Positions 1-64,000 of a stretch of 64,000 nt of DNA are shown here, one piece after another. The DNA comes from Symbiodinium sp. CCMP2592 (Eukaryota > Sar > Dinophyceae > Suessiales > Symbiodiniaceae), in NCBI GenBank assembly GCA_905221615.1, contig CAJNDT010000001.1:1849894-1913893 (forward strand). Direction: 5' to 3'. The position numbers and the translations under genes were made by a program. The stretch's first letter is position 1. The number at the start of each line of letters is the position of its first letter. The notes below the pieces were generated by a model. The model worked only from the letters and a program-made list of their open reading frames with translations. It ran no database searches and had not been told where the DNA came from.

Positions 1-2
1 GA

Positions 3-752
3 ACGCTGCTGCCACCGGCGCCGGCGGCAGGCGTTCTGGCACCAGGTGCATGGATCTCGCTTCGGCGACCGGGAGGTCTTAAGGGCCTGGTCACGGCGGT
101 AGCAGAAAATACCATTCAGGTACGTTTCCGCCAAAGCGATGAGGACTCAGAGGAAGAGGATGACCGCTTGGCAGAGCCTGTAACGCTTCCGCGAGACGAG
201 CGTTTCGAGGTGATTCCATCTGTGGGCGGTGGCTTGGGCACTGTGATCCTGAACTTGCAGCAAACAGCGCAGGACGGGAAGATGACACTGCGTCTCTTCG
301 GCAAGTCGGATGACATTCTGCGAATGCTGCTGCCGGAGCTGGGATTTGGCCTGAGCATCGTACGTCCCCCGGTCTGGCCCAGGCAGGAGCGAGTGCTGGT
401 GCCCTACGACAAAGACGGTCGGCGCTTGCGGTCGGGCTCGGGTAAGCGGATGTGGCTGGACCTTCAGAAAGGGCAAGCGGTGCGCATAACGCCCGGCCAC
501 AACATCCAGGGGGCCAAGCAGCCTGGATACATGCACATCGGGGCGAGGAAGCCAATAGTGGTGAAGGGAGAGACGCGACAACCAGGTGTTGGAGTCGGAA
601 CAGTGTTGAACCGCTGCAATACAACCTGCAGCTTTATCTTGCAGATCGAAGGCGTCCAGATGCGCTTAGGCATTTGGTGGCTAGAGAGTGCCATGAGAGG
701 TGGAGTGACCCATTTGCCAATTGTGAACCGAGATCCCGTCTTCGAGGACTAG
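3..752 (+). CDS. Hypothetical protein, 3' part of gene (partial)
   Basis: One frame stays open from the left edge of the window to a TAG at 750-752, about 249 codons. I do not recognise the family. The N-terminal visible part has a short segment GLKGLVTAVAENTIQVRF that resembles a small beta-barrel (KOW/Tudor-like) strand pattern, followed by an acidic stretch (SDEDSEEEDD, about residues 48-57), then a mixed alpha/beta-looking region rich in G and V. A conserved-looking C-terminal part contains GQAVRITPGHNIQG and VGVGTVLNRCNTTCSFILQIEG. Length without stops, balanced amino-acid use and charged clusters argue for real coding. The true start lies outside the window or in an upstream exon. The beta-barrel idea is only an impression. 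Confidence 0.6.
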   Translation, partial: TLLPPAPAAGVLAPGAWISLRRPGGLKGLVTAVAENTIQVRFRQSDEDSEEEDDRLAEPVTLPRDERFEVIPSVGGGLGTVILNLQQTAQDGKMTLRLFGKSDDILRMLLPELGFGLSIVRPPVWPRQERVLVPYDKDGRRLRSGSGKRMWLDLQKGQAVRITPGHNIQGAKQPGYMHIGARKPIVVKGETRQPGVGVGTVLNRCNTTCSFILQIEGVQMRLGIWWLESAMRGGVTHLPIVNRDPVFED

Positions 753-3350
753 GAGACTACTCGTAGCATTTCAAGAGGTCACAGGTACCGTCAAGCCCAG
801 GGGCTCCAGAGCGAGCGGTGAATCTGGCGCGAAGTCCATCTCGGCCAAGGTCTTCTAAGAGGTTCCTTGGCCGTGCCATTGTACAGCTGGCAGCACGATG
901 GAAAAGCCCGAAAGGGCAGTGCATCCGAGTTGCCTGCAGGCAGGACGACGGAATCTGCTTGAAGGTAGCCCCTCCAGAAAGCCCACCTCCGTGTTGTGCT
1001 CTGAAACTTCAGACCGCTCACACAAGGCCTGCGCCTTTGCTGGACAACCCAAGTGTGGCGCTGTGCGCCGGCTATTTTTGGCTGCTTCTCTCCTGTCACG
1101 GTTGTGACGCTAAGACCGAAGGCCAGGAGGCATCAGCTCGTTTTGATGATTTCAGGTGTGTAATCTCGATGGCCATGGACTTTTTCCTCTTCTTTGTAAG
1201 TTCACTTGGGGAGACTCGGATGCAAGAGTTGCGGCGTAATTCGCAGCTGTATAGGGACTTGCCGTTTTCGCCGACTGGCTGTAGCTGAAAGCCGCGTCCT
1301 CCACTGCACCAGCACCGCCTAGGGCCTAGAGTCGGCTCCTGTGCGCGAGGTGATATTTGCAAGCTTGTGCGGCTCTTGGCGATGAGCTGTGAACGTGGCC
1401 ATGCAATGAGTGGAGAGCGTGAGCTGAAGTGACCTCTCAGATTGCGACAAAGCTGCGACATACCGCTGTGGTGGTTCCTCGCACTGGTTGGCGGCTGCCC
1501 GACGCACCGCTTTTGTCTCGGCCGGGGCCGGCACTTCCGCTCCCAGGTCTTGTGGCCTCCATCAGTGCGGTGCTCTATGCCAAGATGGCCTGGACGGAAC
1601 ATGGCAGTGACAGGAGCCCCAACCGCTTCCGTGAGCAGTCCTTAAGTCGTCGGGGTGCCAGGACATGGACCATTCATGGTTTTCTGGCCTTTGTACGAGC
1701 CCCAACATCCGCACAAGCAGAAAGGTCTCGGGTTCGTGGCATCGAGGTCGTTTTCCTCGTGCAGGGCGGCACGATGGTTTGGGGCGGATACCTCTGCTGG
1801 CTTGTGAGCCACTTGGGAAAGCCTTGTCGCGACGGGGCTGCTCGGCCTTTCAAAATGAGTTTCAGGCCTTGGCAAGCTCAGAGTGCGCTGTTGCCGCTGC
1901 CCAAGCAAAGGACAATCAAGGTCTCAGGGAGTGACTTGTGGGGTCTCAGAAGATGCTGAGGACGTTCTCAACTTCACGCTTGTATGCACTGCCTCGTTCT
2001 CGGCTGCCAACATGCGCTAGCTGCAGCTCCTGCGAGCTTGTTTTGTTGGCTTCCTCCTGGCCTGTCCTAGGGCCTACTGGCGCTGATTGAAGTCATCGGC
2101 TTCTTTTCGGCCACGCCCCTACTGCACCACAGATTCTCGGCCAAAGTTACAAGATGCGGTGGCTGTGAGTGCGTTAATCTACAGGTGTACTTCGTCTTCA
2201 TCCCCTCCTTCATGATGCAGCTGCGCGATGCTGCAAAGTTTACGTAGTCATGGTGTCGCGCTCTTAGCCCAGTGTCGTGTTGCAGCGGGTAGATAAACGT
2301 GGTTCTTACTGTGAGAGCTTTTCCATGCCTTGAGCATACCATGGCATGTTGATTGGAATTGTGGTGGTGCGATGACAGAGTATGAACTCCGTAGACAAAC
2401 GATGCAACCCTGAACACCATGAAGCGTCCGAATCTAGACAGTGTCTGTCGCGGAGCTTGCCCAAAACAGTAGTCACATGGGGCGAGACCGTGGCAGCATG
2501 GATCCTAAACACAGCGCCGTCTTCCTGTGGGCTCAACCTCCCGGGCAAGCATCAGCCCAGTTCCGAAGAGCGACGAAGGACAACGCTTGACTTGGACCAG
2601 TCAAGAAGCCTAGTTTGTTTTCCTGCTTGGGCAGCACAGCCCCGGTTTCAGCCCGTGTTTGCCTCCGTGTACTGCCAAAGGGCAGTAGTAGAGTTAGTAG
2701 AGGTCTGAGCTGGACCTGTCAGAGTTTGCAAGCACATGAGGCAAGTGCTGCCAGAAAAAGGGAAACTTTGGATAGGATCGGTTGGCATGTCTCGCTCCGT
2801 GTTGACAGGTGCTCAGACGATGGTGAGTCTTTTCCGTCATTTTGCTGCCGGCTACCCCGCAATTGGCCCAGGTCGCGCATTCCATGCGGCGCCCATGCTG
2901 CGTCCACGGAGTCATAGAGCGAGACGCAAAAGACAATCGGTGTGGCTGGGTTGCCAACTTGTCTCGGTTCGGGTTTGGGCAGGGGACAACAGCGTTTCCG
3001 CATCGCTGCACCTCTCATCTAAGTTATGGCCATGGAAGCAGAAGGTGTGGCAGGCACCGCAGAAACCATCTTTAAGTAAACACACAGATTGACTGTGAGC
3101 CCATAGAGACTTGGAGCTTCAAGTCCGCAGACCATGTGCCAGTGTTTTGAATGCTGGACGAACAAGCTTTGCTCGGAGCCAAGCTCCAGAAGCCCAGAAG
3201 TCGCACGAAGTCAATGAAGTGCGCGCTGAGCCGCGTGGTAACTCCACGGAATCCAGTAGACTTACTTCAACTTCGCCAGCTTTGGTCGCCATGGCGCTCG
3301 CTCTGGGTGTGCCGCAGGCTGGCTGCCGGGTCTACTTGAGGCTCTCTTGG
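753..3350. other. No convincing gene
   Basis: Several overlapping open frames exist on both strands but none shows a recognisable motif, and frames on opposite strands look equally plausible. I see no tRNA, rRNA or long tandem repeat. It may hold the 3' flank of the first gene and undetected small exons. Confidence 0.4.
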
Positions 3351-3354
3351 AAGC

Positions 3355-3571
3355 GTGCTCTGGGAGGTCTACACCCCGCCTGTGGGCGACCAGCTGATGG
3401 CACTGGACCCGACTGCACCACGCGTGAAGGCGCGGGCTGCGGGCTCCCGCCTTTTGGGTTTTTCCTGGACTCAACATCTCTGGCAGGTCCTGGCACCGGG
3501 CTGCGAGCTGCGGCTCATCGTGGATGACGACAAGCACGCCAGGGTGCGCATCAGTGGCACGTCCGTTGCAC
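3355..3571 (+). CDS. Candidate internal exon, unknown protein
   Basis: The frame reads LWEVYTPPVGDQLMALDP and continues through a hydrophilic stretch to ELRLIVDDDKHARVRISGTSVA. It ends at GTTGCAC|GTAAGT, a full consensus GT donor at 3572. Third codon positions are GC-rich, unlike the flanks. The 5' border is not resolved and no partner exons were found, so this is a candidate exon only; the family is unknown. Confidence 0.4.
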
Positions 3572-3837
3572 GTAAGTTTCACGTTAAATCGCCTTTCGGC
3601 TGAGGTGAAGCTGCTGCCAGAGCAGGTGCCCAACCCACGGCCTGGTCAGCCTGTTTTGGCCTAAGAAAGGGGTCGGCTGTCCATTCCTGGCATGTGCTGA
3701 AGAGACAAGGCCGAGACGAGTGCAGAGATTTTTGGGGCGGAATTGGTGCCTGGACAGGCCGGCGGGTTCCGTTGTAACATTTTTTCGCATAGTCGTGTGT
3801 TGTTTGCTGAGTGCTGTTTGTCGTGCCTTTTTACACG

Positions 3838-4000
3838 GCCCCGCAAACCCCGAACCCTAAACTCTAAGCCCTAAACTCAAAAACACTAAACCCCCAAAGC
3901 CCCAAACACCTAAACCCTAAACCCATAACTCCAATATAAGCCCTGAACCCTAAACCCCTAAAGCCCAACGCGAATAAACTCTAAACCCTAAACATCTTGA
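3838..4000. repeat. Interstitial telomere-like CCCTAAA repeats
   Basis: About 160 bp of imperfect CCCTAAA units with frequent variants such as CCCCAAAG and CTCTAAG. The orientation is C-rich on the plus strand. The unit is the plant/dinoflagellate-type telomere heptamer, here inside a contig and degenerate. Confidence 0.85.
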
Positions 4001-7000
4001 CCGTCGCATTCAGCTAGGGACAGTGTAAATTGCGAGACGTGAAGCCTCTAGAGAACCGCATGTGTTTGCAAACCGCAAATGCTGCATCTCACGACGTTTG
4101 CGGTCTGTTACCCAAATCGAAGCTGTAGGTAAGCCAGGGTTTTGAGCATCCCTGCTGCTGAAACGACTCGTGTAATGTCCTTGCGACCCAGGACTATCCT
4201 CTCTTGGGCGGGTCCCGCACAGCCATTTACACATGGCATGGCTGCAAAGTGCAGGTGGGGAAGTGTGCCTGATTGAAGAATTTCATTCTTTTGTCATTGT
4301 CTGTCCAGGTTTCTGGTCCCACTGTACAGGAGTACGACGCCCCAAACGTGGTGATGCGAGACTACCTGTGCTGTGCAGACACTCTGCTAATGGGGGCTTG
4401 TCTTGCTAATGTGCAGAGGAACATCGAAGTGCCTTTTTGTTGAAATTTCCGAAGCGTTTCATAGGCCCTTGGCCACGGCTAGCGGCTAGTTCGCCGTTTT
4501 CATTGAGGCAGTGCTCGAACAGCGCCGCATGCGAGCCGACGATCTCGGGCTTCCTGCCCCGAGAGTTTTAGCCATGCGCCAAGACTGTTTGCCTCCAACA
4601 GCACACAGCACGCAGCAGTGCAGCATTGCTGCATACTCTCCTGGTTTGGTGGAACGCGTTGACATGCAAGAACCTGAGACCACGCCCAGGTGTGTGGCAG
4701 CGCTTTCTCCGGGAAAAGCTCCCTCTGTCAGGCGAAAGTTGAGGTCTTCACGCTGGTGATGTCTTGCGCGGTTGTCCCCTGTTAGATTCTCTGCAACTAT
4801 GCATTGAGACGGGTGACACCGGCCTGTGGCTGTGGGAAGAAATGGGAAGTGGACTCAAGCCCTTGCTTTGTGAGAAGCCAGGAGCACACTCCTGTCTTCG
4901 TCGAGTTAGACACCCGCTACTCCAGCATTCGCCAGCTACAGGCGGTGGAGTAGTCCTGAGCGCTCGAAGCGATTCCTCTCCCGTGCCAGAGCGTACCGGC
5001 TTGCGTCACAGCCATGACGGTGGAGCACGCGTCTGACGAGGCCTCGCCGGAAAGCCTGGGTAGCCTTCGAAAATGTAGGCCATTTCGATGGTTTGCCTGA
5101 GAGTGCGAGGAGCCCATGAATCGCATCGCCTACTTCTATGGGCATCTGGAGTGGAGTCCGTGCCTTAGATGACTTTGCACAGCTGTTGTGCTTGCGGCGG
5201 GTGGCCCAATATCACTTGCGCCACTCCGTGCACTTGGAGCTGACTGCTTCGAATTCGCAGGTGCGAACCCGGAGTGGTATCAGCGTGTGGTGTCTCATCT
5301 GAGCCGCGTGGTTTCTGCGAAGTCGGAGCCTCGGAGCCTCGCCGCTGCGCCGCTGCGCCTCTCTCTCCACAGTGGCTCAGCTTCCCCAAGGCTGTCGCAT
5401 GCCACCTCCAGAGAGGTCCCAAGGGCCCCGCCCAAGGGCCCCCAGAAGGGCGGAAGGGGGCGGATGCGTGTTTTGCTTCTCTCCGCAGGGTGCTCGAACG
5501 AGCTCCTCGGGCTTGGTCGTCAACGCACCTTTCCAACCCACTCCCGCCGGGGTCTCGGAAAAACCTGCGACCTGCACGTTTCTGCAAGGGGTCTTCCACT
5601 AATCGGTGCAACTTCTGCAGCTTTCTGTGTGCTGTTCAATTGCGATGCTCAGGAACTCTTACATAAGATCATAGAGATGTTTGAGGCACGGGCAGCTGTA
5701 TTCCGTTCAGCCGCACAGCTAATGTTCGTTCTCGTTTGGTGATGTTTCTTTCATGTCTTGCAGTTCCTTGATGGAAGCCGTTTGCATTGCCACTGTTCGG
5801 GCCAGATCGATGTCGTCCTGGTCCTGGACAGCGAAGCCCTGCACGCTGCCCTTTGCAGGATGCTGGGTGCCCCAACCCGAGGGATAGACTGCAGCTTGCG
5901 GCGAATGGATTGTCCAGTCGCATAGCTGATAAAGTCAGGTGTGCATGGGAGCACCTGTGCGATGCCACTGACTGACAAACTTCTCTTGCCAAGGTTTGCG
6001 GGCTGTCCAAAGATCAATGGCGTGCCCAAAGTTGAGGTGGTTCTGCTTCCAAAGGCGGCCAGAGCTTAAAGTCTGGCATCCTTTGCGAGTCCTCGACAGA
6101 TGTTCCTGCGGCCCGGCTAGGCTGGAGGGGTGGTGCAAGCCGCTTCGAAGCGGATCCGCTTCATGCGGGCTTGCGCCCGAGATCAGACATGCGTGAAACG
6201 TGGAGCCTGCGAGCAGAGAGTTTCGAGGCCCTGAGAGTTCGAGACTACTTCCACGGCGTGCCGAGCTTGTGTGACTTACGGGCCTCGGTTGTATCTCAGG
6301 AGCATTCCGTTCCCGTCCCGAGGTGATGAGGGACTTTAGCCCCTTCTCCGTCCTGGTTGACCTCGGTGATGCACCCTGGGTCGAAGATGTTGCCGGGCAT
6401 CGGGCGTGCAGCGAAGCCTCCGTTGCAGGTACAGCTCGTGCAGATCGAGACGGCGACACTCTCTGCCTCCATGCTTCCGCTGGGCAAGGACCAGCTTTGT
6501 TTAGGCGGCAGCTTGAAGCTGATCTTCCGATCATGTAAGGGGGACGGTTGAGCAGCACCTCCCTGAAGCCATGCAATGCTCTCTGCTGGACTAGAAGTAT
6601 GTGCTTGTTGGACCCGAGGGGCCAAACTAAGCTTCCTTGTTGTCTCGTCAGTCATTTCAAGCAGTGCCTTCAGAGCGCTCGAGAAGAAAGACACTAAGCA
6701 GTCTTACAACTCAGTGTAGGTTTGCAGGCTGAACCGCAGATTCCCCTGCTGGTAATCTGCCGGCTTTCCGATTCGCTTTGTCAGCTTTCGAGATAGCAAG
6801 ACAAACACAAGGAGGGAGCATCATGAAGAGGGGTGGAGTGACCTGTGCAAAGCTCTAGGAGTCGCAGAAGTCTGTGGACTTCATCGTGAGTGCCCAAGTT
6901 CTCCGCGTCAAGTCGGCTTGTGCAGTGTTTCTGCAAGTGACGGCAGTCTTGCACTGGGGACATTGAACACATAGTTTCTGCTCAAGGAGTTCGGCTTGAG

Positions 7001-7190
7001 AAGCCGGAGCAACGAATAGCGGAAGTGGGAGACACTCCACGCACACTAGCCATGCAGAACAACACCTGATGTTAAGAGAGGCAGCAGTATTCTGCCCACT
7101 GAAAAAGCCGCCACAGCACAAAAAGGCAGGAAGACCGAAGCCTTCACTCGACTCGCGGTTCTTTCGTAGTAAAGCCGAGCCTGCGAAGCC
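4001..7190. other. No convincing gene
   Basis: This stretch has short open frames on both strands, including GC-rich ones at 5.2-5.7 kb and 6.3-6.7 kb, but no motif, no clear exon borders and no strong codon signal on one strand. Small exons could be hidden here. I see no structured RNA gene. Confidence 0.35.
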
Positions 7191-7334
7191 ATGCCGCCGC
7201 GATACGATTTCCGCGAGCCGTACAACAAGAGAGATCCGACTCGCCAGTCGCTGCTAATCAAGGACAGTGGATCCTGGAGACTTTGGTCGAGAGAGGTTCG
7301 GCATTGGGCCAGGAAACAGCGGGCAAAGAGCTGA
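7191..7334 (+). CDS. Candidate coding segment, 47 aa, unknown
   Basis: ATG at 7191 opens a frame beginning MPPRYDFREPYNKRDPTRQ and continuing to a TGA at 7332-7334. The product is strongly basic and aromatic (RLWSREVRHWARKQR), and codon use is balanced. After the stop a different frame stays open to 7831 with a hydrophilic product, so an intron or frame change near 7320 is possible. No family is recognised. Confidence 0.3.
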   Translation: MPPRYDFREPYNKRDPTRQSLLIKDSGSWRLWSREVRHWARKQRAKS

Positions 7335-7910
7335 AGCACGTGTTCTCCAACTCCCGGCTTTTGGACCCGAACGGCGGCTCCCAGGACGACAGAAAAGCTC
7401 GAAAGCACGAAGCACATCTTTTCTCGTGTCACGGTGCTCCGGTGCGTCCGGTGCTCCGGTGGAGGAGCCGCGGACGGCGCCAGCAGCGCCAGCCCGGGTC
7501 TGGTGCCGAGGAGCTGCGGTTCGACTGCAGGGCCTGGAGCACCGCAAGGCAAGGAGAGCCCCTAAAGAACCCCCCCCGAAAGAACCTCCAACCTCCGGGG
7601 CGGCGGGGCGGAAGCCGAACTTCTCTCTCGCACCTTCCACTCGAGGACCTGAACGGCGCACTTGGCACCGTCGTGGCAGTGGGGACCTTGGCGAACGCTT
7701 CGGTGTCGGGGTCTTTGTTCCCTGCAGTCCATCTGGGATACCACCCGCTCCAACAACATGTTCCTTCACTCCCGGATGGGGATCAACAAATCAGATATAG
7801 AAATCACATAGGTATCAAAAGCACAACTTAGCAATGCTGTAAATAACAGTATCAGTGTCTGCAGCCACAAACCGGAATTTTTGTTTCAAAGACGACGACT
7901 ACTACGTAGC
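7335..7910. other. GC-rich segment with open frames in three frames, undetermined
   Basis: Three overlapping frames stay open because the stretch is GC-rich and poor in stop codons. I cannot tell which, if any, is coding. No motif was recognised. Confidence 0.3.
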
Positions 7911-7911
7911 A

Positions 7912-8077
7912 GTACCGCCGCCACCGCCACCGCCACTGCCACGGCCGCCGCCACCACCACCACCACCACCGCCACACCCACCACCACCACCACCACCACC
8001 ACCACCACCACCACCACCACCACCACCACCACCACCACCACCACCACCACCACCACCACCACCACCACCACCACCAC
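7912..8077. repeat. (CCA)n trinucleotide tract
   Basis: An interrupted CCG/CCA tract starts near 7912 and becomes a pure CCA run from about 7978 to 8076 (about 33 units). It passes directly into TTTAGGG-type repeats at 8078 with no spacer. The proline, threonine and valine homopolymer frames here are artefacts of the repeat. Confidence 0.95.
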
Positions 8078-8625
8078 GGGTTTAGGGTTTAGGGTTCAGG
8101 GTTCAGCAGCTCCGGTCCGGAAAGTTTGAAATAACACCCACGCACCCCTGAATCCCATAACATTGAGAGAGTACAATTTTCTTAACTTTAAAGCCCAAGT
8201 CCTACATTCAAACCCTAAAGCCCAAAACCTAGTCCTTAAACTTAAAACCTAACCCGAAATCCCAAAGCCCAAACCCTAGGCCCAAACCCTAAAGCCGAAA
8301 CACTAAGCCCTAAATCCCAAAGCCGAAACCCTAGGCCCTAAACCCTACAGCCCAAACCTTAGGCCCTAAACCCTAAAGCCCAGACCGTAGACCGTAAACC
8401 CTAAAGCCCAAGCCCCAGGCCTTAAATACTAAAGCCCAAGCCCCAGGCTCTAAACGCCAAGGCCCTACCCAAAACCCTAGGCCTTAGACCCCAAACCTTA
8501 AAGCCCAAACCCTCGGCCCTAAACCCTAAAGCCCAAACCCTAGGCCATAAGTCCTAAAGCCCAAACCCTGGCCCTAAAATCTAAAGCCTAAACCCTAAGC
8601 GCGAGCCCAAACCCTAGGAAACCCG
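8078..8625. repeat. Degenerate telomere-like tandem tract
   Basis: The tract starts with TTTAGGG-type units (8078-8105) on the plus strand. From about 8190 it switches to the opposite orientation and is built of a roughly 21-bp unit of the form CCCTAAAGCCCAAACCCTAGG, repeated many times with point changes. Both orientations of the telomere-like motif therefore lie within 500 bp. This is a derived higher-order version of the heptamer rather than an intact telomere. Confidence 0.85.
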
Positions 8626-8633
8626 AAAAAAAC

Positions 8634-8990
8634 GCATTGCCAGCGAAGGTTTGCTGGCGGAAAATTTGTATTTCTTCGCTGACAACGGCGATTTCGCCCG
8701 TGCCAGCAAAGAAATGCCGGAAATCGCCATTGTCAGCGAACGGTTTCTGGTTTTCCGTCGGCAAACCAGTGACCCTTCGCTGGCAACGGCGCTTTTTCGA
8801 AAATCGCCATTGCCAGCGAAGAAATACTGATTTTCCACCAGAAAACTAGAAACCGTTCGCTGGCAATGGCGAAAAACCAGAAAAACCGCGATTGCCAGCG
8901 AAGGGTTACTGGTTTTGCGGCGGAAAATCGGTATTTCTTCGCTGGCAATGGCGATTTCGCCATGAAAAACCATTGTCAGTCAGCGAGAGC
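8634..8990. repeat. Array of alternately inverted 16-20 bp elements
   Basis: The motif TTCGCTGGCAATGGCGATTT occurs in forward orientation near 8674, 8775, 8856 and 8938. It occurs in reverse complement near 8635, 8721, 8801 and 8888, and partly near 8971. The orientations alternate strictly, and spacers of about 15-45 bp also share sequence (GGTTTTGCGGCGGAAAAT, TATTTCTTCGC). Each neighbouring pair can fold into a hairpin. No coding reading makes sense. Confidence 0.85.
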
Positions 8991-9014
8991 ATAACATATA
9001 GATACGTAAGAAAA

Positions 9015-9112
9015 AGAGGTTTAGGGTGCAGGGTTTAGGGTTTAAACCCTAAACCCAAACCCTAAAAACCTAAACCAAAATCCTAAACCCACCCCAAACC
9101 CTAAACCCTGAA
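9015..9112. repeat. Telomere-like repeats, two orientations back to back
   Basis: TTTAGGG units (about 9018-9041) are followed immediately by CCCTAAA units (9042-9112). The junction reads GGGTTTAAACCC, a head-to-head arrangement of short interstitial telomere-like blocks. Confidence 0.85.
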
Positions 9113-9119
9113 CCGTAGC

Positions 9120-9313
9120 CCCCCATTCCCACTCTCACTGCCACTCCCCCTCCCGCTGCCACTTCTACCCGTGCCTGTGCTTGCCAGTACCAGTACCAGT
9201 GCCACCACCACCACTACCATTACCACTGCGGCTACCGCTGCCGCTACCGCTACCACGACCACCACCAAGAACTGCAATAACAACAACAACTACAGCAACA
9301 AAAACATCATCAT

Positions 9314-9373
<60 letters not shown>

Positions 9374-9390
9374 TTACTATTACTACTACG

Positions 9391-9448
<58 letters not shown>

Positions 9449-9765
9449 CTACTCCTACTCCTACTCCTACTCCTACTCCTACTCCTACTCCTACCCCTAC
9501 TCCTACTCCTACTCCTACTCCTACTCCTACTCCTACTCCTACTCCTACTCCTACTCCTACTCCTACTCCTACTCCTACTCCTACTCCTGCTGCTGCTGCT
9601 GCTGCTACTGCTACTGCTCCCAACTCCCACTCCTACTCCTGCTCCAACTGCTTCTACTCCTACTCCTACGCCTACTCCTACTCTTACTTCTACTCCTACT
9701 ACTCCTACTCCTGCCACTGTTACTGCTTCTGCTACTGCTACCGCTACTGTTCCTGCGGCGTTTTC
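9120..9765. repeat. Compound trinucleotide/hexanucleotide microsatellite
   Basis: Ordered blocks: CCA/CTG/CCG-rich triplets (9120-9270), an AAC-rich part (9270-9310), (TAC)n from about 9314 to 9446 with three interruptions, (TCCTAC)n from about 9447 to 9588, (TGC)n to 9605, then degenerate CTCCTA/CTG triplets to about 9760. Open frames across it on both strands (poly-Y, poly-T, poly-V, poly-S) are repeat artefacts. Confidence 0.95.
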
Positions 9766-9865
9766 ACTCTGTTGATTTCTGTTTCGGTTGAATGATAGAT
9801 GTGTTTTTTCCTTCACCAGCCCCATGCCGAAACCCGGACTTCCCGAAACTGAGCGTCGTCGGGGC

Positions 9866-10067
9866 TTGGTTTTACGGGTTTGTGAAAATCTGACAAAAAC
9901 GGAAGCCGCGAGATGGAGACTTGTTCCGCACTCCAATGTCGCAAGCGTCGTGTGACGCGTTGCCCCAAAGGACAAGCCTGATGAGTTCGGTCGCATCTAC
10001 GTTGACGTAGGCAAGGACAGGCGGGAAAGAAGAACCAGAGTGCTGAAAGTACTCCCGGAGAGGCTTC
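9866..10067 (-). CDS. Candidate exon, unknown protein
   Basis: On the minus strand a frame beginning LKPLREYFQHSGSS and continuing through VNVDATELIRLVLWGNASHD to a TAA has protein-like composition. It is preceded by a possible acceptor (CCTTCAG). No family is recognised. The overlapping frames are less protein-like, but the case rests on composition only. Confidence 0.25.
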
Positions 10068-10119
10068 AACCTGAAGGCCGGGTGTGCCTGTAAAATGTAT
10101 GGATAAGAGGCAGAACATA

Positions 10120-11365
10120 CATAGTCACATAGTCATGTATTATGTTGCAGCTGGATATTGCGAGAATAGACATAGAGAGGTAAACAGATAAAGAGAGAGA
10201 CAGATACATCGATATACAGCAATCTGGTTCTTACTCTTTGAGGGGCCGGGCCGTGGTCGAGATAGGTCAGACGTCTACAGGGCATGACGTGCTGGACCCC
10301 CTCGGCGCGAGCCCCTGGTCCTCCTCTGGCATTCGGACTGGCTTTCCAGGTGGGTTCGGGTCAACTTGGAGCTTCTCCCGCTTTTCGCCCTCTGCACGGC
10401 TCATTTTGTCGGCAGGCTTTGGCGTCCTGAATGTGAAGCAGTGGAAATCACAGCCGGAGCTGGCTGACAAGTTACACCAGGTCTCTTTGGTGTCGCACCG
10501 ATCCTTCGCGCGAACCGCCTCCCGGCTACTGCTTGCCTTGCCTGGGCTTGGGGGCCTTGCAACTTCAGCTTGTTAGGCTACAGACTCTCTCCTGTCCAAG
10601 GTGAATGGAGGGTTTTTCCCGGAGCCCTCTGCTGAAAGTGTCTGAGTGGCTTCCACGTCTTGCACGCAACTGTAAACTGTATCTTTAAGCCTCTCGCGGC
10701 ACAGCTTCGTAGCAAGACTGCTAGTTGCACCAGCACCACGCTGGGCCAGCCAAGCTTGCCCAAAATCCGTTTCTACCCTTGCCCACACGGGCCGAAACCT
10801 CCCGAAGCGGAGCAGAGCGGACGGAACGAGGAAGCAGGAGTGCAAGAAAGATGTTACATTGAAGCGAAAGGCCAGTACATCTGGAGGTTAGCGTGCTGTA
10901 TCATCGCCTAAACGCATGCAATGTGCACAGGAAGCACCTGAAGAAACCTCGACATCTCAACCGAGTCTTCAGTGAAAGTCAACCCTCGGAATCATAAGAT
11001 TATCGAGATGACTGAGCTGCACTAGGCAGGGGGAGCAAGTGTTGTGTAGTTGTCTCTGCACCTCTACTTGGTTCGCAAACTCGTATCCTTCTCTTGGTCA
11101 GTTTCCTTTTCTTTGGATTTTGCTTCTTTAAGTCTTCAGACTCAAGAGGACCGGGAGGAATCCAGGCCGAGATCCGAACAGAGGCCTGGAAGTGGAGTCG
11201 TCTCGTTCCGTGCGTTTATGGCAGTTTGTCAATGCCCGGCATGAGCACCGCGCTGCCAAAGACGCTGCGGGAGGAAAAGTGAGAAGAAGTGAGTCTCCCC
11301 CTTTCCCCCCGACCTCCGTCCCGTCAAAGACATGGCCTCAGGTCCGACCGTTCAGTGGGCAACCG
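10120..11365. other. No convincing gene
   Basis: This holds open frames without motifs. A minus-strand frame near 10267-10470 is hydrophilic (KPADKMSRAEGEKREK), and a minus-strand segment near 11200-11260 could be a terminal exon (VFGSAVLMPGIDKLP, then stop). Neither could be linked to neighbours. Confidence 0.3.
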
Positions 11366-11371
11366 TCAGAC

Positions 11372-11713
11372 CTGGAGCATGCGCTGCTGGCAGTGGTGCG
11401 CAGCAGTCAGAAATCTCCACTCGGCTCCCTTCTCTTCTCGTCTCAGGTTCGCGCGAACAGCATGAACGAGGCTGGGATGGCTGAAGGTTTCGGAGTTTGC
11501 CTCTACTGATGCTCGGATTCCGTTCAGGTGCTCTTCGCGCCCATGTGCGGTCTCGTTCTGGTGACGAAGGTGCCAGCGGAAGAGTCGAGACTGCGACATG
11601 AACTTCTGCAAAGGAAGAGGTGGAATAAGCACACTGACTGTTCTGAGCACCAGGCATCACAAGCAGGGGACCAAAACGTTCTTGCCGTCGAGGTCGAAGA
11701 TGCAGCGCTGCAG
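11372..11713 (-). CDS. Two candidate exons of an unknown minus-strand gene
   Basis: Exon 1 spans 11713-11678 and reads LQRCIFDLDGKN, ending at AAC|GTTTTG. Exon 2 spans 11605-11372 (78 codons), follows an acceptor CTTTGCAG, begins KFMSQSRLFRWHLRHQNE and ends MLQ before GTCTGA. Both are phase 0 and join cleanly. The product is basic and helical-looking with HH/RR clusters (RANLRREEKGAEWRFL). No family is recognised. The strand is opposite to the well-supported genes of the window. Confidence 0.45.
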
Positions 11714-11879
11714 CTACTCTGTCCGGCCCCACCCCCTTTACCTGCGCAGTACCTCGTGGCAGGGGCACCCAGAAGCTTTCAGCTGTGCTCGGCATTTGGC
11801 AGCTCGTGGGCGAGACATCACTGACAAGCAAAGACAAGATCCAAAGCGTCGGAAGATTCAGAGGCCCAGCCCATGTAGG

Positions 11880-13600
11880 CCGCCTTAAGTTGTTTTGGCC
11901 AACTTGGCGGGGCGATTAGAAGGCAGGTCTGCTTTGGTGTGCCAAGGAAGATAGTGACAGTAGCTTGAAGTGTTCATCATGCCAAGCTTCAGTTTAGCTT
12001 GTGATATATCAGTTCTCGGGTCATCCGGGCAGAAGTTGAAGGCAGAGAAGGGACAAGGGCCGGCTCCAATCTTGCTCCACTGGGAGTGCTGGCCACATGT
12101 GCGACTGAGGTCGGGGATGTCAAGAAATTGAGGTTCCTCGACATCTGAGTGCGCAGCTCCAGCTTATCCCCCACATGCAAAACGCGTCCGTCTGAGCTAG
12201 GGCTGCTCTGAGGGGTGAGAGGTGTGCCGGATAGGCCGGCCAGGCTAGATTCGATCCCCGCTCTGCCGCAGCGTTTGCTCGGCCCCTTTGGCCAGTTGGC
12301 CCCAGAGTTCCGGGTTGCAGTGGCTGTGGCCTTCGCAGGCAGGGTGCGCCGTCACGGGATGTTGAGGTTGAGCGTGAAAGCCGAAGCTGAAGGCCATGTG
12401 CGAGATGATGCTGCAGCCCTTCATGAAGCCCTTCCGGGTGTTCTCGGACCCGTTTTGAGTACTTCGGAGTTTGCGAAATATCTGGAAGTTGTCTTGCTGG
12501 CATGCGGAGCGGGACGCGGGAGGATGTCTCTTTGGCCGACTTCAATGCCCTGCTCACGAAGGCGGAGGCCTGCTTGTGCCCTCCTAGGTCTGCGTTTCTT
12601 CTTGGAAATAAGTCGGTGCTGCCCAGGGTCGTGACAAGCTGGCGCGTACCTTCCAATATTGTTCGCGAAGCATCGTCGGAAGCGCAGCCTACCTGCAGCC
12701 GACAGCCCTGACCCTACTCGATTCGGAAGGGCCGAAGAGTCTAGAAGGCTTGTGTACCTGGCTTGCGCGATGCTGCAGAAGCATGACATCCTCGTACTTG
12801 CTTGTAAGGCGGGGACGCTACTGGCCAGACTTGAGGGGAATGCAAGGACATGTCCAACACCTCTGCAATGGCGTCGGCCGATCTTTGGTTGAGTCTCGGC
12901 GCACGTGCTGCGTGCCTGCCGCAGGACAGTCATGGTCCAATTGGCAAGTGCACGGCGAACTCACCGATGGTGCAAGGCTCTGGTCGCTTGTGCAAGTGAC
13001 GTCTCGTCGACTTTGAGACGCGCACGGACGCGTGCTGCAGGAGTTTCCGGTGATACAGAGCCTGCCAGCGCGGGCGGCTGAGCGATCGCCCGTGATCTGA
13101 GACAGGAAGGACAGAGCCCCTTGGACGGCCGGCACCCCTCCGGAGGTGTTTCAAGATAAATGATCCTGTCGACCGACTCTTTGAGCTACTGCAGAAGGCG
13201 AGTTAAAGCAGCAGCCCAGGATGTTTTGTAGGTCGTTGTTGGTTTTTGGTGGGCCAGGCATCCTTGGCCGCTTTTTTAATGATCGATCACATCGGCATGT
13301 TCCAACCTCAGGCATATCTTGCTTCGGCTAGGTGCGTGCTGCTGCTACAGTGCTGCGAAGCTCGTGATCCTCAATTGCTTTAAGACTTCGAGCCCACTAG
13401 ATCGGCGGGCTGACATGTGCGCAGACTTCCTCCGGAGCTTGCCTTGAGGCTGAAGCAGTGGAAGATTCTGTCTGGTGGCAAGAGGCTGTGCAATTCGAGA
13501 AAAGCAGGAAGTGTTGCGACGGGTGATTGGAGCTGTTAGCATCAAGCGGACTACGGGGACTCGAAACCCGACAGTTGTGGGACATCGGTAGATCCAAGAA
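11880..13600. other. No firm gene; possible minus-strand exons
   Basis: Near 12.1-12.9 kb both strands have open frames. Minus-strand readings such as FVSRALKSAKETSSR look protein-like but borders were not found. 13.0-13.6 kb shows nothing clear. Confidence 0.3.
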
Positions 13601-13609
13601 GACAGCATC

Positions 13610-13850
13610 ATACAGTCTCGGCAGGGCCGGAACAGGAACGATTCAGCTGGGATTGAAGTGCGGCTCCCAGAGCCGATACGCCGATACTGTATGCATTGAG
13701 GTCAGCTTGCAGGGCTTGAGTGGCTACCAGTGTGTGCTTGCACGCCTTTCTGCTTTGCATCTGCCTGGCATGGGACTGCTCGCAAAGGATCTTTACCTTC
13801 TGCAACATAGTTGGGGCCGGCCAGACACGTTTCAAGCGACTTCCAAGCTT
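13610..13850 (-). CDS. Possible PPR-like segment
   Basis: The minus strand carries LVATQALQADLNAYSIGVSALGA split over a short stretch. The pattern Q-A-D-x-x-A-Y-S-x-x-V-S-A resembles the end of one helix and the start of the next in a PPR repeat (compare the common N-x-x-(S/T)-Y-x-x-x-I-x-A pattern). Only one repeat unit is seen, with no clear neighbours, so it may be a fragment of a gene or a chance match. Confidence 0.25.
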
Positions 13851-14526
13851 CATTCGACCTGTGGGGCGGGTCTTCGAGGTACTTGGATTCAGGGATGAGG
13901 GGCTGCTTTTTTGTCTTGCCGTCCTCTTTCTGGTTTCGTCGGGTTCAGGTGCTTTTTCCTTGTGGGGTCGCCGAAGTCTGGTCAAAAGGGATGACCCACA
14001 CACTTACCTATGGCGGTCACACAGTAACACCGAGCACATGTCAGACGACGGCAAATCAGACACTCAACAATAGAAGACGGCAAACATGATCCAGGTCACT
14101 TTCTTCCGACCTGTAGGTTTCGACCCGGAGCTGTGCGATTTTTCTTTGGCTGTGCAGGCCTGATGGAAGACACAGCACATATCTTGAAACTCGGAGCCTT
14201 GTTGCCCACTCGAGACCAAGACCGAAAAGCAAATTCGTGCTCTTGTAAGCCGTGGTCTTACATCTTGTTAGGGTGTTGGAGAGAAGCCTCGTATTGCTTG
14301 TTGGGAGGCAGGTTCTTAGGTTTGGCAGTTTGGCACAGCGTGGCGCATGGAGAGCGGCTGCCGTGCTGCAGTTCGTGTTGAACTCAGGGGGAGTCTAAGG
14401 CCTGGTGGGGGTTGCGGGCTACTCTTGAATGGTCCGCTAGGAACTGCTCGAACCACCTTTGAATTTTCTTGCTTGATTCGGTCCGGCTTCTTGTGCCACC
14501 AAAGACCAAGGAGGGCCCAGTCCACA

Positions 14527-14721
14527 ATGCCCCGCAACCTGCGGCCCGTACTGAGAACAGTCATGAGGGTGGCTGAAGAGCAGCAACGTGCTCGAAGACT
14601 TGAAATCGCCGCAGCAGCGGCTTTTTTTTGCAACGTCGCTTATTGGTCAACCCTGTGCGGAACACGGTCCTCCATCGAGCAAGGCGCTGCATGCATCGCA
14701 GGGTGCGTCTTGACACCATGA
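14527..14721 (+). CDS. Candidate small ORF, 64 aa, unknown
   Basis: ATG at 14527 starts a frame with a basic amphipathic N-terminus (MPRNLRPVLRTVMRVAEEQQ) followed by an Ala-rich hydrophobic stretch (EIAAAAAFFCNVAYW). It ends at TGA 14719-14721. It could be a small tail-anchored or imported protein, or the first exon of a larger gene. No family is recognised; the ATG choice is only the first in frame with this composition. Confidence 0.3.
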   Translation: MPRNLRPVLRTVMRVAEEQQRARRLEIAAAAAFFCNVAYWSTLCGTRSSIEQGAACIAGCVLTP

Positions 14722-16990
14722 CACCAATCCGACAGGAAGGTTCATTCCGCTGAACACCAGCAAAACGCACCATACACAACGCAAGACCTCCGCTGATCCA
14801 AAGGTCTTGTATTCATGGTGTGCTCGCTGTCGTTCCGTGTGCGAAGCCTTGAGCCACCGACTAGCTGGAAAATGCACCTGGCAAGTGGTGCGACCACCAC
14901 CACGACAAGCTTCTCGCTTCACGGCTAACAGATTCTGTCCACCACAAACCAAAAACTCCGGAAGGAAAGACTGAAATCTTCAGTTTATCGGTTCCGGAGA
15001 TCGGCATCCAATGGGCCTCTGCAGATCGAGAGATGTGTGGACAGCACTGCCGTGTCGCCAGTTTCTCTACCAGCTGAAAAAGATCAAAGACATAGGTTTG
15101 GAGGTGCCGACGCCTGCAAGACAGAGGGTGATCATTGGTTAAAGCCAGTGCAGTGCACAGTTCCTAATGCCAAACACTCTGAACACAAGGAAGAGAAGCG
15201 AGATCAGTTGGCAAAGTGCCCAGTCCTCAGTGAGGTGAGTAGATCTTATATCCTTCCATGCGCAAGCTTCAGCTTCGGGGTTATCTTGGCTGACGCTCCC
15301 GAACCTGACTCTGACACGAGCCTTGCAGATTGGTGAACACGACTCTTTGCGTGCAGAGGCTGGGAGACAGCAGTGAAGCATGCCCTGATAACAGTCCAGA
15401 CCGCTCACTTGCCTGGACCTCGGCAGCGCAGAAAGCTTCAGAGCTGGTGTTTGAGGCCATGAATAGGCTGACCAGCAGGAAGGGAGGTGTTCCCGGTAAC
15501 TTGAGCTACTTAAACCGTTACGGGCGGCTAATGCTGCCATAATTGCTTCGCTGGCGGTTCGAGCATTTAATTTGGAGGTCTCTGCTATACCCAACACACG
15601 ACCTCATTGTGGGCGTGTGCGGCATGTTCAGCAGCAGCCCAGCCCTCGGTAGCTTTGTGACACCTGTCATGCGTGGCGGGTTTGATGTTGCACTTTCCTG
15701 CGATGGGCAGGCTTAGATGTTTGTGCGCAACTTCCTGCAAAGCCTGCAGTGAAGGCTGCAACCTGCATCGGGCACGTCTTGCCAATCAAGCCCTGCTTCT
15801 GGAAAGGCAAATGCAGACTCCAAGCCCTCGGGCAAATGATGCTCACGGTGCACTGACGTCAACTTTGCGAGTGAGGGCTGTTCAAAGCGCTGTGTTGCAA
15901 TCGTGCCAGGATTGGAGCCGCATCTGTTCTCGCTATGTGAGCGGATGTGTGTCCCAGAAGACTGCACTGGCAACATCCAGTGCAGCCACATTCAGAGGTG
16001 AGGACATTCGGGTATGGTGAGAACCACTTAGTGTGATTTCATGGTTCCACCCGTCCTTGCCCTGCCAAACAAATGTCCACAACTTTGGATGTTTAGCACG
16101 GGTGCCTTGCAGGTTTGGGCCGCAAGAGCCAAAGCAGGGAAGACCTGCTCTCGTTTGTGTGTTGATACAGAGGGCTGCCAGTACGCACTGGTGCTTTTGG
16201 AGTCTCACACTGCCGGCCCGAATGGCAAGGAACGAGTGATATCCCAAGCCTCTCCCATCGAAAGTGACAACATGTTTCCTCGGCATCGGGCCGGCATCTT
16301 CTTTGTGAAGTGTTTGGTAGAAGGACGGAGGTGATAGTTGGGTGCACACCCTGCGTTTCGACACGAGGCCAAGCTAGGGATGTGCCCGATTCGCCCTGAC
16401 CCTTTTGAAGGGGCATTCAGTCCAAGAGTGACTTGGGGAGGCCTAGGAGAGTGTGCAAACATTCATGAAGTTCAATGACTTGACGCACTACGGCGATTGT
16501 CGTGCAGAGACAGCCGGGGACATGTGAGGCGAGGCTTCGGTTGTCTTGCAACTCACTGCCGCTGGCTTCAGTTCCCCTCCACGCCACCGGAGACTCCCAG
16601 CCGCCTCGTTCGATCCCACCGTCTTGGTCGTCAGCCCGTTCCCTCGCCAGCCAAGGACTTTTTGAGGTAAGACGTGTGGCCGAGTGCCGTTCCAGCAGCA
16701 ATATCGTAGTAACGTAGTATGTCCTGCATGCCCAGCCATGAAGAGCCATGGAGCCCATGAGCGATGATATCGCGCTCGGCGCTCACCGTTTCAGTTCCTC
16801 GAATCCAGTGCTCTGAGCGGGTCACCGTGCTGGCCTCAGCTCACTTGCTTGAATGCCTGGCACATGGACACATGTCAGAGACTTCTTGATGTTCAAGCAC
16901 AGGACCTCAAGAATCGACGCTTGTTTGCAATCTTTCGACACGGCACCTAGCAGCTCTAGCAGCTGCATGTCTGGATTACTGCATCGAAAT
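14722..16990. other. No convincing gene
   Basis: Short frames only. 5' exons of the downstream nucleotidyltransferase gene may lie here but I could not identify them. Confidence 0.3.
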
Positions 16991-16996
16991 TACGCC

Positions 16997-19582
16997 CTGA
17001 GGCATCAGACAAGCCGCACTGCGCGACGCTTGCAAGCACAGAGACGCTGTTTTGGCATCTTGAAGCCTTTTAGCCGGCCCAAGACTTTTCAGCCTAGGCA
17101 CGCTTCGAGCGGGTGGAAGTCCATGCTTTCGGCTCGTCGGTGAATGGCTTTGGAGACGAGACTTCGGACATTGACCTTGTGCTGGATGTGCCCGAGGTTG
17201 GCTTCAGGGTTGAACTCCATCCAACAATAAATCGATGCTCCATGCTGCAGTGATAGCATCGTCAGGAAATCCTTGAGCAAATAGTTCCGTGGAATTACGT
17301 CCGCGATCTGATCCCTGCCACACTGGACTATTTGTCCGACTACCTCGTACAGGACATAGGGGAAAGCTGTGCAACGTGATATGCGGCAGAGCTTTTGTAT
17401 AGAACTGTGAGGAGGGTTTCCAAGTGCGTGAGAAGGTTCTATCTGCCAAGGCATGGTGCAAGCTCCGACCTCTCTGCAGGGGCACTGTGGGTGCAGCTAA
17501 GGTTCCTATTCTGAAGCTCACCATAGATGGTGTCGGGTGCTTACATCCACTAGGCTGGACGTGTGTTCATGGGCGTTGACGTGCTGGCAAAGCTTCTCAG
17601 GTCGAGTGCGATCTCTCCTGCAACAACTTGCTTCCAGTCTTCAACACGAAGCTCTTGAGCCTCTATGCAGTGCCTTGTCATAGGTGCCGTCGCAAGCACC
17701 TACTTGGAAAGGATTGGTCAAAGGTCTGCATAAGCCCTGTTTGTCTTCGGCGACACTGAAGAGGGGCTGTCTATGAAGCAAGACGGAATCGCATGAGACC
17801 AGAGCAAGCAGGGAAAGGGATCGCAATCGAACGCGTCTCATGTCGGCACCTCGATGACAGGGATTGCAGCTGGTAGTGCACCCCGAGCTTGCACTGAGGA
17901 GAAGGACCATCGAGTTGTGGAGATGGCTAGACGAGTGAAGACCTGGGCCAAGAAGGAGGCCGGAGGGGAGTTTGCTCCAGCTTGTCAGAGTTTTCTAATC
18001 TGTCTACCCTGCAGGGCGTGCATGGTGCCACCAACGGGCATCTCTCCTCCTATACCTTCGGCTTGATGGTGATCTTCTACATGCAGCAGCATTCACTGGA
18101 ATTAGTCATAAGTAGAGTCAGTGGCGGTTCGTGAGGCTTTGTGAGGTTTCGTTGTAGCCAAGGCAGAAGGGTGGTCTGCCGTGCCTCCAGACGAATGCGG
18201 ACAATCACCCGCAGTGGTACGGCGAGCGGAACGGGCGGAAAGCGCGGCACGAAGCAGTCGGGACTTGTGTTCGTATCTATGATGGCGCAGAAAGGAGCTT
18301 CCCTGCTGCCGTGGAGGCTTGGAACGTTTTCATCGATGAAACACCCACGGCGGAGACCGAACTGAAGCACTACCGGGATGCGGCGAATCTGAGCCTCCCG
18401 GGCGGCAGGTTCTCCACGGATCTCGCATACGTCATGATCATGAGCTCATGCAGGCTGTGGAGTTCAACTGGATAGCAAGCTAAGGAGGCTTCGCTCAATT
18501 CCTAACTGATGAGAAGGACGGCTTGGGGCAAAATCATGTCAGACATGTCGGATCAGCAAAGCAGAGACATCATTGCCCAGAGCTTCTTTGCAGGACTTCA
18601 TCTGGGGACGGGATGTAATCTCCGTTCGGCAAGGCAAGGTGTTGCCCATTGACAGCAGGTGCTTCAGGACGCTTGGCGAAACGCTCGGTACTGTATCGAT
18701 GCTGTTTCATTGTTTTCATAAGGCAGACGGCTAGAGATGGAACATGTGGGGCACCCGATGACAGGTTGCACTTCGCCCGTCGCATCATGCTCGTGTAAAA
18801 GCACGACTCGAGCACATGCCCCGATTCAAGCACACTCATACCGGATACACAGGGTTTAGGATAGTTCCAAGGTTTAGGTTCTATTCCAGTCCTTCGGGGT
18901 ACGAACAGCCACGGTTACCGGATTTAGTTTTTTGTGTCGGCTTGCGGATATTAGGGCTTGGGGTTATTCTGAGCTCACAAGATTTCAACTCTTAGGCATG
19001 TGTAGGCTTGATGGAACATCCTAGTCTGAGCCCAAACTATTGTGGGACCTGTGGGAATCGTGTGGGTACACGAAGCAAGGGTGCTCCAAGCAGCCACCTT
19101 CCGCGTGCAAAACTCGGTGCGCGAATCCTACGCGTTGACGCACATCTGCGGGGCCAACTCGGAACTCCCACTCCGCGAACTGCGGGCAGACGAATCGCAG
19201 GCCGTGCCAGTGAATCGGCCGCTCTGTTCGAAGCGGTTGCCTACAATCATGCTAGACAGAAGGATCGAAGTCCAAAGACCAAGGCTCTCGATTGTTCATT
19301 TCAAGTCCAAAAGTTGTTTACCACAGTCCCATGCTGAAGTCGCCCAGGGAGCTGAACAGAAGATTGCGAGACTGGGACGACAACCTCCTGCACATCGAGG
19401 TGCCCTCTCTTTTTTTCTCGCACTGGCACCAAGCCGTGCTACGCAGAGCCGAGGACCCTTTCGACATCGCCCGGAACCTGTGCTGCGTGTTCTCCCCAGG
19501 CTCCAACAGGACTCAACATGCTTTCGGTGCTTTTAAGTGGGGAACTGGTGCGCAGATGTTTCTCGAAAAGATGCGGATGTGA
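16997..19582 (+). CDS. Terminal uridylyltransferase / non-canonical poly(A) polymerase, multi-exon
   Basis: This nucleotidyltransferase adds U or A residues to RNA 3' ends. Traced exons: about 16997-17055 (tentative), 17098-17196, about 17285-17352, 17412-17450, 17502-17531, 17601-17669, 17899-17958, 18015-about 18089, about 18163-18450, 18594-18638, about 19340-19399 and 19454-19582. Exon 17098 holds the catalytic signature FGSSVNGFGDETSDIDLVL (GS followed by DxD). Later exons give AKVPILKLTIDG then VECDLSCNNLLPVFNT (third catalytic acid in the C-D-L strand), MARRVKTWAKKE, HLSSYTFGLMVIFYMQQ, LPCLQTNADNHPQWYGE, DFIWGRDVISVRQGK (PAP-associated domain) and LHIEDPFDIARNL. Stop TGA at 19580-19582. 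Donors include GT, GC (17451, 17959) and GA (17353). The start and some exons are unresolved. Uridylyl versus adenylyl specificity cannot be read from this. Confidence 0.88.
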
Positions 19583-20183
19583 CAACTTCTACACATACAG
19601 AAGGTGCTGTGATAGTCGCTTCTCATGTCGCTTCTCATGGGTTGCTGCATTGCAAGGAGGCTTTGGAATGCTTTGAAACGGCTGGCAGAAGATCCCGGCG
19701 CTGCAACACCTGTGTCTTACCCGGCCGCACATTTTCAATCTGAACCGTCGAGAGTGGCTGGTAACTCCATCTCGAGCCCCGGCCGAACTTGGGAGGTTTG
19801 CCCTTTATCATGAGCGGGTGGCACAACCATCCCAGCTCGCGCTCTAACCTGCAGAGCGGCCCCTCCGAAGTTTCTTGTAGATGGTGGTAGTTGGATGTGT
19901 AGCACTAGCATATACTGTTAGAGGGCGCCAGGATTTTCTGCCCGGTGGCTTTCGCTGCTCGTCTCTGCCACATGTTCGGCTTGCCTTGTCCTCCCGGTTT
20001 GCGTTTCCTGGAACGGGGTCTTGGACTGAATGTTCGTAACGGTTCTTGTTTGGGCCAACTGCCGGCTGCTGTCGATTAGGTTTAAGCGGACGCTTACACC
20101 AGGCCGCGCAGATTTTGCTGGTGGGTTGGGCTAACCGGGTAATGTAAAGCGGCGGCTGTTTTTGGTCGAGTCAGCAGCTAGCC
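19583..20183. other. Intergenic, nothing recognised
   Basis: Lies between the stop of the nucleotidyltransferase gene and the first 727-bp repeat copy. No open frame of note, no repeat seen. Confidence 0.5.
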
Positions 20184-20910
20184 TGCAAGACGAAACCGGC
20201 GTTGAATTTCACAAGACAACGTAGCAGCGACCGAGCAAGTGCCAAAGGTACCCGGTGCCAAGCTCGGTGCCAAGCCTGGCGCCGAGCGCGGCGCCAAGCA
20301 CGGCGCCAAGCCCGGCGCCAAGCATCAAGGGAGCTGGCCAAGCTGCTGTGTGCCTTGGCGAAGATGATGAGGGCTTTCTGCTCTGTTAGCTTCGAGCCTA
20401 GCAATTCTCGTGTTGTACGTCTAGGCCAACCCCGCATCCTACAGCTAGCGCTCGCGCGCACGCTTCGCGCAGGGAGGGAGTCTGAGGCAAAGGGGCCTGC
20501 TTTCTTGCCTTTGAGAGCCGGTGGCTTAGTTCTGGGGTGTAATTTGATCAAGCCAGGGGCACAAATCACGCAGCTCTTCTCAGCACGCGATCTTTACCGA
20601 AACTAGTTTCGCAATCGAGCGGCTTGTTCAATCGGATTCGCTGCTGTATGGCTGCCAGAGGCAAGCGCATGTCACGAGGCTTGCATTCGAACCGCAGTGT
20701 TTTGAGTTTAAAAAACACAGACTCTCCCACCCGCCTCAAACGTCTGTGTGAAGATGCGAAGATTTTCAAGCTAATTAAGGCACGTCACTGGCTTGTGGCA
20801 GTTTTCAGCGAAATGTTGTCTGAATAAGTTTTTCTGTACACTGTAAGCCAAACCAGCAAAAACATCGGCTCACGAAACCCTGATTGTAGATCGGAAGAGT
20901 GTTTCTTCAG
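20184..20910. repeat. 727-bp direct repeat, copy 1
   Basis: Matches 21524-22250 base for base without indels (constant offset 1340), with about 10 substitutions by eye (about 98.6% identity). It contains an internal 12-bp tandem motif (GCGCCAAGCxCG, about 20250-20325) and a hairpin ACACAGAC/GTCTGTGT near 20715-20750. It does not have TG...CA ends and I found no target-site duplication outside the pair. Confidence 0.95.
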
Positions 20911-21523
20911 AGCAGTCTTGATGACTTCAGCGGGAGCGGTGCGACTGTACTTCACGAAGACATAGAACTGGGAACTCTTGTCGGGGGCACTGGAGTTCGT
21001 CTTTTTGTTGAAGACTCCATGGCGCTCAACCGCTTCCAGATCTTGTTCCTCTTCGTTTGGGAAGAATGCCTCCTTAGTGACATTCTGTATGTAAAGAAAC
21101 GGAGATGCCGCATGAGATCATGGCTGCTTTGATTGGTGTGTCTCAAGCGGTGGCATTCGCTTCGGATGATGCTGTCAAGGACCTACGAGGGATGGCAGCT
21201 TGCTCCGGGAACATACAAAAAGCTGTTGAGTTTCTTGCGGTGCGTTTGCCACTTCATGTGGCCACTGTCATTGGTCAACTCCACGTCAAGGAATGCCACT
21301 GGAGGTTCTCCCCTTTCTATGCGTCCGCCTCTACTGGAGATTTTCCAACCTAGTTCTGGCCTCCATGAGTTCTGTGATGATTGAATGAGCTCAATGTCGG
21401 AGGAACAGACCACTGAGTCGTCTACCAAACGAGCATAGAATGCGATGATGGGGCCATGCAGCTGATTAATCAACTCATCCACCTGAGCCACATACAGGTT
21501 TGCTAGAAGTACACCTGGAGGGA
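20911..21523 (-). pseudogene. Penelope-like reverse transcriptase remnant
   Basis: One minus-strand frame carries RT motifs in order. PPGVLLANLYVAQVDELI matches the RT block before the catalytic loop. FYARLVDDSVV matches the catalytic DD motif, with L in the place usually held by Y/F. FLDVELTNDSG, then KKLNSFLYVPGASCHPS, matches the FLDV...YRKPT...HP region of Penelope-like elements. RLRHTNQSSHDLMRHLRFF continues the thumb. A TAG at 21183-21185 interrupts the frame, which then reads on to a second stop near 20952. A further plausible C-terminal piece (KYSRTAPAEVIKTALKKH) lies in another frame. The N-terminal half is cut off exactly where repeat copy 2 begins, so the gene is dead here. Confidence 0.75.
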
Positions 21524-22250
21524 TGCAAGACGAAACCGGCGTTGAATTTCACAAGACAACGTAGCAGCGACCGAGCAAGTGCCAAAGGTACCCGGTGCCA
21601 AGCTCGGTGCCAAGCCTGGCGCCGAGCGCGGCGCCAAGCGCGGCGCCAAGCCCGGCGCCAAGCATCAAGGGAGCTGGCCAAGCTGCTGCGTGCCTTGGCG
21701 AAGATGATGAGGGCTTTCTGCTCTGTTAGCTTCGAGCCTAGCAATTCTCGTGTTGTACGTCTAGGCCAACCCAGCATCCTACAGCTCGCGCTCGCGCGCT
21801 CGCTTCGCGCAGGGAGGGAGTCTGAGGCAAAGGGGCCTGCTTTCTTGCCTTTGAGAGCCGGTGGCTTAGTTCTGGGGTGTCATTTGATCAAGCCAGGGGC
21901 ACAAATCACGCAGCTCTTCTCAGCACGCGATCTTTACCGAAACTAGTTTCGCAATCGAGCGGCTTGTTCAATCGGATTCGCTGCTGTATGGCTGCCATAG
22001 GCAAGCGCATGTCACGAGGCTTGCATTCGAACCGCAGTGTTTTGAGTTTAAAAAACACAGACTCTCCCACCCGCCTCAAACGTCTGTGTGAAGATGCGAA
22101 GATTTTCAAGCTAATTAAGGCACGTCACTGGCTTGTGCCAGTTTTCAGCGAAATGTTGTCTGAATAAGTTTTTCTGTACACTGTAAGCCAAACTAGCAAA
22201 AACATCGGCTCACGAAACCCTGATTGTAGATCGGAAGAGTGTTTTTTCAG
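21524..22250. repeat. 727-bp direct repeat, copy 2
   Basis: Second copy of the repeat at 20184-20910. The left border cuts the RT frame; the right border passes into unrelated sequence at GGACAGGG. Confidence 0.95.
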
Positions 22251-24350
22251 GGACAGGGAGTCTGTAGTCTGATGCCTCAGAGGCCTTTTGTTCCTTTGGG
22301 AGCTGGTGACTTAGTGGGAGAGATGGGCCTCGCCGGGTTCGGCTCCCTCTGTGTCCGGGCCTGGGCTTAACCAGCAGTTCACGAAAATCACCGGGAGACT
22401 GTTGGAGGGTCGTGGGCAGCAGCAAAAAGGTTCGACGAGGAGATCGTAGAACATTCGGGGCACGTGGCTAGATCAAGTTGCATTCTGACGCGAACCCTGC
22501 AATAGAGACCACTCAGACATGCGAGGAATCCCGGAAGTCTCCATGCAAAGCCTCCTCGCACATGAATGAGATTCCAAGATGCGCTCGTATGCTCTATAAG
22601 AACAGTGTTGTGATTCAACCAGTGTGCCTTCAAGCAGGCCAGTGGCCACCAATCAAACGGTGTGGGGCGAATGTGTCAGCGAGAGTTGTGCTACAAATCA
22701 GCAAGTACTCTACACCACGGACTGTCGGATTCTATCGGCATGGTTGTGCTCTGCTAGGAAAGCTTGCACGCTTCAGAATTCTACGTTTCTAGCCTTTCCA
22801 CTGTTTCGTATTATCTGTCCTGCTAAGAGCCAAGGGATTACTTCCTACACCACGGCGACGACAAGGCTGCAACAGCCAGGACCATGATCTGTCGAGCCGA
22901 AACCCTTTGTGCTAGGGGATTCTTGGATAAGTCACCCTGCACTGTGTGCACAGGTCATGCTGCACACTGGGTTTGCACAGGTCCGCACTGTACACAAGGT
23001 CGCGTGTACTGCACGGTCTGCAGACGTCCTAGCAAGACGAAAATTAAGTAAACTAAGGACAAGGAGTGTGTGGGGCTCTTCATTGAGCCAGAAGAACACG
23101 ACATGACTGTAAACTGCCTCGATGGCTGTAGCAGAGAAGAAACATGCACGATGGGTATGCCTCGGGGCACCCCCTTCTGTGGCGTGGTGATTGTGGTCTC
23201 GTTAGCACCCACATGTGCCTTTGTTGTGGGTTCCTGGTCCTCAGCTCATGGGGGCGCCTTCCTGTGCAGAAGCACAGGCTGTCATGGAGATCTCGACATT
23301 CGGGGGTTCGGCTCCGATGCGAACCGCTGTCCAGAAATCCCTCGCAGCCGATCACGCGACACGATGACAAGCATATACAAGCATCCACTCCGAAGACCCT
23401 GAGCTTCGCCCCCCTCCCCCACAAACAACAAGGACAGTCATGCAGATCGCAACTTCGGCCTAGAGAGTCTGTTGCCATGTTTGAGATGCGAAGTTGCCTT
23501 GATCATGCATAGTGTCTGTGTGTCTTTACATGACATGTACATGTCAAGTTCATGCGCAAAACCTTCTGGGATCTTCCGGGATCATTGCGGGACACCGGGT
23601 CGGAGCGGAGGACGAGGACGGGCGTTTGCTGTACAGGCCTCTCTGATGCTTTCTTGCTTCTCTACAATAGTTACGGCAACAAAGAGGAACATTGTGTGTG
23701 CGATCACGTGTGTGTCCAGGTTGTTTGTAGCGGACGGCACCTTTCTTCATCATGTAGCGTAAAGTGATGCGTGGTGTAAAACTTTACTTTACGAGACCAT
23801 CGTGCCGGATGAGAAAGAAGGACGGTTTTGGATGGCCACCTTTTTTTCGTGTACGCTTCGCTGGAAGATTGGTATCTGAGCGTTTCTTTCGAGGTGGGCC
23901 GCGCTGCTGTTTGCATAAGTTAGAAGGATTCTCTAAGTTCTGCTTTGCGTTTGTAATGGCAGCGGCACACCGGACTGGGTAGGACTGAACCGGTACGTTT
24001 GGCTTGATGCAAAGCTTCGTTACTTCGTTCCTGAGAAGAAGGGGAAATTCGGAATGCGGACTCCTTGGAGTCTGGAATGTCAAGCATGAGGTACATAGAT
24101 GGAACCAGGATTTTAGGGCAGGGTTTGGCTTCATGTGCCCACATCTTTAACGTCCCCGCACATCAACTCTATGTGATCAGAGGACAAGCGCTCCAAACCA
24201 AAGGATGGCAAGTGGGTGGACAACGAAAGACGGGTGACTCTGCTGAATGCGAGCCCTCCGCCCTAAATCCTGAAGCTCGACTCCGAAAACCTTAGAACTT
24301 AGACCATAGCTACAACCAGATTGTAGCTCTAACCATCGCTGGCTCAACTT
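22251..24350. other. No convincing gene
   Basis: Lower GC than the gene regions, scattered short frames, no motifs. 23.7-24.1 kb has AT-richer stretches. Confidence 0.4.
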
Positions 24351-24353
24351 GTA

Positions 24354-24392
24354 GGGTCTAGGGTTTAGGGGTCCAGGGGTGTAGGGTTGAAG
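24354..24392. repeat. Short TTTAGGG-like tract
   Basis: A few GTCTAGGGTTTAGGGGTC-type units in G-rich orientation, degenerate. Confidence 0.6.
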
Positions 24393-24631
24393 GACAGTTT
24401 GCATGCGGGGTGCTGATGCAGCTACAGAAGATAGCCGAACTGGCGGTAGCAATGCCAAGACAGGCCAGATCGTTAGGAAAGCTGGATCACCTAATTTTAA
24501 CGCTACGCCGCCCGCCTCGGCTGTGTAGCGGCAGGGCGAGGGGGCAGTCGATGTTTTTTTATGCTAGGGCGGCCTGTCAAACCCCAACCTTTACACGGTT
24601 GTTGATACGAAGTGCGAGGAGAATGGGTAGG

Positions 24632-24634
<3 letters not shown>

Positions 24635-24703
<69 letters not shown>
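24635..24703. repeat. Poly(G) run of 69 bases
   Basis: Uninterrupted G from 24635 to 24703, preceded by GGGGA. The poly-glycine and poly-proline frames across it are artefacts. Such a run can form G-quadruplex structures; it can also mark a sequencing or assembly weak point. Confidence 0.95.
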
Positions 24704-24704
<1 letters not shown>

Positions 24705-27700
24705 GGCCGACAAATCAGGTAAAATGAGGGGAAGCCGGGCAAGGGGGTGGCAAACGAACGCAAAAAGCGGGTGTCCCCAAACATTTGGACCGCAGGGAGG
24801 AGGATTAGGTGGAGGGTACCTGAGCTAACCCCCAAGACGCCTGGGCCTGTGGCCTCGGCGGATAAGGATGCTTGGTGACTATCGCAGTTGCAGTGTATAG
24901 ATGTTAGAACCCCGGCTCTTGTCCGTAGACTAACAGCGCACCCGCTCCAGAACAAGCACAGCGCAAGCGGGGCGAGCGCAAGGGCGATAGGTAGTATAAG
25001 AAGGTGCATAGGTTAAGGAGGGCCTGCTTGGTATAAAGTCTGCGTTCGTGAAGCCGGGTAACCAATATCGATCCCAAACCGGCGATAAGCTTGTTCATTG
25101 TCATTCGCAGCTTGCTTTAACAACCGACGCAAGGGTACTTTAGCTTTTAATGTTTGCTGGTTACAAGGGCAAAAACTGCGGCAAAGAAATATACACAGAG
25201 AGAAAAATGTGGCCGCTCCCTGCCGCTCCAGACTGTGCTGCGGCACGGCATTCCTTCCAGGTTCGCCGCAGCCGACTCGAACGTGAATCCCCGAGGCTGG
25301 GCTGCTGCAAGTGGCCGACAAGCGGGAGCTAACTTTGCTGCACTCTTTGAGGCACTTTCCGAAATGCGTCGATGTGGTTGGATGAGGCCACTTGCGACTG
25401 GAGCGTTATAGTGCGGAAGTGCTTGGCAAGCGTTGTCTCTGCCAGGGCCTGAGACAGAAGAAAGAGGAAGAGGCAGGCTCCGCTCAAGAAGCAATCACTT
25501 CTGTCGTATACGCATTCATCCGGATAATTCTGCGAATCACAGCCTGCGGTTAGGGTTGGATTTCACGCCGGCCACTATAACCTGCTCACGATGCCCGTCC
25601 TAATGCTTGGCAGTGTGCAGCAACTGTAGTGCCGCAGGATGACCATTGTCACACACACACACACACACTCTCCTCGCCTGACTTTTCGCTGTCATCTAAC
25701 AGCACAGGTTGACTAAGTTGGAAGCCGCCACGAAGTGGGGTGGGGAGACATGTCCTTGTGCACAGACGGTAAGGTTCCTGAGGCCTTGAAAATCCACTGA
25801 CAGATGCAGGAAGCCACCATGCTTCAACTCGCCGAATCTGGCATGGGCTCAGGACTTAAGGCTAGAATGTGAAGGTTCAGGGGCAATTTTGGGATGCAGA
25901 CGTGTGGATTTGGACCCTGCGTGCTAGGACTGCTAGGAATCGGTCGTGTGTAGGTGACCTTGGCAAGAGGCACTCCAACAACATATTCACACGGGTTACT
26001 TATGCAGGCCAGTGCAAGGACCATATGCAGGTGCATGCGCCATGTTCAAAAAATTGAACACGGGCTTTAGCCGACATCAATCAACCACGCTGCCACGTCT
26101 AACCTGCGTGCATGTGCATGTTCGTGTGGGTGTACGGCTCTTGCCTTCCCCAGCACAGATTCCATTAGTAACGTGTGCACCGAGATCGTTGTATACCTTG
26201 CTGACACCTGACAGAACTTGGCAGGGGACAGGCGAGCGACCTATGGCGGTCGAGAGGCCGCGCTTGTGGGTCGGTTCGCACTTCCGTGTTGCCGACCCCT
26301 TGTCGCAGGCAATCAGAAGTGGAGCCTGGCGAAAGTCAAAAAAAGGATCCACTGCCCCGCTAGCCAAAGGACATTTTGCAATGGCCGTCTCTGAGAGTTT
26401 CCTGTTTTGTGCGCACGGCTTGCAGCGGGCATGGGGCCACACTCAGCCAAACAAACAGACAGACTTCCAGGGGACGAACGCTGTGCCCGCAAACAGTACT
26501 TTCAACAGACCTGAAACGGGTCGGAGAAGCCGGTCCTGTTGCCTTTTGAGCGCGGCCGTGTGAAAGCTGCCTTAGGCTTGCACATCAGCTGAATTGAATG
26601 CAGGGTTTTTTTGTTTATGCTCTGGCCGTGTGCTTCTGATTCCGGAGCCCACTCGCAGGTTGCACTGGGTTGCACTGGCAGGGCTTCATGGCTTGCTCTT
26701 GCTTGGCGTTGTCACAACCTGCCAAACCAAGTCCATGGCTCGCCCACTACTGCCGATCCTGCGCCGGGGCGCCCCGGCAGTGCCTCGGATCAGGTAGGCC
26801 CTGAGAGGCACTGCGTTTCGGCTTGCAAGTGAAGCATGGGACCAGAAACAGCCAAGGAGCGTGTTTTTTCCAGGGAGACCGCAGCTCAACCTGAGGCGAC
26901 ACACCTTTTTTGAGGGGCAGCCTCAGCTATAAGACATAGAGCCGCACGTGGGCCAGCCCAGTCGCTCTCCCCCAAGCTTGTGGCACTGCTGTTCGCAGGC
27001 AATGGCGGCAGTCGCTGGAGGCCAATGCATCTGTAAGCGGCTGCGCCTCTTCCGGTCCGGAGCAGCAGGTGCACCTGGCGGCCTCATGCTGTTCGTGGCC
27101 TAGTCCGGGATTTCAAAAGCTTCCGCGGTTTGTGGCCTTCAAACGACCAAGGCCACTGCGAAAGAGATCGGTGAATTTTACAGAGAGTGCGTCAGGGGGC
27201 CCAGGTCTAAGCGAAGCTTTCTGAAGGCGTTTTGAGACTCCGCCCAGGCCCACTGCGGCTCCTGCCTGTAGCCCGCGAGGTGCCGCCTTTTTCTTCTGAT
27301 GCATTCAGTTTGTGCTATGTTCTGCTACCGGGCTGGGCTCATTTTAGGGTTAGAAGATCGGCTCAGGGCTCGGGCTGAACGCCATCTTGAGCAGTTCTTC
27401 CTCTTTAGGATCACGGAGCGGGTGGTCTGCACCATGGCTGTTCCTGTCAAAAGCTGTGGCAGTCGTGGGTAGCAGCTCCGCTGCCGAGTCTCAAAGCTCT
27501 CAGCCCGGCAGCCAAGCGCAAATCAGGACTTCAGTTTGACATAGTTTTAAACCATGCGAAGAACCTGGCCGGCACCAGATGTCTGAGGCCTTTCATTGCG
27601 CTGACCATTGCACCCTCGCCCACGGACTCTGCATCCAAGCCTGGGTCCTGAGTTGCCAAACATGTGACTATGTTTGAGCAGTTCTTCCTGCAGCCGAAAC

Positions 27701-28480
27701 CTGCTGAGACCTTGCACCACAACCGCCGCTTCCATCCTAGAGACGCCAACAGCGTGCGGGTCTGAGTGCCAGCTCTGCAGCCCAGACGAGCCATCGCCGC
27801 CCAGCCGCTCAGACCGTATGTGGCACTTTCAGTCGAGCCTTCTCCAACAGCGCCGGGGACCTGTCGACGTGCAGCGCCATCTGTGGCTTTTTGCGCTCAC
27901 TCGGCGAGGTTTGAGAGCCCTGAATCCAATTGGCCGGAGGCGACCCCACACATCCCGGCAGCATGTCGCCACACGTCGGCACAGAGCCCACAGAGCCTGC
28001 AGGACATCGCTTCTGGATTCTGGAAGAGTCCGTCCTACGTCGCCATCCAGGCCCCGATGGTGTTTACTCCTGTTAGTTGCCTTGGCTCTTGGCTGCACGC
28101 TGTTATCAGGTTGGAGGTAGCCCCAGATGTGCTCCGGAGGGCTTGCAAGAGTACCGCAGTGTGCGGGCCTTTGCCAGTCCTTTGTGCACGTGTCAGATTG
28201 TGTCAGGGTAGTCGAGGCGTCCTAGGCCTAGTATGGGTGGGCGCGCGGTAGGTGCGTGTTGCCCGCGCTCCCAGCAACAACTTCTGACGAGCTGCGGGTT
28301 TGATCAGGCTTTGCAGGTATGGGGACTTAATGATTTTAATGTTTAGGGTTTCTCCTGCGGCAAATAACCCCGGTGACCCAAGTAACTTCAAGTTGCAGAT
28401 GTCAGTCAATTAAATGACCCACATGTTCCAAGCGACCCAAGTGGCAGAAAACAGTTCGCGATCCTAGAGCGGGGCTGTAG
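24704..28480. other. No convincing gene
   Basis: Includes a short (CA)n at about 25650-25670. Open frames at 26.0-26.6 kb and 27.5-28.2 kb lack motifs. A plus-strand stretch near 27.8 kb (MWHFQSSLLQQRRGPVDVQ) is protein-like but without partners or borders. Confidence 0.35.
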
Positions 28481-28489
28481 GGATTCAGG

Positions 28490-28525
28490 GTGCGTGGATT
28501 TAGGGTTTAGGGATTTCGGAAGGGT
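28490..28525. repeat. Short TTTAGGG tract
   Basis: Two to three heptamer-like units in G-rich orientation, with more isolated units up to about 28950. Confidence 0.6.
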
Positions 28526-29082
28526 TTGAGGAGCTAGCAGTTCATGCTTGACTGACTACACCAGGCCAGATCCTACGGTTTGCCTGTTTGCCTCACACCT
28601 TCAGGGTTTGAGGCTGCTGGTATGACAGCATACCATTCCCCTAAGTCATAGACAGTGTCCGTGTGTCGGGCTAAAGGTGTTTACTTGATGACTGCGCCGA
28701 GTCTTTCTTGTTTTAAGGTTTAGGTGTTCAGAATTTGTAATCTCGCGCTCCCCAGGCACTGCCCTTTGTTCTTGAGGGGAGTAGTTCCAGTGTATTTTTT
28801 GTCACTTCCGCTCTCTGAAAGTATTGGGTTTGCCACACTGTTGTTGTGGCACTGCACGTTGTTGGTGGGAAAGTTCTTTCATTGGGTTAAGGGTTTGCCT
28901 CACCGCTCCTTGGGTTTCGGGATGCCTCGGTGTTAGGGTTCAGGGCCAGGGTTTGTCACACTTGATTCCAAGACTCGGCCCGCGCCCTATTTGTTAGGCT
29001 TCGAGCCAAGCAGGCAAATGAACGCACTCCGAAGTTGGCAATGAAGTGAACAAACCCCCGCAAGTTGGACGCGCAAGCGCGT

Positions 29083-29436
29083 TCATTCCAAAGCTTTCCG
29101 CTGCACGCTCATGCAGGTGCCAGCAACACAACCTGAGCCGCCAGTGTAGACAAAACACGAGGCCTTGTCACATTTTTGCCTCTGTTTGCCTGTCTCGGCA
29201 ATGGGCTGGAGTCGAATTGGACATTCGACCGACTCCTTCACGGCTGGCATCGATGCGCCCGCACACCCCTTCTGTGAAGTAGGCGCGACAAGCAGCAAGC
29301 GACACCCTACGAGCAGCAGGCTCATACGGGCCAGGCGGTCCAGGTAAGCTTGTCTGTGAGACCACCTGCTGCCAGACCGCCATGCGCGAGGGGTACTCGA
29401 AGGGATTCGCCGACCAACGACAAACAAACAAGACAC
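29083..29436 (-). CDS. Doubtful Cys-containing frame, possibly secreted
   Basis: A minus-strand frame has a hydrophobic stretch (MSLLLVGCRLLLVAP) followed by a region with evenly spaced cysteines (KCDKASCFVYTGGSGCVAGTC). This could be a signal peptide plus a small disulphide domain. No ATG-to-stop unit with clear borders is established, an overlapping minus frame is also open, and no family is assigned. Confidence 0.2.
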   Translation of the reverse strand: MSCLFVVGRRIPSSTPRAWRSGSRWSHRQAYLDRLARMSLLLVGCRLLLVAPTSQKGCAGASMPAVKESVECPIRLQPIAETGKQRQKCDKASCFVYTGGSGCVAGTCMSVQRKALE

Positions 29437-29579
29437 TGGCGTTTTTCGATGACAAGCGTAGCTTGCGCTCCGCGGCCCTCTTTTACCCCTCCATGGTCTA
29501 TGGTGTATATGGTCCAGGATGCCCTCCCCTTCCCTGTGGGGTGGGGTGTGGGGTGAAGCGTGGGTGGTTGTGGGGGTTT

Positions 29580-29775
29580 TGGGTTTAGCTTAAGCTTTTT
29601 TAGGGTTTAGGGTTAGAAGGTATAAGGCTTCGAGTCGACAAGGGCTTAGGGAGGCTTTGGGGTGTCGGTGTAGGTTCGTTAGGGTAGGTTTCAGGTTTAA
29701 GTTCTGCTCTATTCTTAGAGCCTGCATTTGGGCGGGGTTAGGGTTGGGTGTAGGGTTTAAAGTGTCGGTTAAGGT
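29580..29775. repeat. TTTAGGG-like degenerate tract
   Basis: G-rich-orientation units (TTTAGGGTTTAGGGTTAG) at 29599-29620, then dispersed variants (GGTTAGGGTTGGGTGTAGGG) to about 29770. Confidence 0.75.
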
Positions 29776-31640
29776 TAATAACAGCAGATATAAAAGCAGG
29801 AGCACGCGCCATTGCGCTCCATTATAGGACTTGTGGCTCGCGTACGATCCTGGCCTGGCCACTCCTCCAGCTGCAGCTCCAACGGCTCCGACCGACCCCT
29901 CTCCGGGCACACCAGACCCCCGGACCCTGGCCCTTACCAGACCAGACCATAGGGCCATAAAGGGTGGGGGCGGGGGCTGGGAACGCCAGACGCCTGACCA
30001 CATATGCCCGCTCCGGTCCTCACCACGCATCTTCAACACACTTTCATAAAAATACTTCTAGCATGTACTTGCATATATGCATATGCGTCTGTCTCTGTGC
30101 ACCTACAGTACACCTCTCACACATACACACTACTTGGTGACACAGTAGCAGGCACGTGCAATGAACCAATTAAGAAAGCAAGCTCTCATGCAAGCAGAAA
30201 GCAAGCAAGTTAATAAGTAAGCAAGTAAACTTGTCCGATGGGCATGGGGGCATTGACGAATGAGCTGTGCATAGTCTGGCAAGGCTTCACCCACCACAGC
30301 GGGAACAGCAAGCGGACATGATTCACCTCGAGAAGAAAGCTTCTGGAAGCTGTCGTCTCAGAAATCCCAGTCTCTGCTCCCTGGAAGAACCCTGAAGTCT
30401 CCTTGCCGTCCAGGTGCCTCCTGGGTACAAGCCCTTCACGGATCCGCTGGGGCGCTGGAGCCCTAAGACTTCGCACTAGTCGCAGATCAGGCAACAACAG
30501 CCACCGCGGACGTGGAAGGCTCCGTGAGCTTTTGGGACCGCTTTTTGTAGTTTGTCGGAAGTAGTTCGTGTCGAGCCATCGAAGGATGCTGGTCTGGGAG
30601 ACGGATAGGAGCAGCGGTTGATCAGTATTGGCAAGACCTTGACAAAGACACGGCGGTTCAGGGATCTGACTCGAGAAAATCATAGTGGCTTCTCAACATG
30701 AATGAAGATAATATAGACTAAGGCGCGTGGTCTGTTTTTTTTTACATGTTTTGAAGCGTCTTCACTGGCCATGTGCTGGGCAACTGTTGCACTTTGGATC
30801 CGCCAACCGGAGTCTTCCGCCGAACGTGAGAAACTTCAGCTTGGATCGCCTTGTCGTGCGTTGAACATGTGCAGCGAGGTTATGGGCAGGCTCAGCACCA
30901 GCCAGTCCTCTCCAACAACAACGCCTGTCAAGGCCTCGTAGTCAGATTTTGGTCTCAGTTCAACAGACGAGAGGCCGAACATCAGCTGCCCTTCACAGTT
31001 TGTTTAATATATCAAGTGTGTTTCCCTTGCACTGTCTCGCTCGAAGGCAACCCACGCCATTTGACGCCCAGGCAGGTTTTCTGCGACTGCAGCGGGGTAC
31101 ACCTTGCAAGCACATGACATTAGTGAACTTAGGATATAGTTTGTCTTCATTTGCAGGATAGGTAGCAAAGCAAAGAAGGGGCCATTGGCGGCGGTGATAG
31201 TGGTGAAGCTGCCACTTCTCTTCTTCATCTGATCTTTGTCGCTGCTGCGGTTGCATGTTCGCGTCCTGCCGTCACTTAGCTTCGATTTTGGCCATGGGCC
31301 GGGCAAATCAGCGGCGTGTGGCGTGGCGTTCGTGGAACGCAGTTGAGCGGAGTGCTGGGTAGCTTGCATGGGAAGCTGTTAGAAGCCTTCTCGGCAAGTG
31401 CTCAGAGGCTGCTGAGACATTTTGCCCGGTCTTTTGGGAGAACTTGAGGGATACTGCCTGGTGGCTGAGGTTCCTTGCTTCTCCCAATTTCAGTCTCTAA
31501 CGTCCGGGCACTAAGAATGCCCGGGCGGATGGAGTCGTAGCTGAGCACAAGGGGACCTCCGGCTTAGACTTAGTGCTGTCAGGCTGTTGGTTGATGGCTG
31601 TTGCAATGGTTGTGCGTTTCTGCTGCCAAAAGCCCCGGTT
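29776..31640. other. No convincing gene
   Basis: Contains an AT-richer patch with GTAAGCAAG-like short repeats near 30170-30230. No motif was recognised in the open frames. Confidence 0.35.
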
Positions 31641-31657
31641 CCAACTCGGCTGGCTTA

Positions 31658-31845
31658 CGGAGGCCGCAGCACCCTGATGGAAATCCTATCGAACAGCCGA
31701 TCCAACATGTTCGGGTGTTGGCTTTCGAGGGCCTCTTGTAGAGTTTGCTCTAGGCTTTGCGCTGAGCTTTCAAGCGGGCGTCGCAGCTTCAGGATGGGCG
31801 GCTTCGGGCGGCGCGCCCTCGTAGTGGCAAGTTCCATCTTTGCCC
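31658..31845 (-). CDS. Candidate exon, helical protein
   Basis: A minus-strand frame reads RPKPPILKLRRPLESSAQ, then SLEQTLQEALESQHPNMLDR, then LFDRISIRVLRPP: an amphipathic, charged product typical of real coding. The plus-strand readings are Cys/Ser/Arg-rich and less protein-like. Borders and partners are not resolved. Confidence 0.35.
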
Positions 31846-32584
31846 CAACACGATGGGAGCAGCTTCTTTGCTGGGGAGACACGGGTAGCCCGGTGGCACC
31901 GAGCCACAGGGATTGGCAGTTTTGTTTCGCAGGACCCATCAGTGCTTAAGGAGCAGAAGTCAGTGCAAATGATCCATCATAAGCTTCAAGCGGGATATGC
32001 AATGCAACCATGCAAAAGTTTGATGCACTGGCACCTTCATGCTGTGGTAGCATGACTGACAATGGCCAACTGCCTGGAGCATACATGTCTTCAAAGGACT
32101 TGCATGTGCGGCAGCTGTACGCAACCCCATGTTTTTTGAATGGGCCGTGACCGGGTTCGGCTTTCACCAGCATTCAGCCTGCCAACCTGCCATGTAGTGC
32201 CCTGTCATCGCGTTGCAGGTTGCCTGGTCAGAGCGAAGTGTATATACCGATCATGCATTTAGTTTACGTTACAGCCGCAGCCACCGCAAGGTGGGCTGTG
32301 GACAAGAATTCAGGGTCCGAGCACGCAAAGTATCAAGCATTCAGATCACCGTGCCGTAGAGGCGCAAGTGAAGCTTGGGCTGATCAGTCTTGGGATCCAT
32401 GCTCCCAGCGATTGCGCCAACCGCATGGGCGAAGAGCGGCTCGCTTATGCTTGACATCTCGAAAGGTGCAAAATTCCACTACATGGCATGAGTGGTAGGG
32501 ATTGCGAGCCGTGAAGACTCGGACTCTTGCTGGCCTGTCCTAGAGGAATGTCCTCAGTAAAGCTGCGCAGTGCTGTACAGGGGC

Positions 32585-32735
32585 CAGCCGGAGTCTGACA
32601 GATGCCGAATTCTTGATTCCCGACGGCATCCATTTCAAATTCAATCAGGGAGTTCCGCAGGGATGCCCGCTGGACATGCAAGGAGTGCAGCAGATGTCTC
32701 ATGCCACAATGCCGAGCCTGCTTTGACTTGGGGTA
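32585..32735 (+). pseudogene. Non-LTR-type reverse transcriptase scrap
   Basis: The plus strand encodes GIHFKFNQGVPQGCPLDMQG. The block G-V-P-Q-G-C-P-L matches the conserved RT motif found in LINE-type elements. The frame remains open about 20 codons on either side without the catalytic YADD box, so only a fragment is present. Confidence 0.45.
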
Positions 32736-32879
32736 CTTAATCCGGGTGCACCTTGTCACACGTCTCACTTCATTTGGCGCCCGCAGCCTGGCTCCGTTAA
32801 AGAGGCTTGTTTGTGTGGGTTGATGAGTTGATGGTCTGTTGAAGATCTCTGCTATCTTTCTTGCTGTCTGGTAGGGCAG

Positions 32880-33299
32880 TTGCTTAGTCTTAGTCACGTA
32901 ATCCTCGCTGCCCTCGTATGTATTCGTGGTGTTGGCGTCCTTGCTTTGCCTGCGATGTCGGCAGCACCGTCGAGCCCCTTGCCTTCACAGATGTGCTCGA
33001 AGTCCGGGCAGCTGAAGTTGAAAGCGTCCCCTGGTCTTCACAAAGGACAGGCATCGAAAAGTGGCGAGTGGGTCACGGCATCATCTGATGTGTCTATGCT
33101 GAATCAGCGATTGTACAACAGCTCCTCAGCTGCAGTGTTTCGGCATGCACCAGCTGTCCCTCGAGAGCTGGAGCTTGACATCCATTTTTTGAGACTGCCA
33201 GCGATGCCGGTGCGAGGCCAACGAATAGACACGTTTCACACGCCAGCGAAGTTGGATCCACAGAGCCCGAGCCCTTATGAAGCCTCTTGGCGGACATAG
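32880..33299 (+). CDS. Doubtful open frame, possible signal peptide
   Basis: A 139-codon frame begins with a hydrophobic stretch (LSLSHVILAALVCIRGVGVLALP) that could be a signal peptide, then a Ser/Pro/Lys-rich region. The only in-frame ATG near the front lies after that stretch (about 32955), which weakens the signal-peptide reading. No family recognised; the opposite strand is also open in part. Confidence 0.25.
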   Translation: MLSLSHVILAALVCIRGVGVLALPAMSAAPSSPLPSQMCSKSGQLKLKASPGLHKGQASKSGEWVTASSDVSMLNQRLYNSSSAAVFRHAPAVPRELELDIHFLRLPAMPVRGQRIDTFHTPAKLDPQSPSPYEASWRT

Positions 33300-34640
33300 T
33301 TTCTGGGCTCTTCGAGGTTAGCGTTAATATGTAGGGTGTGCAAGGGGGAAGAGCCCGGGAAGAGGGCACAGGGTGTTGTTTCCCAAACAGGCTGAATAGC
33401 ATTTGGTTTAAGTTCACTATGTGGCCATTTATGTTGAGACCGCTAGTGCTGCTTTAGCACTGCTACTGAGCCCCTTTCTGCCTCAACATCTCTGTCTCCT
33501 TGCATCTGACTGTAAGTAGAGGCTTCGCCAGAGCGGCGCTCGCCGTCACCCACCGAACGTCCGTCTTCCACTCCACTGAGCTTCGATGCTCGGGAGACCG
33601 GCGTAGTGAGCACAAGGGCTTCAGGATCATGGTGCACTGACAAAAGCGCTTAATGTCGTTGAATACTTCAGGCCACTGCCAAGTGCTGGTGCCAGCTCCT
33701 ATCTACTACTCTGAGTGCTGTATCCAGGTACTGGTTTGGATTCCTTCGGGTGTTTTCAAGATGTGCCGGCCGCTGGCGCCATTGTCACATGTTACTTCTG
33801 TATGCGTACTCAGGCGAGTTTTTGAGGAGGAGGGCCCCCACACAGCAAAACCTGTTGTCAAACGGCTGCCTTGAGTTCGTTGAGCACGGTCCTTCGGCAA
33901 AGCCGCACCGGCAAAGCCACACTGCAGGACGGTCAGTATGGCCATCGATTGGTGGACCTCGTGAACAATTGGAATGAGGCCAGAAACTTCTCCTGCCGCC
34001 CCGCTCACCCCTCGTCGAGACAGACCCTTACTTGGTCTTAGTCTTGATCTTGGTTTTCGCTTTCGCCTCCTTTGCTTCGGGAGGACACCAGGCGCATGAT
34101 TCGAGAGGAGCTGACTTTGAACTCCCGGGCCGAGCTAACGCCCTTTGGCGGCAGCCGGCAGCTACGAGAGCGAGCGTTTCCCTGCATCCGAGCATCGATT
34201 TGCGGAGACGGCTCTCGCCAAGGCAGCCTTCCTCTCCGGCCCCTCTGGATGATTCTTCTTTACAGACGAATCTGCAGACCATATTGGCCGCACCGCGGAT
34301 TGGATTAGGTTACTTTTTCCTTTAACACATGCCAGTTGAGCCTTCGCCGGGGTTTCGACAGTGGGTACTTTCGTGGAAAACGGGTGTCAGGCTTTGGCGG
34401 GGCTGGTGAATCCATCTGAGAACCCCAGGCTTTTTGAAGGCTGTGACTGCGGTTGGCTAAGGAAGTGAGGCACCTGCAGCACCAGTCTGCAGGTTGGTGC
34501 GACCACTGTGGGGCTCTCGGGCGGGTAGCCATTGCTCAGGAGGCGCCCGGCCCGCGTCAAAAGCTGTTGCGTCTTCGTCTCTCTTCCTGGCGGTGTTAGA
34601 CCCGAGCTGATCACTTTTCTGCGGGAGCTGCCGCTAGGAG
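33300..34640. other. No convincing gene
   Basis: Short frames on both strands only. A KTKIKTKTK-coding simple stretch lies near 34030-34060. Confidence 0.35.
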
Positions 34641-34649
34641 CTGACTGAG

Positions 34650-35830
34650 ATGGTTCGCGGACACTTGATCCTCGAGCGGACCAGCACGCCTAATCGACGC
34701 TTCGCAAATCTGGGGTCTGGCTTCCGGGACGTTGCCGAGGAGGCTTAAGAGGGCTCCACGCAAAGGCAGACTTGCCTTCATCTTGCTTCTCAACGGGTGC
34801 AAGCTTAAGGAACTGCATGTGCCACGCCGAGCACGACAGCTTCAGACACGCAGGCAAAGCGGTTGTTGTTTGGGATGGTTGAACGATGCCGCTCCTTGTT
34901 AAACCTGACCAGGCCACGCTACAAAAGCTGGGGACCGAGCTGACATCAGCCTTCGAGGAGATGCAGAAGGCATTGAAAGGGACTCTTGGCGACGAGTTAC
35001 CATAGCACTGTAGCCTGGGGCTGGGCATGAGCTTGCCAGTCTAACCGAAGCCGTTTTTGTATCCAAGCCTTCGCACTAGAGAGTGAGTTTCTGTTGTATA
35101 GCTCCCGGCACAGTTTGCCGTTCTCTCTTCGGCTGAGGAGTGCAACCCTCGTGGAAGATGCAAGGCGCGTCCAGGAGAAGCAGCCACAACAACCTGCCAT
35201 CGCTCTAGACAACGAGCCGCTGTTGAGTGACCCTTTGCAGCAGTGGTAGGCCTTGTTTGTCCATTCTTGTTCTTGCACTTATGGTCCGAAGAATTGATGC
35301 ATAGCCCTGGACTGGAGCACGCAAGGATCTCCGGCAGGTGAAGGCCCGCGATCGGCAACGGAAAGCTGAGTGTATTCGGATGCAGTGAAGTCTTTCCGAG
35401 ACAGGAGCTGATTGGAAGTGCAGCCGGCACTTCGTTGGCAGCAGATGTGAGAGACCTCAAGGCCCCGCTGGCCCCGCTGGCCTCGCTGCCTCGCTTGCTG
35501 GCAGAGCAGAAAGAGCTGAGACTTTTCTGGGCAGGAATCCCTCTTGCTGGTGCAGCGGAAGAATGAGCAGGCCATGCTCACACCACTCACACCCATCCGA
35601 AGAACGGTCCTTGCGAAACTCCCCAGGACTCCAAGCATCTTCTTCAGCAGCTGGAGTATCTAGCCGACATCGTCACGGTGAGCAACTCCAAGCCGCCTGG
35701 CGTGGAAAAGCTGATTCTGCGCTGTCTGTGATGCGCAGTTGACACCAGGGAAGAAGACCCTCCTGCTTCACAGTACAACCAGCAGAAGATGCTCGAGGGC
35801 CTGCAGCATGTCACTGTGCCTTGTCTGACC
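34650..35830 (+). CDS. Exon fragments of a helical/coiled-coil protein
   Basis: Four plus-strand pieces look coding. 34650-34748 (MVRGHLILERTSTPNRRF... ending DVAEEA). 34886-35005 (VKPDQATLQKLGTELTSA then FEEMQKALKGTL). About 35630-35681 (SKHLLQQLEYLADIVT, followed by a GTGAGC donor). About 35748-35810 (EEDPPASQYNQQKMLEGLQ). All are hydrophilic and helical. Their order and strand suggest one gene, possibly the same as the coiled-coil cluster at 39-42.5 kb, but exon joins were not established and the two short frames that end in stops may simply run into introns. Confidence 0.4.
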
Positions 35831-35859
35831 TTTGCACGTCAGGAGTAAACGCTGCAAAG

Positions 35860-36040
35860 CCTGAACCGGGGGTTGTTACAGTAAACTTGGTTTCAGGAAC
35901 TGGCTCCACTCTGTTTCAGAAACCATGCCCGCGCTGTAACAGGAACTGGGTGGATGCCTGTAGCAGCAACCGGGGGGCCGTGTGGCCTTGTAACAGGAAC
36001 TGCCTTTCTAACAAGAGTAAGAGGCTTTGCACTCGCTCCT
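35860..36040. repeat. Dispersed TGTAACAGGAACTG motif
   Basis: The 14-mer TGTAACAGGAACTG occurs near 35935 and again, in the form TTGTAACAGGAACTG, near 35987. Partial forms lie near 35877 and 35896, and an inverted TTCCTGTTACAA lies near 36713. A small local repeat family, too short to classify. Confidence 0.5.
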
Positions 36041-36049
36041 CATTGATCA

Positions 36050-36540
36050 CTTGAGGGTTTAGGGTCTATCAGATTTGTGAAGCTTTGCAGCAGAAGCCAC
36101 AGGAAACCGTGGTTTTACAAGGATTCCCAGTGAAATCCAAACAACACCCATGGGTGTTGAAAGGTTTGGTGTTCAGGGTTCAGGGTGGGTTAGGGTTTAG
36201 GGTACGGTTTAGGATTTTTGGGCTGTAGGGGAGAGGGGGTTCTGCGAATGGAGGAAAGTAGAGCTTTCATTATGATGAAATTTTTGTGTGAAGAACGATG
36301 GCTCAGTTTTGGAGGGGGGATGGAATTCTGGGATTTCTGGGTTTAGGGAGAGGAGAGGACAGGAAGAAGAGAGGAAAGAGGAGAGGAAGAGGAGAGAAAG
36401 AGCAACGGGACAGGAAGAAGACAGGTAAGTCTTTTGTCTCAGGGTTTGGTGTTTGAGGGTTGGGGGTTTAAGGTTTGGGGATTTAAGAAATTTCAGGGTG
36501 AAGGGTTCTAGGGTTTAGGGTTTAGGATGTCAAGCTTGGG
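36050..36540. repeat. TTTAGGG-like tracts around a purine-rich block
   Basis: G-rich telomere-like units lie at 36052-36065, 36170-36235 and 36440-36530. Between them, 36345-36425 is a nearly pure purine (GA/GGA) block with AGGAGAGGAAGAGGAGAG-type units. No coding was recognised. Confidence 0.7.
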
Positions 36541-38930
36541 CTTCGAAAGCGTTTACAAAGACAAAGAGTTTCAAAAGGGCTTTCAAGGTTTCTTCAGCAG
36601 GTATAGAGGGCACTTGTAAAGCCTTTAAAGCGCTTTATAAAGGGCTTGCAGGGGTGCCCTTGTAAGCTTATACAAGTGTTATTGAGGTGATGGTCCCAGT
36701 TACGTCGCCCGCGTTCCTGTTACAACCATCACCCTGCACCTAAGATCCGCGGAGGCGGAAACTCTTCCGGCCCTTCCAAGCCCAGTTTTTTCTCCGTTGC
36801 ACGTTAGGGACGTTCTCAGGAGCTCATCAGCATCGACCACCGCAAGGCCCGCGAGGATGCCGAGGTGGTCCCGCGGTTCTGCTCCTGTTCTGCCTAGTGA
36901 CTAATGAAAGGGAAAGTTCAGAGAAGAGAGGCAAGTTTCAAGTTCGACTGCAGGCTTGAGAGGTGGCATAGTTTCAGCCGTGTCGATCGTTAAGGGAGGC
37001 CCGCTAGTCCGCACAGCCGTGCCTGAGAAGCGGGGACTGGAGGTGGTCGTGTGCATGCGGGGCGTGACAGCACAAAGTGCAAGTGGCGTCAAGGCACGCA
37101 GGTGTCAGGTGCGCTACTCTGGAGAGCGTAAGTTGCAGTGCGGCAAGGAAGCCGATCCAGTTCAGCCGTCGACGCGCTGCATTGGGCACACTGCGAATAG
37201 TGAGAAGTTCTTTCCCGCACAGAGCAGATGGAAGACGTGTCTTGCTTCTGATGCTGCAATGTGATGATGGCACACGGAAATCGTTCAGCCAAGCTCTAAG
37301 GCCAAAGCAAGGAAGATGATGCGGCCAGAGATGATACCTCTGCGGCAAACCAGAGAAAAAAACCAGCCTGATTGCACCAAAGTTAAGCAGTACGTGGATT
37401 ATTGAAATTGAGTCGTTTATGATCTATTCCGGCCATCCTAGTCTTGCACCTTGGCGGTGCCTTTTAGAAGGAAAGTCGCCGCGCATCCGCATAAAACATC
37501 CCCTACTCTAGCAGAACCGTCGGCAGTGGGCCTAGTCTTTTTCGTGTGCGCGAGGTGGTCCGACGGTCGGTCTGCGTTCTGGAGGCCGAGGTCTGCCAGT
37601 TCAAGGAGCCTGGGACAAGCGACGCTGCGAGCATTTTCATGTGCTCTCTCTGTCATCTCTCCCAGACCTTTCGACCCTGCAGCAAATCCCGCCAGCGAAC
37701 GGGGAAACGAGTTCCTGTCGTGCATGCAGCCTTATTCAGAATGGTCCCGTACTTTGAAGCTGTCGGCTAAGAGGCAAGGCAGCAGGTTTTGCAGCATAGC
37801 TCAACGACGCGGTTCTGTCAAGAAGCATGCTGAAAGAAGAGCCTTATCACCCACGGTTTGCAATTTCGATTCTCTGGTCGTTTTGGATGCAGCTTGAGGC
37901 TTGATGCTGAGCTCCGAAAGTCCCGTTCAGGGATTGTTTCAGGGTTTTAGGGTTTACTACCCCGAATGTGTCAGGACTCTGTGGCGAGCTCGCTGCAGCA
38001 GTCGACAGAGGAGAGGGGCTGTTCACAGGTTTTGCCGTTTCAAAAAGTGGCCATATCTTTGTCGTCAAGTGGAGGAGATGTTGCGACGGCTGAGGGTCCT
38101 CGAAGATCTGGTTGCGACAAGCCAACAGACAGCCCAGCCGCTTAGCAGTGTTAGGTGTTGTTTGGTTTCTAGGCTACCTCACTGCATCATTGTTTCGGAT
38201 GGAGCCCAGTGCCCCGAACAATCGAGCCTTTCGAGTGGACACTGTCGAAAACATAGAAAGAATCATGTGCGCATAGAGATGCAACTCTGCGGCTTGACAG
38301 GCAGAAGACCGCTCTGCAGCTGGAATCTTGGGCAAGAATCTCCGTACTGGGATGGTGAAGTTTCGGGGATTTTTGCCGGGCATTGACCGGCCTCAGCGCC
38401 CTATGGAGCTTCAGAGCGCTTTCAGACAACGGCCCAAGGAACCCCAGAACACGCCAGTGCAAACTAAAAGCGAAACATCCGAAGTCATGGAGGAAGTCTT
38501 AGGAGAAAGTTAGAATTAGAAGCAAGCCAGCTTGGAAATTCGGACGCGTGGTCAGAGGGTGAGGCCTCGTCTCAAAAGCAGCAAACGATAAGCGTCCTGT
38601 TGTCATTGTGTGTGAATAACATAAGCCGAAGCTGACATCGCATCTTCGCAGCGGAGGAGGAGGAGTGGCATGGTTTTGGTCTTGAGTTTTGATTAGTAGT
38701 GTACTGGACATGGCTGCAGGGTCAGGGGCTATGCCTACTTGGCAAGAGCGGGTTTTCAGTTTTCGTGTACATCTGCTGTACGGACCCCTGTTTGGTTGTT
38801 TGCAAGCGCTCCCTGCTCTTAGCATACCGTTACGATGTCTTGCTCAGCTCATTTTCCGGCATGCTTACTGAGGGCTGTCTCTGCTTTCTGCCAATTTGGA
38901 GCCGGTTGTTCGCTGCGACTATGTCGACAA
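36541..38930. other. No firm gene; weak plus-strand candidates
   Basis: Open plus-strand frames at 36956-37264 (VKGGPLVRTAVPEKRGLE...) and 37451-37897 have plausible composition but no motif or borders. At 36590-36680 a CTTTACAAGGGC-like short motif recurs. Confidence 0.3.
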
Positions 38931-39049
38931 GCCATCCAGGGGTTATGATCTGAGGAGAATGTGGACCAGAAGGTGTTGCTGCAATCAACTGTGGTTGCGG
39001 ATGTTAAGCAGGAGTGCCGCCGCTGCTTGCACGTTCTGATGTCAATGTG

Positions 39050-42000
39050 CCAAAAATTAGAGCTTTGCCAGTGAGGACGTCCTGACGGTGAAGGATCATG
39101 TCCTTCAGTGTGAAGAGAGACTCAAAAAGGCACCCCGACAAGCAGATCTGACCGCGGCGGTGAAGAGAACTTTCGAGGAGATGTCCCAAGAGTTTCATGC
39201 AGAGTGCTGCTCTGGTTGCAATAAGGGTGCCCGGGTGCATGTTCTCACTTCGAGTATTGACCATGCGCGATTGCCCAAACATATGCTGAGGCAGACAGCT
39301 CTACCTGAAGCCGAGTTTCCAGGTGCCTTTGCCAGCAAGCCCTGAAACTTGCGGGTCTCCTCGTGGCACATCCAGGTGAGCTTCCCGGAGTCCTTGAACC
39401 AGGACTGACCCCAGACTAAGCTGCTTTCGACTCGTTCGTTACGATGGACGAATGACGGTTAGGACCTGCGTGAGATCAAGGAGGCCGTGGAAACGGAGAG
39501 GCGAGAGCGGGAGCAGTCAACGGCCGTCTGCCTAAAAAGCGACGAGCCAAGTCCAGGCTTCGAAATCTCCCGGCCCAGGTCGCATCCTCTGCCGAGTTCA
39601 CGAACCTTACCAAGGAGGTGCAGAAGATGGGACAGGCGCATGCCGCAGAGCATTGTCTGCGGAAGCTGAACATCGTGCGAGATGCGCAGGACGTTCAGGG
39701 GCTGGAGGTCACTGTCACTGAGCGGGTGATGTCCGAAGTTCAACACGTTCAAGATATCTTCGCGATTCTGGCACCTCGACCATAAAAAAAGGGACGGCTA
39801 GACCTGTTAGACTGCTTTATTAGAAAGGCAGAGGGAGTTGGGGAGCCGGGGCCGCTGGGCCTTGAGGAGAGCAACTTCCTGGGAGTGGTGCGGAGCCAGC
39901 TCGACAAGGCGACGGCCTCCTTCTCCAGCACGCCGGGGGGCCCGGCTCAGAGATGTCACCAGATGTACAGGCAGAGCGAGGCGACCAGGATTCAACATCT
40001 GACTTAGGGACGGACCTAGGGGGCCCAAAAACCAGGCCTGAGTCCTTACTCCTGTTTCTGCGACCCCAGGACCTCCATGTTCAGGACAAGCTTGAGGCGG
40101 GATGTGGAGAAGATGCTGAAGGACACCACCTCGGGCCAGGCCAGCAGGGTCTCAAAATTCTTGTGCCGATCGCAGCATCATGGATGAGGTACCGCATAGC
40201 TGAGCTCCGATCCTGATCGCAGGCCCATCGGTCGCAAACCACAGCTCCAGCTGCGGAGGAGCCAGGGGACACAACGCCGGGATTCCCAGTGAGATGCTCA
40301 GACAAAGACTAAGGCAGGCACTTGCATGCTTCGAAGGCACTCCTGCAAGATGATCGAGACCATCTTTGCTTGTTTCAGCGCCTTCGTCGCCTTCTCAGCC
40401 AGGACGTCGAAATCCCTTGAGGTGCAGATGCGTGCAGTTTTGAGGAGTTCTGCTTGCTTGTCACCAGCGCGATGCTGGAGCTGCAGACGCAAGACAGATT
40501 CCTGGCGGCCATCGCCATCGTGGTAGGCAGGGTCAGTTTGCGCTGAACATTGCTGATCCCATCACTCGATTATTGTATGTTCAATGCGATCTTCGGAGAG
40601 TGGTCGTCGTTCCCGTGGCTGTGTGTTTTTGACAGCAGTGCTTGTGTCACACACCATCGGCCAATGCTTGTGCGAGGTATGCACACAAGCACATGTGTCA
40701 CTTAGAGCTGGATGAATGCATGCATGTCCATGTCTTGCAAAACCCGTTTGGCCCGGAATAGCCGGCAGGTGTAGTGTAAGGGTGGGCTTTACCTCGCTGG
40801 AGCATTTCGGGGTTTTCAGGGGGAGCGATTGCGCCCAAAGTGGCGAGCGGGCATTTCGGAGTTTCAAAAACACCGTCGGAAAGAACTTGAACCGACATTC
40901 CAAAAACTTGCTAGAATTTGGGCGGGGCGGGCGGGGCTGGAACTCCTCGATGTTTTTGTCTTGTGTGCTTCTAGCTAACCACCCATCAGTCTCTTCGATG
41001 CTCATCATTTCTCCATGTGTGCTTCCACCTCCCTCCAGCTCCCCGGGCCCCCCCCCGCGGAGCGGTGAGCAGATTTCTGATGTTTTTTCGCAGGTTTCAG
41101 TAGAATTCTGCAAGTTTTGGCCTGTTGGACTGTTGACTTCAGCCTGGCGCCGGTGTTCTGCCTGGTTGCCAAGAAGCACCGAGATCAACTTGTTTGGCTT
41201 CAAGGAGGCCAGAAGCAGGACATTTTGTTAGCAGATCCTTGCCCAATCCGAGCCAGCGACATCATCTGCACATCTTCCCCCTGTCATCGCATCGGCTTTA
41301 AGTCATCGCTGCGATCCCAGACTGCCCAGCTTCACGCGGTCCCTGCTAGCCTCAGCCTCCCTGTCCAAAGCGCTGAAAGAGTCATCGATCACGTTGAGCA
41401 GCTTCAACTCCATTGACTTGGAGATCGGAGTAAAAAGGAGCTTAGTCCTCTCTTGGCAGGTCCATACCTGCTCAACTGTGCTGCATCCTGAGCCGTGGCT
41501 TGTGTACATCAAGCAGGCTAGCCGTCACTACCTAGGTGGCTGTGCTGATGTTCTTCTTCCTTCTGACCGATGCATTGGCCAGGTCTGCCTGCCAGCTTCC
41601 CTTCTTGTGCACATCGCTAGAGAAGCAGCAGGTTGACATGAAGAGGGAGACAGCCAAAGAGAGAGCATGGCATTCCCAGGTGGATGAGGCAGAACTGGGG
41701 CCATGCACAGCGCCTCCTGGCCCTGGCAGTGCTGAGGCACGCTGAGGGGAGCAGACAAGGATGCGGCCTTGTGCATGAAGTTGTGGTGGTGCTAGCTGTG
41801 CGATGCTGTGCGTCTGCCTGCGAGACCGGACTGGCTGCGCGTCTTCAGTCTCTATGCACCGCAGCTGCGGTCGGCGCCGAATGCCTGGGAACAGCGCCGG
41901 TGGCAAGAGGCCCTCCGGAGGCGTACCGCGCTGCTGCAGCAGGACACGGAGATGAGATGCAACCGCAGTTTTCAACCACTGGAAATTCAGGGTGGGAGCT

Positions 42001-42554
42001 GCAATTCTCTCTCTCTCTCTCTCTCTCTCTGTGCACTTTTTGGGTTGAGCTCGAGGTGTGCATGCATCGTAGACTTAAGCGCAGGAGTGTGATGAGCTCA
42101 AGCTGTTGGTCCGGCCGACGGAGGCGACGGAGGCACCAAATCTGCAAAATCCTCGGTGAAGTGGCAGGTGGCTCACCCAGAGGGGGACGTCGAGGCATAT
42201 CGCCCGCAGGTGGGAGGAGCACAATCGTCGTAAGCTCCGCATGTCCGGCCGGACTTCGCACCAAGCAGGGAAACCTGATGGCTGGAGGCTAGATCGGACC
42301 GAAACCGAGTCTACCTTCGCTACAGTCACCGTTTCACATAGCAGCCGTAGCAGCAATTTGCCTGCGGTCCGATGTCCTATGATGTCAGTTGCCGGGTGGA
42401 CGTGGCGCGGGCGTGGTGTCAGGTGACGGCACTACACGAGCCACAGCACGGCATGCGCCACGCACTTAGCTCCCTCATCACGGCCCTGCAAAAGGGACCG
42501 AAGCAGTTTGCCTGGTTCACCAAGGCGCACCGGCCGCGGCTCATGCACACGTAA
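39050..42554 (+). CDS. Coiled-coil protein, several exons (structure unresolved)
   Basis: Plus-strand coding-like pieces in order. 39085-39200: VKDHVLQCEERLKKAPRQ then RTFEEMSQEFHAE. 39585-39770: ASSAEFTNLTKEVQKMGQAH then VQGLEVTVTERVMSEVQH. 39860-40000: ESNFLGVVRSQLDKATASFS. 40070-40150: LRRDVEKMLKDTTSGQASR. 40460-40530: SAMLELQTQDRFLAAIAIV. 41620-41700: EKQQVDMKRETAKERAWHSQ. 41808-41970: RPDWLRVFSLYAPQLRSAP then WQEALRRRTALLQQDTEM. 42373-42554: SYDVSCRVDVARAWCQVTAL to a TAA. Heptad-like spacing and E/K/R/Q content point to long coiled coils; function is unknown. Near 40300-40450 the minus strand also reads as helical, so one piece is ambiguous. A (TC)n tract (42006-42031) lies between exons. 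Confidence 0.5.
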
Positions 42555-43359
42555 CTCTCCGGAACCACCATGCCAGCAGCCATCAGGCTGGGCTCGCCTT
42601 GAGTACCAGTAGCGGCGTAGCGCAGCGAGACGAATTGAGAAACCTCTGAGGATGCGCCACCGCCACTGGACAGCTCGGGGCTTGCGACTTCGGCGCCCCT
42701 GAGGCAGCGACGGGCATTTGCTTGCACAACACGGCCCGTGCATGAGCAGAATACACCTCGACCTAGAACTTGAGCCGTGGATCACAGGTGTTTCCGAATC
42801 TGAGAGGCCAACTTCGGCAGCCTCAAAGCCCTAAATCCTCAAAGTCTAAGTAAGCCCGAAAAATTCTAAACCTGCTTTAAATTTAGTTCGAAATGGAAAC
42901 ATCAGAGCAGAACTATGGCACGAAGGATCAAAGTCTAAAGCTCCAGCACGGTAGCCTGGGTCACGACCCACACTCAGCATCAGTTTCTCATAAATACTTC
43001 TTCCCATCACCCTCCGGCATCCCAAACTTAAAGCTAGCAGGTCTACAGGCTAGTTACTTGTGAATCTTCAAATCGTCACAGGTCCCAGCTGTGTGCAACG
43101 GGGTCTTGGGTATTGGCGAAGTTTTGTATCACTGCCGACCTACTGCCATGGACTCGCTTGTCCCGCAACTTGCGCAACCTCGCGTTCATGCCCTTGGCTT
43201 GCATGCAAAGCCTGCACTCACTGCAGGAAAGCATGCTTTTGTGAAAGAAAGCAGCAAGATACCTTTCTTGTGGCTTGGCGGCTGAACGTAGTTGGTGGGG
43301 TCGTAGCACTACGGAGCAACTCGCGGCCAGATCAAACGCCATTCTCTCAGAGGAACCGG
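42555..43359. other. Intergenic / 5' flank of PPR gene
   Basis: No motif was seen. Two CCCTAAA-like hints (AAAGCCCTAAATCC near 42825) are isolated. Confidence 0.4.
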
Positions 43360-44599
43360 ATGCTGCAACGGCCTCGCGAGCAGTACGCATCTCGCACAGG
43401 TCGCCCTGGCAAGCAGCAGCGCCCACACTTTCTGTTGACGCCTACGAACCCTGAGGTTCATCCCACGCCAGGGCGGACGCAGGAAGCCTCAAGTGTGCGG
43501 GGTAAACTCAAAAAAGCCAAACACCCGCAGCAGCTGCGGCGTATTCTCGAGCAGAGCCAACAGGAGGGGAAGCTTGATGCCAGCGTGTTTGGGGCAGCTA
43601 TGCAAAGATGCGGGCATGGATTGTGGTGGCATGAGCTCGTTGATGTTTATGCAATGCACCAGCAGTTGGGAATTGCCTTGCACTACATCGAAAACTGTAT
43701 TTTGCTGCATGCATTGACATCTTGTCTCAAATGAAATAAGACCTCGTCGGCAACTATGGAGAGCCGGAAGCAGGAGGCTCTGAGACTGGCCAAGAGTTCC
43801 TGGGGCCAGCCTCCGCCGGCAACAGCGGCAAACTTCAATTGGGTTGAGCAGTGCACTGCGCCTATGTTCTCGCATAGGCAGCGATTTGGCGTATGCGTGG
43901 GCAGACGATATTTGGAAACAGTCCGAACTGCAGCCCTTTCCAAAGACGATGGTGACATATGCTGCGAGAATGTATCTTTGTGAGCAGCGGTGTGACTATG
44001 AGGCGGTATCTGACCTGTTGGTGCAGACTGTTCGTCACAGACAGTTTCCGAATGAGGTTGTTCTTGGCGGATTGCTCCAGGAAGCAGCAGCCCACTTTAA
44101 TTGGAAACGCGCCGATGATATTTGGCAGCTGTTTCAGAGGCAGCACCAAGTGAAGCCGAACTTCTTGACATACACTGCATACGCCAAAGCTCACCTTCTT
44201 GCAGGACGGCCACATGTGAGTGTTCGGATAATTGAGACCATGTTGTCAACTGGCACTTGCAACATGGACTACAAGCTGGCGATAGAGTTTGCACAAGCCC
44301 TCCTTCTTGTATGCCACTCGTCCCTGGCCCCATCCGACATGCAAAGGCTAGCCACTTTCTTGGATGAAGGTGCCAAGATCATTGCCAAGGAGTCAGCGGG
44401 GTCTGGGAAGGACCAGTGGCAAGACTTGACATCCGGGGCAGAACGTTTGATGGCCGACCATAGCTCTGTCACTTTTTTTGACCTTCTCATCACCCTGAAT
44501 GCCCGTGAACTCAGCGTGATGAAGTCTTGGCCTAATTACCCGTCAGGCAGCGGCTACTTGAAAGAATCCGTCCCTTCGTATGCGGTAGTGCTACCTTGA
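43360..44599 (+). CDS. Pentatricopeptide repeat (PPR) protein, two exons
   Basis: PPR proteins bind RNA in plastids or mitochondria through tandem two-helix repeats. Exon 1 starts at ATG 43360 with a basic, Arg/Pro-rich leader (MLQRPREQYASRTGRPGKQQ) fit for organelle import. It continues through QQLRRILEQSQQEGKLDASV and WHELVDVYAMHQQLGI before leaving the frame near 43700. The second coding part is in another frame from about 43850: AYAWADDIWKQSELQPFPKT, MVTYAARMYLCEQRCDYEAV, FPNEVVLGGLLQEAAAHFNW, VKPNFLTYTAYAKAHLLAGR, and on to TGA 44597-44599. The spacing of about 35 residues between P/N-x-x-T/V-Y anchors is the PPR pattern. The intron (about 43700-43850) has unresolved borders. Total is about 370 aa. 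Confidence 0.75.
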
Positions 44600-45285
44600 A
44601 GATTCGGGTGTAACAGACCTGAGGATTTCACCGGGTTTACAGTGGGCTTGAGGGGTCTTGAGGTCGTTGGGGTGGAAAGCGTGACGGGTTTGAGGGGCCT
44701 ACTTGTTTGAAGCCGACGTTTACTGGTCTGAAGCCTTGGTGGTAGTAGACTTGAGTCGTACAGATTTAGAGTCATGGGAGTATGTTGTGACACAAAGGCC
44801 TTGGTTGCGAATCAGAACTGTCAGGTGCTTGTTCTGAACGTAAGCAGGATTGGCTCCGCACGACCTTGCACTCGTTGTTGTGAGAGTCGAAGCCGCCGAT
44901 ATTTGCTGCAGAATTCCGCATGCGCATTGGCAGAATGAGAGCTTGTGCCGCTGTTGACCAGGTCAACCAGCATCCCTGCTGCCACAGGCCAGGCAGCTTT
45001 GCTCTCAAAGCAAGCAGATGAGAGCCAGCCGCAGGTGCAGCGCCTCCGACTTCGCCGCTGCGGAATCGAGAGTGGGACGGATGGCTCAGGCAGAGTCGGC
45101 TGAGTCGGCTTGGCCTCACAGATGTGGTCACTGCAGGACGCACTCGCAGCAAGAGGCGCAGCGAAGCCCAGGCCCGGGTTGCAGTAGAAAGTGGAATGCA
45201 GATTAAACGAAGCTTTCTATCAGGATCAAAGGTAGTTCAATTTGGACCAGTTAAAGTTCAAGACAGGATCAGGAAAGGCTTATGC
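44600..45285. other. No convincing gene
   Basis: 44610-44760 contains repeats of GGTTTGAGGGG/CTTGAGG type. Open frames at 44.8-45.2 kb on both strands lack motifs. Confidence 0.35.
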
Positions 45286-45289
45286 GGCA

Positions 45290-46340
45290 CTGCCGCCTGC
45301 CCTGCTACAGTATTGCTACAATTTTGATCATAGAAATCACTTGTTCGATCGTTACCAGTATCAGTGCTCTTACGCTCATAACTGTTACAAGTACTAGTAT
45401 GCGTACGGATTTTGCTAATATTTTCCATTTTTCTATGATTACGATGAACGTTTTGTTACTCTTATTGCTATTCTTACCAGTGTGCCACTAGTGTGCTCTT
45501 CATGCTACAATCACTCTCACTATCTACAGCTGCTATTACTTGTTTTGCTTCTGTTACGATTACACACACGTGCACTCGATATTACTATTTTTTCTAGTGG
45601 TCTTCTCCGATTATGGAGGTTTTGCTGTTGTTACTATCATTGCTTTTTGTACTGTCATGGTCATTACTAGTATGATTACTATGGTTCCTACAAATAGTTT
45701 GCATTCCCTGTAATTTAACATAATCACTATGATCACTGCTATTGCCATTATTGCCACTATTGCTATTGTGAGAATTTTGCTTATGATTGGTATTAGTATT
45801 GTTATGATTGCTATTGTTTCTTGTATGGTTGTTTCTTCGATTTTGCTATTGTCTGAGTATTAGGTCTATTAGAACAACTCACCATTATCAGTACTGTTAC
45901 TCTTCTTCCTATCACTACCATGATTACTATTAACTCGTCCGAGACTACGCTTTCTTCGCGCCTGTCGCTATAATAAGCACTTCTATCATGGCTATATCAG
46001 TGTTGCGATTAGATTATTGAAACCTTTGTTGTTATTACTCCTTGTATTCATATTTTCGTTATTGTTGGTATTATTTATTCTTACCATCACTATTATTTGT
46101 ATTCTTTATGATTTTGGTATTGATACCACTATGATTACGATGGCGACCATTATGACGATCATTAATCAAGTGTTGTTGCCATTATCGACTTTTCTCGCCA
46201 CTATGTTTGCTTTTTTCGTTTGTCTTATCCCAATTACTATCATCACTCATGTTGTTGCTTCATTGACAGTGTTGCTACTGCTCTAGCTAGTGCTATTCTT
46301 GCTGTGATTACAACTGTGAACATTGTCACTGTGGCTGCCT
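45290..46340. repeat. AT-rich degenerate triplet tract
   Basis: About 1 kb, much richer in A/T than its flanks, composed of ATT/TTG/TAC/TGC-like triplets in slowly varying order (TATTACTATT, GCTATTGTGA, TTGCTATTG). It looks like a decayed trinucleotide array with pyrimidine-rich plus strand. Predicted hydrophobic frames over it (Leu/Ile/Phe-rich) are composition artefacts. Confidence 0.7.
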
Positions 46341-47550
46341 TTATTTACCGATTGTAATTTTCAGCTCGAGCCACAATAACAACCAAATGAAGAATTCCGG
46401 AGTTATACCGGCGCCGCCACCTGAAACAGGATCATGGAGATCGGAATTTTCCAAGAGCTTGCCGTACGTAACACCTGCTCGCCATAGCTTGTCACTAGTC
46501 AAGACAGGCAGCAGAGGTGAGTAGTTTCTTCCTGATCCCGTTTTGCATTTTGTTCTTGATTCCGGACGGTTGAATGATTTCTTCATCTCCAAAAAGTTGC
46601 TTTTGTTGATCCGGCACCTTTGCGGATTCCGCTCTGAGGATCTGGCTTTCCGAGCCCAAGCAGCCCTGGCAGCCCCGTCAGTGCCCCAGGGCTTGGACGA
46701 CCGGGCCCGGGCCTGGGCGCCACGTCTCCGCGGCGAGGCAGAGGTCTGGCGGTCTGACTTCTGACGGGGCGGGACAGGAGAGGATATGAAAGGAAGGGGC
46801 TTGCAACGACGCAGCGCGACGATCTCTAAGCGTGACATACATACGGCCTTGTATGATGTTCGAATCAGCTTCTTGCTTGTGTCGAGAGTGCTGCTTTCAG
46901 CGTATCGCACCTCAGATCCCCAAGTCTTTGTCGAGCCAAATGAGGGCATGCGTGGATAGAGCATTCCTAGAAGATTCACAGTGTAAAGGGTGTTTAGACG
47001 AAACCCGGCGTCTTTTCATGATCTGCTCCGGCCAAGAGTAGGAGTAGGGCGATGTGAGACTGGCATGCCAGGAGCCGATGGCCAGGCATCCTGCACACCT
47101 CGCCTCGCGACGCATGGAATCCGTTCTCGAAATTCTGCTCTGTGCAGGCCCTGGGCATCGTGCCACACATGCCGAAGTCGGTGCAAGGCCAGGGCTCGGA
47201 ATGGCTCCGTAAACACCACCGCCGGAGAAAGCTTATTTTCCGTGCCATCTTCCAGTATTTCCACGCATGCATCCTATGAGGACTCGCATGTTCTGATTTG
47301 CGCACTGCAGTAACCTTGAACCTGCACCATGAAGTGTGTTGGACGGTTGAGCTGTGCACGAGCTGCGAGAAGTCCCCGGGGCTTTCTTGTTGGAAGGTAC
47401 TGCCGCAACCAGCGTTGGTGCACTTCCGGAAGCAGAAATCCTGCCTCACTCTTGCTTGGTTTGTGGCCTCGCGCCACTCAGCACACCGAAGAGAACCGCG
47501 GCACACTACAATTTTTTCATGTGCTCCGCCCTCAGCAACAACTGATCCGC
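46341..47550. other. No firm gene; candidate terminal exon near 46.6-46.76 kb
   Basis: A plus-strand frame ends LDDRARAWAPRLRGEAEVW and stops at TGA 46762-46764, with GC-rich third positions; it could be a last exon. The antisense frame is also long. 46.8-47.5 kb has nothing clear. Confidence 0.3.
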
Positions 47551-47569
47551 GGCTGCACTAAAAGGATTC

Positions 47570-47790
47570 GGACCGAGGTCTGGCTACCCTGGCTTTCGCT
47601 TTGTACAGCGAGTTGCCCAAGGCCCCCCGGGGGCCCCAGGGCCAGTCTTGCGCACACGGCTTCGATTCCGAAAGTGCCTGGTAGGTTTGGGTGACCGTGA
47701 TCTTGATGTCGCAGTCGGTGGAGCCCGTGTCTGCCATCGTCCGCGTGCCAATTGTCACCATCAACGGCCTGTGCCCTCCCCTGATCCAAT
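47570..47790 (-). CDS. Possible PLAT-like exon
   Basis: A minus-strand frame reads MVTIGTRTMADTGSTDCDIK then ITVTQTY. The spacing V-x-T/G...A-x-T-x-S-T-D-x-D-I-x-I resembles the opening strands of PLAT/LH2 beta-sandwich domains (T-G...A-G-T-D-A-x-V-x-I). Only this segment fits and the downstream part does not clearly continue the domain. Confidence 0.25.
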
Positions 47791-47969
47791 TCATGATACT
47801 CAGGGACCCAGACCCCGCGGAGCCATGGCTCAGGTATCTGCTCTGGTGCCTTCTGCTGGTTTCGTGGCCTGCTTGCAATCCAGTGAAGCCAAGATGCAGA
47901 GCGGAAAAGTTTCCATCCCAGGCACCACCTCCTGTCCTGGTGTGGCTGCAGACGGGTGACCGTGCACAC

Positions 47970-49100
47970 TCAGCAGCCGAGCATGCTCAGCATCCCGCCA
48001 GATCATTACGGCACTGCGTGTGGCTCGTGTGTCTCACCCTGAAATGCTCCGAGCTCTCCGTCCACCATGCCTTGTAAGGAGTGTCAGCTACTGTGTCGGC
48101 ATCGGAGGATGCTGTGATTCTTCACTGGCAGCCTGGCTGCGTGACAGATGCATCCATTCGGCGCGGGCTGTAGGCTGTAGCCAGAGTCAATTGGCGGTTT
48201 GTGGTTCCGTGGTTGCCATCGACGCCTTCTTCAGCCTCCTGCGGACCACCTGCTGCCCCCGCATTACCTGCTCTGAGCGGAAAGGAAACGGGCGCCCGAT
48301 GATGCTGCTGATGCGCGCTTAGGTGTTTCCATCGTATCAGTGCACACATCTCCACAGGCCCCAGCCAGGTTCGCGGGTGCAGAAACTATGAATAGCTCGG
48401 CTCTGCTTCCCCTGTCGCGCTCGACATAAATTGAAAGAGCAGGACGCTAACGCTGAACTCAACTCCAGGCGCCCTCCAACTGGCTCCCCGAAGCTCGCCA
48501 CCCACCAAGCCATGAAGAGTCAGCAGCCACCACGCCCATGCAACGAGTTATCCCAACCACCAATCCTTTACAATGGTGTGCTCGCTGGCAAGCTCGCCTC
48601 CCGTCATTTGCATTCAGTCTTTTTCCGACCACCTAGTACGATGTTATACGGGCCCCTGCATCTCTCGATCGACCCAGCTGTTTGTTCATGCTTTCTCAAG
48701 AGGTAATCGGCAGAACGAGTCCAACAGGACTAGCAAAACCAGGCGATCTTAAGATGCCCAGCGCCATGAACAAGAAGGGGACAGGAGCAGTTTGAGGAAG
48801 AGTCAATTGCGAAACGTCAGACCCACTAAAACACGCTTGCAAGTTGATCACCTTGTGACTTGGTTTGCAACAGACAGATCAAGTTTGTCATGCTGATGAT
48901 GCTGATTTTGGGAACGAGAACGAGACGTATGGTGCCAAGTGTGCCAAACACGAAGAATGATCAGGGAGCGATGCAGCACGCAGATGCAACTTCCACGCCG
49001 CGCAGGGGAGGGTGGGGAAGCTTCGTTGGGCAGGGCTTCCAACCCTGCCCCCTTGTCTGCAAAACGAAGGAAGGCACAGATGCACAGACGCCCAGACGCC
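47970..49100. other. No convincing gene
   Basis: Open frames without motifs on both strands. Confidence 0.35.
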
Positions 49101-49106
49101 CAGACG

Positions 49107-49178
49107 CGCAGGCGCACACACGCACACGCACATGCACGCACACGCACACGCACGCACACACACACACACACACAAGCA
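49107..49178. repeat. (CA)n / (CACG)n microsatellite
   Basis: GCGCACACACGCACACGCAC-type units pass into pure CA to about 49174. Confidence 0.9.
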
Positions 49179-49246
49179 CCCCGCCGTGTTGAGGTGGAGC
49201 CAAGACGGCCACAGATAGCAACATCACTTGTATACATACAGTAGCC

Positions 49247-49540
49247 ATGACAAGACGAATCACAAGAAGAAGGGCCGCAGAGATTATGAGCGGACAGAGC
49301 CGGGTTCGACTTGATCAGTCAATCAATGGCGGCTCCAGGTTGACAGCAAGACAGTATAATGTTGTTCAACACGGTTTGCAATTACGAGCAACCGTCGGCT
49401 CAGAACCCCACGAAAAGGCAATTCTCGTTGACATCGCTCAGATAGGTATACCTGTTCTCATAGCAGAATTCAAGGAAGCGAGCAGTGAAAGTCGCAGTCC
49501 GACGAAGAGGAATGAAACCATGAAAGGATTGCGTTGTTAG
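49247..49540 (+). CDS. Candidate small ORF, 97 aa
   Basis: ATG at 49247 gives a basic start (MTRRITRRRAAEIMSGQ), a central region (QYNVVQHGLQLRATVGSEPH then ILVDIAQIGIPVLIAEFKEA) with alternating hydrophobic strands, and a TAG at 49538-49540. The composition is protein-like but I do not recognise it. It lies just after a CA repeat. Confidence 0.3.
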   Translation: MTRRITRRRAAEIMSGQSRVRLDQSINGGSRLTARQYNVVQHGLQLRATVGSEPHEKAILVDIAQIGIPVLIAEFKEASSESRSPTKRNETMKGLRC

Positions 49541-50281
49541 TGGCAGCATCAAACGAACCTTCGGCTTTCAACAGCTCTTGTTTACGTCCGCAGCTAAGTT
49601 CGTTCGCTGATTTGTTCGCAGCTTCAGGCAACACCCAGCGGTGCCGAAAAAGGCTGGCCTCGTCGTCAGAGCTGCTGATTCTGTTGGTATGATTTGTTCT
49701 CTAGAGATGCCGACTGGAATGCGTTTCAGAACTGCACATTCATGCGTTGCTTTCCACCCCACTGACTTGCCTGCCCTGACCTAAGAGACTCTGACACACA
49801 TCCCCTGCGAAGGGCATCGAGCCGGACGAGTTTCTCTGCGCGCTCTACAACCTTCAAGGCCATGATGCCGACAGGCCTATCCGGCTTCAGCAGCTGGCCT
49901 TCAAGTTCAGCAAGGCACTTCAAAGGCCAAGCACAGCCATAGCATGAGCTCTTGCAAGAAATCCTGTGGTGACACAAGCCGAGGCGGGTACCGGCTTCAC
50001 AAGTTGACCCGGAGACTGGAGGAGCTCGTGTAGCGGCCATGTCTGTGTTTGGTCTCGGGACGGTGCAGGGCTTCGGTGCTACTTCGGTGACCTCTGCCCG
50101 GGCAGCGGCTATGTGGCAGCAGTGACGGCGGCACGGGGTGGCCTTGGACTCGGGGAGCGCCGGCCTCAAGCCCGCACGGCCTCCACTCTTCGCCGTAGTC
50201 TCTGCGCCTCTCTGCTGTGCACTTTCCCGCCGCAGTTCCGCTCGACGAAGGCCAAATCTTTGTTGTTTGTAGCCTAAAGAG
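49541..50281. other. 5' flank of the ankyrin gene
   Basis: A long minus-strand frame here and into the ankyrin gene is a shadow of the real gene. Nothing else recognised. Confidence 0.5.
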
Positions 50282-51697
50282 ATGGCCGTGCTGGAAGTCC
50301 AGTCAATGACAGGCGAGGCACTTGCCAGTCTTGACATGAGTATCTTCGCTTTGGAGAGTCCCACAATTCTAAGCATCAAGGAGAAGCTGCAAGAACAGCT
50401 GGGAATTTCAAGCTTTCGGCAGAAACTACTGCTCGACCACGAAGTGGTCGGCAACGATGCCACTTGGAGCTCCCTTGGGTGTCCCGCCGCTATGCTCCTG
50501 GTTCTCGTAGAATACGTGAACGGAGTGGAGGAGAAACTTCTTAGCGCAGCAGCGGAGGGCAATGTGGGAGAATTGCAACGGCTGCTGGAGACGCCCCAGC
50601 AGCCTGACTGCCAAGATGCTGCTGGTGAGACCGCCGTTTACAAAGCAAGTCTCAATGGCGATGTTGCTATGCTCGAAATGCTAAGACGAGCGGGAGCTGA
50701 TGTGAACAAAAAGGCTGTCAACGGCTCGCCCCTCACGGTTGCAGCACTGCATGGGCACCAGGAGGCAGTGCGTCACCTGCTTGCCTCACAGGCCGACCCT
50801 CGGGTGGCTTCGAACGGCAAGGCTGCATTGCATACTGCTGCTGCGCTAGGCCATCTTGAGATATTGCAAATGCTTCTGGATGCGAGTGCGGAGATGAACG
50901 CAACGAACTCGAATCGAGCAACTGTTCTCCATCTAGCGGCCGAGGGTGGACATTGCAGGCTTCTTGAGTACCTGCTCGATCATGGAGCCGAGAAGGATGC
51001 AGCGAACAGGGTGGGGGCAACTGCGTTACACATTGCAGCTGCTTTTGCGAGGGCAGAGGCCGCTGAGATCTTGGTGTCGTCTGGAGTCTCCTTGATGGCT
51101 CGGAATACCAACAACGCAACGGCTCTCCATTTGGCTGCGGAAGGGGGGGATCTGGAGGTGATTCGCGCACTGATACGGCCCCTACGAGAGGCTCCTACGG
51201 TACAAGCCGCGTCTGAGGTGCTCGATGTCCCGAACCGTGTTGGTGCCACAGCTCTGCACTGTGCCGCGCAAGCAGGGCACTTGAAGGTGGTGGAATGCTT
51301 ACTGGAGGCGGGTATTGACAGAGATGCCACCAATCGGAATGATGCTACTGCTTTGCACCTGGCAGTGGGCCGGCAAAGGTTGGAGGTGGTGAAATGCTTG
51401 TTGAGCGCTCGCGCAAGCGTGCATATTCGCAACGATGGCGGCTCCATACCCTTGCTGCTTGCCGTGAAGACCGGAAATGCAGAAGTGGTACAAGTCTTGC
51501 TGGAAGCCGCTTCCGACGTAGAGTCCCGGAACCTGGCAAAGGAAACCGCCATGAGCCGCGCCTTGGACCTCGACCTCCAAGAGACTGAGATCCGCGGGCT
51601 TCTTGAGGCTGCGATCGCCGCAAGGCCCCCTGAAGGAGGACCTCCCCGTGAGACCCACAAAAAGGTGCAGGACGCACGTGTCACGTCACGCCGCTAA
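50282..51697 (+). CDS. Ubiquitin-like/ankyrin-repeat protein, 471 aa, intronless
   Basis: A single uninterrupted frame runs from ATG 50282 to TAA 51695-51697. An in-frame TAG at 50270-50272 makes this ATG the first possible start. Residues 1-79 resemble a ubiquitin-like fold (IKEKLQEQLGISSFRQKLLL and a closing hydrophobic strand AMLLVLVEYV). From about residue 82 to 445 there are some ten ankyrin repeats with the usual TALHxAA and G-x-x-x-x-V-x-x-L-L motifs (GATALHIAAAFARAEAAEIL, NATALHLAAEGGDLEVIRAL, ATALHLAVGRQRLEVVKCLL). The tail is charged (KKVQDARVTSRR). It is likely a scaffold for protein binding, perhaps linked to ubiquitin pathways through the N-terminal domain (inference). It has no intron although MRE11 and the methyltransferase gene nearby have many. 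Confidence 0.95.
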   Translation: MAVLEVQSMTGEALASLDMSIFALESPTILSIKEKLQEQLGISSFRQKLLLDHEVVGNDATWSSLGCPAAMLLVLVEYVNGVEEKLLSAAAEGNVGELQRLLETPQQPDCQDAAGETAVYKASLNGDVAMLEMLRRAGADVNKKAVNGSPLTVAALHGHQEAVRHLLASQADPRVASNGKAALHTAAALGHLEILQMLLDASAEMNATNSNRATVLHLAAEGGHCRLLEYLLDHGAEKDAANRVGATALHIAAAFARAEAAEILVSSGVSLMARNTNNATALHLAAEGGDLEVIRALIRPLREAPTVQAASEVLDVPNRVGATALHCAAQAGHLKVVECLLEAGIDRDATNRNDATALHLAVGRQRLEVVKCLLSARASVHIRNDGGSIPLLLAVKTGNAEVVQVLLEAASDVESRNLAKETAMSRALDLDLQETEIRGLLEAAIAARPPEGGPPRETHKKVQDARVTSRR

Positions 51698-51974
51698 GAG
51701 CCCTTCTACCGGCTGGCCTTGTGTTGATGTGTGTTCGTTCGTCTCAGGCCAGCTCGACTTCCATGCCGAACTTTGCCGCACGTGTTGCCAGCCATCCCTG
51801 ACCATGTGGTCCTGAGGACGTGAAGAGCCCCCCCCTAGTGCCCGAGTTATGCGGCCATGCGTACTGGCACGGGTAGTTGTGCGGCAGGAATTCTGGTCCT
51901 ACTTGGGCGGAGCTCACTTGGGAAGAGCCTTGCGCCCGTTCCCGAGCGTGAGGCTTGCAGTGCAGTCGCAGCGC

Positions 51975-52151
51975 ATGATGGATCGGTCCGGCAAAAAGGA
52001 GCTTCTGCTGGAGCTCTCCAGCGAGGGCTTTCGGCGCACAGAGCTTGTGTCGCCTCCGGTGCAGCTGGAGGGGCTGAGGCCCAACACCGAGTCACTCGGC
52101 CCTATCTACATAGATGTCGTCGTGTCGACTGGACTTTCCGACTTTCGCAAG
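51975..52151 (+). CDS. Exon of unknown protein
   Basis: ATG at 51975 opens MMDRSGKKELLLELSSEGFR and continues NTESLGPIYIDVVVSTGLSD to CGCAAG|GTATGC, a plausible GT donor at 52152. Strong coding look; family unknown. Probably the first or second exon of the gene that continues at 52.28 kb, but the join phase was not settled. Confidence 0.5.
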
Positions 52152-52277
52152 GTATGCTGTGGCAGTGAGCACGCTCTGCGAGAATCGTCAGCTGGTGCCG
52201 AAGTTCCTCAGCTTGCATATGAAACTTTTCAGAGTGGGGCGAGGACGCACAACCCATGAGATCCAGCGCTCTAAGCA

Positions 52278-52745
52278 ATGGGGCTTACCGTCGTTGAGCT
52301 AAGGCTGTCCTTCGTGACGCCGCAGGAAGACTTGGGTTCTGGTGCAATGACTTCCCTGACAGCTGCCATGAAAGACTTGGGGAGCATCAAAGAGCACCTT
52401 GGCTCTTGGCTGTACCTGCGCTTCTCACAAGTTGAAATCGACCGTCTCGATGGTTCTTGGAGGTCTCTGGGAGCCATCCATGCCGGGGCGGCCAACGCCG
52501 AGGTGCTCCGACACCTCGCAACGCTGCAGGACAGCTGGGCCGCTCGGCAGAGATCCGAGCGTCGCAGTCGCTGTCCGAGAGCCGCTTGGGCACAGGCCTC
52601 GATGCAGCTCCCCGGCGTTGCGGAAGAGCTGAAGAAGCTCATGGACGCCAATGACCAAATGAAGAAGGACATTTCATTGGAGTTTAAGCCAGTGCCTTCC
52701 GGCAGCAAACGCCGGTTACTGTATGACTACTGCTTTGTACCGTAG
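52278..52745 (+). CDS. Unknown protein, C-terminal coding part (155 aa)
   Basis: The frame reads MGLTVVELRLSFVTPQEDLG, MTSLTAAMKDLGSIKEHLGS, WLYLRFSQVEIDRLDGSW and later AEELKKLMDANDQMKKDISL, ending in YDYCFVP and a TAG. It is helical, acidic and Leu-rich. A middle part (QRSERRSRCPRAAWAQ) differs in composition and may be an unspliced short intron in frame. No family recognised. Confidence 0.5.
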   Translation: MGLTVVELRLSFVTPQEDLGSGAMTSLTAAMKDLGSIKEHLGSWLYLRFSQVEIDRLDGSWRSLGAIHAGAANAEVLRHLATLQDSWAARQRSERRSRCPRAAWAQASMQLPGVAEELKKLMDANDQMKKDISLEFKPVPSGSKRRLLYDYCFVP

Positions 52746-52771
52746 CTCCGCAGCCGTGTTGATGCTGAGTT

Positions 52772-53236
52772 GTGGCCATGTCCGAGGCTTTCAGAGCTGC
52801 AGGGCATCCATCATACTCTCTCGACGCTGATCTTGCTTTGGAGGTTCAAGGTCCAGGAGGGAATAGATGCCTGTGTCCGACACGTCCTATGTGCCACCGA
52901 GGACGTCTTTGTGATAAGACACCGAAGGCAAAGGAGGGACCTTTGCCTGCATTGTCGAAGCTTATGCCTATGCCCCGCTTGAAGGCAGACTGCGATGTAC
53001 AAGGATTGCCCTCGAATTCGCTGCCTGTGCTTCAACAAGAAGCCGATCTGTGGCAGTCCGCGGTGAAGCTGTGCCAGAAAATAGAGCCGTCCAGCCCCAA
53101 TCTACGTCCTTGTCGTCGCACGAGCTTTTGGCCGCTGCACTTAGTTTATTGGAGTAAAGCCATTGCGAAATGCGCAGGGGAACTCCATGTTGATAGGTCA
53201 CTGCAAGGTGGGCAACGAGCGGGGATGTGGCTTTAG
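52772..53236 (+). CDS. Possible further ORF of the same locus
   Basis: A 154-codon frame, first ATG at 52778 (MSEAFRAAGHPSYSLDADLA), with Cys/Pro-rich middle and EADLWQSAVKLCQKIEPSSP. It ends at a TAG. It starts only 30 bp after the previous stop, so it could be 3' untranslated sequence that happens to be open. Confidence 0.25.
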   Translation: MAMSEAFRAAGHPSYSLDADLALEVQGPGGNRCLCPTRPMCHRGRLCDKTPKAKEGPLPALSKLMPMPRLKADCDVQGLPSNSLPVLQQEADLWQSAVKLCQKIEPSSPNLRPCRRTSFWPLHLVYWSKAIAKCAGELHVDRSLQGGQRAGMWL

Positions 53237-53239
53237 GAT

Positions 53240-54991
53240 AGTGGTATACTTGGTACATGCTATGCACTTTGAAATGTAATGTAAGTAGTGTCATGTAGTG
53301 TGAGAATCCACCGAGCCGAGCCTGGCCCAGCCCGATGCCTTCGCTCCTTGAAAGGGAGCGCTTGTACATGATGCCGTGATGGAAGCGCTGTGCTGCTGCC
53401 AGACCCGACGCCATGCAACTCTTTTTTTGCAGAGCTTCCATGACGGCAGCTTAGTCCTGAAGCGACATGCTTCGTCTACCACGTGTGACGTGTCACGTTC
53501 GGAATGTGTTGTTGAGTTTATGCTGTTCAGGCTGCTTTAAAAGTTTCTGTCCGCACTTCTCGCAGCAATGGGAGCACTGACCAGAGCATAAGGAAAGCTT
53601 TTCGAGCATTGGTGACCATGGGAAGTGCAGCAGTAGCCATAGCAAAGGAGTGATCCCAGTAAGCATGGCATACGATGATCGTCCTCGCCACGGTACCGGC
53701 AATGGCTGGTTACTCCTCGCAAGCGGTGTAGGTAGACAAGTTGTGTTGCCGTATGAGAGTATTTGCTGGCAGCGATGGTGGTTGCGCAAGCCGTAGTAGC
53801 CTTTGGATATCAAGCAGAATGTCCATTTTGCTTTGGGTTTGTAGACGGCCAGGCCAGGCTGTGACATCATCCCAAAGAAGTCTAGAGAGCGCATCTACAC
53901 TTCACTTCCCTGTGTAGTGCAGTCGTTTGGACCGTTGCCGTGAGGCAGTTAGATCACGGTCCATAGCAGAAGCATGGAGCACTCAACTACCAGCGAATCC
54001 TCCTGGTACTAATGCAGCAGGCAGATCGAATCAAGGAGCCAAATAGATCAATAGGATCCAGCTCATGGTTTTGGGTGTTCAATGGTCGGGGCCAGACAGG
54101 GGGACGAGCGCAGGGGGGACTTCTGAAAATCTCAGCGTCGAAATGCTGATGGTCCAGACCTGTATGGTGGTTATAGGATGAGGCTTCGAACGCTTGCCGG
54201 GGACAAGCGTGCCCTATGCCCTATGCATTGCTGAGGTCGGATGAGTCAGTCCGGCATATGTACAAGACTTGCCCTCAAGGAAACCTTAACGCCGCCACCA
54301 AAGAACTGACGCGCTTCCCGCTCCAAGCAATGAGCTTCCAGCACACCCTACCTGGCGTGAAAGGTTGCCAATCCGTCACCAAGCCGAAAGGGTGCGTCAG
54401 CACCAAAGCTCTTGCAACGGATGGATGTGAAGCACTAGCTCCAATGGTTACCTTTGCCACGACAGTAAGACCTGTGGTTGGTACCTCGGCCACCCTTTGA
54501 TTCCCTTTCACGACCAGCGTGTTGCATTCTATGAACGCCGCGATGTTCGTACCTCAAGCAACATTAATCAAACTTAGATATAAAGAAATGGCAGATAACA
54601 TGACAGAAGATACAGAAGATGCAGCATCAGAGGCTTTGACTGTCATTTTGGTGTCGTCGTAGACTTAGCTTCGCTATACGGGAGAAGGTACAAGCCGATG
54701 GTTGAGGGGTTGCACCTGGATAGTCAGGAGTCGGAAATTAGCACATCCTTCAGGAAGTCTAAGAGTCGACAAGAAGTCACAAGTATTCTACCTGGCGTCT
54801 TCAGCTCCACGTGTCGCTCTGCATGGCGGTGGATCCTGCATGTTTCAGTAGAAGCATGAACTGGCGTGTTTGCGTTGCTTTGAGAGCTCTAGGCGGGCTG
54901 GGGACTAAGTGCCCTTAATCACTGTAGTCAAAGCTTACAACACCGAATGGGGCCTCAAACAGAAGCGAAATGCTGAGTCGTTTTCCGGGTA
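53240..54991. other. No convincing gene
   Basis: A minus-strand frame at 53493-53894 has a Cys cluster (CSGQCSHCCEKCGQ) but no defined domain. The rest, to the MRE11 start, shows nothing. Confidence 0.4.
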
Positions 54992-57335
54992 ATGTTTGTG
55001 GTCGTACAGGATGAGCTCCCTGACGCTGACACCCTGCGTATTCTGATCCTTACTGACACCCATGTGCCTTAGCTGCACTTGATGAGAGATCTCGCAAGTG
55101 CGGAAGGTGACGTGGACACACAAACGCACACAAACAGCCACATCACTATTGATTTCACTTCAGGTCGGCTTCAATGAGAAAGACAAGGTGAGCCTGAAAC
55201 GGTTCAGCCTCATCTGCAGTTTCCGGTCGTTGGCTCTTGAGGTTCGTGGGAAAGACTCCTTGGAGACGCTTGAGGACCAAATTGTAGCTTCCGCCAAGTC
55301 CCTGGCCCCTCCTGTCATGCTGAGAGGAAGCGCTGCAGATCGGCAAGAATGGCCGAGCAGATCTCGTTTTGCACGGTGATCATCTAAGCTTCTTGCGAGA
55401 GGAGCAGCTTCAGCAATGGGCGGCCACAGCTTCTGCACTGTGCCGCGTGCAGGTGGGGACCTGTTCCATGAGAACAAGCCATCCAGGCGACCTCCCGTCG
55501 GACTTTGCAGATGTCTACGTGCTAGGGCTGAGCATGCCCTGTCAGGGGATGTCTCTTCAGAACCATGAACCTTCTGAAACAGTACACGATGGGTTCTGGA
55601 GAGGCCATGCAGCTTTTGGAGCAAACAGTAGGGGCTCCGGAGTCTGCTTCAGGTGGCCTTCGAGGTCCGAGAGCTTGGAATGGCTTCTTGAAGCTGCGAA
55701 GTGTCGCCGAGCTACGCGGCTTCAGGTGGTCAGCGATCTGGCCTGCTTCGGCACCGGCCAGGTCAACTACAAGGAAGCCATGATGAGGCTTGCTCTTTCT
55801 GAGGCATCAAAGAATGTAATCCAGGACCCCAACTTGAACATCGAGTGCCCCTTGTCCTGCCTTCACGCTTGAACTTAGCATTTTCATGGTCAAGCCGGTT
55901 CAGCTGCTTCCAAGCGTGTGCTGGATGCCAGCTTCATGATTCATGGGAATCATGACGACCCTGGCGGTGAGAGTAACCTCTGTGCAGCGAACATCTTGGA
56001 GGCCGCGCGGCGCCGGGCCCAGCTGTCACCTGGTACGGAACTCCCGGTTCACAGGTGGGCGGCTTGTGCAACTACTTCGGCCGCCATGAGGACCTCGAGG
56101 AGCGCATCCAGTCGAGCGGGCGACAATTTCTGGATGGAACCTGAAAAGCACGCATGAAGGACATCGTCATCCGGCCAATCTTGCTGGTCAAGGCAGGACT
56201 GTATCATGCTGCTTTCGGAACCTTTAGCCGGAAGAAGAGGGCTCACCTATGCTCTGCCATTTTGCGATGCAAAGACAACCGAGTCGACCCACCGCAAGCC
56301 TCGAGGCCAGAACAGTCGACTCACAAAGCAGAAGAAAACTCATCTGACAGCTCATGCCTGCAAATCTTTCCGGGTTGGACAACACGAAAGAAGAGCTGTG
56401 TGCCTGGTTGGAGGGCAAGACCAGAGTGGCGATCTACGGCCTTGGCAACATCCGGGATGAACGGCTGCATCGGGCTTTCCAGGTGCCAACAAAAAGTTCA
56501 GCTTTGCTTTGCTTTTGTGGCCGGTTCTTCAGCTGCATCCAAGGCGAAAAAGGTCCGCTTCGAGGCGGGCACCGCGAGAATGGCGCAGTGTGTTGCCACG
56601 CATATCTCATGCCAGACTCCTGTGGACACCGAGAAGTGGTTCCACGTGATGATCCTGCACCAGAACAGGTGAAAGCTTGGCGAGGTAGATTCTGCAGCTT
56701 CACACCGGATGTGGTTTGAGGCACAAGGGAAACAAAGGTGCAGTTCCCAGCAAGGCGTCGGAGCCTCAAAGCTGTTGCCGGCTGTGGTGCCTTTGAAGCC
56801 CCCGGCCGGAAGTGTCAGGTGCATCCATGAGGAGATGCTCCCTTCCTTCTTGGATCTGGCAGGGAGTCCTGGCAGTGAGTAGATCTCTGAACTCGTCAGC
56901 AGCTGCTCGAGGTCATCTGGGGCCACGAACACGACTGCCAGGTGAAGCCGCAGGAGACGCCGAGCCGGTTTCGTCTTGAACATCATGGCCAATCGCGCGC
57001 ACATTTCACACGCCGTGGTAGGGCCAAGCTCCTAAGCCCTAAGCTGACCAGGAGTCGCTGCGTGGAGAGTTCTATGTGATGCAGCCCGGCTCTTCTGCTC
57101 GGTGCTCAGACGCGCTGCGTTCAGCGGCCCGTGGCGGACGTGTCCTCACAGCACCAGGTCGCCACGTCGCTGTCTCCACAAGAAGCAGGGCTGAAGCACG
57201 TCGCCTTGATTGATGTCAAGGAGGGCGTGTTCAGGCGAGGGCTAGTTGAACATAGAGACTGGTATGTCGTGCATGGCATGGTTCGTCAGGTGCAATCCAG
57301 TACCTCTTTGGACAGTGAGACCGTTGGCTGCGGAC
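54992..57335 (+). CDS. MRE11: MRE11 double-strand-break repair nuclease, at least 20 small exons
   Basis: MRE11 is the Mn-dependent nuclease of the MRE11-RAD50 complex. Exons: 54992-55063, 55164-55187, 55242-55274, 55339-55375, 55453-55486, 55561-55603, 55726-55773, 55825-55853, 55932-56001, 56055-56099, 56160-56192, 56414-56482, 56544-56564, 56616-56668, 56721-56754, 56832-56858, 56913-56942, 57052-57096, 57158-57234, 57290-about 57335. Phases agree throughout. Motifs in order: ILILTDTHVGFNEKD (metal D and H), ADLVLHGGDLFHENKPSR, TMNLLKQYTMGSGE, GQVNYKDPNLNI, FFMIHGNHDDPGGESN, GGLCNYFGRHEDLE, TRVAIYGLGNIRDERLHRAF, WFHVMILHQNR, DLVIWGHEHDC, FYVMQPGSSVATSL, NPVPLWTVRPL. All expected phosphoesterase residues are present. 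About 290 residues of the core are traced; the C-terminal region was not found. ATG 54992 is the first in frame before exon 1. Donors: 7 GT, 9 GC, 3 GA. The exon 8/9 join is the least certain. Confidence 0.93.
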
Positions 57336-59251
57336 CAAGCTCGATGGTGTCTGACTTCGTGGAGTTGACTCAGCCCAGGTGATGCGAGACATCGCTGCTC
57401 TGACTGGTCTTTGGCAGTGGTTCACTGCTCCGCAGGGCAGAGCTGCAACTGCCAGGTGCTCTCCGAGACAGGCCTCTTGAAGACAGACACCCAGGCTCTG
57501 CTCCTCGAAGTGTGGCCGAGCACGTTCCGTTGGGCAAGTGTTGGGCACATGCTGTATGTTCGTGACCTGCATCCCTGATAGACTGCTGTATGGAGATCTG
57601 GGCATCAGGATCACTCAGACAACTGCCGGTGTCATAGTATGTCATAGTGGCACTTGCTCAACTTGATGACTTAATTACGAGCATCCGTCCAACGAGCAGA
57701 GATGTAGTCTCACCACCACGCTAGCGCTTGCCGTTAGCAGAAGCAGCGAAGCTGAAATGCCGTATTGCGTTGCGTGAGCTGCCTTTGGCTCCGACGTGGA
57801 TCATGGGAACCGGAAGGACAGACTCTATGTCATGGTTTGTCAACGCATGTCAGTGTGTCATGAATAGTGAGTGCGTTCGTGCCGGCTGCACGGAGGAGTT
57901 GGAATGATTGGCGGAGCTGGCGCATTTCGATCAGTACTTCACAGCATAGTAGAGCAACGTGAGCATTCTGCGGCATGCGGCTGCGCACAAGCTTGAGTTG
58001 TACAGGAAGCCGAAGCAGCTTGCTGTCGTCATGGGCTGCCTGACCCCTGGTTGCTTTGAATCTTGACGTGGCTTCTTTCGGTCATGCCAACGAAGCGATA
58101 GTGAGGCGCCGCTGGCCTTCTCTTCGCCTTTTGGCATGCGTCTCGGGATCTCTCGGGCATTGCAGCTATGTGGAGATCAGAAGCCCACGTCCATCCGAGG
58201 CATCCGCGAGAGGGCTCCCAGAGCAGCGTCGAAGAAGGTCACAGTCAATTTCGTATATCTTCGTATCCGGATCTTCAGTATGTTCAAGCTTGCCTTTTGA
58301 GGTGGATCGCGGGAAGCGGAACTCGTTCCACTAGCGAGAATGCCATCACCTCTGCACGCTCAAAGGCACCAACCTCCGTAAATACTGAATCATCGGCATG
58401 CTGCTTCAGCCTGTTTGCATTGCTAGAGACGGTCAGTCTTTTAGTGGTCAGAAGAGCTTCTGTTACGTTCTTTCCTGCTGTCGTGTCAAGTATCAGTCCG
58501 GAAAAGTGCAACACGCAGGTTCCCACCGGGTCGTCCTGCTTAATTGTTCATGTCCTAGCAAAGACAGGCTACCCTCACAACCCTCGCCTGTGCTGCTGCG
58601 TGACATTCCTCAGGAGCACATGTTCGGCATGGGTCCAACTGCCCCTACTCAAATTGTTCCAGTGGCTGCCTGACATCTGCCAAGTGCATGGTGCACTCGT
58701 GCACATGGCGTACATAGGGTCCAAGCGCGCTGCATCGCCGGCGCACGGAAGGAGACTACACCTGCGATGCCGCAGTCGCCATCGCCGCTGCAACGGCGCC
58801 TGGATCTTCGAGATTGGCCCAGCCTGGATGGCTGCCAGGTCTGGGGGGGGCGGCCTGCATGGGCACGGGCCGAGTCGGCGGACAGCAAGCGATCAAAGCA
58901 TCCAAGGGCCTTGGTTTTCTGTAGCGGCAGAAGAGCTCCAGCTTAAAAGCAGATCGTGCGTAGCTCGAGGCGATGCTGCAACGGCACCTGTTCTGTCGCG
59001 TCGGAGACATCGGTGGCTACACGTAGTTTCGTGGTGTGACGTCACTGAGCTGTCAGGCTGCGCGGAAGGATGCCAGCTCTCGGCCGGGCAGGAGTCATCC
59101 GTTGGTCCGATGTTCCGCCGGTCTCAGCGTTGTGTGGGAGTGCAAAGTGCAGGCCTTGTCTGCCCCGTGCACCACAGTACCCTTACAGGACCTGTGGCTT
59201 ATTTGGAAGCCATCAGATCTTCAGCCGCTGCATTCCTTCCTTTGACCGCAG
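57336..59251. other. MRE11 3' part and/or 5' part of next gene, unresolved
   Basis: A piece reading SDFVELTQP near 57350-57380 may belong to MRE11. Long plus-strand frames at 58168-59337 run through without recognisable motif. A segment RLDLRDWPSLDGCQ (58800-58841) followed by GTCTGG could be an exon. Nothing is firmly placed. Confidence 0.35.
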
Positions 59252-62200
59252 GACCAAGGAAGTTGAAAACATCATCCTCGGGGAGCGTGCTGTTGCTGCG
59301 GCCACTGGAGTGGTCGACGAAGCCCTTTGCCCTTTGATTGCACCGATTGCAGACGCGGCACATCTCTGAAAGTCCGGAAGATGAAGGCTAGGTCACGGTT
59401 GTCAGAATCTTCATAAAGCTCAGGCGATGGGTGGCACCTGTTCGGAGCAGCAAGTCAGCAAGAAGTATTTTGATCGATTGAGAGCTGATGGTTCGCTGAG
59501 TGCACCACCTGCACCTGCCAGTGTGAGTGCAACAGTGCCCAGGACATGACATGGTGCCGTCGTGCGCTGACCGGCTCGGTGGGGAACCAACAGCCAGACG
59601 GCAAGGTCCGGAGGAGCTACATGTAGCTGCTTAAACTTGCATAGCTTCTATAGCTTTCAGTAAATAGGACGGGTCCACGTACAGGAACACGTGTGTTTGT
59701 TACAATAAACGTGCACCACCACCGAAGACTTAGCACGAGGTAGCCCGGCAACTGCAAAACACATGAATGGATGGACATACCCAGCAATATCAACGAAACC
59801 TCGGGCTGTCCGAAATTATAGGACTTGCAAGCTTATCTGTGCCAAGTGGTCGATACCGTCAGGATGTGGAGACATCAGAAGGTTAACTGATAACCGCAAG
59901 AGGTGAGCACGAACGGCGAAAGTGATCCTAGATCTTGTCGGACAGAATTATTTTCTGATTTTGCGATGATCGCTCAGGCTAGAACTGAACCTCGGCTGTG
60001 CAGTAGGAAAATCGTGAGAGGGCAAGCAAGGGCTATGTTGATTTTTCATAGCCAGAGAGCATGTGTGGCACAAGCTTTGAACTCGTATCACCTGGGAGGT
60101 GATTGGCTTGTCCTATGGCATCGAGGAAAGAGACCTCTGGAGTGAGCTGGTGACTTGGCGCGGAAAGGCCGAAGTTGGAGCTGTCTGCAGAGATGGGAAG
60201 ATAGACAGCCTGAACCAGAGCAGTCCTTGCTGAGGCTGAGGCACAGGATTGCAGTTCCGGGACTCGCTTGTCTGTGTCTGTGACAGTGCCTTTGCGAAGC
60301 AAGGTCAGCAACGTCTACAAGGCATCAGCATGATGGGGCTGCGACTGCGATCCGCACGAAGCCTCAGCGAGCACAGCTTGACAGGTTCCTCCACGACTTT
60401 ACGATTGTTTCCAAAATCCCAAGGCCCCGGCACAGAGCAAGTTTCACGCGCAACCTTGGCTTCGATCCGCGCGTTCAGGCTTCGCCACCCCTGCTGGGCA
60501 CTGCCCCAAACGGCACCGGCTCTTGTCAGGGAGTTGGTGGCCACTGCCCCCTGGCATTGAGTTTCTCGAAGTCTGAGCTTTTCAAGCACTCGCCAAAGTC
60601 GTTGCCCATACTGTAAGTCTCGAGGCATCCGTGATCGCACATGGGCTTTAGAACGACACGAATCAGCTAATCGATTTTCCACTTGTTGATGACGAATGAC
60701 CACGTTGCATATTGAAAAACGCCCACCGGCATTGCCATCTATCGGTATTTGTAGTAAGACTCAACTCTTGGAACCCCTACGAGCACGACCACGAGTGGTT
60801 GTCGTCGCTGAGGACCTGGCTCTTCAGTAGGTTGTTCGACTCACGAACTTCGAGCGCTTCAGCAAGCTTGCAAGTGTTCCTTCTTCCAAGGAAGCGCTGC
60901 GAAGGCCTTCAAGCTTTCTCATGAAGCACCGGCATTGTTGTGCTACTTTGCCTTGCCCGGGCTGGCCATCAGAAAACTTCGTTTGCCTTCTGATTCTCGA
61001 AAGACCAGCACAATCTCAGACAACTGACAACAGTTTGCTTACAACTCAAATGGCCAAGACATGATGCCGCCGGCCGTGCACCGAATCCAGTTCAGGATGT
61101 GGTGCATTCCCTAAAGTCCTAAAGTCTCTGCGTCCAGCTTGGTCGATACAGGCTCATGCAGGTTCAAGCTTTTGCAACATGTCCTCACGGGCCAGTGTTG
61201 AAAGTGGTGGCAAGCGTGCTGCGTTAGCCGCTCAGGTTATGAGACGCCTTACCAAGCTTTCCAGATTTGCCTGGGTCCAGAGAAGGCAAGCCACGGAGGG
61301 CGGAACTACGATCCCTGCATGCACAGAGAAAAAGGTTATCGAGTTCTTAGCAGCATTTGCAGAGCATTGTAAGGAGCCCTTGGAGCTGCACTTGAGAGAT
61401 CGCCATGCTCTGTCCGTGCACGTAAAGATCGACGTGGAAGGTGCCCCCAGCATGGAGACATGTCCGCTTCTTGTGGTGCAACGAAAGAAACGAAGAAGCT
61501 CTTCGTGCTTGGCCTTTTGCGACAAGCCCACACAGCCCTAGCTCCATGTTGTTGGCACAGATGCTGCTCGCACATTTGCGCAGGCTCGGAGTGGGAGATT
61601 CTGGAGTGGCTGTTGGCGAACCCACGAGAGATGGACAAAATCCGCACCCTAGACATGGAGGTGCAGGAGCTGAGGATGTCGTGACCGTGTCTTTGCCAGC
61701 GCGACGTCAAAGCCCCATTTTCGCGGAAGAAGAACAACAAACTTCTATGAAACGCTACAATGCTACAACAGCCTCCCAATCAACTTGAATTGCCCCCCCC
61801 CCCCCAAGAGTGGCTGTGATAGACTTCGAACCGCCCTCTTACAGTCTGTCCCTTTCCCTTCCCACCCGCCCCCAATGAATTTGAACGACTACCCTGGCAA
61901 CAACAGCCTCCAATAAGTTCCTGAACAGGTGCATCTGGGTTGGAACGTGGAGTCCTCCCGTGGGTTGGCACGCACCAAGCTCTCTCCGCAGGGCCGCGTG
62001 GCCAAGGAGATGAAACAGTTCCGGCCGGGTGGGTCCATAGGGTCAGCATTTGTGGAGGGCGATTTTGGGGCGCTGCCGTTATGGGTATTATATTCAACTC
62101 TCATGCCTTTATTCATCGTGCTGGAGGACATCGAAACGTTGGAGCATCTGGGCAAATACTTGCTGTGCACTGGATCCTCTATGGAGGTCCTTTTGCGTTG

Positions 62201-62363
62201 CGCAATGCTACCGCTGTGTTCTTGCCAACGAGAAGCGACATCGGTACTCGTGCTGTGCAATGCGATGGACACGCAGGTTCTCGCAGAGGAGTGGGTGAAG
62301 TGGCCCCACGGCGGGTGGCTTGGACCTAACCATCAAGATTTCGATAAACATGCAAGTCCGTAG
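59252..62363 (+). CDS. FkbM/METTL24-type methyltransferase-like protein, intron-rich copy (A)
   Basis: Probably a class I SAM-dependent methyltransferase-like protein; substrate unknown. Exons placed by collinearity with the intronless copy at 63.2-63.9 kb: about 59252-59330 (LGERAVAAATGVVDEALC), 59536-59605 (AQDMTWCRRAL...), 60099-60149 (VIGLSYGIEERDLWSEL), 60304-60321 (VSNVYK), 60385-60423 (VPPRLYDCFQNPK), 60479-about 60547 (LLGTAPNGTGSC), about 61162-61194, 61374-61440 (HLRDRHALSVHVKIDVEG), 61584-61660 (SEWEILEWLL..MDKIRTLDME), 61929-62186 (VHLGW..., LEHLGKYLLCTGSSME), 62277-62363 (VLAEEWVKWP..., TAG). The K-I-D-V-E-G-S-E-W-E-x-L core is typical of the FkbM family. Most introns have AG|G at both borders; donors are GT plus GC at 60322 and 60424. 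The exon 61929-62186 is about 40 codons longer than in copy B and may hide an in-frame intron. The 5' end is unresolved. Confidence 0.8.
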
Positions 62364-63040
62364 AGTGAGGGTGCCGAGCCTTTGGACTTCCTCTGAGGAA
62401 TTGCAAAAACTGTCCAGAGCCGTTGGCCCATGCTGCCGGGGGCTTCCCCGTCATCCAGTTCGAAGCTAGGCAGCAAAGCAACTAGGTGGTCAGAATCCAA
62501 GCTGTTGCCGTGCATGCAGGATTGATCTCGTAATGAGCAAGAAGCAAGAACGTGACGTGCGAATTGAACTTCGCCCCAAGCGTGCTTCTATGACCGAGCA
62601 ACTCAGGCGATCAGCTTTGTTCATCCAGCATTGCTTGGATCCTCTGCTGCATGCCCATGCTGGGGTGACCACGACCGGAATTTGGGCACTGCATACCGAG
62701 GAAAGCCAGTTCCCAAGACTCCCTTCGAGCAGGAGATTCCCAGCCGCAGCATCCCGGTGCAGTGGCCCAGCCTCAGCCCCTGTGAAAAGACGCACGGCGG
62801 CAGCGGCGGCAACAGATGGAGCACTTTGCTACAGGCTTTTACTCGTAGTTCACTGCGCGACTGAGGACTTACACGGCCCTCAGCTCACGACCGGGTCGGC
62901 TCCCCCCTCAGTTCCATCAGAGGCATAGGCGCACCAGGCAGTGCTGTTCCCATACGCTACTCACGTCATCTTCAAGAGTAGAGGGCTTTGCCTATGGTGG
63001 CGCAAGTCAGAGCTTTTCTGTGTGATGGAGGCCGTGTTTA
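62364..63040. other. Intergenic between the two methyltransferase-like copies
   Basis: No motif. Frames at 62.5-62.93 kb (KKQERDVRIELRPKRASMTE...) are open on plus but unrecognised. A 16-base match-like string near 62991-63006 (CCTATGGTGGCGCAAG) faintly resembles the end of the dinoflagellate spliced leader. Confidence 0.35.
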
Positions 63041-63185
63041 CCGAATCCGGAACCTTGGCCATACGTCAAGCGCAGCGAGAAGCTCATCAAGCTGGGTGAG
63101 CGTGCTGTCAAGGCGGCAACAGGTGTCGTGCAGGAGGAACTCTGCGGAGGATGGTACATGTTCGGAGACTCTCGGCCTTGAGAAG

Positions 63186-63905
63186 ATGGAAGAGGTGGAG
63201 GTCGGAAGCTCGGTGTTGGTTTTGGATGGTTCCCACCCAAGTCCCAAGGACATGACCTGGTGTTTGAAAGCCATCCAGAGCAAATGGGGCACTGAACAGG
63301 AGGATGGCGGCGTGATCGGCCTGTCATACGGCATTGAGCAGCGGGATCTGTGGAGTGAGAAGATGAGCAACCTCTACAGGGTGCCAACGCGCCTCTACGA
63401 CTGCTTCCAGCGGCCAGATGACTCCCCGGCGCTGGGGGGCAAAGCACCGAACGCAACCGGCAAGTGCGCTGAAGATGGAAATCACTGCTACGAAACCCCC
63501 TACCAGGTATTTCAGATCTGCTCCGGGCCAGAGACCGGCACAATTCATAGCAGAAGGTACGAGTCGCTCGAGTCCCACTTACAGGATCGCAAGCGTCTCT
63601 CCGTCCATCTGAAGATTGACACCGAAGGTTCGGAGTGGGAAGTACTGGCCTGGCTACTCAGTTCGCCACAGGACATGAACAAAATTCGCACTTTGGATAT
63701 GGAAGTGCACTTGGGCTGGGTGGCCGACTCTGCTCAAAGCAGCGCTCGAGCTTCGATGTCCTCCACAGCCCGTGTGGACTACGACATCAAACTGCTCGAG
63801 GACCTTGGAAAGTTCTTCCGCTGCACCGGATCATCGATGGAAGTCTTGGCTGAGGGATGGGGCAATGATGGTCGTGGAGCGTGCTGGGCTGAGTTGTTCG
63901 CTTGA
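63186..63905 (+). CDS. FkbM/METTL24-type methyltransferase-like protein, intronless copy (B)
   Basis: One frame from ATG 63186 to TGA 63903-63905, 239 aa, matches copy A exon by exon with no interruption. It reads KDMTWC, VIGLSYGIEQRDLWSEKMSN, VPTRLYDCFQRPDDS, APNATGKC, RLSVHLKIDTEGSEWEVLAW, MNKIRTLDMEVHLGW, LEDLGKFFRCTGSSMEVLAE. The catalytic-core block KIDTEGSEWEVL is intact and there is no stop, so it may be functional. Upstream, 63041-63175 encodes a further matching block (LIKLGERAVKAATGVVQEEL) in a different frame ending in TGA; the ATG chosen here is the first one after it in the main frame. The frame stays open upstream to 62988, so the true start is uncertain. Confidence 0.82.
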   Translation: MEEVEVGSSVLVLDGSHPSPKDMTWCLKAIQSKWGTEQEDGGVIGLSYGIEQRDLWSEKMSNLYRVPTRLYDCFQRPDDSPALGGKAPNATGKCAEDGNHCYETPYQVFQICSGPETGTIHSRRYESLESHLQDRKRLSVHLKIDTEGSEWEVLAWLLSSPQDMNKIRTLDMEVHLGWVADSAQSSARASMSSTARVDYDIKLLEDLGKFFRCTGSSMEVLAEGWGNDGRGACWAELFA

Positions 63906-64000
63906 CAGCAAGGAGGAACGATGACATTTGTCCCTCTCTTTCTCTCCTTTGTGGTGACATCGTCTCAGGAAATGTGGGGGCGTGTGCCAGGAGCCTGCAG
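63906..64000. other. 3' flank, window end
   Basis: Contains a TCTCTTTCTCTCC pyrimidine stretch; nothing else. Confidence 0.5.

What the first reader, a model, noticed from the sequence alone, without database searches (positions are those of the whole stretch)
59252..63905. Adjacent intron-rich and intronless copies of one methyltransferase-like gene
Copy B (63.2-63.9 kb) is collinear with copy A (59.3-62.4 kb). It lacks at least seven introns at exact positions: 59606-60098, 60150-60303, 60322-60384, 60424-60478, 61441-61583, 61661-61928, 62187-62276. Either B is a retrocopy of a spliced mRNA landing next to its parent, or A gained introns after a DNA duplication. Both are notable. Direct AGG repeats at the intron borders fit insertion of introner-like elements in A as well as they fit loss in B.
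Basis: partly seen in the sequence, partly recalled or inferred. Interest (0 to 1): 0.85.

Follow-up and report, generated by a model that had tools for sequence, protein, structure and literature searches.

The report
One gene, two unequally interrupted halves
The two "copies" are most likely the two halves of a single dinoflagellate gene for a double methyltransferase-like protein, the first half cut by many introns and the second by few, an old difference rather than a fresh copy made from RNA.

Summary
In detail: A and B are collinear and all seven listed introns are exact. The interpretation mostly fails. A spliced model gives A 17 introns (all G[T/C/A]..AG|G) and B at least four, three at exactly shared positions and phases, so B is not intronless. 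B lacks 12 of A's introns. A, a linker and B splice into one open frame, and full-length two-module proteins exist elsewhere (a complete-ORF transcript; Effrenium voratum). A and B are therefore probably two domains of one FkbM-like methyltransferase gene. Synonymous sites are saturated, and a tree groups A with Effrenium module 1, against A+B as one clade (AU p=0.004): B is no retrocopy of this A. Unspliced ORFs of relatives suggest the imbalance is old: several A introns recur in module-1-like ORFs, while three module-2-like ORFs lack those they span. Intron 59606-60098 is missing from all three module-1-like ORFs covering it, so probably a later gain in A. Whether the rest are gains in A or losses in B is unresolved; I lean to gains. 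It is a new example of a known kind: intron turnover after internal duplication in dinoflagellate genes.

The parts
58815..62637 (+). Module A (first FkbM-like methyltransferase module): 18 exons, 17 introns, no frameshift or in-frame stop in the model. 5' limit uncertain; N-terminal exons not found
   Evidence: Profile-to-genome spliced alignment, score 843 vs at most 90 in controls; frame checked
58839..59056 (+). A intron, phase 0 (GT..AG|G); B has an intron 2 nt away in the alignment (62789)
59092..59152 (+). A intron, phase 2 (GA..AG|G); same position and phase as B intron 62899-63030
59189..59251 (+). A-only intron, phase 2 (GA..AG|G), 7-nt direct repeat across the junctions
59329..59423 (+). 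A-only intron, phase 1 (GC..AG|G)
59447..59542 (+). A intron, phase 0 (GC..AG|G); same position and phase as B intron 63167-63248; a break at this site is also seen in ORFs P0053, P0112 and P0003
59606..60098 (+).
60150..60303 (+).
60322..60384 (+).
60424..60478 (+).
60546..61235 (+).
61310..61373 (+).
61441..61583 (+).
61661..61928 (+).
62007..62126 (+).
62187..62276 (+).
62315..62397 (+). A intron, phase 2 (GT..AG|G); same position and phase as B intron 63881-63968
62462..62606 (+). A intron, phase 0 (GA..AG|G); the matching B site lies beyond the window end
62638..62700 (+). Linker intron (63 nt, GA..AG|G) joining A's last exon to B's first; inferred from relative P0002, which begins MLGKPIPKTPF against window ALLG|KPVPKTPF
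   Evidence: inferred, and the unspliced reading is also open
62701..64000 (+). Module B (second module), exons 62701-62788, 62866-62898, 63031-63166, 63249-63880, 63969-64000; last exon(s) beyond the window
62789..62865 (+). B intron, phase 2 (GA..AG|G)
62899..63030 (+). B intron, phase 2 (GC..AG|G), shared with A
63167..63248 (+). B intron, phase 0 (GA..AG|G), shared with A
63881..63968 (+). B intron, phase 2 (GT..AG|G), shared with A

Best explanation
A and B are the two domains of one dinoflagellate gene for a bimodular FkbM-like S-adenosylmethionine methyltransferase. Shown: both modules are open and spliceable, they share three intron positions, together they form one open frame, and two-module homologues exist elsewhere. 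Supported by the tree: the module split is older than the divergence from Effrenium, so B is not a retrocopy of this A. Inferred: an ancestral one-module gene with about three or four introns was internally duplicated. The first module then kept acquiring introns at AG|G sites, some before and at least one (59606-60098) after related dinoflagellates diverged. The second module stayed intron-poor or was partly purged by recombination with cDNA. Inferred from fold and family names only: each module methylates a substrate, perhaps in the endomembrane system.
Against: Direction is not settled: 12 A-only introns against none in B is unlikely under equal random gain (two-sided 0.0005; 0.003 for 12 vs 1), which speaks for purging in B or uneven gain. 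Intron states of relatives come from translated ORFs, not DNA; matches are short (most under 85 residues) and the module assignment of P0113 and P0110 is a near tie. P0109, an A-like ORF, lacks 61441 and 61661. P0095, a non-A ORF, ends within four residues of the A-only site 62187. The AU group was named after the tree was seen, and module 2 of Effrenium and of P0056 is unplaced. No intron of A or B has a second copy in the window, and no intron shows convincing terminal inverted repeats (lowest p 0.04 among 22). No RNA from this genome. P0002 might be a separate one-module gene in its species. The start codon was not found.
Confidence: 0.72

Rival explanations
1. Same bimodular gene, but the duplicated ancestor was intron-rich and module B lost 12 introns, mainly by recombination of the gene with reverse-transcribed cDNA (at least two conversion tracts, leaving intron 63167 between them).
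For: Ten consecutive A introns are missing from B; exact removals; 12 vs 0 is unlikely under even gain (p 0.0005); several A introns look old; retroposition is described as rampant in dinoflagellates (PMC11453091, passages).
Against: The run of ten absences is not significant given three shared introns among 15 sites (p 0.09). Eight sister-clade ORFs on contigs over 60 kb each span 11-16 of A's 17 sites with no break, though these could be retrogenes. Intron 59606 is missing from 3 of 3 module-1-like ORFs. Intron 63881 near the 3' end is kept, where cDNA-mediated loss is usually strongest (recalled).
Confidence: 0.3
2. B is a retrocopy of a spliced A mRNA that landed beside its parent.
For: Collinearity and exact absence of 12 introns.
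Against: Three exactly shared introns; AU rejection p 0.004; saturated synonymous sites; no DinoSL relic in the window; fused frame and two-module homologues.
Confidence: 0.03
3. Two separate tandem genes, each trans-spliced, whose joined open frame is accidental.
For: Tandem gene arrays are common in dinoflagellates (PMC11453091, passages); P0002 starts with Met at the linker.
Against: Two-module proteins at 59-61% over the full query, one a transcript ORF named complete; no Met in the spliced frame from A's SSMEV to B's YMFGD; P0005, P0064 and P0065 also carry the C-terminus of one module ahead of the next.
Confidence: 0.06

Closest known systems
Long (fused, two-domain) sPCP genes of Symbiodinium (PMC4201569, abstract and section list seen)
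   Same: Dinoflagellate gene made by duplication and fusion of a domain; introns gained independently after fusion
   Different: The abstract reports two introns in the long genes; here one module carries 17 and the other at least four, with three shared positions, and the imbalance seems shared by related lineages
Introner-driven intron gain in dinoflagellates (Roy et al. 2023, known here only through the review PMC11453091, passages; the paper is not held) and introners in PMC9860276 (passages)
   Same: Introns gained recently and often in dinoflagellates; short direct repeats at junctions
   Different: No repeated intron family and no terminal inverted repeats could be shown here
DinoSL-tagged dinoflagellate retrogenes (PMC12014239, passages)
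   Same: Copies made from RNA; methyltransferase-21 is among the retrogene functions with raised expression there
   Different: B keeps introns and lies inside the gene; no DinoSL relic
FkbM methyltransferase family, PF05050; structure 2py6
   Same: Weak Pfam match around the K-I-D-x-E-G-x-E-W stretch, and the best structural match
   Different: Single window modules score below the Pfam cut-off; many of the relatives found here have two modules

Membership tests
Processed retrocopy of A | Lacks all introns of the parent | tested here: not met
   B has four introns, three at A's exact positions
Processed retrocopy of A | Nearest relative is the parent gene | tested here: not met
   A groups with Effrenium module 1; AU p 0.004 against A+B and kin, the group being named after the tree was seen
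Processed retrocopy of A | DinoSL relic upstream (dinoflagellate retrogenes) | tested here: not met
   0 matches with up to 3 mismatches in the window; the 12-nt core with 2 mismatches matches 7 times against 8.7 expected, none between 46.4 and 64 kb
Bimodular (tandem-domain) FkbM-like gene | Two modules in one open frame | tested here: met
   681-codon frame; homologues with two HMM domains; B's last exon is outside the window
Bimodular (tandem-domain) FkbM-like gene | Single mRNA covering both modules in this organism | not testable with these tools
   No RNA from this genome; only relatives' proteins
FkbM methyltransferase (PF05050) | Score above Pfam gathering cut-off | tested here: inconclusive
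   Met by P0054 (27.2) and P0055 (26.8, cut-off 22.7), not by P0004, P0002, module A (12.0) or B (14.8)
FkbM methyltransferase (PF05050) | NCBIfam fkbM_fam cut-off | tested here: not met
   P0054 19.4 and P0055 17.5 against 37.7; no match for P0002 and P0004; the window modules were not scanned in this library
FkbM methyltransferase (PF05050) | FkbM-type methyltransferase fold | tested here: inconclusive
Introner insertion (for A-only introns) | Many near-identical copies in the genome | not testable with these tools
   Genome search did not complete; none in the window
Introner insertion (for A-only introns) | Terminal inverted repeats / target-site duplications | tested here: inconclusive
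   No clear inverted repeats; direct repeats of 4 nt or more at 8 of 22 introns against 6% background, partly explained by splice consensus

The most novel reading that the evidence does not exclude
One gene whose two ancient halves have kept opposite intron regimes across several dinoflagellate lineages, because the second half is repeatedly overwritten by its own cDNA while the first half keeps gaining introns: a within-gene natural experiment on intron gain against loss.
Probability: 0.25. Interest if true: 0.65.

Novelty: new member of a known kind. Interest (0 to 1): 0.42.

Why it matters
Two homologous modules in one transcription unit share expression, chromatin and mutation environment, so a 12-to-0 difference in introns cannot easily be blamed on gene-level expression or retroposition rate. 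With DNA from a handful of related dinoflagellates the gain or loss of each of 12 introns could be dated, with module 2 as internal control. It also warns that 'adjacent gene copies' in dinoflagellate assemblies can be domains of one gene, and that gene finders expecting GT donors would miss many of these introns (14 of 22 here start with GA or GC).

Tried and rejected
Recent retrocopy: rejected (shared introns, AU test, saturation, no DinoSL relic). A as a decaying pseudogene: rejected; the spliced model has no frameshift or stop. Third module: none found in the stretches tested (53200-57900 and three other stretches, both strands; tblastn of P0054-P0056 gave no match below 58000 at E 0.1). 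N-terminal membrane-anchor exons upstream of 58784: tblastn with the N-termini of P0054, P0055, P0056, P0004, P0005 showed no convincing hit in the part of the output that I saw (cut). Contiguous-block test for cDNA loss: not significant (0.09). Exon ends in AG at 8 of 12 A-only against 2 of 10 other introns (counted; hypergeometric one-sided 0.038 by hand, not planned beforehand): suggestive of insertion at AGG sites, but exonic AG is also part of the splice signal. P0095 and P0102 were left out of the direction argument because their contigs (under 4 kb) may be transcripts; P0095 spans 60150-62007 unbroken and ends near 62187, P0102 spans 60546-62462 unbroken. The automatic table lists 60150 and 60322 as spanned in P0115 and P0112, 60546 as spanned in P0114, 61441 as spanned in one piece of P0110 and 62187 as spanned in P0117; reading the sequences I take these as chance extension past a break. 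Tree: of 90 proteins plus the two window modules, 94 module rows with at least 150 profile columns were kept; shorter ones (P0053, P0043 and others) were dropped, and the 34 new proteins were not added. One search scored only the 7993 candidates sharing most words. Intron states were read from a hand-picked 23 of 124 proteins and 22 of 124.
Full report
WHAT WAS CLAIMED AND WHETHER IT IS THERE. tblastn of the B frame against the window finds A as eight matches in order, seven of them 48-79% identical and one at 30% because it runs across an intron; all other window matches have E 0.25 or worse. I built a profile from six relatives (P0002, P0004, P0005, P0006, P0008, P0010; aligned) and aligned it to the DNA with introns allowed in all phases. 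All seven listed introns come out at exactly the stated coordinates, with ten further introns in A.

CONTROLS. The profile scores 843 on A and 1091 on B; nine other window stretches or strands score 69-88, six shuffles of the A region 69-90 (a script without the codon-insertion and frameshift steps). Splice signals were then tested. Without any splice preference A scores 837.7 and B 1091.0; forcing every intron to G[T/C/A]..AG|G gives 828.8 and 1088.3. For A this is the best of 256 boundary signatures (next 592.9, median 332); allowing only GT..AG drops A to 584. So the introns look real and use the GT, GC and GA donors described for dinoflagellates (PMC11453091, passages; PMC7245778, passages): 8 GT, 8 GA, 6 GC, with AG|G at 22 of 22 acceptors, the linker intron included. 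The repeated AGG at the borders is first of all the splice consensus.

B IS NOT INTRONLESS AND PROBABLY NOT A SEPARATE GENE. The model gives B four introns before the window ends; three sit at the same residue and phase as an A intron (59092/62899, 59447/63167, 62315/63881), and one pair is offset by 2 nt (58839/62789). Twelve A introns have no counterpart in B; one (62462) cannot be judged because the window ends. Removing 21 introns leaves one 681-codon open frame from upstream of A through a linker into B. From A's SSMEV to B's YMFGD that frame holds no Met. P0002, a relative 93% identical to B over 85% of the query and contiguous across B's introns, begins MLGKPIPKTPF, matching the window's ...ALLG|KPVPKTPF if a 63-nt GA..AG intron at 62638-62700 is removed. 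P0002 could also be a separate one-module gene.

TWO-MODULE PROTEINS ELSEWHERE. The fused 635-aa query finds P0054 (transcript ORF named complete, 784 aa, 61% over 100%), P0055 (Effrenium voratum, 767 aa, 59% over 100%) and P0056 (674 aa, 48% over 100%), with P0057 and P0058 among others (which scored only the 7993 candidates sharing most words). A module HMM finds two domains in each of these five. P0054 and P0055 start with a hydrophobic segment that looks like a membrane anchor (read by eye).

AGE. A and B are 60% identical in protein (172/285); fourfold sites agree in 24 of 79, 30% against 26% expected from composition; dS is 3.4 by LWL85 and undefined by NG86. In a tree of 94 modules, A joins module 1 of Effrenium and of P0056 (99/98), B joins P0001-P0003 (100/99); module 2 of Effrenium and of P0056 is not placed, and the latter is a long branch. 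Holding A, B and B's kin together costs 35 log units, AU p 0.0039; the group was named after the tree was seen. B is not a retrocopy of this A. No DinoSL relic was found.

WHICH INTRONS ARE OLD. Related DNA was out of reach, but the protein collection holds ORFs from other contigs that read into introns. Among A-like ones, a break at 59447 is present in 2 of 2 that show the site, at 60150 in 3 of 3 (by eye; the automatic table lists two of them as spanned), at 61441 in 5 of 6, at 61661 in 4 of 5; 61310, and by eye 60546, is broken in the one that covers them (P0114). P0120, counted here, may be a copy of this very locus. Intron 59606 is absent in 3 of 3 (P0053, P0115, P0112). P0109 lacks 61441 and 61661 but breaks at 62007. 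Matches are short (most under 85 residues), and P0113 and P0110 are nearest to P0056 module 1 by narrow margins. For module 2, P0003 (85% identical to B) spans 9 A-only sites, P0111 five and P0117 six (seven by the automatic count) without a break; P0111 is 97.6% and P0117 53.8% identical to module 2 of P0056. P0003, P0111 and P0117 each break or end near residue 249-253, where A and B have no intron, so module 2 may gain introns too. Eight sister-clade ORFs on contigs over 60 kb (P0011, P0012, P0014, P0016, P0020, P0039, P0069, P0075) span 11-16 of A's 17 sites without a break, sites shared with B among them. P0095, on a 4-kb contig, spans eight sites and ends within four residues of 62187. 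All these are inferences from protein ends; contigs are called genomic by length alone, and sister-clade genes may be retrogenes.

MECHANISM. Parsimony on these states favours gains in module 1, one of them (59606) recent. Against it, 12 to 0 is improbable under even gain (p 0.0005; 12 to 1, 0.003), which favours purging of B by cDNA recombination; but the run of ten absences is not significant (0.09). Direct repeats across junctions are longer than background (mean 3.2 against 1.7; 8 of 22 with 4 nt or more against 6%), without convincing inverted repeats, and no intron has a copy in the window at E 0.05. I put gain in A at about 0.55, loss in B at 0.3.

LITERATURE. A search for dinoflagellate + FkbM + methyltransferase returned eight papers, none of which seems from title and abstract start to be about this family; none was opened. 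A search on intron loss and domain duplication listed 12 of 23 papers, none by title on a module pair with such an imbalance. The closest precedent seen is the fused sPCP gene with introns gained after fusion (PMC4201569, abstract).

Noticed in passing
50273-51694 +: 474-codon open frame with strong ankyrin-repeat matches (Ank_2 E 7.6e-60), open over its whole length.
   Followed up: partly
20184-20483 and 21524-21823: 300-nt direct repeat, 98% identical, 1340 bases apart.
   Followed up: no
3845-3993, 8210-8598, 9043-9114: Degenerate AAACCCT-type (telomere-like) repeat arrays inside the window.
   Followed up: no
9317-9712; 7921-8077; 24630-24703: Long simple repeats: CTACTC array, CCA array, and a G run of 74 (97% matches).
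   Followed up: no
P0056 residues 397-673: Module 2 of this relative has lost the conserved KIDTEGSEW stretch (reads KIDIGDKSME) and sits on a long branch: perhaps a pseudo-enzyme module.
   Followed up: no
P0120 (four contigs, longest 58 kb), matching window about 61450-61700: Close copy of the A exon that also reads a similar, shorter version of intron 61441-61583: another allele, species or paralogue of the A locus.
   Followed up: partly
P0001 (contig of 939 kb), matching module B: Near-identical B ORF (99%) that differs inside the intron 63167-63248 region: perhaps another haplotype or assembly of this locus.
   Followed up: no
P0075, P0078, P0089: The same methyltransferase module is found at the C-terminus of 853-921 aa proteins with long N-terminal parts; a source names a nucleotide-diphospho-sugar transferase domain for P0078.
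   Followed up: no
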